From Bosea sp. NBC_00550 (GTDB lineage Bacteria; Pseudomonadota; Alphaproteobacteria; Rhizobiales; Beijerinckiaceae): 64,000 nucleotides of DNA. Below are positions 1 to 64,000 of the stretch, piece after piece. How positions within the stretch are numbered: the stretch's first letter is position 1; each line of letters opens with the position of its first letter. The stretch covers positions 4,678,501 through 4,742,500 of the forward strand of contig NZ_CP102772.1 of the NCBI RefSeq assembly GCF_026020075.1. Reading direction: 5' to 3'. The translations under genes and the position numbers were made by a program. Below the pieces are notes generated by a model. The model made no database searches. It saw nothing but the letters and a program-made list of their open reading frames with translations, and was not told where the DNA came from.

Positions 1-488
<488 letters not shown>

Positions 489-516
489 CAAGGCCCGGAA
501 ACTCTAGGATGACGGC

Positions 517-819
517 ATGAACCTGACACCGCGCGAGAAGGACAAGCTCTTGATCTCGATGGCCGCCATGGTGGCGCGCCGCAGGCTCGAGCGCGGCGTC
601 AAGCTGAACCATCCCGAAGCGATCGCGCTGATCTCGGATTTCGTCGTCGAAGGCGCGCGCGATGGCCGCAGCGTCGCCGAGCTGATGGAAGCCGGGGCGC
701 ATGTCGTCGGCCGGGCGCAGGTCATGGAAGGCGTCGCCGAGATGATCCACGACGTGCAGGTCGAGGCGACCTTTCCCGACGGCACCAAGCTCGTCACCGT
801 CCATGAACCGATCCGCTGA
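517..819 (+). CDS. ureA: Urease subunit gamma
   Basis: 100 residues, the usual length of a free-standing UreA. It begins [11 protein letters not shown] and contains the typical [16 protein letters not shown] segment and the [18 protein letters not shown] end (here [15 protein letters not shown]). UreA, UreB and UreC assemble into the (alpha-beta-gamma)3 urease that hydrolyses urea to ammonia and carbamate. A purine-rich AGGATG sequence precedes the ATG. It is separated from ureB by ureJ. Confidence 0.97.
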
Positions 820-840
820 CGTCCCGACACAGAGGCTGCC

Positions 841-1422
841 ATGAAGAGACTGTCGATCGCCCTGATCCTGAGCGTTGGTGCCGCGAGCCCGGCCTTCGCC
901 CATCTCAACCCGGCCGAGCATGGCTCGTTTGCGGCCGGCTTCTCGCATCCGCTCTTCGGCGTGGACCATATCCTGGCGATGGTCGGCGTCGGCCTCTGGG
1001 CGTTCCTTGTCGGCGGGCGCGCGATCTGGGCGATCCCGCTCGCTTTCGTCGTCACGATGATGCTCGGCTTCGCCGCGGCGCTGGCGGGCATCGGTTTGCC
1101 CTTCGTCGAGCCGGTGATCGCCGCCTCCGTCGTCGTGCTAGGCCTGCTCGCGCTCGTCGCGCTGCAGGTGCCGACGCCGGTCGGCATGGCGGTGGTCGGC
1201 TTCTTCGCGCTGTTCCACGGCTATGCCCATGGCGGCGAACTGGGCGAGGCGACCAGCACGTCCTTCATGGTCGGCTTCGCGCTGGCGACGGCGCTGCTGC
1301 ATGCGGTCGGCGTCGGCGTCGGTTTTGCCGGCAATGCGCTTTCGCATCGCGGGCGCATGGCGGCGCGCGTCGCCGGTGGCCTGACCGCGCTCGGCGGCCT
1401 CTGGCTGGTCGCGGGAGCCTGA
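841..1422 (+). CDS. ureJ: HupE/UreJ family nickel permease-like membrane protein
   Basis: 193 residues with an N-terminal signal-like segment (ending ASPAFAH, residues 1-21) and about six hydrophobic helices. The [12 protein letters not shown] motif near residue 40 is the HupE/UreJ signature and probably binds nickel. The family is linked to nickel uptake for urease or hydrogenase. Its place between ureA and ureB fits a role in supplying nickel to this urease. ureJ in this position is common in Hyphomicrobiales. Confidence 0.93.
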
Positions 1423-1426
1423 CGCG

Positions 1427-1731
1427 ATGATCCCCGGAGAGGTCTTCCCCGCTGCCGGCGACATCGTCCTCAACGAGGGGGCGGCGCAGGTGACCCTGCT
1501 CGTCGCCAATACCGGCGACAGGCCGATCCAGGTCGGCTCGCACTACCATTTCTTTGAGACCAACGCAGCGCTCGATTTCGACCGTGCCGCCGCGCGCGGC
1601 ATGCGGCTCGACATCGCCGCCGGCACCGCCGTGCGCTTCGAGCCCGGCCAGCAGCGCGAGGTCCGCCTCGTGCCACTCGGCGGCGGGCGGGCCGTCTACG
1701 GCTTCCAGCAGAAGGTGATGGGGAAACTCTG

Positions 1732-1732
<1 letters not shown>
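1427..1732 (+). CDS. ureB: Urease subunit beta
   Basis: 101 residues, beginning [13 protein letters not shown], with the [10 protein letters not shown] segment characteristic of UreB and a conserved [12 protein letters not shown] region near the C terminus. It starts 4 bases after the ureJ stop codon. Its TGA overlaps the ureC ATG by one base (TGATG), indicating translational coupling of the two subunits. Confidence 0.97.
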
Positions 1733-3444
<1,712 letters not shown>

Positions 3445-3452
3445 GGCCGATC

Positions 3453-3950
3453 ATGCTCCGCGCCATTTCCCATAGCCACGGCGGTGGCGGCGAGCCCGCC
3501 GGCACGATCCGGCTCGACCATGCCGCGCGCCATCTGCGCCGCAAGCTCGTCACCACCGATCAGGGCGAGAAGATCATGGTCGATCTGCCGGAACCCGTGC
3601 TCTTCGCCGATGGCGACCGGCTCGTGCTGGATGATGGCCGCACGGTCGCGATCGCGGCGGCGGAGGAGGAGCTCTACGAGGTCAGGCCCGGCGGGGCCTG
3701 CCCGCTGCGCCATCTCGCCTGGCATCTCGGCAACCGCCATCTGCCGGCGCAGATCGACGCGGACCGCATCCTGATCCAGCGCGACCACGTCATCCGCGCC
3801 ATGCTGGAAGGGCTCGGCGCTGCTGTCGGCGAGGTCGTCGCGCGCTTCCAGCCCGTGCACGGCGCCTATCATGCTCACGGGCATGACCATGGTCATCACC
3901 ACGACCACGACCACGATCACGCGCACGGCCACCACCATCATCATGACTGA
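3453..3950 (+). CDS. ureE: Urease accessory protein UreE, nickel metallochaperone
   Basis: About 165 residues. The N-terminal UreE domain is followed by the metal-binding domain with [12 protein letters not shown] near residue 95. A His/Asp-rich tail of repeated HGHDH and HDHDHDH units (from about residue 137) is expected to bind several nickel ions. The start is the ATG at 3453, eight bases after ureC. Its 3' end overlaps ureF by 8 bases. Confidence 0.95.
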
Positions 3951-4601
3951 TCCGGTCGCGCTCTCCCGATTGATGACCTGGTTGTCCCCGGCCTTCCCGG
4001 TCGGGTCTTTCGCCTATAGCCACGGCCTGGAGCGCGCGATCCATGACGGGCTGATCAGCGACAGGCTCAGCCTGACCGGCTGGCTGGAAGCGCTGCTCGA
4101 TCGTGGTTCCGGCTGGAACGATGCAGTGCTGCTGGCCGAGGCCTGGCGCTGCACCGCGGCCGGCGACGGCATCGAGGAGGTCGCCGAACTTGCCGAGGCC
4201 ATGGCGGGCTCGCGCGAGCGGCATATGGAGACGACGTTGCAGGGCGGCGCCTTCGTCGATGCGATGGCGGCCTGGGGCGGCGAGCGGCCGACGAATGGGG
4301 AGGGGGCGATCACCTATCCGGTCGCGGTCGGTGCGGCTGCCGCGCGCCATCAGGTCAAGCTTGAGGATGCGCTGGTCGCTTACCTCCACGCCTTCGCCTC
4401 GAACCTCATCCAGGCCTGCGTCAGGCTGGTCCCGCTCGGGCAGCGCGACGGCGTCGGCACGCTCGCCGCGCTGGAGGCGGTCATCCTGCGCACCGCGCAG
4501 CGTCCAGCCGGCTCGACGCTCGACGATCTCGGCTCCTGCACGGTCCTCGCCGACATCATGTCGATGAACCACGAAACGCAGTATTCCAGGGTGTTCCGCT
4601 C

Positions 4602-4605
<4 letters not shown>
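3943..4605 (+). CDS. ureF: Urease accessory protein UreF
   Basis: About 220 residues beginning [16 protein letters not shown], with the conserved [15 protein letters not shown] motif (residues about 16-30) and a C-terminal [13 protein letters not shown] that matches the UreF end. UreF works with UreD and UreG in the GTP-dependent activation complex. A longer reading frame from 3871 would be a translation of the ureE His tail in another frame, so the ATG at 3943 is preferred. Confidence 0.94.
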
Positions 4606-5219
<614 letters not shown>

Positions 5220-5252
5220 CGCGCCAGCGTCTTCCGCGGTCGAAAGGGCTCG

Positions 5253-6050
5253 CTACAGCGAAAGCTGCGAACCGGCCTCCCGGCAGGAGGCTTCCAGCGC
5301 CAGCAGGATCGCCTGCTCGTCCGTCGCGATGCCATGGCGCTGCAGGCAGGGCACCAGGATCGCCGCTTCGGCATGGCCGCCCGGCCCGATCACCGGGCAG
5401 GCGATGTCGGTCACCGCCATGATGTCGCGGCTGGGCGCGACGCGATGGCCGCTGGCGCGGATCTCGGCGAAGGTGCGGAGCATGTCCTCGCTCTCCAGCC
5501 TGTCCCGGTCGGCCTCGGAGGCCTCCTTCATCAATTGCCGGCGCCGCACCTCGCTCTGGAAGGCGAGGATGAGCAGGCCGGAATTGGCATCGAGCGCCGG
5601 CCGCCCATAGCCCGGCCGCACGATCACGCTGGCGTCGAGATGGCCGGAGGTGGTCGCGAGCACAACGGTCTGCGCCCGGCTCAGCACGACCAGATGCGCG
5701 GCCAGTCCGCTTTCCTCGCTGAAGCGCTCCATCAGCGGCAGCACGATCGACGTGAGCTGGCGCCCGCCCGGCGTGCGGATGCCGAGGTCGAACAGCCGCC
5801 GCGACAGGGCGAGGCGGTCGGTTCCGGCCTCGCGGGCAAGATAGCCGCGCTGCTGCAGCACGAAGACCATGCGGAAGATCTCGCTCTTCGAGCGTGCCAG
5901 GCGCTCCGCGATCTCGCGCGTCGACAAGGGCTCGCCGGCCTCGGCGAGGAGCTCGAGGATGTCGAGCCCTTTCTCCAGGGCGGGAGCCGCGTAGGTGCTT
6001 TTATCTCCGCTCTCCGAGTCCGGCAGGTCGCTCATGCTTTCCTGTTTCAT
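5253..6050 (-). CDS. IclR family transcriptional regulator
   Basis: 265 residues. A winged helix-turn-helix (about 25-80, with LSTREIAERLARSKSEIFRMV) is followed by the IclR effector-binding domain (about 95-260). It is transcribed divergently from the ABC transporter operon at 6177, so it probably controls that operon and itself. A perfect 12-bp palindrome covers its first start codon. An alternative start is the Met six codons in. The effector cannot be told from sequence. Confidence 0.9.
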   Translation of the reverse strand: MKQESMSDLPDSESGDKSTYAAPALEKGLDILELLAEAGEPLSTREIAERLARSKSEIFRMVFVLQQRGYLAREAGTDRLALSRRLFDLGIRTPGGRQLTSIVLPLMERFSEESGLAAHLVVLSRAQTVVLATTSGHLDASVIVRPGYGRPALDANSGLLILAFQSEVRRRQLMKEASEADRDRLESEDMLRTFAEIRASGHRVAPSRDIMAVTDIACPVIGPGGHAEAAILVPCLQRHGIATDEQAILLALEASCREAGSQLSL

Positions 6051-6089
6051 ATATGAAGCTTGACATCAAATAAGAAACGAACCTAGCCT
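6046..6089. promoter_or_regulatory. Candidate IclR operator and ABC-operon promoter
   Basis: The perfect palindrome TTCATATATGAA lies at 6046-6057 and overlaps the iclR start codon. It is followed on the plus strand by TTGACA (6060-6065), and 18 bases later by TAGCCT, which could be the -35 and -10 of the transporter operon. The palindrome is AT-rich in an otherwise GC-rich region. The role is inferred from position only. Confidence 0.45.
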
Positions 6090-6176
6090 CCTCGTAAAGG
6101 GGAGGCGTATGGTGCGATTGCCGGATCATATCGCGCGCCGGGGCGGCAGCGGAAATCGCCCGCGAGGCGGCAGGGC

Positions 6177-6839
6177 ATGAAATACGGGCTGCAGTTCCGC
6201 GACGTCTTCGCCGCGTGGGAATCGATCCTCGACGGCGTCTGGATCACGCTTCTCCTGTCGGCGGCGGCGATGATCGGCGGCCTCGTCATCGGCATCGCCT
6301 GCGCGGCGGCCCGCGTCTATGGCCCGGCCTGGCTGCGTCGTGCCGTCGGAACCTATGTCGAGGTCATCCGCAACACGCCGCTGCTGGTGCAGCTCTTCCT
6401 GATCTTCTTCGGCCTGCCCAGCTTCGGCTTGCGGCTTGACGGCTTCACCGCCGCGATCATCGCGCTCATCGTCAATCTCGGCGCCTACACCACCGAGATC
6501 GTTCGTGCAGGGCTGGAGGCGATCCCGAAGGCACAGGTCGAGGCCGGCCATTCACTCGGCCTCTCCGGGTTGCAGGTCTTCCGCTATGTCGTGATGTTCC
6601 CGGCGCTGAAGGCGATGTTCCCGGCGCTCGCCAGCCAGTTCGTACTGCTGATGCTGGCGACCAGCGTCGTCTCGCAGATCTCGGTCGAAGATCTCTTCCA
6701 CGCCGCCTCTATCGTGCAGTCGCGCACCTTCCGCGATTTCGAGGTCTACACCGTCATCGGCGTGCTCTATCTCGGGCTCGCCTTCGCCTTCCGCGGCCTG
6801 TTCGCAGGCATCTATTACTGGGCGTTCGTCAGGCGATGA
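6177..6839 (+). CDS. Polar amino-acid ABC transporter permease (HisM/GlnP type)
   Basis: 220 residues with about five membrane helices and the permease coupling motif EAGHSLGLSGLQVFRYVV (about 121-138). YVEVIRNTPLLVQLF near residue 60 is typical of the His/Glu/Arg permease family. The ATG of the next permease overlaps its TGA by 4 bases. The two permeases probably form a heterodimer in the inner membrane. Confidence 0.93.
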   Translation: MKYGLQFRDVFAAWESILDGVWITLLLSAAAMIGGLVIGIACAAARVYGPAWLRRAVGTYVEVIRNTPLLVQLFLIFFGLPSFGLRLDGFTAAIIALIVNLGAYTTEIVRAGLEAIPKAQVEAGHSLGLSGLQVFRYVVMFPALKAMFPALASQFVLLMLATSVVSQISVEDLFHAASIVQSRTFRDFEVYTVIGVLYLGLAFAFRGLFAGIYYWAFVRR

Positions 6840-7486
6840 TCCGCGAATTCGGCCTCATCGACGTCATGTACCTGATAGCGGCGGCGCGCTGGACCTTCGC
6901 CCTGACCGCGACGGCCTTCATCGGCGCCTCGCTGATCGGCATCGTCCTCGCCATCGCGCGCATCCTGCCCGTCGCGCCGCTGCGCTGGCTCGCGGCGGCC
7001 TATATCCACATCGTCCAGGGCACGCCGCTGCTGGTCTGGCTCTTCGTCATATTCTTCGGCCTGCCGCTCATCGGCATCTCGGTCAATCCCTGGCTCGCCG
7101 CCGCGACCGCCTTTTCGGTCTATGGCAGCGCCTTCCTCGGCGAGATCTGGCGCGGCGCGCTGGTCTCGATCGCCAGGACGCAGTGGGAGGCCGGCGCCTC
7201 GCTCGGGCTCTCGCTCTGGGAACAGCTGCGCCACGTCATCGTGCCGCAATCGATCCGCGTCGCCATCCCGCCGACGGTCGGCTTCCTCGTGCAGCTCATC
7301 AAGAACACCTCGCTCGCCGCGACGATCGGCTTCGTCGAGCTGACGCGCGAAGGCCAGCTCACGGCCGCCGGCACCTACAAGCCCTTCGCGGTCTACATCA
7401 CCGTCGCCGCGATCTATTTCGCGATGTGCTTCCCTCTCACGCAATGGAGCCGCTCGATCGAGCGGAAGCTCGATGTCGCTCGTTGA
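6836..7486 (+). CDS. Polar amino-acid ABC transporter permease, second subunit
   Basis: 216 residues of the same family as the preceding gene, with IVQGTPLLVWLF and the coupling motif WEAGASLGLSLWEQLRHV (about 119-136). It overlaps its upstream neighbour by 4 bases and the ATPase gene by 14 bases, so the three are co-translated. Confidence 0.93.
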   Translation: MIREFGLIDVMYLIAAARWTFALTATAFIGASLIGIVLAIARILPVAPLRWLAAAYIHIVQGTPLLVWLFVIFFGLPLIGISVNPWLAAATAFSVYGSAFLGEIWRGALVSIARTQWEAGASLGLSLWEQLRHVIVPQSIRVAIPPTVGFLVQLIKNTSLAATIGFVELTREGQLTAAGTYKPFAVYITVAAIYFAMCFPLTQWSRSIERKLDVAR

Positions 7487-8204
7487 AATCCACGGAATCA
7501 ACAAGAGTTACGGCGCCGTTCAGGTGCTGAAGGATGTGACGCTCGACGTCGCCAAGGGCGAGATTATCGCCGTGATCGGCCGCTCGGGCTCGGGCAAGAG
7601 CACCATGCTCCGCTGCATCAACGGGCTGGAACCGGTGCAGGCCGGTGTGATCCGTGTCGACGGCACACAGGTCAACGATCCCAACACCAATCTGCGCAAG
7701 CTACGCCAGGAGGTCGGCATCGTCTTCCAGAGCTTCAACCTGTTCCCGCATCTCTCGGTTTGCGACAACATCACGCTGGCACCACGCGTCGTGAAGAAGC
7801 AGGCGCCGCAGGCCGCCCGCGAGGTGGCGCGCGAGGTGCTGGCGCGCGTCGGGCTGGAGGACAAGCTCGACGCCTATCCCTCCCAGCTCTCCGGCGGCCA
7901 GCAGCAGCGCGTCGCCATCGCCCGTTCGCTCGCCATGCGGCCGAAGCTGATGCTGTTCGACGAGGTCACCTCCGCGCTCGATCCGGAACTGACCGGCGAG
8001 GTGCTCAAGGTCCTCGAATCCGTCGCGCAGGAGGGCATGACCATGATCCTGGTGACCCACGAGATGGGCTTCGCCCGCCGCTTCGGCTCGCGCGTCGTCT
8101 TCATGCATGAGGGGCGCATCCACGAACAGGGACCGGCGGCCGCCGTGTTGGCCGAGCCGAAGACGCCGGAACTCCAGACCTTCCTCAGCGCTGTCCTGCA
8201 CTGA
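7473..8204 (+). CDS. Polar amino-acid ABC transporter ATP-binding protein
   Basis: 243 residues. Walker A is GRSGSGKST (about 36-44), the Q loop is in VFQSFNLFPH, the signature is LSGGQQQRVAIARSLA, Walker B is LMLFDEVTSALDPE and the switch His is in LVTHEMGFA. This is the GlnQ/HisP class. It energises the two permeases encoded just upstream. Confidence 0.95.
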   Translation: MSLVEIHGINKSYGAVQVLKDVTLDVAKGEIIAVIGRSGSGKSTMLRCINGLEPVQAGVIRVDGTQVNDPNTNLRKLRQEVGIVFQSFNLFPHLSVCDNITLAPRVVKKQAPQAAREVAREVLARVGLEDKLDAYPSQLSGGQQQRVAIARSLAMRPKLMLFDEVTSALDPELTGEVLKVLESVAQEGMTMILVTHEMGFARRFGSRVVFMHEGRIHEQGPAAAVLAEPKTPELQTFLSAVLH

Positions 8205-8245
8205 GGCGGAACCAAGAACCGACATCAACGAGGGGAGAGAAGACG

Positions 8246-9028
8246 ATGCGTTCACTGTTCGCAGGTTTAGCCGCCCTGGCCGTCGCCGCCTTCGGCGCCG
8301 CCGAGGCCAAGGCCGACAAGCTCCAGGACATCCTGTCCAAGGGCGTCGTGCGCATCGGCGTGCCGCTCGACGCGCCGCCCTTCGGCGCCCAGGATGCGGA
8401 CCGCAAGCCGATCGGCTTCGACATCGAGATGGCGGAGATGGTTGCCAAGGGTCTCGGCGTGAAGCTCGAGATGCAGCAGATCACCGGCGCCAACCGCATC
8501 CCGTTCCTGCTGACCGACAAGGTCGACATCGTCATCTCGGTGATGGGCCTGACCCCGGAGCGCGCCAAGCAGATCCAGTTCACCGCGCCCTACGCGAACA
8601 CCTTCCTGGCGGTCTACGGCGCCAAGAATTCGACGGTGAGCAGCCCGGAGACGATCGGCTCCGCCCGCGTCGCCGCCGCCAAGGGCACGACGCAGGAGCT
8701 CGCCATCTCGGCCTCCGCGCCGAAGGCCAGCCTGATGCGCACCGAGGACGATGCCACGGCCGCTGCCGCCTACATCACCGGTCAGGCCGATCTGCTCGCC
8801 ACCAACTCGATCGTGGCGCAGGCGCTCGCCAAGCAGAACCCGAACAAGGAGTTCGAGCGCAAATTCGTCATCCGCCGCAGCCCGGCCCATATGGGCGTGC
8901 AGATGGACCAGCATAACCTGGTGCGCTGGCTCGACGGCTTCATCTTCTTCAACGCGATGAACGGCGAGCTCGACCGGCTCCACCGGAAGTATCTGGACAT
9001 TCCGATGGACCCGCTGCCGACGCTGTAG
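8246..9028 (+). CDS. Periplasmic amino-acid-binding protein (family 3 solute-binding protein)
   Basis: 260 residues with a signal peptide (about 1-22, ending EAKA) and a bilobed SBP_bac_3 domain including GFDIEMAEMVAKGLGV and DIVISVMGLTPERAKQI. A GGGGAGAGAAG ribosome-binding region precedes the ATG. It completes the transporter. The ligand is unknown; downstream catabolic genes suggest an amino-acid-like compound such as an ectoine-derived or N-acylated diamino acid. Confidence 0.92.
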   Translation: MRSLFAGLAALAVAAFGAAEAKADKLQDILSKGVVRIGVPLDAPPFGAQDADRKPIGFDIEMAEMVAKGLGVKLEMQQITGANRIPFLLTDKVDIVISVMGLTPERAKQIQFTAPYANTFLAVYGAKNSTVSSPETIGSARVAAAKGTTQELAISASAPKASLMRTEDDATAAAAYITGQADLLATNSIVAQALAKQNPNKEFERKFVIRRSPAHMGVQMDQHNLVRWLDGFIFFNAMNGELDRLHRKYLDIPMDPLPTL

Positions 9029-9041
9029 TCGAGCCGACATC

Positions 9042-9149
9042 CGTCATTCTCGGGCGAAGCGTAGCGAAGACCCGAGAATTTCCTGACCAGAAGGCGCTGG
9101 TCGGCGCCTCACTCGGCCGGAGATGCTCGGGGTTAGCCCGAGCATGACG
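9042..9149. repeat. Intergenic palindromic repeat, class A (CGTCATTCTCGGG...GAGCATGACG)
   Basis: It consists of two stem-loops. The left arm CGTCATTCTCGGG pairs internally with CCCGAGAAT, and the right part pairs GATGCTCGGG with CCCGAGCAT and ends GACG. The same layout recurs at 13997 and 37190. It fills the gap between the binding-protein gene and the deacylase gene. Confidence 0.85.
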
Positions 9150-9209
9150 GCTTGTCTCGTGCCTCTCCTTCCTGGGGAGGCTTCCAAGCCACGTCTCATC
9201 GAGCCCGCC

Positions 9210-10253
9210 ATGACCAGTTCCTCGCGCCCCAAGCCCGCCCCGCGCCCGTCCAGCGCCTTCCTCACCGTCGATCTCGACCGGGAGGGCAAGCAAGCCGGCT
9301 TCCTCATGATCCCGCATTCGCCGCATGACGATGCCTGGGGCGTGACGCGCGTGCCCATCGCCGTGATCAAGAACGGCACCGGCCCGACCGTGATCATGGA
9401 AGGCGGCAACCATGGCGACGAATATGAGGGGCCGATCACGATCTGCGACCTGATCCGCGATCTCGATCCCGGACGTGTCCAGGGCCGGCTCATCCTGATG
9501 CCGGCGAACAATGTCCATGCCGTCGTCGCCGGTCAGCGCACCTCGCCGGTCGACGGGCTGAACTTCAACCGCACGTTCCCGGGCGATCCGCGCGGCACCA
9601 TCACCCAGCAGATCTCGGCCTTCGTCAGCGACCACATCCTGCCGATCGGCGACGCCTTCCTCGACCTGCATTCCGGCGGCTCCTCGCTGGAGATCATCCC
9701 GAGCGCCATCGTCGAGCCGACCGACGATCCCGCCCTGCACAAGCGCAATGTCGCAGCGGTGCAGGCCTTCGACGCGCCGATGATCGTCGTCATCAGCAAT
9801 CTGGGCGAGCCGCGCACCGCGACTGCCGCCGCCTGCCGGGCCGGGCTCGTCACGGTCGGTACGGAGATGGCCGGCGGCGGTACGGTCTCGCTCGACGCGC
9901 TCCAGGTCTGCCGGCGCGGTGTGTCCAATGTGCTGGATCATCTCGGCGTCGTCGTCCGGGAGAAGCCCGAGCCGAAGCGCGGCGATGGCCAGATCCTCGA
10001 ACTGCCCGGCATCTCGGCTTACGTCTATGCGACGGCGGACGGCATCTTCGAGCCGTTCCACGCCAACGGCACGAAGGTCAGCGCCGGCGAGCCGGCCGGC
10101 CGCATCCATTGCACCTGGGACCCGACCCGTCCGCCCGAGACGCTGCATTACGCCGCCGACGGCATCCTCTACGGCCGGCGCCAGCCGGGGCGGGTGAAGC
10201 CGGGCAATTGCTGCCTCATCGTCGCGGCGCCCTATCGCGGAACCCTGTCATGA
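9210..10253 (+). CDS. Succinylglutamate desuccinylase/aspartoacylase family deacylase, DoeB/EutE-like
   Basis: About 347 residues from the ATG at 9210. The zinc site is visible as GGNHGDEYEGP (His about 68, Glu about 71) and LDLHSGGSS (His about 155). The N-terminal HDDAWGVTRVPI region and overall length resemble N-acetyl-diaminobutyrate deacetylases (DoeB/EutE) of ectoine degradation. It overlaps the dehydratase gene by ATGA. The family is certain, the ectoine-type substrate is inferred. A longer upstream reading frame runs into a repeat and is not preferred. Confidence 0.85.
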   Translation: MTSSSRPKPAPRPSSAFLTVDLDREGKQAGFLMIPHSPHDDAWGVTRVPIAVIKNGTGPTVIMEGGNHGDEYEGPITICDLIRDLDPGRVQGRLILMPANNVHAVVAGQRTSPVDGLNFNRTFPGDPRGTITQQISAFVSDHILPIGDAFLDLHSGGSSLEIIPSAIVEPTDDPALHKRNVAAVQAFDAPMIVVISNLGEPRTATAAACRAGLVTVGTEMAGGGTVSLDALQVCRRGVSNVLDHLGVVVREKPEPKRGDGQILELPGISAYVYATADGIFEPFHANGTKVSAGEPAGRIHCTWDPTRPPETLHYAADGILYGRRQPGRVKPGNCCLIVAAPYRGTLS

Positions 10254-11194
10254 TCGCGCTCGACGACATCCGCGCCGCCCGCCAGCGGATCGCGCCGCAT
10301 ATCCGCCGCACCCCGACGCTGCCCTATGCCAAGACGCGCGGCACCGATTTCGGCGGCGACGTCACGCTGAAGCTTGAGCTGCTGCAGGCGGCCGGCTCCT
10401 TCAAGGCGCGCGGCGCGATGAACCGGCTGCTGACCCTGTCGAAGGACGAGCTGGCGCGCGGCGTCGTCACGGCCTCGGGCGGCAATCACGGCCTCGCCAT
10501 CGCCCGCTCGGCCCATGTGCTCGGCGTGCCCGCGACCATCTTCCTGCCGTCCAATGCCGCGCCGGACAAGATCGCCAAGCTGCGCGACTGGGGCGCGGAC
10601 GTCCATATCGTCGGCGACATCTGGGACGACGCCAATGCGGCCGCGCTCGCCCATGCCGCCAAGACCGGCGCGACCTATGCCCATCCCTTCAGCGATCCGG
10701 TCGTCGTGGCGGGGCAGGGTACGCTCGGCCTCGATATCCTCGACGACATGCCTGATGTCGACGTCGTCCTCGTCGCCATCGGCGGCGGCGGATTGATCAC
10801 CGGCCTCTCGACGGCGGTGAAGGCGCTGCGGCCGCAGACCAGCATCATCGGCATCGAGCCGGTGGGATCGCCGACGCTGCATGCCTGCCTCGCCGCCGGC
10901 CGCCTCGTCGCGCTCGACAAGCTGGAGACCCGCGTCGCCACCATGTCCTGCCGCCAGACCGATCAGGCGATCTATGAAGCGACGGCCCGCAATGTCGACG
11001 AGATCGTGCTGGTGACCGATGGCGAGATGGAGCAGGCGGCGAAGTCGCTCTGGTTCGAATTCGGCATCGCGGCAGATTTGTCGGGCGCGGCGGCGCTGGC
11101 GGCGCTCCAGTCCGGGCGAGTCGCGCTCACCGCCGGAACGAAAGTCTGCGCGCTGGTCTGCGGCGCCGGCACCGATGGCTGCCTGCCGGGTTAG
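10250..11194 (+). CDS. Threonine dehydratase-like PLP enzyme, EutB-like
   Basis: 314 residues of the fold-type II PLP family. The PLP lysine is in AGSFKARGAM (about residue 52), the substrate loop is TASGGNHGLA, and the phosphate-binding glycine loop is IGGGGLITG (about 174-182). It lacks a C-terminal ACT regulatory domain, so it is a catabolic rather than biosynthetic type. Co-translation with a DoeB/EutE-like deacylase parallels eutB in hydroxyectoine utilisation clusters. The substrate is an inference; threonine or serine are alternatives. Confidence 0.82.
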   Translation: MIALDDIRAARQRIAPHIRRTPTLPYAKTRGTDFGGDVTLKLELLQAAGSFKARGAMNRLLTLSKDELARGVVTASGGNHGLAIARSAHVLGVPATIFLPSNAAPDKIAKLRDWGADVHIVGDIWDDANAAALAHAAKTGATYAHPFSDPVVVAGQGTLGLDILDDMPDVDVVLVAIGGGGLITGLSTAVKALRPQTSIIGIEPVGSPTLHACLAAGRLVALDKLETRVATMSCRQTDQAIYEATARNVDEIVLVTDGEMEQAAKSLWFEFGIAADLSGAAALAALQSGRVALTAGTKVCALVCGAGTDGCLPG

Positions 11195-11222
11195 GTTGCG
11201 TTGAATTTGCACGGAACCACGG

Positions 11223-11372
11223 CGTCATTCCGGGGCAGGCCGCAGGCCTGAGCCCGGAACCCAGAACCGATACCGTCATGAATTCGAGCGCTGGCCCGAC
11301 TGTGCCTTTTCGTGAAAACGGCATCGATTCTGGGTTCCGGGCTCTTCGCTGCAGCGAAGCCCCGGAATGACG
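11223..11372. repeat. Intergenic palindromic repeat, class C (long form)
   Basis: 150 bases between the outer arms CGTCATTCCGGGG and CCCCGGAATGACG. A second inverted pair lies inside: GGAACCCAGAA and TTCTGGGTTCC. It sits between the convergent dehydratase and kinase genes, and its hairpins could terminate both transcripts. Close relatives occur at 52123 and, inside cobG, at 58019. Confidence 0.85.
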
Positions 11373-11400
11373 GAGCAGTTCCGAGGGAAATCAGCTCGCT

Positions 11401-12690
11401 TCAGCCGACTTCCGCGCGTGCCTCGTCGTTGAAGAAGCCCGGCGGACCCATCTGCCCACCCTTCAGCACGATCTCGAGTCCATCGAGGCGCGGATAGTTG
11501 GAATGAGCACGGCAGAGCGGCGCGCCGGGAACGCACGGCCCGCGATAGGACAAGCCCCATATCGGCAGTGATCGGATCGCCATGGTCGAGGTATCGCCGC
11601 CCGCGACGATGAGCCGGCCGAGATCGGTCTCGGCGATGATTGCCGAGAGCAATGCCCCAGTTGCTTTGGCAACCGCGCCGGCTGCGGTCGGAGCACCCGC
11701 GGGCTGTTCCGTCACCAACATCACATCGCGCTTAGCTAGTTTTGACAGGGCGGCTGCGCGCAACTCCGCAGCATAGCTCTCGTCCGATAGCAGCCGCCCG
11801 GCATCGACGGGCAGCATCGCATAGCCTCTTGCGGCTTCGACCTGCGCGCGCGTCACCGGCGACAGGCTGCCGACGAGGGCGAGGGCCGGGCCCGACCCGC
11901 GACGCTTCGCATCCGGATGAGGTGCGACAGCCAGCTCCCTCTCGTGCCCAGCCGCGAAGGCGCGCGCGACCGAGCTGGCTCCCACAGCGAGCATCGGACC
12001 ATTCCCCAGCGAGGACGCAAGCAACCCACCGATCGCCGCGAGATCGGCTTCGGTCGCGACGTCGAAGAGAATGGCGGGCTTTCCGTCCGAGAGTGCATGG
12101 GACAATGCGGCCGAGCCATGGGCATAAGCGCGGTAATCGACGAGGCCGATATCTTCGAGCCCCTGCGCGGCGAGGTGCCGGCGCAGATCGGCTTCCGCCA
12201 TCGGCGTCACCGGGTGGCGGCTCATGGTCGGGTGCCGGTCGATGCGGTGGATCGTGCCGTCGCCGCCCGCCGCGAACAGGTTCCCGAACAGACAGAAGCG
12301 CCCGAGATTGGGCTGGCCCCCGAGAATCGGCACCAGCGGGTTCGGAAAGAAGGGCCTCAGTGCCGTAACCGCCGCGCCGATGCTGCCGACGTCAGGCGCA
12401 CTGTCGAAGGTCGAACAGCATTTGTAATGCATCAGCCCGACGCCGAGCCCGGCGAAGAAGCGCCCGATCTCCGTCAGTTCCGCCGTGATCGCTTTCGGCG
12501 CCATGGCCCGGCTCGCCCCGGCGATGCCGATCGCATCGAGCGGGCCGGCAGCGGTTAGTTGCGCCTCATTCGGCTGCCGCAGGAAGAGCAGGGCGCGGAA
12601 ACCACGCTCGGCCAGCGTCGCCAGCGTATCGGTCGAGCCGGTGAAATCGTCGCCGTACCAGCCGTAGAGAGGCGTCTGCGTTGCACTCAC
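11401..12690 (-). CDS. DUF1537 four-carbon acid sugar kinase family protein, OiaK-like
   Basis: 429 residues. The N-terminal sugar-binding domain starts with YGWYGDDFTGSTDTL (DDFTG motif about 14-18). The C-terminal nucleotide-binding domain has IVAGGDTSTMAI and ends LEIVLKGGQMGPPGFF. Members phosphorylate four- or five-carbon sugar acids. It starts 5 bases after the RuBisCO-like gene, the pairing seen in D-apionate pathways where 3-oxo-isoapionate is phosphorylated before the RuBisCO-like enzyme acts. The exact substrate is inferred. Confidence 0.82.
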   Translation of the reverse strand: MSATQTPLYGWYGDDFTGSTDTLATLAERGFRALLFLRQPNEAQLTAAGPLDAIGIAGASRAMAPKAITAELTEIGRFFAGLGVGLMHYKCCSTFDSAPDVGSIGAAVTALRPFFPNPLVPILGGQPNLGRFCLFGNLFAAGGDGTIHRIDRHPTMSRHPVTPMAEADLRRHLAAQGLEDIGLVDYRAYAHGSAALSHALSDGKPAILFDVATEADLAAIGGLLASSLGNGPMLAVGASSVARAFAAGHERELAVAPHPDAKRRGSGPALALVGSLSPVTRAQVEAARGYAMLPVDAGRLLSDESYAAELRAAALSKLAKRDVMLVTEQPAGAPTAAGAVAKATGALLSAIIAETDLGRLIVAGGDTSTMAIRSLPIWGLSYRGPCVPGAPLCRAHSNYPRLDGLEIVLKGGQMGPPGFFNDEARAEVG

Positions 12691-12695
12691 GGCCG

Positions 12696-13979
12696 CTAGC
12701 CTGCCTTGCCGCCGAAGGTGTCGAGCGCCTGCTGCAATTCCGGATGCGCGCGCGCCGCCTCCGTGACGGGCGTGCCTTCCGCCACGGCGGTCCAGGCCTG
12801 CCGGATACTGGCGACGCCGGCCTTCGGCCCGCCGGGATGGGCGAGGATGCCGCCGCCGGCCATGAACAGCAGGTCGTCATGGCCGATCGCATCCCAGGTC
12901 GGTTGCGCCGTACCCGCCCATTGGCCCGAGGAGAAGGCCGGCATCACCCGGTCGTCGGCGCCATCGGTCAGTGGCGTCACGCAATCCCGGGCGGAGGTCA
13001 CGACCTCCTCGTCCTCCTGCGCGAATTTACCCTGCAGGCCGTGGACATGCATGTGATCGACACCGGCCAACCGCCACAGCACCTGATAGGCCTGGAAGCC
13101 GATGCCGAGCAGCGGATGGCGCGAGAAGGCGCCATAGCCGTTGCGGTGTCCATGCAAAACGAGGTCGGTCGAGCGGCGCAAGGTTTCGATCGCGGAGAAG
13201 CCGCACCAGTTCAGACTCGCCATCACGCAGGAACCGCCCTCGCGCGCGACGAGGTCGGCATGACGGCGCATCGCATCGGTCTCGTCGGTGATGTTGAAGG
13301 CGACCATGACATGCTTGCCGGTCCGGTCCTGATGCCGGCGCACCGCCGCCATCACGGCGGGAATGCGCTCGGCAAGGGGCGCATGCACCGGGTCGGCGGA
13401 AATCTCGTCGTCCTTGATGAAGTCGAGCCCGGCCTCGCACAGGCTGGCGACGAGTTCGGCCGTTTGCGCGGTGCTCAGGCCAACATTCGGCTTGATGATC
13501 GAGCCGACGAGCGGGCCTTTCGCCGCTTCAGTCAGCCGGCGCGTGCCGGCGATGCCCTGTGCCGGCATCGGGAAACGCCGCCGGTACGACCAGGGCAACG
13601 AAATGCTTTCGAGCCGGAGCCCCGTGACCTCGCCGAGATCATAGAGGTTGCCGGCTACGACGGCGGCCAATGTCGCGAGATTGGCGCCGACATTGTCGAC
13701 CGGGAAGGAAATGGTGACGCGTGCCCGCCGCCACGGCCCGCCGACGCCTTTGCGGGTGAGCCAGGCATTGGGCAGGCTGGGCTCTGCCGCGGATTCCAGC
13801 TCCTCGATCCGCGTGACGGTGGCGCGCGCCCGCTCGCGCAACTCGTCGGTCTCGCCGGCGACGCGGGCGAAGGTGCCGCAGGACTGCTCGCCCGCCATCA
13901 CCTCCGCGACCTCTGCCGGGTCGAGCGGGGTCTCGATGAGGTAGGTGGCTTCGAAGCGGTTGTCGGTCATCGGACGCAT
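12696..13979 (-). CDS. RuBisCO-like protein (form IV, OiaX-like)
   Basis: 427 residues with the RuBisCO large-subunit fold. Catalytic positions that can be seen are SIIKPNVGLS (Lys 163), DFIKDDEI (Lys 189, the residue carbamylated in RuBisCO, plus Asp 191 and Glu 192), HGHR (His 278, Arg 279), DHMHVHG (His 311), QGKF (Lys 318) and the phosphate-binding FMAGGGILAHPGG. The second Lys of RuBisCO's KPK is Asn here. Retention of most active-site residues plus the adjacent kinase suggests an enolase/decarboxylase-type reaction on a phosphorylated 3-oxo sugar acid, not CO2 fixation. Start: first of two Met codons (residues 1 and 4). Confidence 0.88.
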   Translation of the reverse strand: MRPMTDNRFEATYLIETPLDPAEVAEVMAGEQSCGTFARVAGETDELRERARATVTRIEELESAAEPSLPNAWLTRKGVGGPWRRARVTISFPVDNVGANLATLAAVVAGNLYDLGEVTGLRLESISLPWSYRRRFPMPAQGIAGTRRLTEAAKGPLVGSIIKPNVGLSTAQTAELVASLCEAGLDFIKDDEISADPVHAPLAERIPAVMAAVRRHQDRTGKHVMVAFNITDETDAMRRHADLVAREGGSCVMASLNWCGFSAIETLRRSTDLVLHGHRNGYGAFSRHPLLGIGFQAYQVLWRLAGVDHMHVHGLQGKFAQEDEEVVTSARDCVTPLTDGADDRVMPAFSSGQWAGTAQPTWDAIGHDDLLFMAGGGILAHPGGPKAGVASIRQAWTAVAEGTPVTEAARAHPELQQALDTFGGKAG

Positions 13980-13996
13980 CCAGGCCGTTCATAAGG

Positions 13997-14079
13997 CGTC
14001 ATTCTCGGGCTCGACCCGAGAATCTCATGACCAGAGGGCGCTGGTTTCCGAGATGCTCGGGTCAAGCCCGAGCATGACG
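13997..14079. repeat. Intergenic palindromic repeat, class A
   Basis: Begins CGTCATTCTCGGG and ends CCCGAGCATGACG, with an internal CCAGAGGGCGCTGG segment. It matches the copies at 9042 and 37190 in plan. It lies between the VOC gene and the RuBisCO-like gene, that is inside an apparent operon. Confidence 0.83.
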
Positions 14080-14095
14080 CAATGCAATTGCGGAC

Positions 14096-14650
14096 TCACG
14101 CCGCAGCAGCGGCGAGCTTGCTCAGATCCGGGAAGGGCCGGACCGGCTCCTTGCCGTCCCAGGTTTCCGATGCCTCGCGGATCAGCCGGAACATCTCGCC
14201 CTTGGGGCCGGCGACCTCCGACAATTCGATCACGGTGCCCGGATGGTAATGCGTGTCGAAATAGACGAAGCGGCCGCGCTCGCCGACCTCGCCTGACATC
14301 ACCGGCTTGAAGCCCTCGGCAACAAGCCGTTCCAGATCGGCGTCGTAGTCCGAGGTCCAGTAGGCGACATGCTGCAGGCCGGTCAGCCCCGCATCGGTGA
14401 AGTCCTTGTACATCGACGGCACGGCGTTGCGGCACTGGATCAATTCGATCTGGAGCGGGCCGGAGTTGGCCAGCGCCACCGAGTTGTGCGGCTCGTAGGT
14501 CTCGCCCTTGTAGCGGTAATTCCTGATCGGGACCTTCGGGTTGTAGAAGAACGGCCCGACGCCCAGCACGCGGCTCCAATAGTCCATGGCCGCCTCGATG
14601 TCGGGGACGACATAGCCGGCCTGACGGATCTGGCCAAAGAAGCGGCTCAT
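14096..14650 (-). CDS. VOC (glyoxalase/bleomycin-resistance fold) protein of unknown substrate
   Basis: 184 residues. It starts MSRFFGQIRQAGYVVPDIEAA, and the VOC repeats supply likely metal ligands in LQHVAYW (His about 102) and GTVIELSE (Glu about 146). The end of the fold is followed by a lysine/alanine tail. It lies 20 bases after the TRAP permease and upstream of the RuBisCO-like gene, so it may be an epimerase, isomerase or lyase of the same pathway. A dioxygenase is less likely because the protein has a single short VOC unit. Confidence 0.78.
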   Translation of the reverse strand: MSRFFGQIRQAGYVVPDIEAAMDYWSRVLGVGPFFYNPKVPIRNYRYKGETYEPHNSVALANSGPLQIELIQCRNAVPSMYKDFTDAGLTGLQHVAYWTSDYDADLERLVAEGFKPVMSGEVGERGRFVYFDTHYHPGTVIELSEVAGPKGEMFRLIREASETWDGKEPVRPFPDLSKLAAAAA

Positions 14651-14670
14651 GGGCGTTGCTTTCTCAAATA

Positions 14671-16557
14671 TCAGGTTCGGAGGAAGCCGATGGAGATCCA
14701 CGGCACGGCAGCGACGACAAGAAGGCCAAGGAGCAGGGCGAGGATGTAGCCCCAGATGTATTTCAGGCCTTCGTCGGGGTTGATCTTGCTGATCGCGCAG
14801 GCGCCGTAATAGCCGACGCCGAAGGGCGGGGCGAAAAGCCCGATGCCCATCGCGAAGATCACGACCATCGAGTAGTGCACCTCGTGCACGCCGACCTGCT
14901 TGGCGATCGGGAAGACCAGGGGCCCGAACAGCACGATCGCCGGGATGCCCTCGAGCACACTGCCGAGGATGGTGAAGGCGACGATCGAGACGCCGAGGAA
15001 GCCCCAGCTTCCGCCGGGCACGGCCGCCATCACCTGCGCGAGGTCGCGCGAGAAGCCGGATTGCGTCAGTCCCCAGGCCATGGCGGTGGCGCAGCCGATG
15101 ATGAAGATGATCGCGCCGGTCAGCGAAGCCGTCTCGACCAGCATGCGCGGCAGGCGGCGCCAGTCGAACTGGCGGTAGAGCAGGATGCCGGCCAGCACCG
15201 CATAGGCGATGCCGATGGTCGAGACCTCCGTGGCGGTGGCGACGCCCTCGACCACCGCGGCGCGGATGACGAAGGGGAGCGCGATGGCCGGGGCCGCGAT
15301 CAGGGCGAGCTTGGCGATCTCGCGGCGGGAGAAGCGCGTGACGTTGCTGAGGTCCTCGCCGCGGCAGCGCCACCAGACGACGAAGCAGAGCGCCGCGCCC
15401 AGCACCACCGCCGGCAGCATGCCGCCGGTGAACAGCGCCGCGATCGAGACGCCGGTCACCGAGCCGATGGTGATCAACACGATCGAGGGCGGGATCGTCT
15501 CGGTCTGCGCGCCGGTCGCCGAGAGCAGGGCGACGAGATCGCCGGGCTTGGCGCCGCGCTTCTTCATCTCGGGGAACAGCACCGGGGCGATGGCCGCCAT
15601 GTCGGCGATCTTCGAGCCGGAAATGCCGGAGACCAGATACATCGCGCCGACCAGCACATAGGACAGGCCGCCGCGGACATGGCCGAGCAGGCTCGCCAGG
15701 AACTGGATCATCGCCTTGGCCATGCCCGTCATCTCGATGAGAGCGCCGAGGAAGATGAAGAGCGGCACGGCGAGCAGGATCAGGTGGCTCATGCCCTCGT
15801 CGAGGCGGCCGACCATGACGAGCATCGGCGTCGAGGTGGTGCAGGCGAGGTAGCCGAAGGTCGCGAGCGCGAAGGAGAAGGCGATCGGCACGCCCGAGAA
15901 GACGTTGAGCGCGACGACGCCGACGAAGAAGACGATCAGGTTGAGCTTGCCGAGAGGCTTCAGCGCCGGCCCGGCAAGCCAGAACAGCAGCACGAGCAGC
16001 GCGGTCAGGCCGATCGCGAGCAGCGCCGGCTTCAGCGAGGAAAAGCGCAGCAGCCGGCAGCCCGCCGCGATCAGCATCAGCCCGACGCCGACCGGGATCG
16101 CCGCCGCCCGCCAGGCATTGCTGATCTCCAGCGCCGGGGTGACGATGAAGTTCTCCTCCTCGGCATATTCGATCGCATGCGGGATGATCAGCAGCAGGAA
16201 GGCGATCGAGGCGGTGATCGCGACCGCCTCCAGCAGCGCCCGCGTCTGCGGCGAGACGCGGCTGACGAGGCCGGTCATGCGCATATGCTCGCCGCGCCTG
16301 AGCGCCACGACCGCGCCGAGCATCGAGAGCCATAGGAACAGGATCGAGGCGAGCTCGTCCGACCAGACCAGCGGCGCGTGGAAGACGTAGCGCGCCGTCA
16401 CGCCCGCCCCAAGGATGATGATCTCGACCAGCACCAGCACCGCCGCCACCGCCTCGACCAGCCCGCCCAGCGTGCGGTCGAGATGGTTGGCGAAGCGGCC
16501 GAGCCCGGTCGCGGGCATGGCGGCAGCAGCGGGAAGGGTCGCGCTGTGAACATCCAT
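14671..16557 (-). CDS. TRAP transporter permease, fused DctQ-DctM
   Basis: 628 residues. A four-helix small-subunit domain (about 20-170, with VTARYVFHAPLVWSDELA) is joined by a linker to a DctM domain of about 12 helices (about 200-625, with PLFIFLGALIEMTGMAKAM and SGSKIADMAAIAP). Fused small and large subunits are known in some TRAP systems. It imports a carboxylate or sugar acid with sodium, using the binding protein encoded just upstream. Confidence 0.93.
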   Translation of the reverse strand: MDVHSATLPAAAAMPATGLGRFANHLDRTLGGLVEAVAAVLVLVEIIILGAGVTARYVFHAPLVWSDELASILFLWLSMLGAVVALRRGEHMRMTGLVSRVSPQTRALLEAVAITASIAFLLLIIPHAIEYAEEENFIVTPALEISNAWRAAAIPVGVGLMLIAAGCRLLRFSSLKPALLAIGLTALLVLLFWLAGPALKPLGKLNLIVFFVGVVALNVFSGVPIAFSFALATFGYLACTTSTPMLVMVGRLDEGMSHLILLAVPLFIFLGALIEMTGMAKAMIQFLASLLGHVRGGLSYVLVGAMYLVSGISGSKIADMAAIAPVLFPEMKKRGAKPGDLVALLSATGAQTETIPPSIVLITIGSVTGVSIAALFTGGMLPAVVLGAALCFVVWWRCRGEDLSNVTRFSRREIAKLALIAAPAIALPFVIRAAVVEGVATATEVSTIGIAYAVLAGILLYRQFDWRRLPRMLVETASLTGAIIFIIGCATAMAWGLTQSGFSRDLAQVMAAVPGGSWGFLGVSIVAFTILGSVLEGIPAIVLFGPLVFPIAKQVGVHEVHYSMVVIFAMGIGLFAPPFGVGYYGACAISKINPDEGLKYIWGYILALLLGLLVVAAVPWISIGFLRT

Positions 16558-16611
16558 CGGGGCGTTTCCTGTCTTATGCGTTTGGGCGCCTTATAGGCTC
16601 GCCCGCACGCC

Positions 16612-17628
16612 TCAGGCCAGCTTGCCGACGGCGCCTTCGAGGAGGCCCCAGGCCTCCGCTCCGAAGCGCTCCTGCCACTCCTTGTAGAAGCCGGCGTCGC
16701 GCAGCTTGGCGCGGAAGGAATCCGGGTCCGTCTTGTTGAAGGCGAGGCCCTTCGACTGGAGATCGGCCTGCACGGTTTCGTTGAGCTTCTTGATGTCGCC
16801 GCGCTGGGCGACGCCGGCATCGTTGATCGCCCCGGCGACGATCGTCTGGATGTCGGCCGGCAGGCCGCGCCAGGCGCGCCCGTTGGCGATGAACCAGAAG
16901 CCGTCCCAGATATGGTTCGAGACGGCGCAGCTCTTCTGCACCTCGTAGAGCTTGGCGACCTGGATGATCGGCAGCGGGTTCTCCTGCGCGTCGACGACCT
17001 TGGTCTGAAGCGCCGAGTAGACCTCCGAGAACTGCAGGCTAGCCGGAGCGGCGTCGAGCGCCTTGAACATCGAGATCGAGAGCGGGCTCACCGGCACGCG
17101 GATCTTCAAGCCGGCCATTTCCTTGGCCGATTCGATCGCCTTGCCCGAGGTGGTCATCTGCCGGAAGCCGTTGTCCCACATCTTCTCGAAGGCAAAGAGG
17201 TTCACCTTCGAGATGGCCTCGCGCACATGGGCGCCGAGCTTGCCGTCCATCGCCTTCCAGACCTGGTCGTAATCGGCGAAGGCGAAGCCGACGGCATTGA
17301 TCGCCGCGACCGGCACCAGCGTCGCGATCACCAGCGCCGAGGGCGTGAAGAAGGTGATGCCGCCATTGCGCACCTGGCTCAGCATGTCGGTATCGCCGCC
17401 GAGCTGGTTGTTCGGGAAGATCTTGACCTCGACGCGCCCGTTGGTCTCCTTCGCGACGCGCTCGGCCGCCTCCTGGGCGCGGATGTTGAGCGGATGGCTG
17501 AGCGGCAGGTTGTTGCCGTATTTCAGCTCGATCTCGGCGGCGCGCGCGATATGCGGCATGGCGATGAGCGAGGCGGCGGGGGCGGCGGCGAGCGTGCGCA
17601 GCACCGTGCGGCGCGTGAAATTCGTCAT
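16612..17628 (-). CDS. TRAP transporter periplasmic binding protein (DctP)
   Basis: 338 residues from an ATG preceded by GGGAGGACC. The signal peptide has a twin-arginine look (TRRTVLR, then a hydrophobic run ending ARAAE). The DctP domain includes IFPNNQLGGDTDML, the carboxylate-binding Arg in MAGLKIRVP and the AQENPLPII loop. It is the first gene of the operon that runs to the kinase at 11401 and is divergent from the LacI-type regulator. Confidence 0.92.
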   Translation of the reverse strand: MTNFTRRTVLRTLAAAPAASLIAMPHIARAAEIELKYGNNLPLSHPLNIRAQEAAERVAKETNGRVEVKIFPNNQLGGDTDMLSQVRNGGITFFTPSALVIATLVPVAAINAVGFAFADYDQVWKAMDGKLGAHVREAISKVNLFAFEKMWDNGFRQMTTSGKAIESAKEMAGLKIRVPVSPLSISMFKALDAAPASLQFSEVYSALQTKVVDAQENPLPIIQVAKLYEVQKSCAVSNHIWDGFWFIANGRAWRGLPADIQTIVAGAINDAGVAQRGDIKKLNETVQADLQSKGLAFNKTDPDSFRAKLRDAGFYKEWQERFGAEAWGLLEGAVGKLA

Positions 17629-17665
17629 GATGGTCCTCCCGGTATCGCTGATGCGATTTGATTGA

Positions 17666-17685
17666 TTGAGGTCTTCTTGCCTCAA
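17666..17685. promoter_or_regulatory. Candidate operator between dctP and the LacI-type regulator
   Basis: The inverted repeat TTGAGG-N8-CCTCAA lies in the 118-base gap between the divergent genes, 38 bases upstream of the dctP start. LacI-family regulators usually bind palindromes in such gaps, but this one lacks the usual central CG. Assignment is by position only. Confidence 0.35.
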
Positions 17686-17746
17686 GAGTAGAAAACAGGA
17701 ATGATGGTCGTCAAACTCAATTCTTGATGCTTTTTGATGTAATCTC

Positions 17747-18805
17747 ATGGATGATTTGAAGACGGCAGACGGGCTGCAACGTCGCCGGATGGCGCGCATC
17801 GCCGATGTGGCGGCGCTCTCGGGTGCCTCGACTGCGACGGTCGACAGGGTGCTCAACCAGCGTCCCGGCGTGCGCGCCGCCACGGTCCAGCGCGTGCTCA
17901 AGGCGGCGAGCGATCTCGGCTACGTGCTCGATCCCGGCCTGCCGGCGCAGGCGCTGACGCCGATGCGGCTCGCTTTCCTGCTCCCGGCCGGCAGCAACCG
18001 TTTCCTCGCCATGCTCGGGCGCCACATCGCCGGCGCGCAGGACCAGCTCGCTTCCTTCAACATGCGCGCCCGCGTCGAGTTCATCGAGAGCTTCAAGCCG
18101 GAACTGCTGGCACAGCAGCTCCGGCAGGTTGGGCGCGATGTCGACGGCATCGCCTTCATGGCGCTGGAGCATCCGGCGGTGCGCGAGGCGGTGAACGACC
18201 TCGCCGAGCGCGGCGTACCGGCCGTGACCCTGATCTCCGACGTCGCCAATTCGCGCCGCGCCGCCTATGTCGGGCTCGACAACCGCTCGGCCGGGCGCAC
18301 GGCCGGTTCTCTCGTCGCCCGCTTCATCGGCCGGCGCCCGGCCAAGGTCGCAATGATCGCCGGCAGCCTGAGCTACCGCGCCCATGAGGAGCGCGAGATG
18401 GGCTTCCTGCACCTCTTCGAAGAGCTGTTTCCGCAGATCGAGGTGGTCGGGCTGCGCGAGGGGCTCGACGACGAAGGGCGCAACTACCGGCAGGCCAAAT
18501 CCCTGCTCGGCCAGTATCCCACCCTCGCCGGCATCTACAATATCGGCGGCGGGCCCGAGGGCATCGCCCGCGCCCTGAAGGAGGTCGGGCGCCAGCGGGA
18601 GGTCGTCTTCGTCGGCCATGGCCTGACCACGGAAACCCGCACGCTCCTGCTCGACGGCACGATGGATGCCGTCATCACCCAGCATCCGCATGCGGTGCTG
18701 ATGAGCTGTATCGCGATCTTCGCCAATCTGCGCGCTGGCCGCCCCGCTGTCGAAGGCACCGCTGCGCCCAGCATCGAGATCATCCTGCGCGAGAACCTGC
18801 CGTGA
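17747..18805 (+). CDS. LacI family transcriptional regulator
   Basis: 352 residues. The helix-turn-helix is ARIADVAALSGASTATVDRVL (about 16-36, split by the usual TAT recognition helix), followed by a hinge and a periplasmic-binding-like sensor domain (about 72-350). It is divergent from the TRAP/RuBisCO-like operon and most likely regulates it. The sensor domain resembles the sugar-binding type, consistent with a sugar or sugar-acid inducer. Confidence 0.9.
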   Translation: MDDLKTADGLQRRRMARIADVAALSGASTATVDRVLNQRPGVRAATVQRVLKAASDLGYVLDPGLPAQALTPMRLAFLLPAGSNRFLAMLGRHIAGAQDQLASFNMRARVEFIESFKPELLAQQLRQVGRDVDGIAFMALEHPAVREAVNDLAERGVPAVTLISDVANSRRAAYVGLDNRSAGRTAGSLVARFIGRRPAKVAMIAGSLSYRAHEEREMGFLHLFEELFPQIEVVGLREGLDDEGRNYRQAKSLLGQYPTLAGIYNIGGGPEGIARALKEVGRQREVVFVGHGLTTETRTLLLDGTMDAVITQHPHAVLMSCIAIFANLRAGRPAVEGTAAPSIEIILRENLP

Positions 18806-18876
18806 GAGCCAGAGTAATCGCTTCGGATTGCAGTCTCGCCGCTTTGATCTTGAGCAAGTCCGGACCCACTTCCACG

Positions 18877-18982
18877 CGTCATTCCGGACAAGCCGCGAAG
18901 CGGCGCCGATCCGGAATCCATCGTAGAACTCAGCGGCCTATGATGGATTCCGGCGCTCCGCTTCGCTCCGGCCGGAATGACG
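18877..18982. repeat. Intergenic palindromic repeat, class B variant
   Basis: Outer arms are CGTCATTCCGGA and GGCCGGAATGACG. Inner pair GGAATCCATC and GATGGATTCC. It follows the LacI-type gene and precedes the MmcB gene, and may act as a transcription end. Confidence 0.83.
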
Positions 18983-19069
18983 GTGGCGGTAAGTCAAGCT
19001 GAAGCAATGGTCCTGTCCTGAGAGCGGCTTGGACTTGCAATTTCGGAAACAAAGAGGGAACATGATGGC

Positions 19070-19537
19070 ATGTCCCTTTCGGATTCCGTTCTCAATCCGC
19101 CGCCGGCGCGGCCCGATATCACGCGTATCGTCTGTCGCGGCGCGGCCCGGCATCTGCGCGAGCGCGGCTACGCCATCGTCAAGGAGATGACCTTCGCGAA
19201 TGGCCGGCGTGGCGACATCGTCGCCCTGTCGCCCTCGGGCGAGCTCTGGGTCGTCGAGGTCAAGTCAGGCATCGCGGACTACCGCGTCGACGGTAAATGG
19301 CCGGATTATCGCGACTATTGCGACGGCTTCCTCTTCGCGGTCGCGCCGGAGTTCCCGCGCGAGATCCTGCCCGAGGATGTCGGCTTGATCGTCGCCGATG
19401 CCTATGGCGGCGAATTGCTGCGCGAGCCGCCGCGCCATCCCTTGAGCCCCGCGCGCCGCAAGATGCTGACCATCGCGCTCGCGCGGCTTGCGTCGATGAG
19501 GCTCGCGCTGATCGAGGACCCGGTCGGTTCAGACTGA
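19070..19537 (+). CDS. mmcB: MmcB family DNA repair protein (DUF2161-type nuclease fold)
   Basis: 155 residues. The segment NGRRGDIVALSPSGELWVVEVKSG (split here into the RGDI and VVEVKS motifs, about 47-68) gives the D...ExK pattern of PD-(D/E)xK nucleases. MmcB is a conserved alphaproteobacterial protein named from the Caulobacter DNA-damage response. Its last 9 bases overlap the convergent LysR gene. No LexA box was found by eye. Confidence 0.88.
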   Translation: MSLSDSVLNPPPARPDITRIVCRGAARHLRERGYAIVKEMTFANGRRGDIVALSPSGELWVVEVKSGIADYRVDGKWPDYRDYCDGFLFAVAPEFPREILPEDVGLIVADAYGGELLREPPRHPLSPARRKMLTIALARLASMRLALIEDPVGSD

Positions 19538-20494
19538 GGCAGCCTCTCGCGCTGACTCGGCTGGGGCGGGCTCCAGCGGCCTGGCAAAGCGGCGCAGGTC
19601 GATCTCGGCGACCAGAAAATCGATGAAGGCGCGCACGCGGGCCGGCAGCCGGCCGCCATGGCCGACATAAACGACGTGGATCTCCTCGACATCGCCGGGA
19701 TTGAAGGCCTCGAGAACCGGAACGAGCCGCCCGGCGGAGATGTCGTCGGCGATGTGGAAGAGCGAAAGCCGGGTCAGCCCTTGGCCGGCAAGCGCGAGTT
19801 CGCGCGCGCTCTCCCCGTCGCCGACCGTGGTGCGTCCGCGGGCGGGGAAATCGCCGCGCTTGCCGTCGATCGCGAAGGGCCAGGAATCGCTGTGCCGTGT
19901 GAAATTGAAGGTGACGAGGTCGTGCTTGGCGAGTTCGTCGGGATGGGCTGGAGCGGCGCGCGCTGCCAGATAGCTTGGCGCCGCGACCACCGCCATGCGG
20001 CTTTCGCCGAGCTTGCGCGCCACGAGCTGCGACGAGCGCAGTGGCCCGACGCGGATGGCGACATCGGCGCGTTCGTCCACCAGATCGACCACTGCATCGG
20101 CGAGCGTGATGTCGAGCTGCACCCCGGGATGACCGGCTGCAAAGCGCGGCACCAGCGGCAACAGGAAATGCCGGCCGAAGGGAACGTTGGTGTTGACCCG
20201 GAGCCGCCCGCGCGGGATCTGGCAGGCGGCGACGGCGCGCTCGGCCTCGTCGAGGTCGGCGAGCACCCGCAGCGTCCGATCATGGAAGGTCGTGCCCTCC
20301 TCGGTCAGCATGAATTTGCGGGTCGAGCGGACGATCAGCCTGACGCCGAGCCGCGCCTCCAGCCGGGCGACGAGCTTGCTGACCGCCGAGGGCGTCATCC
20401 TCAGCGCGCGTGCAGCCGGCGAGAAGCCGCTCAGCTCGACGACGCGGGCGAAAACCTCCATCTCGCCGGAGCGGTTGATCTCGGAGCGCGGCAT
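19529..20494 (-). CDS. LysR family transcriptional regulator
   Basis: 321 residues with an N-terminal LysR helix-turn-helix (ARALRMTPSAVSKLVARLEARLG, about 27-49, given here only as landmarks ARALRM and SKLVARLE) and a type 2 periplasmic-like effector domain. It has the RLRVN linker and SDSWPF/DGESAREL segments of the CrgA-like subgroup. It is divergent from an MFS exporter and probably controls it. Confidence 0.92.
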   Translation of the reverse strand: MPRSEINRSGEMEVFARVVELSGFSPAARALRMTPSAVSKLVARLEARLGVRLIVRSTRKFMLTEEGTTFHDRTLRVLADLDEAERAVAACQIPRGRLRVNTNVPFGRHFLLPLVPRFAAGHPGVQLDITLADAVVDLVDERADVAIRVGPLRSSQLVARKLGESRMAVVAAPSYLAARAAPAHPDELAKHDLVTFNFTRHSDSWPFAIDGKRGDFPARGRTTVGDGESARELALAGQGLTRLSLFHIADDISAGRLVPVLEAFNPGDVEEIHVVYVGHGGRLPARVRAFIDFLVAEIDLRRFARPLEPAPAESAREAASV

Positions 20495-20495
20495 C

Positions 20496-20541
20496 GTGAA
20501 TTCAACTCACAATTGCTGATCGTTACCGCAGTCTAATTCAC
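20496..20541. promoter_or_regulatory. Inverted repeat between lysR and MFS gene
   Basis: GTGAATT (20496-20502) and AATTCAC (20535-20541) are perfect inverted copies separated by 32 bases in the 99-base divergent gap. Each contains AATT in a GC-rich setting. They could be two LysR half-sites, or chance. Confidence 0.3.
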
Positions 20542-20593
20542 AGGCGCTCGCGGCGCTATCTCCGGGCCCGAACCAGTTCCCCGGAGGCATCTC

Positions 20594-21763
20594 ATGCCCA
20601 TTGCCCTTTATGCTCTCACCGTCGGTGCCTTCGGCATCGGCGTCACCGAATTCGTGATCATGGGCCTGCTGCTGCAGGTTTCCAGCGATCTCGGCGTCAG
20701 CATCCCGCTCGCGGGCCTGTTGATGACCGGCTATGCGCTCGGCGTATTCGTCGGCGCCCCCGTCCTGACGATCGCCACCCGCTCCCTGCCGCGCAAGACG
20801 ACGCTGCTGGTACTGATGGCGATCTTCACCCTCGGCAACCTCGCCGCCGCGCTGGCCCCGAGCTTCGGCTGGCTGATGTCGGCCCGCATCGTAACGGCGC
20901 TGGCGCACGGCACCTTCTTCGGCGTCGGCTCGCTCGTCGCCACCAGCCTGGTCGCGCCGGAGCGCAAGGCGTCCGCCATCGCGCTGATGTTCACGGGCCT
21001 GACGCTCGCCACCCTGCTCGGCGTGCCGTTCGGCTCCTGGCTCGGCCTCGCTTTCGGCTGGCGCTCGACCTTCTGGGCCGTGACCGCCATCGGCCTCGTC
21101 GCCTTCGTCGTCCTTGCCGTGTTCGTTCCGGCAGACCGCGAGCGCGTCGTTCCCGGCTCGCTCGCGGAGGAGTTCAAGGTGCTGACCCGGCCGCAGGTCC
21201 AGCTCGGCCTGATCATGACCGTGCTCGGCTTCGGCGGCATCTTCGCGGTCTTCACCTTCATCCAGCCGATCCTCATCGAGCTCGCCGGCTTCAGCGAGGC
21301 GGCCGTCTCGCCGATCCTCCTCGTCTTCGGTGGCGGCCTCGTCGTCGGAAACCTGCTCGGCGGGCGCTGGGCGGACAAGGCTCTGGCGCCGGCACTGATC
21401 GGCTCGATCGCGCTGATGACCGTTGTGATGTTCGCCTCGAGCTTCGGGTTCCACAGCCAGATCGGCGCGGTCATCGCGGCATTCGCGCTGGGCGCAGCCG
21501 CCTTCGCCACCGTCGCGCCGCTGCAGATGTGGGTGCTTCAGCAAGCAGGCGGAGCCGGACGGGGCCTGGCGTCGAGCCTGAACATCGCCGCCTTCAACCT
21601 CGGCAATGCCTTCGGCGCCTGGCTCGGCGGCTTGGTCATCACGCAGGGGCTGGGCTATGGCGCCATCGCACCGGTCGCGGCTGTCGTGCCGCTGGTGGCG
21701 CTGGGCCTGGCCGTCTTCGCCGTCGCGCTCGAACGGCGCACGGCCCGGGCAGTTACGGCCTGA
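20594..21763 (+). CDS. MFS transporter, AraJ/sugar-efflux-like (DHA1)
   Basis: 389 residues and 12 predicted membrane helices. GALTVGAFGIGVTEF-like start (IALYALTVGAFGIG), the GYALGVFVGAPVL helix 2 and RSLPRKTTLL loop are typical of the AraJ/YdhP drug or arabinose efflux subgroup. It is preceded by CCCGGAGG. The neighbouring divergent LysR gene suggests inducible export of a small molecule. Confidence 0.9.
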   Translation: MPIALYALTVGAFGIGVTEFVIMGLLLQVSSDLGVSIPLAGLLMTGYALGVFVGAPVLTIATRSLPRKTTLLVLMAIFTLGNLAAALAPSFGWLMSARIVTALAHGTFFGVGSLVATSLVAPERKASAIALMFTGLTLATLLGVPFGSWLGLAFGWRSTFWAVTAIGLVAFVVLAVFVPADRERVVPGSLAEEFKVLTRPQVQLGLIMTVLGFGGIFAVFTFIQPILIELAGFSEAAVSPILLVFGGGLVVGNLLGGRWADKALAPALIGSIALMTVVMFASSFGFHSQIGAVIAAFALGAAAFATVAPLQMWVLQQAGGAGRGLASSLNIAAFNLGNAFGAWLGGLVITQGLGYGAIAPVAAVVPLVALGLAVFAVALERRTARAVTA

Positions 21764-21818
21764 GTGTTCTGCTTCGTGGAAATAGCGAGAGTATGTTGAT
21801 CGTGCGTGGGAAACACGC

Positions 21819-21922
21819 CGTCATCCCGGGCGGCCGAAGGTCGACCCGGGATCCATTACAGAGCCCAGTTCCCTACGATTGATCCCGGATCGGCGCGGCT
21901 TCGCCGCTTGTCCGGGATGACG
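21819..21922. repeat. Intergenic palindromic repeat, class B
   Basis: Outer arms CGTCATCCCGGG and TGTCCGGGATGACG; inner GGGATCCATT pairs roughly with GATTGATCCC. The right half GGATCGGCGCGGCTTCGCCGCTTG matches (apart from one or a few bases) copies at 42106 and 55608. It lies in the gap between MFS and actR, which converge here. Confidence 0.84.
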
Positions 21923-21961
21923 GAGAGGTTCCAGGTCAAATCAGCATGTTAGAAGCAAAAG

Positions 21962-21994
21962 AAAGCCCGCCGGATTCATCTTCCGGCGGGCTTT
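21962..21994. terminator. Bidirectional rho-independent terminator
   Basis: A perfect 13-bp stem, AAAGCCCGCCGGA with TCCGGCGGGCTTT, encloses a 7-base loop. A-rich sequence on the left and TTTTCC on the right make it usable in both directions. It lies 14 bases past the actR stop codon and should end the actR transcript, and the MFS transcript from the other side. Confidence 0.88.
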
Positions 21995-22008
21995 TCCGTA
22001 TCGGGACG

Positions 22009-22578
22009 TCAGCGCGGGGCGCGCTTGGCCAGGATGCGCTGCAGCGTGCGTCGGTGCATGCCGAGACGGCGTGCCGTCTCCGAGACGTTGCGGCTGCATA
22101 GCTCGTAGACGCGCTGGATATGCTCCCAGCGGACACGGTCGGCCGACATCGGGTTTTCCGGCGGTTGCGGCCGGGCATCGCGCGAGGCGGCGAGAGCCGC
22201 GTGGATCTCGTCGGCATCTGCCGGCTTGGCCAGGAAATCGAAGGCGCCGAGCTTCACGGCGCTGACGGCGGTGGCGATGTTGCCGTAACCCGTCAGCACC
22301 ACGCCGCGCGCATCCGGCCGGCGTTCCTTGAGGCGGGCGATCACGTCGAGCCCATTGCCGTCCCCGAGCCTGAGATCGATCACGGCGAAGGCGGGCGCGG
22401 CTTCTTCCACGGCTGCGAGCCCGGCCGCGACGCTGTCTGCTGTGCGGACCGCATAGCCGCGGCCTTCCATGGCGCGTGCGAGACGGGTGAGGAAGGGTTT
22501 GTCGTCGTCGACCAACAGAAGGGACATGTCCGCATGGGCATCAGCCCTGTCGGTTTCGCTCGGCGCATCCTGCATCAT
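22009..22578 (-). CDS. actR: Response regulator of the ActR/RegA/PrrA family
   Basis: 189 residues. The receiver domain (about 18-135) has the acidic pocket LLVDDD, the phospho-accepting Asp in VIDLRLGDG and the Lys in FLAKPADADE. A short linker leads to a Fis-type helix-turn-helix near the C terminus (SETARRLGMHRRTLQRIL). In alphaproteobacteria this family controls redox-responsive genes. It is encoded after its partner kinase with an 84-base gap. Confidence 0.93.
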   Translation of the reverse strand: MMQDAPSETDRADAHADMSLLLVDDDKPFLTRLARAMEGRGYAVRTADSVAAGLAAVEEAAPAFAVIDLRLGDGNGLDVIARLKERRPDARGVVLTGYGNIATAVSAVKLGAFDFLAKPADADEIHAALAASRDARPQPPENPMSADRVRWEHIQRVYELCSRNVSETARRLGMHRRTLQRILAKRAPR

Positions 22579-22662
22579 CGTCTCCTGACCGCTTGTCCAT
22601 GCGCGCTGCGGTGGCGCGAAGTGTGGTTTCGAACAGCCGGTCGCAGGCCCGCGGGCCTCCGA

Positions 22663-24015
22663 TCAGCTAAGCTCATGTAATGCCGATGCTTCCGGCTTGG
22701 TACCCCCTAGGGTCGGCAGATCCGCTTCAAAAATGTCGCGGGGCCAGACGATGCGGATCGAGGCGCCGCTCGCCGGGGCCGCCCGGTTCGAGAATTCCAG
22801 CGTCGCGCCGCCACGCTCCAGCAGCGTCTTGGCGATGAAGAGCCCCAGGCCAAGGCCGCCGCCCGCGCGGTTTTCACCGCCGCCGCGCGAAAGATAGGGC
22901 TCGCCCGCGCGCATCAGCACGTCCGGCGGGAAGCCCGGCCCGTCATCGGAAATGGTGAGCACGACGCGGCTTTGGCTCCATTCGGCCGCGATCGTCACGG
23001 TCGAGCTGGCGAAATCGACCGCGTTGTCGACGATGTTGCCGAGGCCATAGATCATGCCGGGATTGCGCCGGCAGACCGGCTCCGGCTTGTCGCCGGTCAT
23101 GGTGATCTCGAAGGGAACGCCGAAGGGCCGCTGCGGCCCGGCAGCCTCCTCGATCAGCAGCCGGAGCGTCAGCTGGTCGAGCGGGCCGGCATCGTCGTCC
23201 TGCAGGCTGGAGAGCTTACCGAGGATGCCGCGGCAGCGCTCGACCTGCTCGCGCAGCAGCGCGATGTCCTCGGCCATCTCGCCATCGGGCGGGGCGAGAC
23301 GGGTGAGTTCGCGGGCGACCAGCGCGATGGTGCCGAGCGGGGTGCCAAGCTCATGGGCGGCGGCGGCGGCGAGCCCGTCGAGCTGGGAGAGATGCTGCTC
23401 GCGCGCCAGCACCAGCTCGGTGGCGGCGAGCGCGTCCGAGAGGTCGCGCGCTTCCTTGGCGACGCGCCAGGCATAGATGCCGGTGAAGGCGAGGCCGAGC
23501 ACGAGCGCGACCCAGTTGCCGAGCTGGTAGAAGGGCGGCAGAACCGGTCGGTCCGCGCCGGCCCAGGGCAGGGGCAGGTGGAAGCGGCTGAGCAGCGTCG
23601 CGAGCACCATCGCCAGCAGGCCGAGCAGCAATGTGCGGTGCGGCGGCAGGGCCGTCGCCGAGATCATCACCGGCGCCAGGAACAGGATCGCAAACGGGTT
23701 CTGCAGGCCGCCGGTCATGTAGAGCAGGGCGGCGAGCTGGGCGATGTCGAAGCCGAGCAGCGCCGTCGCGGGGCCGTCCTTCAGCCGATGGCTGAGCGGA
23801 AAGCGGATGCGCAGGGCGATGTTCAGCGAGGCCGAGACGGCGATGACGATGAAGCACCAGCCGAAGGGCAGAGAGAAGCCGAGGCCGAAATGCACGCCGG
23901 CGACCGCGACGCTCTGCCCGACGATGGCGAGCCAGCGCAGCCTGACCAGCGTGTCGAGCCGCAAATGGCGGCCCGTGCGGGCGAGCAGCGGGGCCGAGAG
24001 ATCCGAGACACTCAC
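22663..24015 (-). CDS. actS: Redox sensor histidine kinase of the ActS/RegB/PrrB family
   Basis: 450 residues with six membrane helices (about 25-195). The GGLQNPF motif (about 102-108) is the quinone-binding signature of RegB. The H box is AAAHELGTPLG, followed by QVERCRGIL, whose Cys corresponds by position to the redox-active Cys of RegB. N, G1 and G2 ATP-site boxes are DNAVDFA, DDGPGFP and GGGLGLGLFIAK. It should sense aeration or quinone state and phosphorylate ActR. Confidence 0.94.
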   Translation of the reverse strand: MSVSDLSAPLLARTGRHLRLDTLVRLRWLAIVGQSVAVAGVHFGLGFSLPFGWCFIVIAVSASLNIALRIRFPLSHRLKDGPATALLGFDIAQLAALLYMTGGLQNPFAILFLAPVMISATALPPHRTLLLGLLAMVLATLLSRFHLPLPWAGADRPVLPPFYQLGNWVALVLGLAFTGIYAWRVAKEARDLSDALAATELVLAREQHLSQLDGLAAAAAHELGTPLGTIALVARELTRLAPPDGEMAEDIALLREQVERCRGILGKLSSLQDDDAGPLDQLTLRLLIEEAAGPQRPFGVPFEITMTGDKPEPVCRRNPGMIYGLGNIVDNAVDFASSTVTIAAEWSQSRVVLTISDDGPGFPPDVLMRAGEPYLSRGGGENRAGGGLGLGLFIAKTLLERGGATLEFSNRAAPASGASIRIVWPRDIFEADLPTLGGTKPEASALHELS

Positions 24016-24129
24016 TGGCGATCGGCCTTCTCAGCGGCTTCCAGCGGGCGCGGAAATAAGGGGTTCATCCACATGGCAGGAGAATCTTAGCCTTTAGCCG
24101 GGTTGAATGAGAACAAAATCAACGTAAGG

Positions 24130-24146
24130 TGCGTTGTTGCGACGCA
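24130..24146. promoter_or_regulatory. Inverted repeat upstream of phaZ, possible ActR/RegA-type site
   Basis: TGCGT-N7-ACGCA lies in the gap between divergent actS and phaZ, 34 bases before the phaZ start. It contains TTGCGACGC, which resembles the loose GCGNC/GNCGC consensus reported for RegA/PrrA. The match is weak, and no promoter boxes are clear. Confidence 0.25.
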
Positions 24147-24179
24147 TCATCTTTTGTTGCGCCGCCGGAAGGACATCGC

Positions 24180-25496
24180 ATGTACGGGGCCACCATGTCG
24201 TTTGCCTATCATGCCTATGAAGCGGTTCACATGATGGTGAGCCCGGTCCGGGGTGTTTCCGATGCGATGCATCTGGCTTTCAAGAACCCGGCCAATCCGC
24301 TGACCTACACGTCGTTCGGGCGCTCGGTCGCGGCCTCCTGCGAATTGTTCGAGCGCGTGACGCGCCGCTACGGCAAGCCGGCCTTCGGGCTCGACGAGAC
24401 CACGATCAACGGCGTCAAGGTGCTGGTCGAGGAGCGGGTGGTCTGGGAGCGGCCGTTCTGCAAGCTCGTCTATTTCGACCGCAAGATTCAGGGCCGGCGC
24501 AAGCCGCAGCCGAAGGTCCTGCTGGTGGCGCCGATGTCGGGCCACTACGCCACGCTGCTGCGCGGCACGGTCGAGGCCTTCCTGCCCGGCCATGAGGTCT
24601 ACATCACCGACTGGGTGGATGCGCGCCTCGTGCCCATGGCCGCCGGCCGGTTCGATCTCGACGACTACATCGACTACGTCATCGGTATGCTCCAGACGCT
24701 GGGTCCGGATACCCATGTCATGGCGATCTGCCAGCCCTCCGTCCCGGTCATCGCCGCCGTGGCGCGCATGGAGGCCGAGGCCGATCCCTGTGCACCGCGT
24801 TCGATGACGCTGATGGGCGGCCCGATCGACACCCGGCGCTCGCCGACGGCGGTCAACCAGCTCGCCATGGAGCGCGGCACCGACTGGTTCCGCCGCAACT
24901 GCATCACGGTGGTGCCGTTCCCGCATATGGGCGCGTTCCGGCAGGTCTATCCCGGCTTCATGCAGCTCTCGGGCTTCATGGCGATGAACATGGACCGCCA
25001 TGTCACCGCCCATTACGACATGTTCAAGCATCTCGTCGGCGGCGACGGCGATTCCGCCGAGAAGCACCGCGAGTTCTACGACGAATATCTCGCGGTCATG
25101 GACCTGACGGCGGAGTTCTACCTGCAGACCGTCGACACCGTCTTCGTCCAGCATGCCCTGCCCAAGGGCGAGATGATGCATCGCGACAAGCCGGTCGATC
25201 TCAAGGCGATCCGCAGGGTCGCGCTGATGACGGTCGAGGGCGAGAATGACGACATCTCCGGGGTCGGCCAGACCAAGGCGGCGCATGATCTGTGCGTCAA
25301 CATTCCCGCCGAGAAGCGCGTTCACTACCTCCAGCCGAAGGTCGGCCATTACGGCGTCTTCAACGGCTCGCGCTTCCGCTCTGAGATTCAGCCGCGCATC
25401 TCCGACTTCATGGTCAGCCTCGACATGGAGGCCGCCAAGGACCGCCGGAACGATAGCGCGACCGAGCAGCGCAAGGCTCTGAAGGTCGTCGGCTGA
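24180..25496 (+). CDS. phaZ: Intracellular polyhydroxyalkanoate depolymerase
   Basis: About 438 residues from an ATG with GGAAGGA upstream. The alpha/beta-hydrolase has the Cys-type nucleophile box AICQPSVP (Cys about 184) found in intracellular PhaZ instead of GxSxG, and a C-terminal catalytic His in VGHYGVFNGSRF. There is no signal peptide. It degrades storage PHB granules in the cytoplasm. It is divergent from actS; control by ActSR is possible but unproven. Confidence 0.92.
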   Translation: MYGATMSFAYHAYEAVHMMVSPVRGVSDAMHLAFKNPANPLTYTSFGRSVAASCELFERVTRRYGKPAFGLDETTINGVKVLVEERVVWERPFCKLVYFDRKIQGRRKPQPKVLLVAPMSGHYATLLRGTVEAFLPGHEVYITDWVDARLVPMAAGRFDLDDYIDYVIGMLQTLGPDTHVMAICQPSVPVIAAVARMEAEADPCAPRSMTLMGGPIDTRRSPTAVNQLAMERGTDWFRRNCITVVPFPHMGAFRQVYPGFMQLSGFMAMNMDRHVTAHYDMFKHLVGGDGDSAEKHREFYDEYLAVMDLTAEFYLQTVDTVFVQHALPKGEMMHRDKPVDLKAIRRVALMTVEGENDDISGVGQTKAAHDLCVNIPAEKRVHYLQPKVGHYGVFNGSRFRSEIQPRISDFMVSLDMEAAKDRRNDSATEQRKALKVVG

Positions 25497-25540
25497 CAGC
25501 CACTTCCCCATCGCCTGCGAATCCCGCACAATCGCGGGCG

Positions 25541-26281
25541 ATGCGCATCTCCCTGTTCAGGCGCCAGCCGGACCCCGACCGGATCGAGGTCGTGCATGCC
25601 GGGACGCGCTATCCCGTCCTGGTCAAGCGCCGCGCCACGGCGCGGCGGATGACGTTGCGCGTCTCGCAGGCGAACGGCGAGATCACCCTGACATTGCCCG
25701 AGCGCGCCGACTTTGCCGCCGGGCGCGCCTTCGCCGAGAATCATGGCGGCTGGATCGCGGCACGCGTCGCCAAGCGCCCGCTCGCCGTGCCGTTCGAGCC
25801 CGGCCATGCCGTTCCGCTGCGCGGCGTGCCGCATCGCATCGTCCACTGGTCGAAGGCGCGCGGGCTGACGCAGGCGACGCAGGACAAGGACGGCGCGCCG
25901 ATCATCGCGGTCGCGGGCGAGGGCGCCCATGTGTCGCGCCGGGTCAAGGATTTCCTGCGGCGCCTCGCGCTCGAGGATCTGGAGAAGGCTGTGCGCCGCC
26001 ATACAGCGGCGCTGGGCATCCCCGCGCGCAAGATCACCATCCGCGACACCACGAGCCGCTGGGGCTCCTGTTCCTCGCAGGGCCATCTCAACTTCTCCTG
26101 GCGGCTGATTCTCGCGCCTCCCTCCGTGCTCGATTATCTCGCAGCCCATGAGGTGGCGCATCTCAAGGAGATGAACCACTCGCATCGCTTCTGGGCGCTG
26201 ACCCACAAGCTTTGCCCCCATACGGAAGAGGCCGAGGCCTGGCTGAAGCGCCATGGCGCCAGCCTTCACGGCTATGGTTGA
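25541..26281 (+). CDS. YgjP-like M48-superfamily metallopeptidase (DUF45)
   Basis: 246 residues. Zinc motif AAHEVAHLKEMNHSHRFW (HExxH about 203-207 plus a downstream His), preceded by SRWGSCSSQGHLNFSWRL, both hallmarks of the DUF45/YgjP family. The N-terminal region carries VKRRATARRMTLRV. It follows phaZ by 44 bases on the same strand. The cellular substrate is unknown; homologues are sometimes paired with restriction systems, but not here. Confidence 0.9.
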   Translation: MRISLFRRQPDPDRIEVVHAGTRYPVLVKRRATARRMTLRVSQANGEITLTLPERADFAAGRAFAENHGGWIAARVAKRPLAVPFEPGHAVPLRGVPHRIVHWSKARGLTQATQDKDGAPIIAVAGEGAHVSRRVKDFLRRLALEDLEKAVRRHTAALGIPARKITIRDTTSRWGSCSSQGHLNFSWRLILAPPSVLDYLAAHEVAHLKEMNHSHRFWALTHKLCPHTEEAEAWLKRHGASLHGYG

Positions 26282-26362
26282 CGCGGCGTGCCGGCCGCAA
26301 TTCCGCCGTTAACCACTTTCTGAAGTCTCACCCCGCACAGTGAAGGCCGATTCGGCTTCAGT

Positions 26363-26590
26363 GTGAGTATGCCTATGGGTCAGGTCATCGCGTTCCGCCG
26401 CCTGCAACAGTCTTCCGCCCCCAGCGAGCCAGCGCTCGGCCTGATGTCGGCGGTCGATTTCGCGCTCCGCGACCTTGTGGAAATCATGCCCCACATCGCT
26501 CTCGATACTGCTCGCGAGCAGGCCGAGGCCTGTCGCGCCATGCTGGCGCAGGCCTTCGACGCCGAGGTCGAGGCCGAACTCGGCGGCTGA
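26363..26590 (+). CDS. Small hypothetical protein (75 residues)
   Basis: Not recognised. It is acidic and helical in look (EPALGLMSAVDFALRDLVE, many Ala and Glu) with one Cys. It has no signal peptide or membrane segment. The start may be the GTG at 26363 or one of the ATGs at 26369 or 26375. The uniform GC third positions from about codon 9 onward support coding. It stands alone between the metallopeptidase and a repeat-rich gap. Confidence 0.6.
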   Translation: MSMPMGQVIAFRRLQQSSAPSEPALGLMSAVDFALRDLVEIMPHIALDTAREQAEACRAMLAQAFDAEVEAELGG

Positions 26591-26665
26591 CACCGCCCCG
26601 CGCATGCCGCCCCCGGCGATGATGCGGGTTGTCGAAGCGGATGAATTGTCGAACCTCTCCCGAAA

Positions 26666-26737
26666 GAGCCGGCGATCGTGCCGGCTCCGGCATTCGGACC
26701 GAAAAGTGGAGCCCACTTTCCGGGAAAATCCGATGCA
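26666..26737. repeat. Two hairpins between genes, including a GAAAAGTGG...CCACTTTCC repeat
   Basis: The first hairpin is GAGCCGGC-loop-GCCGGCTC (26666-26687), terminator-like but with no T run. The second is CCGAAAAGTGG-AGC-CCACTTTCCGGG followed by AAAATCCGATGC (about 26699-26737). From memory, similar short palindromes are dispersed in rhizobial genomes. It ends the transcript of the small gene or separates it from the M20 gene. Confidence 0.55.
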
Positions 26738-26764
26738 ATGAAAATACGCCCGGGAGGCTCATCC

Positions 26765-27925
26765 GTGTTCCTGACCAACAGCGATATGGTCGATCTCGTC
26801 GATCTCAGACATCGGCTGCACCGGCGGCCGGAGATCTCGGGCGAGGAAGGCGAGACCGCCGCCACCATCGTCGAATTCCTCAAGCCGACACAGCCCGACC
26901 GCATCGTCACGGAGCTGGGCGGCCATGGCGTCGCCGCGATCTATGAGGGCGCCGAGCCCGGCCCGACGGTGATGATCCGCGCCGAGCTGGACGCGCTGCC
27001 GATCGAGGAGCTCTCGACCAGCGACCATCGCTCCGAAATTCCCGGAAAGGGCCATCTCTGCGGCCATGACGGCCATATGACCATTCTTGCCGGCCTGGCG
27101 CGCGGGCTGCAGCGCAATCCGCCGAAGCGCGGCCGCGCCATCCTGCTGTTCCAGCCCGCGGAGGAGACCGGCGCGGGCGCCGCAGCCGTCATCGCCGATC
27201 CGAAATTCGACGAGATCGTGCCGGACTACGCCTTCTCCCTGCACAACCGGCCGGGAATTCCCGTCGGCCACACGCGCATCTCGGAAGGCGCGGCCAATTG
27301 CGCCTCGCGCGGCCTGAAGATCGTCCTCAACGGCGAGACCACGCATGCCTCGACGCCGGAGCATGGCCGTTCGCCGGCTCCCGCCATCGCGCGCTTGATC
27401 CCGGAATTGACGGTGCTCGGGCCGGGCGGCGCGCTCGATGCGAATTTCGCGCTCGCCACCGTCACCCATGCGGGGATCGGCGAGCCGGCCTTCGGCATCG
27501 CGCCCGGCCGCGGCGAGCTCTGGGTGACGCTGCGCACCGTCAACGACGCGCAGATGGGCGCGCTCTGCGAAAAGGCCGAGGCTCTGGTGCGCGAGGTCGC
27601 GGAGGCCGGCGGGCTCGAAGCCGAACTGAGCTATCACGACATCTTCCACCATTGCGAGAACGAGCCGGAGGCGGTGGCGATGCTGCGCCGGGCGATGGAC
27701 GAGGAAAAGGTGCCGCACGGCCCGACGAAACCGTCGCGCGGCTCCGAGGATTTCGGCCTGTTCGGCGGCAAGTCCAAATCGGCAATGTTCCTGCTCGGGT
27801 CTGGCGACACTGCGAATCTGCACAATCCGGATTTCGATTTCCCGGATGACGCCATCGACACGGGCGCGCGCGTCTTCATGCGGGCGCTGCGCAATCTGCT
27901 CGGCGAAGCCCGGCCGCAAGGCTGA
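26765..27925 (+). CDS. M20 family amidohydrolase (HipO/AbgA-like)
   Basis: About 386 residues from a GTG with GGGAGG seven bases upstream; an ATG at 26738 is an alternative with no good ribosome site. The M20D motifs are LRHRLHRRPEISGEE, CGHDGHM (metal ligands about 100-104) and the PAEETGAGA pair of Glu. It hydrolyses amide bonds in N-acyl amino acids or small peptides. It is followed after 12 bases by a D-aminopeptidase-like gene, so the two probably act together. Confidence 0.88.
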   Translation: MFLTNSDMVDLVDLRHRLHRRPEISGEEGETAATIVEFLKPTQPDRIVTELGGHGVAAIYEGAEPGPTVMIRAELDALPIEELSTSDHRSEIPGKGHLCGHDGHMTILAGLARGLQRNPPKRGRAILLFQPAEETGAGAAAVIADPKFDEIVPDYAFSLHNRPGIPVGHTRISEGAANCASRGLKIVLNGETTHASTPEHGRSPAPAIARLIPELTVLGPGGALDANFALATVTHAGIGEPAFGIAPGRGELWVTLRTVNDAQMGALCEKAEALVREVAEAGGLEAELSYHDIFHHCENEPEAVAMLRRAMDEEKVPHGPTKPSRGSEDFGLFGGKSKSAMFLLGSGDTANLHNPDFDFPDDAIDTGARVFMRALRNLLGEARPQG

Positions 27926-27937
27926 GAGGGCAGGCGC

Positions 27938-29446
27938 ATGGCTCCGGACTGGATGCGCGCCGCCGCGCGTGCGAACGAGATCGTTGCGAACTGGCAGCGC
28001 GACGCCGGGCCCGGCGGCGCGGTCGTCCTGTTCGATCGCGACGGGGTGCGTGAGGCTTTCGCCGGCGGCCTCGCCAGCATCGACCACAACCTGCCCTTCA
28101 CGCCGCAGACGCCGAACCGCTTCGCCTCGATCAGCAAGCATCTGCTGGCGATCGCGCTGCTGCGCGAAGGCGTGCCGCTCGATGCGCCGCTCGGCCGCTG
28201 GCTGACCGAGCTGCCCAAGCCGCTGGCCGAGGTCGAACTCGGCCGCGCCCTCGACATGACCGGCGGCCTGCCTGACATGATGGAGGCCTTCTGGCAGCAG
28301 GGCGTGCCTTTCACGGCGACGCTCAGCGCCGAGGAAATATACGCGCTCGCCTGCCGGTTTCCGTCGCTGAGCGCGGCTCCTGGCACCGAGATGGCCTATT
28401 CCAATACGGGCTGGCGGCTGGGCCAGCGCATCCTGGAGCTGATCACGGGCAGGCCCTACAGGGACATCGTCGCCGAGCTGTCCGGTGATCTCGGCCTCTC
28501 CTTCCGCCTGCCCTATGACGCGGCCGAGATCGTGCCCGGCCTCGCCACGGGCTATTGGCGTGACGGCGAAAGCTGGCGGCGCGGCCATTACGGTTTCCAC
28601 TTCTCCGCCTCCGGCGGCATCGCCGGCTCCGCCGCCGATCTCGCCGGCTGGGCCTCCGCCCTGCTCGCGGGGCGCGGGCCGCTCGCCGGCATGCTGGAGC
28701 GCCTGACGGCACCGCGCCATTTCTCTGACGGAAGCGAGAGCGTCTATCGGCTCGGGCTGGTCTGCAGCCGCCTCGGGGCAACCGAAATCGTCGGCCATGG
28801 CGGCTCGCTGACCGGCTATCGCAACCATATGCTGATAGCGCCGGCTCTGGGCGTCGGCGTGGTCGTCCTGACCAATCGCGAGGAGGAGGCGCTCTGGCCC
28901 GCCCTGACGGTCCTCGCCGCCCTGCTCGGACAGGAAATGCCTGCGGCGGCGAAGGCGCCGACCGGGTTGTTCGTGGCCGACGAAGGCCCGTTCTGGGCCG
29001 AGCTGACGCCGGATTCGATCAGTTTCATGGGTGGCTATGAGCGCCTCGTCGAGGACGGCGATGGTGGCCTGCGCAGCCTGCCCGTCTATCTCGACATCCG
29101 TCTGAAGCAGGACGGGGACGACAGGCTCACCGGCCTGATCGGCGGCGTACGGCGCTCGCTCCGGCGGGTGCCGGCGGATACGGCGCTTGATGAACGGCTG
29201 GTCGGGCGCTGGCGCGATCCGGGCTTCGGCACCGAGATCGAGATCCGGGCGGGCGGCACCGCCCTGATGCCCTGGCCTTCTGGTGGAACGGTCTCGCGTT
29301 TGATGCCGCTGCCGAACGGCCGGGCGCTGGCCGATCTGCTTCACGGCCCCTGGCGCTCGCGGCCCTGCCTCTGGCTCGATGCCGATCGCGGCTTGCGGGT
29401 GGCCGGGCACCGGGCAAGGATCCTGCAAATGAACCGCGTCGGCTAG
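27938..29446 (+). CDS. Serine hydrolase of the beta-lactamase fold, D-aminopeptidase-like
   Basis: 502 residues. The catalytic triad of penicillin-recognising enzymes is visible: SISK (Ser about 65, Lys about 68), YSN (Tyr about 154) and HGG (His about 288). The long C-terminal part (about 340-500) matches the two extra beta domains of D-aminopeptidase (DmpA/DAP of Ochrobactrum, S12). There is no signal peptide. It probably removes N-terminal D-residues from small peptides imported by the neighbouring oligopeptide system. Confidence 0.85.
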   Translation: MAPDWMRAAARANEIVANWQRDAGPGGAVVLFDRDGVREAFAGGLASIDHNLPFTPQTPNRFASISKHLLAIALLREGVPLDAPLGRWLTELPKPLAEVELGRALDMTGGLPDMMEAFWQQGVPFTATLSAEEIYALACRFPSLSAAPGTEMAYSNTGWRLGQRILELITGRPYRDIVAELSGDLGLSFRLPYDAAEIVPGLATGYWRDGESWRRGHYGFHFSASGGIAGSAADLAGWASALLAGRGPLAGMLERLTAPRHFSDGSESVYRLGLVCSRLGATEIVGHGGSLTGYRNHMLIAPALGVGVVVLTNREEEALWPALTVLAALLGQEMPAAAKAPTGLFVADEGPFWAELTPDSISFMGGYERLVEDGDGGLRSLPVYLDIRLKQDGDDRLTGLIGGVRRSLRRVPADTALDERLVGRWRDPGFGTEIEIRAGGTALMPWPSGGTVSRLMPLPNGRALADLLHGPWRSRPCLWLDADRGLRVAGHRARILQMNRVG

Positions 29447-29497
29447 GGCGGCTCGTCCGGAGCGCTGCGGTCGACGACGATGGAGGAGGACGTCCCG

Positions 29498-31084
29498 ATG
29501 CAACTGCCCCGTTTCGCTGCAGCGCTGCTACTGACCGCATCCGCGCTGCTGCCATTACCGGTGTTGGCGCAGGCACAGCCGGCCGCGAACCGCGTCCTGC
29601 GCGTCGCGCCACATGCCGACCTCAAGACGCTCGATCCGGTCGCCGCCTCCATCGTCATCACCCGCATGCACGGGTTGATGATCTACGAGACGCTCTTCGC
29701 CTGGGATGCGAATCTCCAGCCGAAGCCGCAGATGGTCGAGAGCTTCGAGACCGCGCCCGACAAGCTGAGCTGGACCTTCAAGCTGCGTCCCGGCCTCAAA
29801 TTCCACGATGGCCAGCCGGTCACCACGAAGGACGTCGTCGCCTCGCTCGCCCGCTGGATGAAGCGCGACACCATCGGCGGCAAGCTCGGCGAATACACCG
29901 AGGGCATGGAGGTGGTCGATGATGCCACCTTCAGGCTCAAGCTGAAGCGCCCGCTGGCTCTCGTGCCCTTCGCGCTCGGCTCGGCCGTCGGACAGATCCC
30001 GGTGATCATGCGAGAGGCCGACGCCAAGAGCGATCCGATGAAGCCGATCACCGAGACGATCGGCTCCGGCCCGTTCAGGTTCAACCGCGAGGAATGGCGC
30101 AGCGGCTCGAAGATCGTCTACGACCGCAACCCCGATTATGCCCGCGTTCCGAGCCGGCCGACGGGCTCGCCGGCGGCCGCGTCGTCAAGGTCGACCGGGT
30201 CGAATGGCTGATCATGCCCGATGCGGCGACCGCGGCCGCCGCGCTCCAGACCGGCGAGATAGACATCTGGGAGCAGCCGAGCCAGGACCTGATCCCGATC
30301 GTTTCCGCCAACAGCCAAGTCAAGGTCGAGCGCTATTCCAACCTCGCCAATCAGGTGATGCTGCGGCCGAACCATCTCCACCCGCCCTTCGACAACCCGA
30401 AGGCCCGGCTCGCCTTGGCTTATGCCACCGATCAGGCGGACTTCCTCGCCGCCGGCTTCGGCGACGAGGAATGGTGGAAGCGCTGCAACGCCTATTTCAT
30501 CTGCGGCGGCCCGAACGGCATCGAGGCCGGTGCGGAAGGCTACGCCAAGCCCGACCTGGAGAGGGCGCGCCAGCTCCTCAAGGAGAGCGGCTACAAGGGC
30601 GAGAAGCTCGTGCTCTCGACCAGCAACGATATCGCCCCGATCGGCCGCATGGCCGAGGTCGCGGCGTCGCAGCTCAAGGCTGTCGGTTTCAACGTCGACG
30701 TCCAGTTCGCGGACTGGGGCGCCGTCACCACGCGCCAGCAGAACAAGAGCCTGCCCGATCAGGGCGGCTGGAACCTCTTCGTCACCTATGCCTCGGGCGC
30801 GACGATGCAATCGCCGCTGACCAATATCGGCACCAACATGGCCTGCGAGCGGGCCTGGGCCGGCTGGCCCTGCGATGCCGAGGCGGAGAAGCTGCGTGGC
30901 GCCTTCGTCGATGCGCCCGACGACGCCAGCCGCAAGATCGCGCTGGAAGCGCTGCACAAGCGCCTCGCCGAGATGCAGCCCTATCGCGTGCTCGGCCAGT
31001 TCGACCAGCCCTATGCGCGACGCACCAATGTCGCCGGCGTGCTGCCAGCGCCGGTGATGCTGTTCTGGAACATCGAGAAGCTAG
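29498..31084 (+). pseudogene. Family 5 (DppA/OppA-like) substrate-binding protein, frameshifted
   Basis: A signal peptide (about 1-28, ending LAQAQ) and SBP_bac_5 N-terminal half (TLDPVAASIV, SWTFKLRPGLKFHDG) run in frame to about 30140. There the frame is lost after KIVYDRNPDY. The rest (SEPADGLAGGRVVKVDRVEW onward) continues one base out of phase to about 31080. Adding one base in GCCCGCG would restore NPDYxPRSEP. The second part also lacks its own stop and would run on antisense through the epimerase gene; a TAG sits at 31082 in the original frame. Repaired length would be about 527 residues. Either a decayed gene or sequencing errors. No permease or ATPase genes follow. Confidence 0.8.
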
Positions 31085-31956
31085 AGCGTCACGCGCCAGG
31101 TGAAGTCGCGGCTCTCGCCCGGCGCCCGGGTCAGGATGCCCGGCTTGGCCGCGAATTCGCCTTGCCAGCCGGCCGGGCTCGCCATGCTGTACCAGGGCTC
31201 GATGCACAGGAACGGCGCGCCGGTCGGTTTCGACCAGATGCCGAGATCCTTGTAGCCCTCCCAGCTTACGGTCAGGGCGCGTCGCTCCCGCCCGGCTTCG
31301 TCGCTTGCGGCGAAGCGCACCGAGCGGTTGGCGACGTTCGCGATCACGATCGCATCGTTGGCGAACAGCCCCTCGGCGAGCGGGAGTTCGGTGCCCTCAA
31401 AAGGCAGAGGGATCGCCGATCCGAGCAAACCGCCGTCGACGCTCAGGCCCGGTCCCGGCTCGGCTTGCGGAAAGGTCAGGCGATGAGCCTCCTTCGCGAT
31501 TCCCTCGGCCAGCGGCCAGAGGAAGGCGGGATGGGCGCCGACGCCGCAGATCAGCGTCGTCTCTGCCGGGTTGCTTACCTGCGTGGTCACCGACAGCGTA
31601 TCGTCGGTGACCGCGTAGATCATCCGCAGCACGAAGCGGAACGGGTAGTGCGCCAAGGTCTCCGCGCTGTCCCGCAACTCCAGCACGGCGCGGTCGGCGC
31701 TTCGCTCGACCCAGCTGAACAGGCTGTCGCGGGCGAAGCCGTGCTGCGTCAGCCGGTAGGACTGCCCTTCGTGGATCAAGGTATCGTCGGTGAGGCGCCC
31801 CACGATCGGAAACAGCACAGGTGAATGGCGCGGCCATTCCGGGCCGCCATGCCAGAGCGCTGGCCCGTCCTCATTGCTCAGCGCTACCAGCTCGCCGCCC
31901 TGGGCCCTGATCGTCGCGTGCAGGCGGCTGGAGGAAATCTCGTGGGTATCGCTCAT
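31081..31956 (-). CDS. Aldose 1-epimerase family protein (LacX-like)
   Basis: About 291 residues from the ATG at 31956 (three consecutive ATGs, GGGAG upstream). The galactose-mutarotase fold shows TQHGFAR (His about 76), GVGAHPAFLWPL (catalytic His about 142) and CIEPWYS (Glu about 254). It interconverts sugar anomers, but LacX-like members often have unknown hexose-phosphate or other substrates. Its last bases overlap the end of the frameshifted binding protein. Confidence 0.85.
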   Translation of the reverse strand: MSDTHEISSSRLHATIRAQGGELVALSNEDGPALWHGGPEWPRHSPVLFPIVGRLTDDTLIHEGQSYRLTQHGFARDSLFSWVERSADRAVLELRDSAETLAHYPFRFVLRMIYAVTDDTLSVTTQVSNPAETTLICGVGAHPAFLWPLAEGIAKEAHRLTFPQAEPGPGLSVDGGLLGSAIPLPFEGTELPLAEGLFANDAIVIANVANRSVRFAASDEAGRERRALTVSWEGYKDLGIWSKPTGAPFLCIEPWYSMASPAGWQGEFAAKPGILTRAPGESRDFTWRVTL

Positions 31957-32277
31957 CATCATCTCCCGGCGGCTGCTTCGTTCCTCGATATCCGATCGGG
32001 CGGGCCAGCGGAATCGCGATGACCTTCCGCGCTTATCGCGAACGCGCTCGCTATGCGTTTCACGCAAGAGTGATGGCTTCCCGCAAAGAGTTTATGCGAT
32101 AGAGGCGCCGTGCTCTGCCGGGCTCGTTCGATGGCAAGGCGTTGCCGGAATGGATCTTTTTAAAGATTTTCCTTTCCTTGACCGCCTGATCGCGTGTGCC
32201 GATCCTGCCGAACGCCTCCGCAGGGAATTCCATCGGAGGTGGTTCGCGCCGCCGCCAATCTGCCGTCAGGACGTTCG

Positions 32278-32877
32278 ATGACCAACACCGCCAACAGCCG
32301 CACCGCCGATCACGATATCGACCCGCTCTTCCTCGAGCGCTGGTCGCCGCGCGCCTTCACCAACGAGATCATCTCCGAAGCCGAGTTGAAGGCGCTGTTC
32401 GAGGCGGCGCGCTGGGCACCGTCTTCCTACAATTCGCAGCCCTGGCGCTTCATCTATGCGCGGCGCGACTCGGCCCATTGGCCGACGCTGCTGGGCCTGC
32501 TCAACGAGTTCAACCAGTCCTGGGCGAAGCACGCGGCCGCCCTCGTCGTCATCGTCTCGAAGGAAGCGATGGCGGTGCCCGGCAAGTCGGAGGAAGTGCC
32601 GTCCCACAGCCATTCCTTCGATGCCGGAGCCGCCTGGGCCAATCTCGCCCTCCAGGCCGTGCGGCTCGGTTGGCAGGCGCATGGCATGGTCGGCTTTGAT
32701 CTCCAGCGCGCGCGGTCGGAACTAAAGGTGCCGGCCGGTTATCGCGTCGAGGCTGCCGTCGCCATCGGCAAGCCCGGTGACAAGGCGCAGCTTCCGGAAG
32801 CCTTGCAGGCGCGCGAGACGCCGAGCCAGCGCAACCCGATCAGCGCGACCGTCTTCGAAGGCAGCTTCGGCGGCTGA
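32278..32877 (+). CDS. Nitroreductase family protein
   Basis: 199 residues. FMN-binding signs are ERWSPRAFTN near the N terminus, AARWAPSSYNSQPWRFIYA (about 42-60) and the C-terminal ETPSQRNP. This is the oxidoreductase group that reduces nitro compounds or quinones with NAD(P)H. The start is the ATG at 32278; longer reading upstream has no homologous features. The neighbouring gene is a TRAP binding protein 70 bases downstream, apparently unrelated. Confidence 0.88.
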   Translation: MTNTANSRTADHDIDPLFLERWSPRAFTNEIISEAELKALFEAARWAPSSYNSQPWRFIYARRDSAHWPTLLGLLNEFNQSWAKHAAALVVIVSKEAMAVPGKSEEVPSHSHSFDAGAAWANLALQAVRLGWQAHGMVGFDLQRARSELKVPAGYRVEAAVAIGKPGDKAQLPEALQARETPSQRNPISATVFEGSFGG

Positions 32878-32947
32878 ACGGCTGTTGCCTCTTGCCGGGG
32901 GAGCGGTTTCGGGCGATCCCCCGATCAGCGCCGAAGGAGGCAAGCCC

Positions 32948-33931
32948 TTGCTGATCACACGCCGTCAAGCCGCCGCCGGCCTCGTCGCCGCGCCGGCTGT
33001 CCTGAGTGGAAAGGCCTTGGCCGCCGGGCGCCCGGTCACGGTCGCCTCCCTGCTCGGCGAGGACAAGCCGGAGACCAGGATCTGGCGGCGGATCGCCGAG
33101 ACCCTGGCGCGCACCGCGCCGGGGCGTTTCGATCTGCGCATCGTGCCCAACGCCGCGCTCGGGGGCGAGAAGGAAGTCGCCGAGGGGCTGCGGCTCGGCT
33201 CGATCCAGGCCGCGCTGTCGACGGTGTCCTCGCTTTCCGCCTGGGTGCCGGAGGGGCAGGTACTCGACCTGCCTTTCCTGTTCCGCGACAGGGATCATCT
33301 CGGGCGCGTCTTGGCCGGGCCGCTGGGCGGCGAGCTCAAGGCGCGCTACGAGGCGCAGGGCTTCGTCGTGCCCGGCTTCATCAATTACGGCGCCCGCCAT
33401 CTGCTGGCCAAGGAACCGCTGACGACGCCGGCCTCCGTCAGGGGCAAGCGCATCCGCGTCATCCAGAGCCCGCTTCATACCGCGCTCTGGTCGGGCTTCG
33501 GCGCCTATCCGACGCCGATCCCTATCCCCGAGACCTACAACGCCCTGAAGACCGGCGTGGTCGACTGCATGGACCTGACCAAATCCGCCTATGTCGGCTT
33601 CCGGCTCCACGAGGTCGTGCCCGTCCTGATCGAGACCGGCCACATCTGGGCGACCGGGGTCGTGATGTTCGCCGCGCCGTTCTGGAAGGCGCTGGCGCTG
33701 CCGGACCGCGAGGCGCTGGCCGCGGCCGTCGCGGAGGGAACGGCCTATTTCGACGAGCTGATGCTGGCTGACGAAGCGGCCTCGATGGCCAAGGCCGCAT
33801 CCGAAGGCGGCAAGGTCGTGCCGGCCGAGGACCGCGCCGGCTGGCAGGACGGCGCCCGCAAGGTCTGGGCGAGCTTCGCCCCCCAGCTTGGCGGCATCGA
33901 CAAGATCGAGGCGATCGCGCAAAGCGCCTGA
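32948..33931 (+). CDS. Orphan TRAP transporter binding protein (DctP-like)
   Basis: About 327 residues. The start is set by GAAGGAGG seven bases before a TTG codon. The signal peptide has a twin-arginine look (TRRQAAAGLVAAP, ending KALAAG). The DctP domain shows NAALGGEKEV, VRGKRIRVIQSP and the VVDCMDLTKS loop. No permease gene is nearby, so it must use a permease encoded elsewhere or serve another role. It is followed by a glyoxalase-like gene after 27 bases. Confidence 0.85.
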   Translation: MLITRRQAAAGLVAAPAVLSGKALAAGRPVTVASLLGEDKPETRIWRRIAETLARTAPGRFDLRIVPNAALGGEKEVAEGLRLGSIQAALSTVSSLSAWVPEGQVLDLPFLFRDRDHLGRVLAGPLGGELKARYEAQGFVVPGFINYGARHLLAKEPLTTPASVRGKRIRVIQSPLHTALWSGFGAYPTPIPIPETYNALKTGVVDCMDLTKSAYVGFRLHEVVPVLIETGHIWATGVVMFAAPFWKALALPDREALAAAVAEGTAYFDELMLADEAASMAKAASEGGKVVPAEDRAGWQDGARKVWASFAPQLGGIDKIEAIAQSA

Positions 33932-33958
33932 ATCCAGCATCGACAGGGAGTCGCGACC

Positions 33959-34738
33959 ATGCCGCTTTCGATCGACCATATCGTCATCGCCGTCACCGAT
34001 CTCGACGCCGCGGTGCGGGACTACACGGCGCTCGGCTTCACCGTGCTGCCCGGCGGCGAGCATCCGCGCGGCTCTCGCAATGCGCTGGTCGTGTTCGAGG
34101 ACGGCGCCTATCTCGAGATCATCGCCTTCCCACGCCCGGTGCCGGGGTTTCGCTGGTGGCAGGTACTGGACCGCGCCAGCCCCGGCCTCGTCGATTATGC
34201 CGTGCTGCCGGATGATTTCGACGCCGATCTCGCCCGTGCCCGCGCCGCCGGCATCGTCATGGACGGGCCGATCGAAGGCGGTCGCCTCCAGCCCGACGGT
34301 ACACGCATCGCCTGGCGCTCGGCTCGCCCGCCCGAGCCCGACATCCCTTTCCTGGTCACCGACGTCACGCCGCGCGATCTGCGCGTCCCCACGGGTGCGG
34401 CGCGTCGTCATGCCAATGGCGTAACGGGGGTGGCCGGTATCACCGTCGCGGTTCAGGATCTCGCCACCTCGACGACGCGCTACCATGCGCTGCTCGGACG
34501 CCAGCCTGCCGCCACGGGCGGCGTTCCCGGCCTCGGTTTCGGCTCGGTGCAGTTCCGCATCGAACGGCAGACCCTGTCGCTGGTCGAGCCGCGTGGCTCT
34601 GCCGCAGCGGGACCGGCGGAGCATCTCGTCCGCCGTGGTCAGGGCTCCTACGCGGTGTCCTTCTATGGCCCCGACGACCTCACGCTCGATAGCGGCCTTG
34701 CTCATGGCGCTCGTCTGGAGATCGTCCGCGATCTCTGA
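33959..34738 (+). CDS. Glyoxalase-like domain protein (VOC superfamily)
   Basis: 259 residues. It has an N-terminal VOC unit starting SIDHIVIAVTDLDAAVRDY, with a second weaker unit from about 158 (GVAGITVAVQDLATSTTRY). This two-unit plan fits the glyoxalase_3-like family of unknown function. Metal ligand candidates are His in IDHIVIAV and Glu in AYLEIIAF. It is probably co-transcribed with the upstream TRAP binding protein. Confidence 0.8.
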   Translation: MPLSIDHIVIAVTDLDAAVRDYTALGFTVLPGGEHPRGSRNALVVFEDGAYLEIIAFPRPVPGFRWWQVLDRASPGLVDYAVLPDDFDADLARARAAGIVMDGPIEGGRLQPDGTRIAWRSARPPEPDIPFLVTDVTPRDLRVPTGAARRHANGVTGVAGITVAVQDLATSTTRYHALLGRQPAATGGVPGLGFGSVQFRIERQTLSLVEPRGSAAAGPAEHLVRRGQGSYAVSFYGPDDLTLDSGLAHGARLEIVRDL

Positions 34739-34893
34739 GCCGGCGGCGTCATTTTCCGGTCACGCTTGCGAGCGAGAGTGGCCCGTTACCTTCGAATAGT
34801 TCTATTTATGCAGTAATAACAAAGGCTTGCATCGAATCTCAGTCCTGCCTATCTCTCCCGGCGATCAGTGAATCAACCGACGGAGGTACCGGG

Positions 34894-35160
34894 ATGGGTG
34901 GGATCACCGAGGTGGATGTCGCGGCCGCGATCGGCCGGATCGACGAGATCATCATTCGCGAGATCGTCCGCACCGGCGCAACCCGGCCGGAGCTGCGTCG
35001 CGCGCTCGCCCTGGCCAAGGGTCCCGGCGATCTCGCCGCCGATTCGGCCCTGCCGCCGCGCATGCAGCGCCTCGTCGATCTGCTGGCCGTCACCCTGCCC
35101 GAACAGGGGCCGCCAAACCGCCGCCATGCCGCCATGAAGGGTATCGATCGTGCCGCCTGA
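34894..35160 (+). CDS. Small hypothetical protein (88 residues), first of a pair
   Basis: Not recognised. It starts at an ATG with CGGAGG ten bases upstream. The sequence has EVDVAAAIGRIDEIIIREIV and a Leu/Ala-rich middle, so it is probably a small helical cytoplasmic protein. Its last 11 bases overlap the next gene. The gap before it (34739-34893) is locally AT-rich (ATTTATGCAGTAATAACAAA region) and may hold a promoter for this pair and cobF. Confidence 0.62.
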   Translation: MGGITEVDVAAAIGRIDEIIIREIVRTGATRPELRRALALAKGPGDLAADSALPPRMQRLVDLLAVTLPEQGPPNRRHAAMKGIDRAA

Positions 35161-35467
35161 ACAGGGAAGCGCCGAATCGCTCGAAGCTGCCCGCGGCCAT
35201 CTCCGCGAGGCGGTCATGACAGCTTTTTGCGCGGCGCTCCGGGATACTCACCTGCCGCCGCTGGCGCTGATCGAGTTGGCGGCGGCAGCGGTCGGTTCTG
35301 TCTACAGAGAGGTGGCGGATGCTCATCGCGGCGATCAGCCATGCCCTTGCGGCTGGCACCCGCGCCTCGCGGCGGATCTGGAAGCGCTTCAGGCGGCGCT
35401 GGCGTTGAGCGCCGCGCCGGTTCCGCAGCCGGACCTCGCGCGCATGGCGGTGCTCGGTCGGGCCTGA
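35150..35467 (+). CDS. Small hypothetical protein (105 residues), second of a pair
   Basis: Not recognised. It starts with a GTG that overlaps the upstream gene by 11 bases. A CPCGWHP motif (about residues 64-70) could bind a metal. The rest is Ala/Leu-rich helix. It ends 52 bases before cobF on the same strand, so a link to cobalamin or other metal chemistry is possible, but only by position. Confidence 0.6.
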   Translation: MPPEQGSAESLEAARGHLREAVMTAFCAALRDTHLPPLALIELAAAAVGSVYREVADAHRGDQPCPCGWHPRLAADLEALQAALALSAAPVPQPDLARMAVLGRA

Positions 35468-35519
35468 TCTCGCATCCTGGTGCGGGCCGTGGTAGGCCGC
35501 TGTGAACCTTCGGAGCGGC

Positions 35520-36278
35520 ATGCGCAACATCCTCATCATCGGCATCGGGGCCGGCAATCCCGAGCATATGACGGTCGAGGCCATCGAGGCGCTTAACCGC
35601 GCCGACGTGCTGTTCATCCCCGACAAGGGCGAAGAAAAGGCGGCGCTGCGTGCCCTGCGCGAAGCTATCTGCGTGCGCTTCATCCGAACGCCCGGCTATC
35701 GCACGGTCCCCGTCGCGATTCCGCAGCGAGCGGAGGCCGGCAGCGATTATCGCGGCGTCGTCGACGACTGGCATGAGCGCATCGCCGCCAGCTATCGCGC
35801 CCTTTTCGAGGCCGAACTGGCTGAAGGGCAGACCGGCGCGCTGCTCGTCTGGGGCGATCCTGCGCTCTACGACAGCACCTTGCGGATCATGGAGCGGGTC
35901 GTCGCATCCGGCCTCGCCATCGACTGGCAGGTCTATCCCGGCATCAGCAGCGTCCAGGTGCTGGCGGCGCGCCACCGCATTCCGCTCAACAGCATCGGCG
36001 CGCCGATCCTGATCACGACAGGGCGCAGGCTCGCGGCGGGCTTCCCGGCCGATCAGGACAGCGTCGTCGTGATGCTCGACGGCGAGCAGGCCTTCGCGAA
36101 GCTCGATCCCGAGGGGCTCGACATCTTCTGGGGCGCCTATCTCGGCACGCCGGACGAGATCCTGCTCGCCGGCTCGCTCGCCGAACTCTCCACCGAGATC
36201 ACCCGTGTTCGGGCGCAGGCCCGTGCCCGGCATGGCTGGATCATGGATACCTATATGCTGCGTCGCCGCCCGGCTTGA
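35520..36278 (+). CDS. cobF: Precorrin-6A synthase (deacetylating)
   Basis: 252 residues. It begins [18 protein letters not shown], the SAM-binding start of tetrapyrrole methylases, and has [13 protein letters not shown] and [14 protein letters not shown]. The C-terminal [10 protein letters not shown] is CobF-like. It methylates C-1 of precorrin-5 and removes the acetyl group, a step needed between CobM and CobK in the aerobic route. It lies 14 kb from the main cob cluster. Confidence 0.9.
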
Positions 36279-36339
36279 CGCGGCGCCCCTCATCCGCCAT
36301 CGCTCGCCGCGATCTTTCGAACCCTGCCGGAGCCGTCTG

Positions 36340-37182
<843 letters not shown>

Positions 37183-37189
37183 AATCAGC

Positions 37190-37265
37190 CGTCATTCTCG
37201 GGCGCGCGCAGCGCTGACCCGAGAATCTCTTGCAGGAGATGCTCGGGTCGAGCCCGAGCATGACG
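37190..37265. repeat. Intergenic palindromic repeat, class A (short)
   Basis: Starts CGTCATTCTCGGG, ends CCCGAGCATGACG, 76 bases. It starts 8 bases after the dapD stop codon and lies between two convergent genes, so it could serve as terminator for both. Confidence 0.83.
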
Positions 37266-37276
37266 TGCCTTGATTT

Positions 37277-37840
37277 TCAACCCACCGGCGAGGGCGCGCC
37301 CGTTCCCTGCGGATAAGGCTCGGGCGGTGTCTGGGCCGCTGCCGGCGTCGTGCCATGCGCGTCGGCCAGCGCATCGCGCAGCTTCTGCTCCTGCGCGCGG
37401 TCGAGCGAGGTCTTGAGCACGGTGCCGCCGGTGCCGCGGATCGCTTCCAGAACCTTGTCGCCGGTCACCTTGTTGATCAGCACGAACAGCGCCGCATTGC
37501 CGGGTTGCAGGCTGCCGGACAGGTCTTTCATGAACTTGTCGTCGACGCCGTAATCTGTCAGCGCGCCCCCGAGCGCGCCGGACGCCGCGCCGAGCGCCGC
37601 CCCGAAGACCGGCATCAGGAAGATCGCGCCGATCAGCAGGCCCCAGAACGAGCCGGAGACCGCGCCCATCGCCGTCGTGTTCAGGAGCTGGTTGAGCTTA
37701 ACCTTGCCGCCGTCCTGCATCACCGCGATGGCGGCATCGCCGATCTCGATCAGATATTCCTTCTGCAACCCGATCAGCTTCTGGCGCATCTCCTCGGCGC
37801 GGGCCTCGGTCGAATAGACGATGACGACGAGATCGGACAT
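37277..37840 (-). CDS. DUF1269 domain membrane-associated protein
   Basis: 187 residues. The pattern SDLVVIVYSTEARAEEM, a glycine-rich hydrophobic segment (SGSFWGLLIGAIFLMPVFGA, about 62-81) and LQPGNAALFVLINKV is typical of DUF1269. The C-terminal tail is Pro-rich. The function of the family is unknown; it may be a stress-related membrane-interacting protein. The start is the ATG at 37840 with AGGAG upstream. Confidence 0.85.
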   Translation of the reverse strand: MSDLVVIVYSTEARAEEMRQKLIGLQKEYLIEIGDAAIAVMQDGGKVKLNQLLNTTAMGAVSGSFWGLLIGAIFLMPVFGAALGAASGALGGALTDYGVDDKFMKDLSGSLQPGNAALFVLINKVTGDKVLEAIRGTGGTVLKTSLDRAQEQKLRDALADAHGTTPAAAQTPPEPYPQGTGAPSPVG

Positions 37841-37936
37841 GGCGGGAACTCCTGCTGCGGATGCTGGCATGCTGGCCCGGATGGATGACGGGCTCAAGGC
37901 AACGCGCAGTCGCAGCGAGCGGTTCCGGCCGAACTC

Positions 37937-39490
37937 CTATTCGCCGCCGACCGCCTTGGCCGCTTCGACCGCCCGGCCGCGCAGCGGCAATTGCTCCATC
38001 AGGGCGAGCGAGACGAGGGCGCAGCCGAAGCCGAGGCTTGCCGCGCCGAAGACGTAGCGGAACAGCGTCACCATCGTTTCCCGATCGACCGTGCCGAGCT
38101 TGAGCGCTTCTGGCGAGAGCTGCGCGGCCGCGCCGCCGACGCCGCCGAGCACGATCGCACCAAAGATCGCGACGATCAGCGCCCCGCCGATCTGACGGAA
38201 GAAATTGGCGACGGCCGTGGCCGTGCCGAGCTGATGAACGGTCACCGCGTTCTGGATCGAGACGGTGGCGACCGGCAGCAGCGTGCCGAAGCCGATGCTG
38301 ACGATGGCGAGCAGCACGGAGAAGGGCAGCAGCGCGAGCTGCCCCGAGAACGCGGCGAGCACGGCCGTGCCGGTAAGCGCCACGAAGAGCCCGACCATCG
38401 GAACGCGCTTGTAATGGGTGAGATGAGACATCGCCCGGCCGGAACTGGTCGCACCGACGACGGTGCCGCAGGTCAGAGGCAGCAGGCCGAGGCCGGAATG
38501 GGTGGCGCTCAGCCCCATCACGGTCTCGAAATAGAGCGGGAGATAGATGGTGAGGCCGATGAAGGTGCCCATGCCGAAGCCGGCCGCCAGCGTGCCCCGG
38601 CGCACGACGCGGTTGCCGAGCAGGTCGAGCGGGATCAGCGGTTCGGAGGCTGTGCGCAATCGCCAGGCAAACAGCGCCCACAGCAGCAGCGAGACGCCGA
38701 TCAACGTTGCGATCGGCAGGGAGCGCCAGGGATAGGCGGTGCCGCCCCAGGACAGGGCGAGCAGAAGCGACACCGTCGCCAGCATCATCAGCACGGCGCC
38801 GATCACGTCGAGCTTGTGGGGGTGCTCGTGGCGCGGCAGGCGTTTCAACGCCCCGCTCGTCATCCAGTAGGCGCCGAGGCCGAGCGGCAGGTTGATCCAG
38901 AAGATCACCGACCAATGCAATTGCTCCGCCAGGACGCCGCCGAGAACGGGCCCAAGCAGCGAGGACGACATGAAGACGCTGGCGAAATAGACCTGATAGC
39001 GCCCGCGCTCCTTGGGGGGCACCATATCGGCAACGATGGTCTGCGCGAGCGCGATCAGCCCGCCGCCGCCGAGGCCCTGAATGAAGCGCGCCAGCACGAG
39101 CAGCCAGAGCGAAGGCGCCAGCGCGCAGGCGATCGACCCGATCACGAAGACGACGATGCCAGAAAGCAGCACCACGCGACGCCCATGGATGTCGGCGAGC
39201 TTGCCGTAGAGCGGCGTGACGGCTGTCGCGGCGAGCAGGTAGATCGTCACGATCCAGGACAGATGCGTCACGTCGTTGAGTTCACGGCCGATCGTCGGCA
39301 GCGCGGTCGCGACGATCGTCTGGTCGAGCGCGGCCAGGAACATGGCCAGCATGATGCCGATCAGGATCGAGCGGATATCCGCAGGCGTCAGCGGCGCGGC
39401 AGGAATCTGTGTGTCGAGCCGCTTGTCCATAAAAACCGTGATCGTATCTGCGTCTTGGGAATGCTGGAACTTAATGTCAGCTCTTGCCAT
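37937..39490 (-). CDS. MFS drug efflux transporter, DHA2 (EmrB/QacA) family
   Basis: 517 residues with 14 predicted membrane helices. Signature motifs are FLAALDQTIVATALPTIG (motif D1, helix 1) and GKLADIHGRRVVLL (motif A). An ATG at 39430 (MDKRLDTQ) is an alternative start that would trim 20 residues. It exports drugs or toxic metabolites by proton antiport. There is no membrane-fusion partner gene nearby. Confidence 0.92.
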   Translation of the reverse strand: MARADIKFQHSQDADTITVFMDKRLDTQIPAAPLTPADIRSILIGIMLAMFLAALDQTIVATALPTIGRELNDVTHLSWIVTIYLLAATAVTPLYGKLADIHGRRVVLLSGIVVFVIGSIACALAPSLWLLVLARFIQGLGGGGLIALAQTIVADMVPPKERGRYQVYFASVFMSSSLLGPVLGGVLAEQLHWSVIFWINLPLGLGAYWMTSGALKRLPRHEHPHKLDVIGAVLMMLATVSLLLALSWGGTAYPWRSLPIATLIGVSLLLWALFAWRLRTASEPLIPLDLLGNRVVRRGTLAAGFGMGTFIGLTIYLPLYFETVMGLSATHSGLGLLPLTCGTVVGATSSGRAMSHLTHYKRVPMVGLFVALTGTAVLAAFSGQLALLPFSVLLAIVSIGFGTLLPVATVSIQNAVTVHQLGTATAVANFFRQIGGALIVAIFGAIVLGGVGGAAAQLSPEALKLGTVDRETMVTLFRYVFGAASLGFGCALVSLALMEQLPLRGRAVEAAKAVGGE

Positions 39491-39621
39491 GCGCCAGAGG
39501 CGCGTCGTGGGAGCGGCCTTGCGACCAGGGCGGGGCAGGTCGAGAGTCGACGGCCTTCGCCACCATGCGTTTCTCGGCGCTTGTCATGCTAGGCTGGCAG
39601 GAAAGCGAGAAAGGAGCTGGT

Positions 39622-40152
39622 ATGCCGCTGCTGTCCGCTGGGAACGCGATGCTGGTCATCATCGATTTCCAGGCGCGTTTGATGCCCGCGATTCATGCCG
39701 GCGACAAGGCGCTGCTCAATGCCGGGCGTCTCGTCGAGGCGGCGCGCCTGCTCGACATACCCACGATCCTGACCGAGCAGAATCCGCGTGGCCTCGGTTC
39801 GACCGTGCCGGAATTGGCCGGGGCCGGGCCGGTCGTCACCAAGATGAGCTTCGACGCCTGCGCCGAATCCGCTTTCCTCGATGCCGTCGCGGGCGATCGC
39901 GAGCTGGTGGTCTGCGGCTGCGAGGCGCATGTCTGCGTCGGCCAGACGGTGCTGACCCTGCTCGAGCATCGCCGGCGGGTGATCGTGGTCGCCGACGCGA
40001 TCGGTTCGCGGGCCCCGGAATCACGCGAGATCGCGCTGCGCCGCATGGCGGGGCACGGCGCCGAGATCGTCACCACCGAGATGGTGCTGTTCGAATGGCT
40101 GCGGACGGCCGAGCACCCGCAGTTCAGGCCGGTCTCGAAGCTGATCCGCTAG
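39622..40152 (+). CDS. Isochorismatase-like cysteine hydrolase
   Basis: 176 residues from an ATG with AAGGAG seven bases upstream. Catalytic Asp is in LVIIDFQ (about residue 15), Lys in VVTKMSFDA and Cys in VVCGCEAHVCV (about 104-109). It belongs to the YcaC/isochorismatase family, which hydrolyses amides or vinyl ethers. It is convergent with livM and 131 bases from the divergent MFS gene. The substrate is unknown. Confidence 0.88.
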   Translation: MPLLSAGNAMLVIIDFQARLMPAIHAGDKALLNAGRLVEAARLLDIPTILTEQNPRGLGSTVPELAGAGPVVTKMSFDACAESAFLDAVAGDRELVVCGCEAHVCVGQTVLTLLEHRRRVIVVADAIGSRAPESREIALRRMAGHGAEIVTTEMVLFEWLRTAEHPQFRPVSKLIR

Positions 40153-40166
40153 AGCCCCGGCCGCCG

Positions 40167-41156
40167 CTAGAGCGGCTTCTTGATGGCCTTGGCGATGACG
40201 CCGACGATGCCTTCGCGGAAGAGCAGGACGCAGAGCACAAAGATCACGCCCTGGACGACGGTGACCCAGGCGCCCAGCGTCGCCAGGTAGTTCTGCATGG
40301 AGACGATGACGAGCGCGCCGACGATCGGGCCGAAGACGGTGCCGAGCCCGCCGACCAGCGTCATCAGCACGACCTCGCCCGACATCGACCAGTAGACGTC
40401 GGTGAGCGAAGCGAGCTGGAAGACGATGGCCTTGGTCGCGCCGGCGAGGCCGGCGAGCGTGGCGGAGAGCACGAACACCATCAGCTTGTACTGGTTGGCG
40501 CGATAGCCGAGCGAGATGGCGCGGGGCTCGTTGTCGCGGATCGCCTTGCAGACCTGGCCGAAGGGCGAGTGGATGATGCGGTAGATCAGCAGGAGGCCGG
40601 CCATGAAGATCGCGGCCACCAGCCAGTAGAGCGCGCGGTCGTCGGCGAGGCTGATCAGGCCGAACAGCTTGCCGCGCGGCACGGCCTGGATGCCGTCCTC
40701 GCCGCCGGTGAAGCGCGGCGTCTGCAGCGAGAAGAAGAACACCATCTGGGCCAGCGCCAGCGTGATCATGGCGAAGTAGATACCCTGTCGCCGGATGGCG
40801 AGCGCGCCGAAGACGGTGCCGAGCAGGGCGGCCACGGCCGTTCCGAGCAGGATCGCCAATTCAGGCGTCAGGCCCCAGTTCTTGGCGGTGTAGGCGCTGA
40901 CATAGCTTGCCATCCCGAAATAGGCGGCATGGCCGAAGGAGAGGAGCCCGCCATAGCCAAGCAGGAGGTTGAAGGCGAGCGCGAACAGCGCGAAGCACAG
41001 CACCTTCATCACGAAGACCGGATAGGCGACGAAGGGCGCGATCACCAGCAGCGCCGCTATGGCGATGAACAGGTTGCGATGCAGGCGGGCCGTGCTGTCG
41101 TCGGTCTCGGTGAGGACGGCGGCGGCCGGGGTGTCGGTCGAGGCAAGGTCGGTCAT
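40167..41156 (-). CDS. livM: Branched-chain amino-acid type ABC transporter permease LivM
   Basis: 329 residues, with about nine membrane helices after a cytoplasmic N-terminal segment. NLLLGYGGLLSFGHAAYFGM (about 64-83) and AIRDNEPRAISLGYRANQYK are the LivM motifs. It is 21 bases after livH. It pairs with LivH as the channel of the transporter. Confidence 0.93.
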   Translation of the reverse strand: MTDLASTDTPAAAVLTETDDSTARLHRNLFIAIAALLVIAPFVAYPVFVMKVLCFALFALAFNLLLGYGGLLSFGHAAYFGMASYVSAYTAKNWGLTPELAILLGTAVAALLGTVFGALAIRRQGIYFAMITLALAQMVFFFSLQTPRFTGGEDGIQAVPRGKLFGLISLADDRALYWLVAAIFMAGLLLIYRIIHSPFGQVCKAIRDNEPRAISLGYRANQYKLMVFVLSATLAGLAGATKAIVFQLASLTDVYWSMSGEVVLMTLVGGLGTVFGPIVGALVIVSMQNYLATLGAWVTVVQGVIFVLCVLLFREGIVGVIAKAIKKPL

Positions 41157-41177
41157 GTCGTCGGATCCTTGCTTGCG

Positions 41178-42065
41178 TCAGGCCTGGCGGCCGAACAGGC
41201 CGGCGGGCTTCACCAGCAGCACCAGCACCATGATGATGAAGATCACGGTCGCCGCCGCTTCCGGGTAGAACACCTTGGTCAACCCCTCGATCAGGCCGAG
41301 CGAGAAGCCGGTGACGATGGCGCCCATGATCGAGCCCATGCCGCCGATGACGACGACGGCGAAGACGACGATGATCAGGTCGCCGCCCATGTTCGGATTG
41401 ACCGAGTAGATCGGCGCGGCGAGCACGCCGGCGAAGGCCGCGAGCGCGACGCCGAAGCCGTAGGTCAGCGTCACCAGCAGCGGCACGTTGATGCCGAAGG
41501 CCTGGGTCAGGGTCGGGTTCTCGGTCGCGGCGCGCAGATAGGAGCCGAGCTTGGTCTTCTCGATCAGGAACCAGGTGCCGAGGCAGACGACGAGCGAGGC
41601 GAAGATCACCCAGGCGCGATAGTTCGGCAGGAACATGAAGCCGAGATTCTGGCCGCCCGAGAGCTGCGGCGGGATGGCGTAAGGCAGGCCGGACGAACCG
41701 TACTGGTTGCGGAACAGGCCCTGGATGATCAGCGCCAGGCCGAAGGTCAGCAGCAGCCCGTAGAGATGGTCGAGATGGGCGATGCGCTTGAGCAGCAGCC
41801 GCTCGATCGCGATGCCGGTCGCACCGACGATGATCGGCGCCAGCAGCAGCGCCACCCAGTAATTGAGGCCGAGATAGTTCAGGCACATCCAGGCGACGAA
41901 GGCGCCCATCATGTACTGCGCGCCATGGCTGAAGTTGATGATGTTCAGGAGCCCGAAGATCACCGCCAGCCCAAGGCTGAGGATCGCATAGAACGAGCCG
42001 TTGATCAGGCCGAGAAGGACCTGGCCGAACAACGCCTGGGGTGGAATTCCGAGAAGCTCGAACAT
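41178..42065 (-). CDS. livH: Branched-chain amino-acid type ABC transporter permease LivH
   Basis: 295 residues, with about eight membrane helices. LINGSFYAILSLGLAVIFG near the N terminus and GGMGSIMGAIVTGFSLGLIE near the C terminus are LivH hallmarks. It follows the binding-protein gene after a 167-base gap that holds a palindromic repeat, so a repeat sits inside the operon. Confidence 0.93.
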   Translation of the reverse strand: MFELLGIPPQALFGQVLLGLINGSFYAILSLGLAVIFGLLNIINFSHGAQYMMGAFVAWMCLNYLGLNYWVALLLAPIIVGATGIAIERLLLKRIAHLDHLYGLLLTFGLALIIQGLFRNQYGSSGLPYAIPPQLSGGQNLGFMFLPNYRAWVIFASLVVCLGTWFLIEKTKLGSYLRAATENPTLTQAFGINVPLLVTLTYGFGVALAAFAGVLAAPIYSVNPNMGGDLIIVVFAVVVIGGMGSIMGAIVTGFSLGLIEGLTKVFYPEAAATVIFIIMVLVLLVKPAGLFGRQA

Positions 42066-42105
42066 GATGGGCTCTTCGCTTTTGTCTTCTGAGTGACGTC
42101 GCTCG

Positions 42106-42214
42106 CGTCATGCCGGACGGAGCGAAGCGAAGATCCGGGATCCATCACAGAGCGCCGAGCCCTTGGATGGATCCCGGATCGGCGCGGCCTTGCGGCCGCT
42201 TGTCCGGGATGACG
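42106..42214. repeat. Palindromic repeat, class B, between livJ-like gene and livH
   Basis: Arms CGTCATGCCGGA and TCCGGGATGACG, inner GGGATCCATC and GATGGATCCC perfectly inverted, and right-half GGATCGGCGCGGCC. Placed after the highly expressed binding-protein gene, the hairpin could stabilise its mRNA or partly terminate before the permeases. Confidence 0.85.
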
Positions 42215-42232
42215 AGCGCTAAACCGCGACCG

Positions 42233-43438
42233 TCACTTCTTGACGAGCGGGCACTCGCTCTCGGCGAGCGGCTGGAAGGCCTGCTCGCCCGGCAGCACGG
42301 CGATCTGCTTGTAGTAGTCCCACGGGGCCTTCGACTCGGACGGCTTCTTGACCTCGTAGAGATACATGTCATGCACCTTGCGGCCGTTGACGCGGATCGT
42401 GCCCTTGCCGAAGAGCGGGTCGTCGGTTGGCGTCTCTTTCATCTTGGCCATGACGGCGGCGCTGTCCTTGCTCTTCGCGGCCTCGACCGCCTTGAGATAG
42501 TGCAGCAGCCCGGAATAGACGCCGGCATGGACCATGGTCGGCTTCTTGCCGCCGTTGAGCTTGGCGAAGCGCTCCGACCAGGCGCGGGTCTGGTCGTCCT
42601 TGTCCCAGTAGAACGACTCCGTCAGGACCAGCCCCTGCGCCGCCTGCAGGCCGAGCGCATGGACGTCACTGATGAAGACGAGGAGCCCTGCGAGCTTCTG
42701 CCCGCCGGCGACGATGCCGAACTCGCCCGCCTGCTTGATCGCGTTGGTGGTGTCGCTGCCGGCATTGGCGAGGCCGATGACCTTCGCCTTGGAAGCCTGC
42801 GCTTGCAGCAGGAAGGAGGAGAAGTCGGTTCCGGGGAATGGGGTGCGAACCGCGCCGACGACCTTGCCGCCGTTCTTGGTGACGGTGGCGCCGGCGTCAC
42901 GCTCCAGTGCATGGCCGAAGGCGTAGTCGGCGGTCAGGAAGAACCAGCTGTCGCCGCCGGCCTTCACCATGGCGCCGCCCGTGCCCTGGGCCAGCGCATA
43001 GGTGTCGTAGGTCCAGTGTACGGTGTTGGGGCTGCAGGCCTTGCCGGTCAGGTCCGAGCTGCCGGCGCCGGAGTTGATGTGGATCTTGTTCTTCTCCTTG
43101 GTGATCTGGCTCACCGCCAGCGCGACCGAGGAGGTCGGTACGTCGAGGATCAGGTCGACGCCGTCCTGATCGTACCATTGCCGGGCGATGGTCGAGCCGA
43201 CATCCGGCTTGTTCTGGTGGTCGGCCGAGACGATCTCGACCTTGATGCCCTTGTCGGCGGCCTTGAAGTCCTCGACCGCCATGCGCGCGGCGATCACCGA
43301 GCCCTCGCCCGAAAGGTCGGCATAGAGGCCCGAGCGGTCGTTGAGCACGCCGGCCTTGACCGAGATCTGCTGGGCCAGTGCCGGGCTCGCCATCAGGGCG
43401 GCAAGCGCGGTCGTTGCGAGAATGGTCTTGAGCTTCAT
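42233..43438 (-). CDS. Branched-chain amino-acid type ABC transporter binding protein
   Basis: 401 residues. Signal peptide 1-22 (ending PALAQQ), then a Peripla_BP_6 domain with KAGVLNDRSGLYADLSGEGS and MVKAGGDSWFFLTADYAFGHALE. The C-terminal LYEVKKPSESK fits the urea/amide/branched-chain group seen next to such transporters. The ligand cannot be told from sequence; amides or aromatic acids are as likely as leucine. Confidence 0.9.
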   Translation of the reverse strand: MKLKTILATTALAALMASPALAQQISVKAGVLNDRSGLYADLSGEGSVIAARMAVEDFKAADKGIKVEIVSADHQNKPDVGSTIARQWYDQDGVDLILDVPTSSVALAVSQITKEKNKIHINSGAGSSDLTGKACSPNTVHWTYDTYALAQGTGGAMVKAGGDSWFFLTADYAFGHALERDAGATVTKNGGKVVGAVRTPFPGTDFSSFLLQAQASKAKVIGLANAGSDTTNAIKQAGEFGIVAGGQKLAGLLVFISDVHALGLQAAQGLVLTESFYWDKDDQTRAWSERFAKLNGGKKPTMVHAGVYSGLLHYLKAVEAAKSKDSAAVMAKMKETPTDDPLFGKGTIRVNGRKVHDMYLYEVKKPSESKAPWDYYKQIAVLPGEQAFQPLAESECPLVKK

Positions 43439-43517
43439 CGTATTTCTCCCTGCTGTGGTTGTCGGCGTTTCGCCGTGTTCTTGGCCGCGCGATGCCGGCG
43501 TCAGGGCAAAAGGCCCG

Positions 43518-44264
43518 TCAGACTCCGAGATATCTGTGCAGCTTGTCGATATTGGCGTCGAGTTCGGCGTTCGGGATCATATCGATGACCTTGCCCTGCT
43601 CGACGACATAGTGCCGGTCGGCAACCGTCTGGGCGAAGCGGAAGTTCTGCTCGACCAGGATGATGGTGAAGCCGTCCTGCTTGAGCCTGGCGATGGTGCG
43701 GCCGATCTGCTCGATGATGACCGGCGCCAGCCCCTCGGTCGGCTCGTCGAGCAGGAGCAGATGCGCGCCGGTGCGCAGGATGCGCCCGATGGCCAGCATC
43801 TGCTGCTCGCCGCCGGAGAGCTTGGTGCCCTGGCTCTTCAGCCGCTCCTTGATGTTGGGGAAGAGTGTGAAGATCGCTTCGAGCGAGAGCCCGCCGGGGC
43901 GCACCTGCGGCGGCAGCATCAGGTTCTCTTCGACCGAGAGCGAGGAATAGATGCCGCGCTCCTCTGGCACGAAGCCGATGCCGAGCCGGGCGATCGCCCG
44001 CGAGGGCAGCCCGATCGTCTCGGTGCCTTCCAGCACCACCGAGCCCTTGCGCTTACCGATCACGCCCATGATGGACTTCAGAGTCGTGGTCTTGCCGGCG
44101 CCGTTGCGGCCGAGCAGCGTCACCACCTCGCCCGGCGCGACATCGAGGTCGACGCCGTGCAGCACATGGGATTCCCCGTACCAGGCCTCGAGCCCGCGCA
44201 CCTTCAGCAAAGGCGCGGTGCCGGCGGCGGCCGACGGCGCCTTCAGGGCGTCAGTGGTGGCCAT
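43518..44264 (-). CDS. livF: Branched-chain amino-acid type ABC transporter ATPase LivF
   Basis: 248 residues. Walker A GRNGAGKTTTLKS (about 53-65), signature LSGGEQQMLAIGRIL, Walker B LLLLDEPTEGLAP and switch His-region EQNFRFAQ (here Gln-Asn as usual for LivF). An N-terminal Ala-rich leader precedes the domain. Its start overlaps livG by 14 bases. Confidence 0.94.
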   Translation of the reverse strand: MATTDALKAPSAAAGTAPLLKVRGLEAWYGESHVLHGVDLDVAPGEVVTLLGRNGAGKTTTLKSIMGVIGKRKGSVVLEGTETIGLPSRAIARLGIGFVPEERGIYSSLSVEENLMLPPQVRPGGLSLEAIFTLFPNIKERLKSQGTKLSGGEQQMLAIGRILRTGAHLLLLDEPTEGLAPVIIEQIGRTIARLKQDGFTIILVEQNFRFAQTVADRHYVVEQGKVIDMIPNAELDANIDKLHRYLGV

Positions 44265-45018
44265 GGCCGCCTCCCGAACCGATATAGGCCTCGATCACGC
44301 GCGGGTCCTTCGAGACCGTGGCATAGTCGCCCTCGGCCAAGACCTGACCGCGCGCCAGCACGGTGATACGGTCCGACAGCGAGGCGACGACCGAGAGGTT
44401 GTGCTCGACCATCAGGATCGTGCGGTTCTTCGAGACCTTGCGGATCAGCGCCTCGATGCGCTCGACATCCTCGCGGCCCATGCCGGCCATCGGCTCGTCG
44501 AGCAGCAGCATCTCGGGATCGAGCGCCAGCGTCGTCGCGATCTCCAGCGCCCGCTTGCGGCCGTAGCTGAGCTCGCCCGCCGCGAGCGACAGGAAGGGCG
44601 TGAGGCCGACAGCGTCGACGAGGTTCCTCGCCTCGTCGTCCAGACTCTTCAGCGTGCGCTCCGGGCGCCAGAAGTCGAACGAATCGCCGCGCTTGCGCTG
44701 CAGCGCGATCCGGACGTTGGTCAGCACGGAGAGCTGCGGAAACACTGCCGAGATCTGGAAAGAGCGGACGAGCCCGAGCCGCGCGATCTCGGCCGGCTTC
44801 TCCCGCGTGATGTCACGGCCATTATAGAGAATGGTCCCGCGCGTCGGCGGCAAGAATTTCGTCAGCAGGTTGAAGCAGGTCGTCTTGCCCGCGCCATTCG
44901 GTCCGATCAAGGCATGAATCGAACCGCGCCGGACATTGAGGTCGACGCCGTTCACAGCTGTAAAGCCGGCAAATTCTTTGGTTAGACCTGACGTCGAAAG
45001 AATATTGTCCTCAGGCAT
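44251..45018 (-). CDS. livG: Branched-chain amino-acid type ABC transporter ATPase LivG
   Basis: 255 residues. Walker A GPNGAGKTT (about 39-47), LivG-type FQISAVFPQLSVLTNV, signature LSYGRKRALEIATTLA, Walker B MLLLDEPMAGM and EHNLSVV. A His-rich tail (GGGHGHH) ends the protein. It is the first gene of the livG-F-binding protein-H-M operon. Confidence 0.94.
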   Translation of the reverse strand: MPEDNILSTSGLTKEFAGFTAVNGVDLNVRRGSIHALIGPNGAGKTTCFNLLTKFLPPTRGTILYNGRDITREKPAEIARLGLVRSFQISAVFPQLSVLTNVRIALQRKRGDSFDFWRPERTLKSLDDEARNLVDAVGLTPFLSLAAGELSYGRKRALEIATTLALDPEMLLLDEPMAGMGREDVERIEALIRKVSKNRTILMVEHNLSVVASLSDRITVLARGQVLAEGDYATVSKDPRVIEAYIGSGGGHGHH

Positions 45019-45426
45019 GCCGATTGCCAGCCCTCATCAGCTTTGTCTTTCTTGTTTGAGCGGTTCCCCTTGCATGTCATGCTGCACCGCGCCGGGAACA
45101 TAAGTCAACGATCCCAGGGCTGGAAGCGGCTCGCGGAACGGGCTTCTCATCCCTTGGTCTTATACCGCCTCTCTCCTGCAAATGGAGGATGTCGCGATCG
45201 GCCGCGTCGCGCGATGGTGCGCGTTCGGAGCAAGGCTCCGAAATTCCGTTTGAACCTGGAACGAGGGAGGCGCGACCAACGGGTATTCTGGTTTACCGTC
45301 GGGAAGTGTTGCGGTAAAAATGTCTGTTGGCCTTCGTCTATCGTCGTCCGTTTATCATCGTGCAGTGCCCTTTGTCGGGCCTTTCGCGGCCAGAAGATAT
45401 GTGCCGCAGCAGCAGGGGAGGTTGTC
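45019..45426. other. Non-coding gap of about 400 bases upstream of caspase-like gene
   Basis: It separates the divergent livG and caspase-like genes. An open frame extends through it in phase with the caspase gene, but its product (Arg/Ser-rich, irregular codon use) looks non-coding. The stretch around 45290-45360 is less GC-rich (GGTAAAAATG, TTTATCATCG) and may hold promoters, but no convincing -35/-10 pair could be picked. Confidence 0.5.
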
Positions 45427-47070
45427 GTGAGCTTGACGTCTCTGGTTTCGGTGTTCCAAGCCCGGATGGCTGCGGCCTTTGCGCTGGTGCTCTGGGCCGT
45501 GGCGTTCGCCTCGCCCGGCTCCGCGGCCGTGCCGGAGCGGCGCGTCGCGCTGGTGATCGGCAACAGCGCCTATACGGCGGTGCCGCCGCTCGCCAACCCG
45601 CAGCGCGACGCCAGGGGTATGGCGGCTGCGCTCAAGCGCCTCGGCTTCGACGTCGTCGAAGGCTATGACCTCAAGATGGACGAGATGACGGGCGTCGTGC
45701 GCGAGTTCGCGCAGAAGCTCGACGGCGCCAAGGCCGGCCTCGTCTACTATGCCGGCCACGGCATCGCGGTCGGCGACGAGAACTACCTGATCCCGGTCGA
45801 CGCCTCGCTCCGTTCCGAGGCGGACCTCGATTTCCGCGCGGTCAACGTCCAGCTGGTGCTGCGCCAGATGCAGCGCGACGAGCGCGTCAACATCGTCATC
45901 CTCGACGCCTGCCGCGACAATCCCTTCGCCACGCAGCTCGCGGCGAAATCGCGTGCCGTCACGCGCGGCCTGACGGCGATCGAGACCCAGTCGGCCTCCG
46001 GCATCCTGATCGCTTTCGCGACCGATCCGCGCGCCACCGCGCTGGATGGCGAGCGTGACGGCAACAGCCCGTTCACCTCTGCGCTGCTCAAGCACATCGA
46101 GACGCCCGAGGTCTCGATCACCACCGTGATGGACCGCGTGCGGGCCGATGTCTGGGAAACCACCGGCAAGAAGCAGAAGCCCTGGACGAATTCCTCGATC
46201 ATCGGCGAGTTCAGGCTCAACCCGACGCTGAAGCTCGCCTCGGTCGATCCGAGCGCGGCAGCGACCAAGGCCATCGACGCCGCGGTGCCGGTTCCGGCCA
46301 TGCCGGTCGCCTCCTCGCTCGATCGCGCCCAGCTCGATGTGAAGACCTGGGAAGTGGCCGAGCGCGGCAATTCCGCGCCGGACTACCGCGCCTATCTCGA
46401 CGCGTTCCCGTCCGGCCAGTTCGCAACCTTCGCCCGCAACCGTCTCGCCAGTCTCGAGGCGGCCAAGCCCGCCGCCGGCTTCCTGGCGACACCGCCCGGC
46501 GTCACCGACGAGGCGCTGAAGAAGGAGATCGGCACCGCGCAGAGCGAAACGGCCATGAAGCTCTCGGCTCCGGAGCGGCGCGAATTGCAGAACCGGTTGC
46601 GTCTCAGCGGCCTCCAGCCTGGCAAGATCGCCGCCAATTTCGGCCCGAGCCAGCGCAAGGCGATCCAGGAATGGCAGAAGAGCCGCGGCATCCCCGAGAC
46701 CGGCTTCTTGACCGCGATGCAGGCGACGGCATTGCGAGCCCAGAGCGAGCCGGCCTACCAGCAGATGCTAGCCCAGGAAGAGAAGATCGCGGCCGAGAAG
46801 AAGACCAGGAAGGCTGTTGCGGAGCGTCCGCAGGGCGGCCGCGCCACCCGCAACGTCACCTATGAGGGCGGCGAGATGTACCGACGCGACATGGCCCGCG
46901 AGCGCGGCGTCGCTCAGGAAGGCTCGGGCACGACCTCGCAGCGCGGAACGGCCGGTGCCTATCGCGGACAGGTGCGGACGCGCGAGCCCGCCCCGGATAC
47001 CGGCGGTGCCGCAGCAATCGGCTCGATCCTCGGCGGTGCCATCATGGGCGGCATCCTGCGCGGACGCTGA
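45427..47070 (+). CDS. Secreted caspase-like (C14) protein with C-terminal peptidoglycan-binding-like region
   Basis: 547 residues from a GTG with GGGGAGG five bases upstream. A signal peptide (about 1-34) precedes a caspase-like domain (about 38-255). The catalytic dyad is His 111 in YYAGHG and Cys 162 in LDACRDNPF. After a linker, residues about 370-440 (LQNRLRLSGLQPG, AIQEWQKSRGIPETGFL) resemble a peptidoglycan-binding domain. The C-terminal end is glycine-rich (GSILGGAIMGGILRGR). Such metacaspase-like proteins are common in Hyphomicrobiales, with unknown targets. A strong terminator follows. Confidence 0.87.
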   Translation: MSLTSLVSVFQARMAAAFALVLWAVAFASPGSAAVPERRVALVIGNSAYTAVPPLANPQRDARGMAAALKRLGFDVVEGYDLKMDEMTGVVREFAQKLDGAKAGLVYYAGHGIAVGDENYLIPVDASLRSEADLDFRAVNVQLVLRQMQRDERVNIVILDACRDNPFATQLAAKSRAVTRGLTAIETQSASGILIAFATDPRATALDGERDGNSPFTSALLKHIETPEVSITTVMDRVRADVWETTGKKQKPWTNSSIIGEFRLNPTLKLASVDPSAAATKAIDAAVPVPAMPVASSLDRAQLDVKTWEVAERGNSAPDYRAYLDAFPSGQFATFARNRLASLEAAKPAAGFLATPPGVTDEALKKEIGTAQSETAMKLSAPERRELQNRLRLSGLQPGKIAANFGPSQRKAIQEWQKSRGIPETGFLTAMQATALRAQSEPAYQQMLAQEEKIAAEKKTRKAVAERPQGGRATRNVTYEGGEMYRRDMARERGVAQEGSGTTSQRGTAGAYRGQVRTREPAPDTGGAAAIGSILGGAIMGGILRGR

Positions 47071-47092
47071 GCCGAAGCGGAAGACGAAACAG

Positions 47093-47126
47093 AAGAGCCG
47101 GCCGCATGGGCCGGCTCTTTGTTTTT
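47093..47126 (+). terminator. Rho-independent terminator after caspase-like gene
   Basis: An 11-bp stem AAGAGCCGGCC / GGCCGGCTCTT with loop GCATG is followed by TTGTTTTT. It starts 22 bases after the stop codon. The convergent LysR gene ends 29 bases beyond. Confidence 0.92.
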
Positions 47127-47155
47127 GCAGGGGCTGCGATCCACTAGCGCCTTGC

Positions 47156-48073
47156 CTACGGCTCGGCGCAAAGACGCGCGAGCGCGGCGGCGAAGCTGCG
47201 GGCCGCGGGCCCGAGCGGCGCATCGAGGCGATGGCCGACATAGGCCTCCGCCGGGAGTTGCGCGCGGCGGCCGAGAACGCCGGTCTCGACGCGCGCGAGG
47301 CGGCCATTCGCAAGGTCCTCGGCCGCAAGCCAGCCCGGCAATCGGCCCCAGCCCAGACCGGCCAGGATCATGGCGTGCTTGATGTCCTGCCCGCCGACGC
47401 GGCAGGTTCGCGGCGAGATCACGCCGATATCGCGCTGATCCGTCAACGACGACCGGTCGAACTGCACGATCTGGAGATGATCGGCGAGCGCGGCGGCATC
47501 GAGCGGCCCCGCCTGTTGCGCGAGTGGATGCGCAGCCGCGACCACGGCGATCATGTCGATCGCGGTCAGTGCGTCTACCGCAATGCGGGGGTCGCGAAAG
47601 CTCTCGCCGACGATGATCGAGAGCTGGCTGCGCTTTTCCAGCAGCGCGGTGATCGGCCCGCCGAGCGCCTCGGCCGAGAGCCGTATCGCGACCGACGGAT
47701 AGGTCTGGCTCATCTCGGCCAGGGCGGCGCCGACAAGCAGGGGCGGGAACAGCACGTCGACGGTCAGCGACAATTCCAGCTCTACCCCGTCGCGCAATCC
47801 TCGTGCCCGGGCACGCATCGCGTCGACCCGCAGCAGCACGTCGCGGACATTGCTGAGCAGCGCCTGCCCTTCCGATGTCAGGGCGGGCTTGTGTCCCGAA
47901 CGATCGAACAGGGCGATGCCGAGTTCGTCCTCGAGCTTTGCGATGGCGTGGCTGACGGCAGACTGCACCCGGCCGAGCCGGGCGGCCGCGGCGCGAAAGC
48001 TGCCGGCTTCCGCCACAGTCAGGAACATCCGCATCCGGTCGAGCGACAGGCTGTCGAGCATGATCGATTCCAT
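47156..48073 (-). CDS. LysR family transcriptional regulator
   Basis: 305 residues. Helix-turn-helix at about 20-45 (AAARLGRVQSAVSHAIAKLE), then the effector domain (about 95-300). It starts at the ATG at 48073 or at an internal ATG at 48061, which is equally plausible. It is divergent from an MFS gene and probably regulates it. Confidence 0.9.
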   Translation of the reverse strand: MESIMLDSLSLDRMRMFLTVAEAGSFRAAAARLGRVQSAVSHAIAKLEDELGIALFDRSGHKPALTSEGQALLSNVRDVLLRVDAMRARARGLRDGVELELSLTVDVLFPPLLVGAALAEMSQTYPSVAIRLSAEALGGPITALLEKRSQLSIIVGESFRDPRIAVDALTAIDMIAVVAAAHPLAQQAGPLDAAALADHLQIVQFDRSSLTDQRDIGVISPRTCRVGGQDIKHAMILAGLGWGRLPGWLAAEDLANGRLARVETGVLGRRAQLPAEAYVGHRLDAPLGPAARSFAAALARLCAEP

Positions 48074-48159
48074 AGATCAAGTTGATGCGGATTATCTCAC
48101 TTCCGTCGATGAAGCAGAAGGTCCATCACAGCACAGGGTTTTCAACGAGGCGTGCCGTC

Positions 48160-49401
48160 TTGCGCGGAATTGAGGAAACAGCGGGCGGCGCGGCGGGCAC
48201 GAACCGTATCGGTGCGTCGCCCACGACCGATTGGTGGCTCGTCGCCTTCGTCGTTACCGCCGGCATCGCCGCCTCGCTCCAGATCGGCAAGGCGGCTATC
48301 GCGATCCCGCTGCTGCAGGCGGAGACGGGCTACGATCTGGCCGTGCTCGGCTGGGTCAGCTCGATCTTCGCAGTCCTCGGCCTGTTCGGCGGCGTTCCGG
48401 TTGGCGCGCTCGCCACACGCTTCGGCGACCGGCGCATCCTGCTGCTCGGTCTGGCGCTGCTCGCCTTCGGCAGCGCGCTCGGCGCCGGCACGTCCGGCTT
48501 CGCGCCGCTTCTGGCTTGCCGGCTCATCGAGGGCACCGGCTTCCTGATGGTCAGCGTCTCCGGTCCGGCGCTGCTGCGCCGCTGCGTGGCGGAGCGCGAT
48601 CGGGAGATCGCGATGGCCCTGTGGAGCTGCTTCATGCCGGCGGGAATGGCGCTGGCAATGTTGCTGGGTCCGCTCTTCGGCAATTGGCGTGCGATCTGGC
48701 TGGCGGGCGCCGCCTTCGCGCTCCTTGCCGCCATGGCGGTGCTGCTGCGGGTGCCGGCTGGCGTCGGCGGCGCAAAGATATCGTGGCGCGGCCTCGCAGC
48801 GGATGCCGGCAGCATGTTTCTCGCTCGCGGGCCGGTCCTGCTGGCGCTCTGCTTTGCCCTCTACGCGATGATGTTCTTCGCGGTGCTCAGCTTCCTCCCT
48901 GTCCTGCTGATCGAGCGCATGGGCAGCTCGCTTGCGCTGGCAGGCCTGCTCAGCGGCCTGGCCACGGCCAGCAACATCCTCGGCAACCTTCTGGCCGGCG
49001 TCCTGCTGCGGCGCCGGGTGAACCGCGCGTTGCTCCTCGCCGCAGCCAGCGGCGCCATGGGCCTCGCCGCGCTCTTCGTCTTCCTGCCGCTGCTGCCGGC
49101 GGCAGGCGCCTTCCTCTGCGGTGTCCTGTTCGCGATGGCGGGTGGCTTCATCCCCGCGACCCTGCTCTCGACGGCCGCCGCGATCGCGCCGCGTCCCAAA
49201 CTGGTCCCCACCGCGATCGGCCTGCTGATGCAGGGCAGCAATCTCGGCCAGGTGTTGGGGCCTGCCGTGGTGGGCCTGGTGATTTCCGGGATTGGCTGGT
49301 CGGGTGCGGCGGGGCTCGTGGCAATCCTCGCCCTTCTGGCGATGGCGACGTCGCTGGCCTTGCGCCGTGATGTCGCGCGCCTCACGCGGGCGGGGGGCTG
49401 A
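48160..49401 (+). CDS. MFS transporter, CynX/NimT-like
   Basis: About 413 residues, with 12 predicted membrane helices. GWVSSIFAVLGLFGGVPVG and ATRFGDRRILLLGLA (motif A) are visible. The start is unsure. The in-frame codons before 48160 have poor third-position GC, so the TTG at 48160 is chosen. ATG at 48109 or 48085 are alternatives, but the latter would nearly abut the LysR start. The substrate is unknown. Confidence 0.85.
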   Translation: MRGIEETAGGAAGTNRIGASPTTDWWLVAFVVTAGIAASLQIGKAAIAIPLLQAETGYDLAVLGWVSSIFAVLGLFGGVPVGALATRFGDRRILLLGLALLAFGSALGAGTSGFAPLLACRLIEGTGFLMVSVSGPALLRRCVAERDREIAMALWSCFMPAGMALAMLLGPLFGNWRAIWLAGAAFALLAAMAVLLRVPAGVGGAKISWRGLAADAGSMFLARGPVLLALCFALYAMMFFAVLSFLPVLLIERMGSSLALAGLLSGLATASNILGNLLAGVLLRRRVNRALLLAAASGAMGLAALFVFLPLLPAAGAFLCGVLFAMAGGFIPATLLSTAAAIAPRPKLVPTAIGLLMQGSNLGQVLGPAVVGLVISGIGWSGAAGLVAILALLAMATSLALRRDVARLTRAGG

Positions 49402-49404
49402 CCG

Positions 49405-50016
49405 TCAGCCCTGTTCCCAGCCTGCCCTGACGAGTTCGGGTAGGTCGGATTCGTCCTCCGGCCAGCCGACGCAGAGATAGGCGATCAGCTTCCAGCCGGG
49501 CTGCGCATCCACTGCCGCCGCGATCACATCCGGTTCGAGGATCGAGACCCACCCGACGCCGAGCCCATGCACGCGTGCCGCCAGCCAGAACTGCGTGATC
49601 GCCGCGACGACCGAATAGTCCAGCATCTCCGGCATGGTCCGCCGGCCGAGGCCATGGCCGCGCCCCGTTGCGTGATCGCAGAAGACGGCGAGCTGCACCG
49701 GCGCTTCATGCAGGCCCTCAAGCTTGAGGCGGGCATAGAGCGCGGCCTGTTCGCCCTCGTAGGACGCCAGCGCATCCCCGTTGCAGCGGCTGAAGCTGGC
49801 CCGCACGGCCTCGCGCTGCCGCGGCTCATCGACCGTGAGCCAGCGCCAGGGTTGCGAATGCCCGACCGAGGGCGAGAGCTGAGTCTGGGCGAGCAGCTCT
49901 TCGATCAGCGTGGCCGGCACCGCTTCGCGCCTGAAGCGCCGGACATCGCGACGCCAGCGCAGCAGTTCTCCGAATTGCCGGGCGAACGCCGCGTCGAAGA
50001 CCGGGGCGCCGGTCAC
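49405..50016 (-). CDS. bluB: 5,6-dimethylbenzimidazole synthase
   Basis: 203 residues. The flavin-destructase family is recognised by RWRRDVRRFRREAVP, SPSVGHSQPWRW (about 48-59) and GLGVGWVSILEPDVI. BluB splits FMN with O2 to make DMB, the lower ligand of B12. Its start overlaps the cobB stop by 4 bases (ATGA). It is the last gene of the minus-strand cob block. Confidence 0.93.
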   Translation of the reverse strand: MTGAPVFDAAFARQFGELLRWRRDVRRFRREAVPATLIEELLAQTQLSPSVGHSQPWRWLTVDEPRQREAVRASFSRCNGDALASYEGEQAALYARLKLEGLHEAPVQLAVFCDHATGRGHGLGRRTMPEMLDYSVVAAITQFWLAARVHGLGVGWVSILEPDVIAAAVDAQPGWKLIAYLCVGWPEDESDLPELVRAGWEQG

Positions 50017-51335
50017 GCGGACGGCGCCGTCGCGATGGCATGGAAGAACGACCCCGTCACCAGCCCGCGTCGGCTGCCGGCCGGGGCCGGAGCGGAGCCA
50101 TGCGGGTCGCCGACCATGGCGAAGGGCGGATCTTCGCCTTGCGCGACGATGCTGGCATAGTGGAACTCATGGCCCGTCAGGGTCGCGCCGGCCAACCCGA
50201 GCGGGCCATCCGCCTGCAGCACGGCGCGGCGATAGCCGAGATTCATTTTGCGTTTGGCGAAGGAGGTCTCGACCGAGAGCAGCCCGGCCATGCCATGCGA
50301 AACGCCGTCCGCATCCGTCAGGCTGCGGCCGAGCACCATGTAGCCGCCGCACTCGCCATGCACTGGCCGGGTCTCGGCGAAGCTGCGCAGGCCGCCGAGG
50401 AAACGTGCTGCCGCCGCGATCGTCGCGGCATGGAGCTCGGGATAACCGCCCGGCAGCCAGCAGGCGTCGCAGTGCTCCGGCGGCGCCTCGTCCTGCAGCG
50501 GCGAGAACGGCACGAGTTCGGCGCCTGCCGCCCGCCATCCTGCCTCGACATGCGGATAGACGAAGGAGAAGGCCGCATCGCGCGCGATGGCGATCCGCCG
50601 GCCCGGAGCCGGCAGGGGCGGGGTGTCGTGGGCGGGTGGCAACCTCGTCTCGCCGGCGGCTGCGATCACCGCATCGAGGTCGACCGCGGCGGCCACGGCC
50701 TCCGCCAGCGCATCGAGTCGCGCATGCAGATCGGCCGTCTCGCCCGCCTGCACCAGCCCGAGATGCCGCTCGGGCAGGATCAGGCTCGCTTCGCGCGGCA
50801 GGGCGCCGAGGACGGGCATCCCGATGCGCTCCATGCCCTGCCGGGCGAGGCGCTCATGGCGCGCGCTGGCGACCTTGTTGAGGATCACGCCGGCCACGCG
50901 AATGCGCGGATCGTAAACCCGGCAGCCGAGCGCGACCGCCGCTGCCGATTGCGCCTGGCCGGAGACGTCGATGACGAGCAGGACCGGCCAGCCGGTCAGG
51001 GCGGCGATGTCGGCGCTGGCGCCGGTATGCCCCTCCGGTCCCGGCACGGCATCGAACAGTCCCATGGAGCCTTCGGCGATGACGAGATCGGCCGCTTCGA
51101 TCGCATCTTGAGTGATGCGCCCGAGCAGGCCGTCCGGCATGGCATAGGAATCGAGATTGGCGCTGGGTGCGCCGGTCGCTGCGGCGTGGAAGGCCGGGTC
51201 GATGTAATCAGGCCCGCATTTCAGGCCGCGCACGGTGAGGCCGCGCTGGACGAGCGCACGCTGCAATCCCAGGGTGATCGTCGTCTTGCCGGAGCCGGAG
51301 CGCGGCGCGGCGATGAGCAGGCCGCGCGCGCTCAT
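50013..51335 (-). CDS. cobB: Cobyrinate a,c-diamide synthase (hydrogenobyrinate type)
   Basis: 440 residues. The N-terminal ATPase domain has the P-loop [12 protein letters not shown] (about 12-23). The C-terminal glutamine amidotransferase has its nucleophile in [12 protein letters not shown] (Cys about 330). It amidates the a and c side chains before cobalt insertion by CobNST. It is joined by ATGA overlaps to cobM upstream and bluB downstream. Confidence 0.95.
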
Positions 51336-52096
51336 GCGCCGCCCCGAGGCCGGAAGCGGCGGTCGTAATCGACCGAATAGAGCGCGCTCTCGCGGAAATC
51401 ATCTGCCGCCAGCGCCGGGCCGACAAGGATAAGCGCCGTGCGTTCGAGGGCACTCTCGCGAACCTGTCCGGCGATGTCGGCGAGCGTACCGCGCAGCACG
51501 GTCTCGTCGGGCCATGTCGCGCGGAACACCACCGCGACCGGGCATTCCGCGCCATAGAATGGGGTCAGCTCCGCCACGACCTGCCCGATCACATGGATCG
51601 AGAGATGGATGGCGAGCGTCGCGCCGGAGGCAGCGAAAGTCGAGAGCGTCTCCTTCGGTGGCATGGCCGAGGCGCGGCCCGAGGTGCGCGTCAGCACCAG
51701 CGATTGTGCGACGCCGGGCAGGGTGAGCTCGCGCTTCAGCGCGGCGGCGGCGGCGGCGAAGGCCGGCACGCCCGGCGTCACGCTGTAGGGAATGCCAAGC
51801 CGGTCGAGCCGGCGCATCTGTTCGCCACAGGCGCTCCAGATCGAGAGATCGCCGGAATGCAGCCGCGCCACATCCTGCCCGGCGCGATGTGCTTCCTCCA
51901 TCTCGGCGATGATCGCGTCGAGGTCGAGCGGGGCTGTATCGACGATACGCGCGCCCGGCGGGCACCAGTCGAGCATCGCCTTCGGGATCAGCGAGCCGGC
52001 ATAGAGGCAGATTGGGCAGGCGGCGATGAGATCGCGGCCGCGCAGGGTGATGAGGTCCGGCGCGCCCGGTCCGGCGCCGATGAAATGGATGGTCAT
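51332..52096 (-). CDS. cobM: Precorrin-4 C11-methyltransferase
   Basis: 254 residues from the ATG at 52096. It begins [20 protein letters not shown], and has [11 protein letters not shown] and [15 protein letters not shown], motifs of the C-11 tetrapyrrole methylases. Reading frame upstream of 52096 crosses a palindromic repeat and is not expected to be translated. Confidence 0.95.
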
Positions 52097-52122
52097 AAGG
52101 ACGATGCCTTGCGGTTCTGCCC

Positions 52123-52267
52123 CGTCATTCCGGGACGCAGCGAAGCTGCGGGCCCGGAACCCAGAACCGATGCCGCTTCTCGTGACGCCATGCGTCGCGC
52201 GCTTCCCTCTGTCGGACCTGCGGTTCTGGATTCCGGGCTCATGCCTACGGCATGTCCCGGAAAGACG
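52123..52267. repeat. Palindromic repeat, class C, between cobE and cobM
   Basis: Arms CGTCATTCCGGG and CCCGGAAAGACG (one mismatch to the usual ATGACG). It contains GGAACCCAGAACCGATGCCG as in the 11223 copy, and TGGATTCCGGGCTCATGCC. It sits in the 187-base gap within the cob operon. Confidence 0.85.
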
Positions 52268-52283
52268 CAGAGGTTCCGGGCTA

Positions 52284-52673
52284 TCACGACGCGCTCCGTG
52301 CCAGCGCGCAGGTGACGCGGGCGGTCGCGATGCGCGGCTGCACCAGCGTTCCGCCGGGACCTGCGCCTGCGAGCGCCGCAGCCTCGGCCACCGAGCCGAC
52401 GCCATAGAGCGAGGCGATCCGGGTCGAACGCGTCGCGCAGGCGGCCTCGAAGCCCTTCAGCGCCTCGTCGGGAATGGCGACGAGCTCGGCAGACCGGTCG
52501 GCGGCGGCGGCGATCATGCCGACCTCCGCGACGCGACTCGCCAGCGTGGCGAAACGCGCGGTCTCGCTGCCCGCAAGGCCGGCGATCGCCAGCGCCTCGT
52601 CGAGGCAGGCGAGGATGTCGGCAGCCTCAGTTCCGGGCCGGATGCCGATGCCGGCGACGAGGCGGCCGGTCAT
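52284..52673 (-). CDS. cobE: CobE/CbiG C-terminal-like cobalamin biosynthesis protein
   Basis: 129 residues. [15 protein letters not shown] at the start, [27 protein letters not shown], and the end RATVTCALA (here [10 protein letters not shown]) match CobE, the free-standing equivalent of the CbiG C-terminal domain. Its role in the aerobic route is not firmly established. Repeats flank it on both sides, isolating it from cobL and cobM. Confidence 0.9.
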
Positions 52674-52699
52674 CTGGGAACCCTCGCGATGATATTCGT

Positions 52700-52800
52700 C
52701 GTCATCCCGGGCGACCGCAGGGAGACCCGGGATCCACGCCAGAACGCTTCAGGCATGGATCCCGGAGTGGCGCCGCTCACGCGGCTTGTCCGGGATGACG
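52700..52800. repeat. Palindromic repeat, class B, between cobL and cobE
   Basis: Arms CGTCATCCCGGG and TGTCCGGGATGACG; inner GGGATCCA and TGGATCCC are inverted. It occupies most of the 148-base gap. Confidence 0.85.
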
Positions 52801-52821
52801 GCGCGGATGGTGTCAAATGCT

Positions 52822-54072
52822 TCAAGGCTTCTCGACCCGCCACTGCGTCACCGGCATCGCCGGCCGCCAGCCATGCTTGCCGCCGACGGGTGCCAGCCGG
52901 TCGATCGAAATGCGCCTGAGCGAGCCGCCATGCTCGGCATGCAGCGCCGCGAGCTTCGCCTCGCCCTCGATCGTCACGACATTGGCGACGAGCCGGCCGC
53001 CGGGCTTCAGCGCCGCCCAGGCGGCGTCGAACAGCCCGTCCTCCGTCAGCCCGCCACCGATGAAGATCGCATCCGGCGCCTCGCGCCCGACGAAGCCTGC
53101 GGGCGCTTCGCCGAAGACATCGACGGAGAGCCCGCCGAGCTCGAGCCTGTTGCGCGCGATACGCTCGGCGCGTTCCGGCTTCGCCTCGAAGGCGACCGCC
53201 CGGTTGCGGACATGGCGCTGGCACCATTCGACGGCGATGGAACCGGAGCCCGCTCCGACATCCCAGAGCAGTTCCCCGGCGCGCGGCGCCAGGGCAGAGA
53301 GGGTGATGGCGCGGATTTCCGATTTGGTGATCTGCCCGTCATGGGCGAACCAATCCTCGTCGAGACCGGGCGTGAGCGGCAGAATATGGGCATCGCGCCC
53401 GGCCACGACATCGACCGCGATCATGTTCAGCGGCACGATGTCGTCGAAGGCGAAGGCATCGGCCCGCGTCTCGCGCACGCGCTCCTGCGGGCCGCCAAGC
53501 TGCTCCATCACGACGAGACGGCTGGCGCCGAGGCCGCGCGCGCGCATCAGCTCGGCGACGGCGCGCGGCGTCGTCTCGTCCCAGGAGAGGGCGAGGATGC
53601 GCGCGCCGGGCTGCAGATGCGGCACGATCCGATAGAGCGTGCGCCCATGCAGCGAGACCAGCGCGCATTCCTCCTGCGGCCAGCGCATCCGCGTGCAGGC
53701 CATCGAAAAGGAGGAGAGCTGCGGAATGATCCGCATTTCCGCAGCCGGGATGGCGCGGCTCAGGCTGTTGCCGATGCCGTAATGGAAGGGGTCGCTGGTC
53801 GCGAGCACGCAGACCTTGCGGCCGCGTTCAGCCAGGATCTGCGGCAGCGCATTGCGGAAGGGCTGCGGCCAGGGCCTGAGCTCGCCCGGCACGGAGCCGA
53901 CGAGCGCGATGTGCCGCTCGCCACCAAAGACGATCTCGGCCTCGTTCAGCGCGGCGAGTGCCTCGCGGCTGAGGCCTGCGGGGCCGTCTTCCCCTAGCCC
54001 GACCAGCGAGAGCCAGGGCGTTGGCGCCTCGCGGCTCGACAGGGCATCCGATTCACGTAAGACTGCCGACAT
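52822..54072 (-). CDS. cobL: Precorrin-6B C5,15-methyltransferase (decarboxylating)
   Basis: 416 residues. The N-terminal CbiE-like methylase domain (WLSLVGLGEDGPAGLS, then ATSDPFHYGIG) is fused to a CbiT-like domain (KSEIRAITLSALAPRAGELL, WDVGAGSGSIAVEW, about 250-275). It methylates C-5 and C-15 and decarboxylates the C-12 acetate. The ATG at 54072 has GAGGA upstream; an ATG at 54084 is possible. Either way the start overlaps the divergent cobK start. Confidence 0.93.
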   Translation of the reverse strand: MSAVLRESDALSSREAPTPWLSLVGLGEDGPAGLSREALAALNEAEIVFGGERHIALVGSVPGELRPWPQPFRNALPQILAERGRKVCVLATSDPFHYGIGNSLSRAIPAAEMRIIPQLSSFSMACTRMRWPQEECALVSLHGRTLYRIVPHLQPGARILALSWDETTPRAVAELMRARGLGASRLVVMEQLGGPQERVRETRADAFAFDDIVPLNMIAVDVVAGRDAHILPLTPGLDEDWFAHDGQITKSEIRAITLSALAPRAGELLWDVGAGSGSIAVEWCQRHVRNRAVAFEAKPERAERIARNRLELGGLSVDVFGEAPAGFVGREAPDAIFIGGGLTEDGLFDAAWAALKPGGRLVANVVTIEGEAKLAALHAEHGGSLRRISIDRLAPVGGKHGWRPAMPVTQWRVEKP

Positions 54073-54835
54073 GACCGTCCTCATCCTTGGCGGAACGAGC
54101 GAAGCTGCTGCGCTTGATCAGCTTCTGGCTGATCAAGCTCCGGAAATCCGTGCCATTATCTCGCTGGCGGGGCACACCGTCGATCCCCGGCCGACGAATC
54201 TGCCGGTGCGCGTCGGCGGCTTCGGCGGCATCGACGGCTTGAGACAATATCTCGTCGAGCAGGGCATCGTCGCCGTCGTCGATGCGACCCATCCCTTCGC
54301 CGCGATCATGCCCTTCAACGCCGAGCATGCCTGCAAGGCGGAAGGCGTGCCGCTGTTGGCGATCCGGCGCGAATCCTGGGCGCCGCGCGCCGGCGACCGC
54401 TGGAAATCGGTGCCGGATATCGATGCCGCCGTGCAGGCCCTCGGCGAGGCGTCGCGCCGGGTCTTCCTCACCGTGGGCCGCCTCGAACTGCCAGCTTTCG
54501 CCGATGCTCCCCAGCATCGCTACCTCGTGCGCGTCATCGAGCCGATCGGCGACCGGCTGCCGGTGCCGCATGTCGATGTCATCCAGCAGCGCGGGCCGTT
54601 CGACACTGACGACGAGGAGGATCTGATGCGCCGCGAGGGTGTGGAGATCCTGGTCAGCAAGAATTCCGGTGGCCCTGCGACGGTCGGCAAGCTCGCGGCG
54701 GCGCGCCGGCTCTCCCTGCCGGTGGTGATGGTGGAGCGGCCGCCCAAGCCCGATGTCGAGACCGTCGATCATATCGATCAGGTCCTGCCCTGGCTGGTGG
54801 CGCAGGGGCTCTTCGTCACCGAGCGCGGCGTGTAG
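54071..54835 (+). CDS. cobK: Precorrin-6A reductase
   Basis: 254 residues. MTVLILGGTSEAAALDQLL is the typical CobK N terminus, so the start is fixed at 54071. VDATHPFAAIMPFNAEHAC, VFLTVGRLEL and LVSKNSGG (with TVGKLAAAR) are CobK motifs. It reduces precorrin-6A with NADPH. It is the only plus-strand gene in this part of the cluster. Its start overlaps cobL head to head, and its last 58 bases overlap cobJ tail to tail. Confidence 0.95.
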   Translation: MTVLILGGTSEAAALDQLLADQAPEIRAIISLAGHTVDPRPTNLPVRVGGFGGIDGLRQYLVEQGIVAVVDATHPFAAIMPFNAEHACKAEGVPLLAIRRESWAPRAGDRWKSVPDIDAAVQALGEASRRVFLTVGRLELPAFADAPQHRYLVRVIEPIGDRLPVPHVDVIQQRGPFDTDDEEDLMRREGVEILVSKNSGGPATVGKLAAARRLSLPVVMVERPPKPDVETVDHIDQVLPWLVAQGLFVTERGV

Positions 54836-55689
54836 ACGTAAGGCGCGGCGCCCTCGCGGGCGATCAGCCGCGTGCTCGATGCCCCGATCATCACCAGCGT
54901 CGCCATGTCGGCCGTGCCGGCTGTCGCGATCGCCTCAGCGAGCGTGAGAACGCGCAGGATCTCGTCCGGCCGCCCGACGGCACGGGCGAAGAGCACCGGC
55001 GTTTCAGCCGCGCGATGCTCCGCCGCCAGGTCCAGCGCCGCGCCGAGCTGCCAGGGCCGCGCCTTCGAGATCGGGTTGTACAGGCAGATCACGAAATCGG
55101 CGGCGAGGGCCGCCGTCAGGCGCGCCGTCACAACTTCCCAAGGCTTCAGGTTGTCCGAGAGCGAGAGCGCGCAGAAGTCGCCGCCGAGCGGTGCTCCAGC
55201 CCGCGCCGCCGCCGCCAGCATCGCGGTGATGCCGGGCTCCACCGTGATCGGGATGACCAGCCACTCCGCCGGCCCGGCTTCCAACGCCTCGAACACCGCC
55301 GCCGCCATGGCGAAGACGCCGGGATCGCCACCGGAGACGACCACGACCTTGCGGCCCTCAGCAGCCAGCTTCAGCGCGTGGGCGGCGCGCTCGACTTCGA
55401 CGCGATTATCGGAGGCATGCTTGGTCCGGCCGCTCCGTTCCGGCACGCGGTCGAGATAGGGGCCGTAGCCGATGAGATCGCTGGCGGCATCGAGCGCCGC
55501 CTGCGCGGCCGGAGTGATCCATTCGGGCGTGCCGGGGCCGAGGCCGACGATGGTGAGCGAGCCTGTCGCGGTCGTGGCCTTTTTCTCTGCCTTGTCCCGC
55601 TCCGCGCCGTCATCCCGGATCGGCGCGGCTGCGCCGCTTGTCCGGGATGACGGCGGCGGTGAAACAGAATGCGAAGGACCGTCGCTCAC
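54778..55689 (-). CDS. cobJ: Precorrin-3B C17-methyltransferase
   Basis: 303 residues from a GTG that overlaps the cobI stop (GTGA). The methylase proper begins near residue 44 (LTIVGLGPGTPEWITP) and contains YGPYLDRV, VVSGGDPGVFAMA and LYNPISKARPW. The first 43 residues are extra. Codons about 13-28 are a translated palindromic repeat (55608-55652), and no other in-frame start codon exists between it and the domain. The enzyme contracts the ring. Its 3' end overlaps cobK. Confidence 0.94.
   Translation of the reverse strand: MSDGPSHSVSPPPSSRTSGAAAPIRDDGAERDKAEKKATTATGSLTIVGLGPGTPEWITPAAQAALDAASDLIGYGPYLDRVPERSGRTKHASDNRVEVERAAHALKLAAEGRKVVVVSGGDPGVFAMAAAVFEALEAGPAEWLVIPITVEPGITAMLAAAARAGAPLGGDFCALSLSDNLKPWEVVTARLTAALAADFVICLYNPISKARPWQLGAALDLAAEHRAAETPVLFARAVGRPDEILRVLTLAEAIATAGTADMATLVMIGASSTRLIAREGAAPYVYTPRSVTKSPCATSQGRT
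55608..55652. repeat. Palindromic repeat (minimal class B) inside cobJ
   Basis: 45 bases, exactly 15 codons' worth: CGTCATCCCGGA at one end, TCCGGGATGACG at the other, with GGCGCGGCTGCGCC between. On the cobJ strand it is read in the phase that gives SSRTSG and PIRDDG. It lies just after the start codon region. Confidence 0.85.
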
Positions 55690-56426
55690 AGCCGGCGCCC
55701 CTCGCCGGGCACCAGCACCATGGCGAAATAGGGCGCCTCGTCATCGGCCTTGTCGACGAGGCGGGCCACCACCTGCCGCTCCATGGTCGCGCGCTCGACA
55801 TAGATCGCGCGCCCTTCCAGCCCGGCCGCCACGAGCGCGCGGCGCACCTTCGGCAGGTTCCGGCCGAGCTTCATGATGACGGCGGCATCCGTGTCGGCCA
55901 AACGCCGCGCCAGCTCCGCCTCCGGCAGCGTGCCGGGCAGAACGGTCATCACGTCGTCGCCCCAGGTGATCGGCGCGCCGGCCTCGGCCCAGGCGCCGGT
56001 CATGCCGGTGACGCCGGGCACGATTTCGGTCGGGAAGCGCTGGCTCAGGCGCCGCCACAGATGCATGAAGGAGCCATAGAAGAATGGATCTCCGTCGCAG
56101 AGTACGGCGAGGCTGCGCCCGGCCTGCATCTCCGCTGCGAGGCGCTCGGCGGCTTCCTCGTAGAAGGCCGCGATCGGCCCGTCATAATCGGGTTCGCCGA
56201 CGCTGGCCTCGGTCGTGACGGGGAAGGCGAGTTCGATCTCGCGGGCCGAGTCGGGCGCGATGATGGCGTCGGCCGTGGAGCGGGCGTTGCCGCGCCGGCC
56301 ACGCTTGCAGAAATGCACGAGACGGTCGGCCGAGAGGATGATGTCCCGCGCACGCACGGTCATCAAATCCGGCGCGCCCGGTCCGAGGCCGACGCCGTAG
56401 AGCAGGGTCTTTTCTGTCCCGCTCAC
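55686..56426 (-). CDS. cobI: Precorrin-2 C20-methyltransferase
   Basis: 246 residues from a GTG four bases past the cobH stop. LYGVGLGPGAPDLMTVRA, VLCDGDPFFYGSFMHLW and EIVPGVTGMTGAWAEA are CobI motifs. It adds the C-20 methyl group, the first step after precorrin-2. A longer open frame upstream is antisense-like and inside cobH. Confidence 0.95.
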   Translation of the reverse strand: MSGTEKTLLYGVGLGPGAPDLMTVRARDIILSADRLVHFCKRGRRGNARSTADAIIAPDSAREIELAFPVTTEASVGEPDYDGPIAAFYEEAAERLAAEMQAGRSLAVLCDGDPFFYGSFMHLWRRLSQRFPTEIVPGVTGMTGAWAEAGAPITWGDDVMTVLPGTLPEAELARRLADTDAAVIMKLGRNLPKVRRALVAAGLEGRAIYVERATMERQVVARLVDKADDEAPYFAMVLVPGEGRRL

Positions 56427-56430
56427 GCCG

Positions 56431-57063
56431 CTATTCCTTGTCCTGCGCCAGCGCATTGACGGCGGCAGCCGCCATGGCCGAGCCGCCGCGCCGGCCATGG
56501 ACGACGAGGAAGGGCACGCGTCCGTCCTTCGCCAGAGCCGCTTTCGATTCCGCCGCGCCGACGAAGCCGACGGGGATGCCGAGCACCGCAGCGGGCTTCG
56601 GCGCCCCGGCATCGAGCATTTCCAGCAGCCGGAACAGCGAGGTCGGCGCATTGCCGATCACGACGATGGAGCCAGCGAGCCGTGGCTTCAACAATTCCAT
56701 CGCGGCGGCGGAGCGGGTCGTGCCCATACTGGCCGCGAGCGCCGGGACCTGCGCGTCGTCCAGCGTGCAGATCACCTCGTTGCCGGCTGGCAGCCGGGCG
56801 CGCGTCACGCCGTTGGCGACCATCTTGGCGTCGCACAGGATCGGCGCGCCGCTCTTGAGCGCGGTGCGGGCGGCTTCGGCGAAGTCGACGGACATCTCGA
56901 CGTCACCGGGCAGGTCGGTCATGCCGCAGGCATGGATCATGCGCACGACGACGCGCTCGGCCGCGCCGCTGAAGCGGGCAAGATCAGCTTCCGCACGGAT
57001 GATCGCGAAGGAGCGCTCGTAGATCGCCGCGCCGTCCTGGATGTAATCGTAAGCCCTGCTCAA
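56431..57063 (-). CDS. cobH: Precorrin-8X methylmutase
   Basis: 210 residues from a TTG start that overlaps the cobG stop as TTGA. SRAYDYIQDGAAIYERSF, VVRMIHACGMTD (catalytic His about 45) and VGFVGAAESKAAL are CobH motifs. It moves the methyl group from C-11 to C-12 to give hydrogenobyrinate. Confidence 0.95.
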   Translation of the reverse strand: MSRAYDYIQDGAAIYERSFAIIRAEADLARFSGAAERVVVRMIHACGMTDLPGDVEMSVDFAEAARTALKSGAPILCDAKMVANGVTRARLPAGNEVICTLDDAQVPALAASMGTTRSAAAMELLKPRLAGSIVVIGNAPTSLFRLLEMLDAGAPKPAAVLGIPVGFVGAAESKAALAKDGRVPFLVVHGRRGGSAMAAAAVNALAQDKE

Positions 57064-58496
57064 CCGCGCGGTCCCGTTATACGCGCCGCATTGGTGAGCC
57101 GCGCGTGAATCTCTTCTCCGGGCTGCAATCGCGCCATGAGCGTCGAAAGGTCAAGCGTCGCGAGCGGCTTGTCCCGCGCCGTGCCGCCGAGCACGACGTC
57201 GTAACGTCCGTCTCGACCGACCAGGGTGAGGTCGGCCGCGGCCGGATGCGCGCAGGATTTTATGCAGCCCGAGACATGCAATGTGGCACCCTGAGCGAGC
57301 AAGTCGCTGGCGGCTTCGGCCAGTTTCGCGGCGTCCGCCATGGCCGGAGCTTCCGCCCGCGAGCAGGCCGGGCTCCCGGCACAGGCCTGCACCGACAGGC
57401 GCGGATCGTCGTCGCGCGTGATCAATCCGAGGTTGTTTGCGAGGGCAAGCATGGCCTCGGCATCGACATGGCTGAGATTGCGGAAGGCCAAACCCCGCCA
57501 GGGCGAGAACCGGATGTCGGCCTGCTGCGTTCCAACGCCGGCACCGAGCCTATCGAGCGTCGCCGCATCGCAGCGGCCAAATGGCAGGTTGACGAGCGCC
57601 GCGAAGCGATCACCCGCCAAGGCGAAAAGCCCGGCGCGTCGAGGGGCCGGGCGGGGCGCTGGGGCAGCCGTTTCAGCCAGTCCGCCGAGGCCGGACAATG
57701 CCGCGGCGGAGAGGTCGCGCAGGCGGCGGATGCGCTCCGGAGCGGCGCTGCGTGCCCGTGCGAACCCGCGCAGGACGGTTTCCACGATGGCGGGCGCATC
57801 GAGCTCCGAAACCGGGCCGCGCCAGATCGTGTCGGCGAGCCCGACGACCACCCGGCCGGATTCGACGGCGACGAGCCGTATGTCGCAGGCAAAGCCGTCC
57901 AGCGCCTGTCGACCGCCATCATCGACGATGACGCAGTGCTTTGCTGGCAGGCCGGCAATGCTTCGCACCCGTTCCTCGATCGCCGCCGATAAAGCCGCGG
58001 CGTCGATCAAGCCCTGTCCGTCATTCCGGGGCGCGGCAACGCCGAGAGCCTGCAAACCTTGAACTTCGTCGCCAATCGTCGGGGCGCTGGAATCGCCCGC
58101 GCTTCGTCGATCCCGGCTGTGTTCATGGATTCCGGGCTCTTCGCTGCGCGAAGCCCCGGAATGACGGCAGGCGCCTGCCAGCGGCGAAACCAGCGTCAGC
58201 CGCTGCGGGCCGTCGCCCTCATGCTCGTCGACGAGGCGTTCCGCCAGCAGCCGCTCGACCAGCATCGGATGGCTTGCCGGCGTCACGCCCCTGATCTGCA
58301 GATTGGCCCGAGCCGAGATTTCGACGAGCCCGTTGCCGTGCTCCGCCGCCAGCGCCGCGATCCGCCGCAATTGCGGGGGCGTCAGTTGCGCGCCGGGCGG
58401 ATGCAGGCGCACCAGCCAGCCATCGCCGGTCTCCATCGGCCTCAGCGTGCTCGGGCACCAGCCGCGCCGCAGCGCCTCTTTCGGGAGCGCGGTCAT
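57060..58496 (-). CDS. cobG: Precorrin-3B synthase (monooxygenase) with an internal translated repeat
   Basis: 478 residues from an ATG that overlaps cobN (ATGA). Two nitrite/sulfite-reductase-like half domains are followed by the Fe-S ligands in QACAGSPACSRA and VSGCIKSCAHP (about 390 and 438). Residues about 111-159 (from CRHSGASRSEE to APRNDG) are encoded by a palindromic repeat and have no place in CobG. The insert lies between the ferredoxin-like region and the SirHP segment, probably on a surface loop. It uses O2 and NADH to hydroxylate C-20. Confidence 0.93.
   Translation of the reverse strand: MTALPKEALRRGWCPSTLRPMETGDGWLVRLHPPGAQLTPPQLRRIAALAAEHGNGLVEISARANLQIRGVTPASHPMLVERLLAERLVDEHEGDGPQRLTLVSPLAGACRHSGASRSEEPGIHEHSRDRRSAGDSSAPTIGDEVQGLQALGVAAPRNDGQGLIDAAALSAAIEERVRSIAGLPAKHCVIVDDGGRQALDGFACDIRLVAVESGRVVVGLADTIWRGPVSELDAPAIVETVLRGFARARSAAPERIRRLRDLSAAALSGLGGLAETAAPAPRPAPRRAGLFALAGDRFAALVNLPFGRCDAATLDRLGAGVGTQQADIRFSPWRGLAFRNLSHVDAEAMLALANNLGLITRDDDPRLSVQACAGSPACSRAEAPAMADAAKLAEAASDLLAQGATLHVSGCIKSCAHPAAADLTLVGRDGRYDVVLGGTARDKPLATLDLSTLMARLQPGEEIHARLTNAARITGPRG
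58019..58166. repeat. Palindromic repeat, class C, inside cobG
   Basis: 148 bases bounded by CGTCATTCCGGGG and CCCCGGAATGACG. On the coding strand the left end is read as CGT CAT TCC. It resembles the intergenic copies at 11223 and 52123 in its ends and in ATTCCGGGCTCTTCGCTGC, but its middle differs. No stop codon occurs in the cobG frame. Confidence 0.87.
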
Positions 58497-61400
58497 TCCG
58501 CCGCCTCCCGCGCCAGGAAGGCCCCGACCGAATTGCGCCGGCTGGTCCACAGGCCGCGCCGCGCCGCCTCGGCGAGGCGCGCGCGGATCGAGGCGGCCGC
58601 CGGGGCATTGGCGGCTTCCAGCGCCGTCCAGATTTGCGGATCGGCGCAATAGGCCTGGAACACCGCATCGAACAGCCCGTCCGCGACCGCATCCGTACTC
58701 GCCGCGAAGACGAAGAGCGTATCGACCGCCTCGGCCAGCTCGGCCGCGCCGCGCCAGCCATGGGCGAGCTGCGAAGCGATCCAGCGCGGATGCGTCAGCC
58801 GGCCATGGACGATGCGGGCGATATCCTCGGCCAGCGTGCGCACCTTCGGTGCTTTTGGGTTCGCGCTGTCGAGGCTGTAGAGCACCGGGTCGGCGCCGAG
58901 CGCCTTGGCTGCGGCTGCGAGACCGCCGATGACATCGGCCGCGCTGCTCGCTTCCAGGATATCGCGCCCCGCGGTGTCGCTGACATGGATGAAGGCATCG
59001 GAGCTGCGGATGCGGTTGGCAAAGCCGGAATCGGCCGTCGCGAGGCCCTCAGGCCCGCCATAGGCATGGTCGGAAGCCGCGAGATAGGCGGCGCCCAGCT
59101 CTTCGCGATGCGTCCAGTCGCCATCCAACGCGCGGTCGGCCATCGCCGCGCCGTAGCGGCTGGGCGCGGCGCCGTAGATGCGCGCGCCGTGCTCACCGCG
59201 CCGGCGGGCGGCGGCGGGCGCGTTCCAGTCGTCGGGCTCGTCCAGCGCGGCCACCGCTCGCGTCGCCTGATCGATCAAGGCGATCTGGCCTGGAAAGGTG
59301 TCGCGGAAGGTGCCGGATATCCGCACGGTCACATCCAGACGCGGGAATGCGAGCTTCGGCTGCGGCACGATGCTGAAGCCGGTGACGCGGGTGGAGGCAT
59401 TGTCCCAGAGCGGCTCCACGCCCATCAGCGCCAGCGCATGGGCGATATCCTCTCCGCCCGAGCGCAATGTCGGCGAGGCCCAGAGATCCATCACGATCCG
59501 GCGCGGATAGTCGCCGTGATCCTGCAGGTGGCGCGACACCACCGCCTGCGCGGCCACCTTGCCGAGCCTTGCTGCGGCGCGCGTCGGAATGGCGCGCGGA
59601 TCGAGCGTCGAGAGATTGCGCCCGGTCGGCAGCACGTCGGGCCGGCCGCGATGCGGCGCGCCGGCCGGGCCGGGCGGCACGAAGCGGCCGTCGAGGGCGG
59701 CGAGCAGGTTCTCGCGCTCGTTGCGGGCCGAAGCTGGGTCGATCTCGGATTGCCCGAAGACATGCAAGCCGTCGCGGAAGGGCAATTCGGCGATGTCGCA
59801 GAGATGCGCGTCGAGCCGCGTCAGCGCCTCGTTCATCTCCATGTCGGGCATGACGCCGCAGGAGGCTGCCAGTCCGCTCGCCTCGGCACGGGCGCGAATC
59901 TCGGCAGCGACGATGTCGGCGCGACGCGGGTCGAGCACCTGCGCCTGCGAGAATTCCTCGACGAGATCGCGCAGCAGGGCGACTTCCCCTTCGGGCTTGG
60001 AATCCGCCAGCGGTGGTGGCAGATGGCCGAGGGTGATGGCCGAGAGCCGCCGCTTGGCCGGCGCGGCTTCGCCGGGATCGTCGACGACATAGGGGTAGAT
60101 CACCGGCAGCCCGCCGACGGCAAGGCGCGGCCAGCAGCCGGCGGAGAGCGCGACCGCCTTGCCCGGCAGCCATTCCGTGGTGCCGTGGGTGCCGAGATGG
60201 ATCAGCGCGTCGACGGCCTCGGCTTGGCGGAGTGCGAGGTAGAAGGCGAGATAGCCATGGCCGGGCGGTGCGTCGGGGTCGTGATAGCGCGCCTTGCGGT
60301 CTGGCGTGGCGTCGCGCGGCGGCTGCAATGCGACAGTGAGCTTGCCGTAGCGCACGGCGCGGAAGCGGAAAGCGCCGTCGCGGCAGGTCGGATCGGCCTC
60401 GGGCGCGCCATGGCTCGCCAGAAGAGCCTCGCGCGCTGTGGCGGGGATGGTGGCGAGGCAGTCGCGATAGCCGGCAAGCGAGAGGCTCAGCTCGGCCGGG
60501 CCTGCGGTAAGGGCTGCCATCAAGCTGGCCCCCTCATCCAAATCTGCGCTGTCATCCCGGACAAGCCGCGATAGCGGCGCCGATCCGGGATTCCGGGTCT
60601 CCCTCTGGTCGCCCGGGATGACCGAGGAGGGGATATCGACGGAATACCCCGCTCCGGCCAGCAGCTTCCGGATCGCCGTCACGCTGGCGGGCGTGTCCAG
60701 GCCGACGGCGAAGCCGGCCCGCCCGCCGCGAGCAGGATAATCGGACATCACCAACGCCAGCCTGCGCTCTGCCGGTGGCTTCCGTGCCAGCGCAACCCAG
60801 CCGGCAGCGAGATCGGCGAGCGCGGCGATGCCCTCCGCGTGGGGCTCGAGCCGGCGCGTGGCGAGGCCGGTCGCCGGATCGGTCGCCTCCGCCTTAAAGG
60901 CGACGGGGATAGCGCCGATGCGGCCGTCGAATTCCGTTAGCGCCACCTGCATGGCGAGATCGGCAGCCGAGAGGCCACGCGGCGATGCGTCCCAGGCCTC
61001 GCGTGGGCTGCCGACCGGCACGGCCTGCAGGATCGGACAGGCGGCGGCATCGAGCACGAAGTCGTCGCCCTCGCGCGCCGAGAAGGCTGTGGTGGTGACG
61101 ATCAGCGCCGGCTTGCGCAGTGCGATCAGTGTCGCGAGCTCGGCTGTAACGGCCGGGTCCTTCAGGCTCGTCAGCGCGAGCGGCAGTGCCGCCAGGCCGC
61201 GGCCGGCCAGTTCAGCGGCGATGGCCTCGCCCATGGCGGTGTCGCCCGCCGCGACGCCGGAGCGGTAGAGCAGGATCGGGACCAGCGGCCGGTCGGCCGG
61301 GATTGCGGCGAGCGCGTCCCGCCAAGGCAGGGGCGCACCGCCTTCGCTCAATGCGAAGAAGGATGGCAGGGCGATGGGTGCAAGGTCGGCGGCGTCCCGC

Positions 61401-62008
61401 CGGCCCTCATCCGCCTGCCGGCACCTTCTCCCCCGAGGGGAGAAGGGCGCGATTGCCGCCGCTTCATCCTTCTCCCCCCGGGGGAGAAGGTGGCCCGGCG
61501 AAGCCGGGTCGGATGAGGGTCGAAGCGCCGTCAGATATCCTTCGATCCGCCTCAGCAGCCGGCGCATGTTCTCGGCGCCGCCGCCGGCCTGGAAATAGGC
61601 CAGAAGCCCTGCCGCAAGCTCCGCCGGCACCGTCGCATACTCGGTCAGCCGCGGATCGGCACGCTCGTCGCCCGGCAGGATCGCGAGCGGAATGTCTTGC
61701 TCGCGGCAGGCCGCGCCCAGCCGCTCGATACCGTAACGCCAGTAATCGAGCCCGCCGAGGCAGCGCACCAGCACGAAGCGGCACTGCGCCGCGGTCTTCT
61801 CGATCAGGAAATCGACGGAGAGCGGGTGCTTCAGCCGCCGCAGCGGCGCGAGCCGCAGCGACAGGTTGCTGTCACCTGCCGCCACCGCCAGCGCCGAAAG
61901 GTCGCTGTCGGTGAAGGAGAGCACGAGCAAATCTCCCGGCGGCAGGGCGAGATCGACGGCGTCCCCGCCGTCGTCGAGCCTGATCTCGCTGGTCGGGAGG
62001 AGGTGCAT
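58493..62008 (-). CDS. cobN: Cobaltochelatase large subunit CobN with two internal translated repeats
   Basis: 1171 residues of the CobN/magnesium chelatase H family, with LIHLGTHGTTEWLPGK, YPYVVDDPGEAAPAKRR and ADRALDGDWTHREEL as landmarks. It uses ATP with CobS and CobT to insert cobalt into hydrogenobyrinate a,c-diamide. Residues about 164-202 come from a CCCTCATCCG-type palindrome and residues 463-486 from a CGTCAT-type palindrome; both are read through. Without them the protein would be about 1110 residues, shorter than the roughly 1250 usual for CobN. cobS and cobT are not in the window. Confidence 0.94.
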   Translation of the reverse strand: MHLLPTSEIRLDDGGDAVDLALPPGDLLVLSFTDSDLSALAVAAGDSNLSLRLAPLRRLKHPLSVDFLIEKTAAQCRFVLVRCLGGLDYWRYGIERLGAACREQDIPLAILPGDERADPRLTEYATVPAELAAGLLAYFQAGGGAENMRRLLRRIEGYLTALRPSSDPASPGHLLPRGEKDEAAAIAPFSPRGRRCRQADEGRRDAADLAPIALPSFFALSEGGAPLPWRDALAAIPADRPLVPILLYRSGVAAGDTAMGEAIAAELAGRGLAALPLALTSLKDPAVTAELATLIALRKPALIVTTTAFSAREGDDFVLDAAACPILQAVPVGSPREAWDASPRGLSAADLAMQVALTEFDGRIGAIPVAFKAEATDPATGLATRRLEPHAEGIAALADLAAGWVALARKPPAERRLALVMSDYPARGGRAGFAVGLDTPASVTAIRKLLAGAGYSVDIPSSVIPGDQRETRNPGSAPLSRLVRDDSADLDEGASLMAALTAGPAELSLSLAGYRDCLATIPATAREALLASHGAPEADPTCRDGAFRFRAVRYGKLTVALQPPRDATPDRKARYHDPDAPPGHGYLAFYLALRQAEAVDALIHLGTHGTTEWLPGKAVALSAGCWPRLAVGGLPVIYPYVVDDPGEAAPAKRRLSAITLGHLPPPLADSKPEGEVALLRDLVEEFSQAQVLDPRRADIVAAEIRARAEASGLAASCGVMPDMEMNEALTRLDAHLCDIAELPFRDGLHVFGQSEIDPASARNERENLLAALDGRFVPPGPAGAPHRGRPDVLPTGRNLSTLDPRAIPTRAAARLGKVAAQAVVSRHLQDHGDYPRRIVMDLWASPTLRSGGEDIAHALALMGVEPLWDNASTRVTGFSIVPQPKLAFPRLDVTVRISGTFRDTFPGQIALIDQATRAVAALDEPDDWNAPAAARRRGEHGARIYGAAPSRYGAAMADRALDGDWTHREELGAAYLAASDHAYGGPEGLATADSGFANRIRSSDAFIHVSDTAGRDILEASSAADVIGGLAAAAKALGADPVLYSLDSANPKAPKVRTLAEDIARIVHGRLTHPRWIASQLAHGWRGAAELAEAVDTLFVFAASTDAVADGLFDAVFQAYCADPQIWTALEAANAPAAASIRARLAEAARRGLWTSRRNSVGAFLAREAAE
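60551..60622. repeat. Palindromic repeat, class B, inside cobN
   Basis: 72 bases from GTCATCCCGG to CCGGGATGAC. They coincide exactly with codons 463-486 of cobN, starting GTC ATC CCG and ending GAT GAC. The encoded 24 residues (VIPGDQRETR...RLVRDD) match the consensus of intergenic copies if those are translated in the same phase. Confidence 0.88.
61404..61519. repeat. Palindromic repeat of a second family inside cobN
   Basis: Bounded by CCCTCATCCG and CGGATGAGGG, with inner hairpins CCTTCTCCCCCCGGGGGAGAAGG and CTTCTCCCCCGAGGGGAGAAG and GCCCGGCGAAGCCGGG. It is unrelated to the CGTCAT family. In cobN it encodes about 39 residues (GHLLPRGEK, SPRGRRCRQADEGR). Confidence 0.86.
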
Positions 62009-62017
62009 CGCCCGATG

Positions 62018-63073
62018 TTACGCCCCCGCGAGGGCCGCTTCCACGGCCTTGAGATCGAAGCCCTTGAGCCCGATCACGGTCAGCCGCCCGTCGCGGGCCT
62101 CGCCAGCGCCCCAGGGCCGGTCGAAATGATGGCCGACGCGCCGGCCGACGCCCTGCACGACGAGGCGCATGGGCTTGCCCGGCACGGCGGTGAAGCCCTT
62201 GAGGCGCAGCACGCCCTCGGCCTCTGCCGCCCTCGCGACGCGCGCCGTCAGCTCTTCCGGCGTGAGCCCCGCCGGCAGCGGCACGGCGACCGAGTCGAAA
62301 TCGTCATGGTCGTGATCGTGCTCGCCCTCGCCGTGATGCGAGGGGCGGGCGGCGAGATCGCTCTCGGCGGCGGCGCTCAAGCCCACGATCAGCGCCGGCT
62401 CGACCTTGCCATTGATGGTCTCGACGATTTTGATCGCCTTCGGCAGATGCTCGGCGATTTCGGCCTTGACGCGGGCGCGGCCGGCTTCGTCGACGAGGTC
62501 GCTCTTGTTGAGCAGGATCAGGTCGGCACAGAGGATCTGGTCCTCGAACACCTCTTCCAGCGGGTTGTCGTGCTCGACGGACGCATCGGCCGCCTTCTGC
62601 GCCGCCAGCGCCTCCGGATCATCAGCGAACTGGCCCTCGGCCACCGCCGGGCCGTCGACCACGGCGATGACGCCGTCGACCGTGACGCGGGCGCGGATCG
62701 CCGGCCAGTTGAAGGCCTGCACCAGCGGCTTCGGCAAGGCGAGGCCGGAGGTCTCGATCAGGATGTGCTCGGGCGGGTTCGGCCGGTTCAGCAGCTTTTC
62801 CAGCGCCGGCACGAAATCATCGGCGACAGTGCAGCAGATGCAGCCGTTGGGCAGCTCGACCACGTCCTCGTCGCTGCAGCCGGCGATACCGCAGCCTTTC
62901 AGGAACTCGCCGTCGAAGCCGAGATCGCCGAATTCGTTGACGAGCACGGCGAGCTTCTTGCCCTGCGCGTTCTCGAGGAGATGGCGCACCAGCGTGGTCT
63001 TTCCGGCGCCGAGGAAGCCGGTGATGATCGTGCAGGGCGTCTTGCCGAGGTTGGCGGTCTGCGGAGCGTTCAT
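62018..63073 (-). CDS. cobW: CobW family metallochaperone GTPase
   Basis: 351 residues from the ATG at 63073. P-loop TGFLGAGKTTLV (about 19-30), the metal-binding GCICCT (CxCC motif, about 74-79), NKSDLVD and a His/Asp-rich loop HHGEGEHDHDHDD (about 259-271). CobW GTPases deliver metal, here probably cobalt to CobNST, in the cytoplasm. It lies 9 bases upstream of cobN and 4 bases after the DUF1636 gene. Confidence 0.95.
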   Translation of the reverse strand: MNAPQTANLGKTPCTIITGFLGAGKTTLVRHLLENAQGKKLAVLVNEFGDLGFDGEFLKGCGIAGCSDEDVVELPNGCICCTVADDFVPALEKLLNRPNPPEHILIETSGLALPKPLVQAFNWPAIRARVTVDGVIAVVDGPAVAEGQFADDPEALAAQKAADASVEHDNPLEEVFEDQILCADLILLNKSDLVDEAGRARVKAEIAEHLPKAIKIVETINGKVEPALIVGLSAAAESDLAARPSHHGEGEHDHDHDDFDSVAVPLPAGLTPEELTARVARAAEAEGVLRLKGFTAVPGKPMRLVVQGVGRRVGHHFDRPWGAGEARDGRLTVIGLKGFDLKAVEAALAGA

Positions 63074-63077
63074 AGGT

Positions 63078-63467
63078 TTATCCTTGCTGGCGCGCCGGCA
63101 TCGGCGGCACGCGTGCGACCACGCCCTTGCGGAAGGACTGGGGCCGCTCTTTCCAGGGAACGATGCCGTTGGCGCTGGCGGCATAGGCCTCCGCCGCGCC
63201 GACGATCTCGTCGAGATGGGTTTCTGTATCCAGGTCGCCGATCAGATAGGTCCATTTGCCGTCGGCCGCGAAGGCGACGGTGCAGGGCCGCTTGCAGACG
63301 GCGAGGCATTCGACGGGCACCACCGGAATGGCACTGCCCTTGGCTGCGAGCTGCGCGGCCAGCGCTTCGGCGAGCGCCAGCCCCGGCTGGTCGTAACCCT
63401 CCGGGAGGTCGGCGCGCGCCCGTCTGCAAACCGTGCAGACATGGATGGTGAGGTCGCCCTCGGACAT
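63078..63467 (-). CDS. DUF1636 metal-binding protein
   Basis: 129 residues from the ATG at 63467. CTVCRR near residue 10 and VECLAVCKRPC (about 53-63) give five Cys, resembling a thioredoxin-like 2Fe-2S ferredoxin or cobalt-binding site. The protein ends in VPWKERPQSFRKGVVARVPP, a conserved DUF1636 tail. It is found next to cobW in many alphaproteobacteria, and its role is unknown but linked to cobalt insertion by context. Confidence 0.87.
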   Translation of the reverse strand: MSEGDLTIHVCTVCRRARADLPEGYDQPGLALAEALAAQLAAKGSAIPVVPVECLAVCKRPCTVAFAADGKWTYLIGDLDTETHLDEIVGAAEAYAASANGIVPWKERPQSFRKGVVARVPPMPARQQG

Positions 63468-63508
63468 GTGGCTTGCCTTTCGCGCGGAGCCCGAAGGCGC
63501 CGCTATCC

Positions 63509-64000
63509 TCAGGCCGCGGCGGCGCGGCGGCTCACCCAGGGCCAGAGCACGCCGACCATGAAGCCGGTCGCGAGCCAGAGCGCGGCCTGGATGCCGAGCG
63601 AGAGCGCCGCGAAATGCGCCGCGACCTCGGCCGGGACCTTGCTCTCCGGCGCGGCCGGATGCGGCGCACCGACGACGTGCGGCAGCAGGATCACGACGAC
63701 GGCGAGCAGCTTGAGCCAGGGCGCGTCGAAGCGCAGGAACACGAACAACCCGATGGCCGTGGCGATCGCGGTGGCGAGCCACCAGAGCTGGCGCTGTTCC
63801 AGCGCGGCGGATGCCGCGCCCGGCAGCTCCGGCGCCAGCCCCATCGCCGGCACGAGGCCGAAGGCGAGGAAGCCGCAGGCGCCCCAGATCAGGGCGCGGC
63901 GCTGATCGATCGTGTCCCCGGCCGCGATCATGCCGGCGAGCAGCAGCGCGGCGAAGCCGATCGCGGTCGCGATCGTGACCGAGCTGGTGAAGAGCGTGCG
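63509..64000 (-). CDS. cbtA: CbtA family cobalt transporter subunit (5' end outside window)
   Basis: The visible 163 residues carry about five hydrophobic helices with short polar links, including RRALIWGACGFLAFGLVPAMG and LPHVVGAPHP. This is the CbtA pattern, proposed to import cobalt together with CbtB. The frame is open to the window end, so the N-terminal part is missing. A partner cbtB gene and a B12 riboswitch would be expected beyond 64000. Confidence 0.9.
   Translation of the reverse strand, partial: RTLFTSSVTIATAIGFAALLLAGMIAAGDTIDQRRALIWGACGFLAFGLVPAMGLAPELPGAASAALEQRQLWWLATAIATAIGLFVFLRFDAPWLKLLAVVVILLPHVVGAPHPAAPESKVPAEVAAHFAALSLGIQAALWLATGFMVGVLWPWVSRRAAAA

Follow-up and report, generated by a model that had tools for sequence, protein, structure and literature searches.

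The window, a stretch of 64,000 nucleotides of contig NZ_CP102772.1 of Bosea sp. NBC_00550, contains a cob region in which palindromic repeats lie inside cobG and cobN. Gene names in this region were tested with NCBIfam and Pfam. The relevant features, by position in the window, are:

57063–58496, minus strand: cobG, precorrin-3B synthase of 478 aa (TIGR02435; Pfam NIR_SIR_ferr; sulfite/nitrite reductase fold), open throughout.
58019–58166, minus strand: palindromic element, a head-to-head dimer of CGTC-tagged REP-type units, equivalent to CobG residues 111–159 and missing in most Bosea orthologues.
58121–58166, minus strand: better preserved unit of this element, read from the sequence as CGTC, a stem ATTCCGGG...CCCGGAAT and a CCA tail, with up to 98% identity to dispersed copies in its own genome.
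58019–58064, plus strand: second, worn unit, whose sequence retains the tag and the first stem arm, with a diverged second arm.
58493–62008, minus strand: cobN, cobaltochelatase subunit of 1171 aa (NF008973, TIGR02257), with two further translated repeats.
60545–60622, minus strand: CGTC-type palindrome VIPGDQRETRNPGSAPLSRLVRDDSA at CobN site 3 (residues 463–488), missing or different in relatives.
61385–61513, minus strand: palindrome of another type at CobN site 2 (residues 166–208), with hairpin arms at 61422–61446 and 61468–61492 that are 96% complementary.
55608–55660, no strand assigned: CGTC-type repeat at the 5' end of the cobJ ORF, in which family matches start at residue 42–45.
52123–52267, no strand assigned: another dimer of the cobG element family, with no convincing gene across it.
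11223–11372, no strand assigned: copy of the cobG element family, with no spanning ORF of at least 30 codons on both sides.

The cobG gene runs on the minus strand from an ATG at 58496 to a last sense codon ending at 57063, and its product scores 235.3 bits against the TIGR02435 CobG profile (cut-off 234.8). An earlier note, made from the sequence of the window alone, had described a palindromic repeat in this gene that adds about 49 residues with no stop or loss of frame, belongs to a genome-wide CGTCAT...ATGACG family, and leaves the downstream Fe-S cysteines intact. These observations were all confirmed. The element is 148 bp long, starting with CGTC at 58019 and ending with GACG at 58166, and supplies residues 111–159 (RHSGASRSEEPG...VAAPRND) within a reading frame that stays open over all 478 codons. 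The four Fe-S cysteines (372, 378, 411, and 415) are invariant in both of our alignments (A1 and A2), and all 56 CobG rows examined show the cysteine pattern.

The architecture of the element largely follows that of the CGTC-tagged REPs, which, in the accessible text of Di Nocera 2013, come mainly from alphaproteobacteria and include RPE-4 and RPE-6 of Rickettsia conorii (PMC3733652). As described there, these repeats share with the element a CGTC tag (present at both of its outer ends), a stem of 8–9 bp starting with AT (ATTCCGGG/CCCGGAAT in the better unit, the other being worn), a CCA tail (found in the better unit only, GGAATCCATG), head-to-head dimers in many copies, a bias toward alphaproteobacteria, and some intragenic copies (PMC3733652). 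The loop differs: 18 nt separate the 8-bp arms of the better unit, compared with 4–5 nt in the published REPs, and we therefore call the element CGTC-type and do not place it in CGTC-1 to CGTC-4; other loops are described in the same source for Bradyrhizobium CGTC-1. The 47-nt arms of the whole element (58018–58064 and 58121–58167) are 74% complementary. Folding the CobG linker with its insert as RNA gave z = −7.2 relative to 60 shuffles, so the palindrome is not due to chance. Four of the six reading frames across the element are open. No direct repeat of 3–9 bases was found near its ends at the offsets tried.

Scoring the best 40 of 174 first-look candidates revealed at least 69 matches at at least 40 places in the 6.27-Mb genome, the cobG element included. 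These 40 places comprise the cobG element, the copy at 11223–11372, and 38 fetched loci; the latter yielded 40 match clusters, 28 of them measuring 140–152 bp, the size of a dimer. An ORF extending 50 codons past both sides was present at 14 of the 40 clusters and absent from 26, in a test that covers the best-scored places and misses copies lying fewer than 50 codons from a gene end. A single ORF of the 14 (at L185) looked coding on both flanks, and it has no Pfam family match; the element at L216 precedes the first GH31-type domain. Three of the 11 REP-like elements checked in the window are intragenic (one in cobG, two in cobN), and one more lies at the beginning of the cobJ ORF and may precede the true cobJ start, which is possibly further in. 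A profile search for Y1_Tnp (PF01797) found none in this genome; the same search was positive in 5 of 14 control genomes.

The main point of our analysis was beyond the sight of the earlier note: the same CobG linker has been hit repeatedly by different repeats. Our sample included 67 Bosea genomes, 61 of which match the first 200 CobG residues at E ≤ 1e-6; three of these (G026, G043, and G046) contain distant relative matches only and were excluded, leaving 58 CobG genes. The linker usually comprises about 31 residues, from an LTL motif to LPxK. At least 20 extra residues were present in 14 of the 58 proteins and a recognizable scar in two (G028 and G066, which retain a short class A piece), while 42 have neither. 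The alignment with orthologues, which the earlier note had proposed as a check, bore out its description of an insert. Five linkers that our motif script missed (G037, G041, and G059) or over-ran (G014 and G049) were read by eye and contain no insert. Across the 56 alignable CobG rows (G019 and G035 excluded), the linker is the only position with an insert of 8 aa or more. All 12 fully assembled insert-bearing cobG genes keep a single frame over their whole length. Of the other two, the G019 gene is interrupted within the insert, leaving a class D end on each of two contigs (L169 and L170), as expected of a repeat, and the G035 gene contains a stretch of N followed by a frame change.

The inserts belong to five classes: A (HSGASRSE...PRND; G000, G048, and G065), B (LGLDPSIS; G023, G024, and G055, with the end PPEND in G023 and G055), C (HCEERSDEAI or close; G009, G032, and G035, with DCFASLAMT in G009 and G032), D (ACGGEGRGG or close, ending in PPQAGG or close; G004, G010, G019, and G039), and E (HPEERRRRVSKDG; G006). 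A CGTC or TGTC tag marks one or both DNA ends in at least one genome for each of classes A, B, and C, and for neither D nor E. Judging from sequence matches, all five classes are dispersed repeats: each of the 14 genomes contains at least 22 matches to the class it carries (56–69 for A, 41–44 for B, 26–70 for C, 22–92 for D, and 79 for E). In other genomes, at E ≤ 0.001, class A matched in 17 of 18, classes B, C, and E in 19 of 19, and class D in 11 of 19; these counts are of matches, with up to 40 candidates scored per genome. At the same threshold and depth, class D had no match in the NBC_00550 genome. Predicted hairpins were strong for all three inserts of class A, for two of three tested in class D, and for that of class E (z from −6.0 to −9.3); for all three of class B and one of class C, folding was barely better than in shuffled sequences (z from −1.0 to −2.1).

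We then asked how many events these inserts represent on a tree of CobG and CobN built by a quick method without the insert columns (57 rows, 1461 columns; G035 left out, and G001 and G008 trimmed to 425 aa). Counting well-supported branches only, class A requires three changes and class D four, and classes B and C could each have a single origin. Grouping the 13 insert-bearing rows into one clade was rejected (p-AU 1.1e-4), as were single clades of class A (5.8e-44), of class D (3.5e-8), and of G000 and G065 alone (2.1e-6); a single class B clade was not rejected (0.19). Scoring scars as absence, presence and absence alone demand at least 11 changes, each a gain or a loss. Since the classes differ in sequence, they are not accounted for by one ancestral insert. 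Classes A, C, and D occur together with class A scars within one tight clade (G009, G019, G028, G032, G065, and G066; SH-aLRT 100).

CobN has three such sites. At least 20 residues fill the insert columns in 11 of 52 rows at site 1, 25 of 52 at site 2, and 31 of 54 at site 3. The sites occupied in the window at 60545–60622 and 61385–61513 hold different repeats in other Bosea. At site 2 of G001, G008, G020, and G033 (L144, L147, L145, and L146, respectively), one or two copies of a repeat, ISGLPEMGNPECQSRQQPTL, are nested in the first element. At site 1 of G003, G029, and G058, the SWSGLSRPS element has a GC-rich element inside it or abutting it; in G029 (L153), the nested insert puts the N-terminal part out of frame with the rest, possibly reflecting a damaged gene or a sequencing error. 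Comparing neighboring genes at 32 loci from named records and in the window (inserts of at least 14 aa, loci with at least 80% of the gene), we found inserts in 9 of 32 CobG, all at reference residues 104–114, and in 21 of 29 CobN (20 without L056, an alignment slip at 264; further slips affect L054 at 258 and L085 at 372–386). CobJ has inserts in 7 of 31, N-terminal and ahead of the start of the family match, and DUF1636 has two doubtful ones in 22. None of this size was found in CobL (0/28), CobK (0/31), CobI (0/32), CobH (0/32), or CobW (0/25). Rfam matches in the cob region were microRNA-like, below the gathering score, and all on the CobN site 2 hairpin, and were taken as chance. Elsewhere in the window, a 5_ureB_sRNA match of 117 bits (1884–2173, minus strand) is perhaps mere conservation of a urease gene.

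In a wider sample, a CobG match was found in 170 of 248 genomes of the family, and a protein collection provided at least 486 CobG relatives (7998 candidates scored). Among the best 120 of these 486, the script cut 117 linkers, 41 of them of at least 33 residues, and the remaining three had no insert when read; the 41 include scars such as HPSGASRSD and GPRENDDGG. Scars are present in P0061, P0105, P0112, and P0113. Eight loci from other genera, mostly picked for their split-looking matches, had no insert at the CobG linker. Six of them (L217, L218, L219, L220, L221, and L223) have extra CobG stretches further on, some resembling GC-rich repeats (GEGGSAEPRRMGRAGRAFGEAE).

The substitution pattern indicates that cobG is under purifying selection. 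Outside the linker, pN/pS of the NBC_00550 gene ranges from 0.28 to 0.48 against 11 relatives, and from 0.28 to 0.33 against the seven near ones (G012, G022, G023, G024, G030, G055, and G063); downstream of the insert, it is 0.32–0.50. Two pairs without inserts gave slightly lower values, 0.21 and 0.28. For three insert pairs, pN/pS inside the linker was 0.39, 0.64, and 1.08, compared with 0.29, 0.29, and 0.42 outside it; the numbers are small, and the difference is as expected of a loosely constrained loop. An AlphaFold model of CobG (49 sequences; mean pLDDT 76.7, pTM 0.77) matches NirA (Foldseek E 2.4e-16) and the sulfite reductase haemoprotein (E 1.5e-13). The earlier note had also proposed mapping the insert on a model of this fold: residues 110–159, which contain the insert, have pLDDT below 50, as do 1–12 and 375–383, the latter near cysteine 378. 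The insert is thus predicted to form a disordered loop in a sulfite-reductase-type fold.

We consider it highly probable that REP-type repeats insert in frame into CobG, are tolerated and translated as a disordered loop in a working enzyme, and are later trimmed or replaced, and that this has recurred within Bosea. A mobile or formerly mobile palindrome would land, with the frame preserved, in the linker that joins the first ferredoxin-like half-domain to the remainder of the enzyme; because extra residues are tolerated there, insertions that keep the frame and bring no stop would survive, and selection may act as a mere filter. The peptide would be translated and the enzyme would keep working, and the insert would later be cut down to a scar or exchanged for another repeat. 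The same process would account for five repeat classes at the CobG linker and, likewise, for the inserts at the three CobN sites. With four of six frames open and a third of lengths fitting, a random insertion would keep the frame in about 2/9 of cases, compared with 12 of 12 observed; as the 12 are partly non-independent and frame openness was computed for the NBC_00550 element only, this comparison is a guide, not a test, pointing to selection on the frame. Several observations count against this explanation. The cobG element family is rarely inside genes in its own genome, the pN/pS of its cobG slightly exceeds that of pairs without inserts, the G029 CobN insert is out of frame, and the model has low pLDDT at 1–12 and 375–383 as well. 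A long hairpin in the message could lower expression or attract RNase III, and the possible single origins of classes B and C and the weak folds of the B inserts and one C insert also tell against it.

The most serious rival, which we nevertheless regard as unlikely, is that repeats prefer to enter or recombine with resident repeats, such that a first insertion creates a lasting target where classes are swapped by nesting and deletion. The nested repeats at CobN sites 1 and 2 fit this, as does the tight clade holding three classes and scars, and in G009 and G032 the class C linker closes with PPSSPAG, which by eye is similar to the end of class D. However, insert lineages often have insert-free neighbors on the tree, so first insertions at a plain linker must recur too, and direct repeats of three or more bases are absent near the ends of the NBC_00550 element. 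Given the nesting and turnover, occupied sites may attract further repeats. An effect at the RNA level, where a hairpin in the cob message would tune cobG and cobN expression with the peptide as a by-product, seems improbable. REPs are thought to act in RNA, according to the accessible text of PMC3733652, and the strong hairpins of classes A, D, and E agree with such a role, but for the three inserts of class B and one of class C the fold is hardly stronger than in shuffled sequences, 42 of 58 genes do without insert or scar, and the frame is kept in every assembled case.

Decay of CobG, with the insert as a mark of disuse, is very unlikely. In its favor, the pN/pS values of the NBC_00550 gene lie at or above those of the insert-free pairs. 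Against it, the reading frame is open here and in the 12 assembled insert-bearing genes, the cysteines are kept, the part following the insert is constrained, and the genome has no CobZ above the cut-off that could replace CobG, only sub-cut-off matches of a kind also found in 11 of 14 control genomes. Interdomain linkers vary in length anyway, yet an ordinary variable linker or assembly artefact of non-repeat origin is barely credible: the inserts match dispersed repeats of the same genomes, which contradicts it, and five of the 14 carriers (G000, G009, G010, G024, and G048) are assemblies of one to three contigs.

Translated palindromes are a known kind of element. Their model is the RPE of Rickettsia, which, in the accessible parts of PMC2229807 and PMC10969869, is found in frame in conserved enzymes, with an RPE-bearing Gmk both translated and active. 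Palindromes of about 105–150 bp, several families, and both intergenic and in-frame enzyme copies are common to the two cases (PMC2229807; PMC10969869), and the cobG element is itself an in-frame insertion in a conserved gene. The two differ in genus, our likeness being drawn from descriptions of RPEs, in the mostly extragenic location of copies in the NBC_00550 genome, and in the reuse of one linker by several families in Bosea. The earlier note's comparison with RPEs therefore stands for the translatable in-frame palindrome, the orthologues mostly lacking it, and the purifying selection. Its suggestion that such elements are not an accepted phenomenon in these bacteria is not supported: CGTC and GTAG REPs within genes are known, and the accessible text of PMC3733652 describes CGTC REPs as mainly alphaproteobacterial and lists intragenic REPs for several species, with Bosea unnamed in the main text. 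The same text provides the nearest case of recurrence at one site, different REPs at about the same position of recB in two Xanthomonas species. RU-1, RU-2, and RU-3 of enterobacteria are reportedly also small repeats with ORFs inside genes, but are other repeats from another bacterial group (PMC2759123). The accessible text of the Bosea sp. PAMC26642 paper contains neither 'palindromic' nor 'cobG' (PMC11804256), and that of a Bradyrhizobium comparison has cobG only in a gene list (PMC3899966). Among the open-access papers listed by our searches, we found no description of recurrent insertion at one linker in Bosea or cobG, nor of several families reusing a single linker in the same genus, accompanied by nesting and decay.

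A broader proposal, which we offer tentatively and hold to be somewhat doubtful, is that a small number of B12-enzyme linkers in a single genus serve as standing insertion sites. Different palindromes would keep entering them, some landing inside others, and would be translated and pared down to new linker residues; this would happen in at least one genome lacking a Y1-type REP transposase. If true, repeat turnover would go on supplying new protein sequence at fixed positions. The study of protein-coding palindromes, best known from Rickettsia, is extended here to Bosea, with 67 genomes, some of named strains, in which empty sites, several insert classes, nested inserts, and scars can be aligned side by side. 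In this genus, it can be tested whether the repeats are passengers that the host tolerates or a lasting supply of new protein loops.
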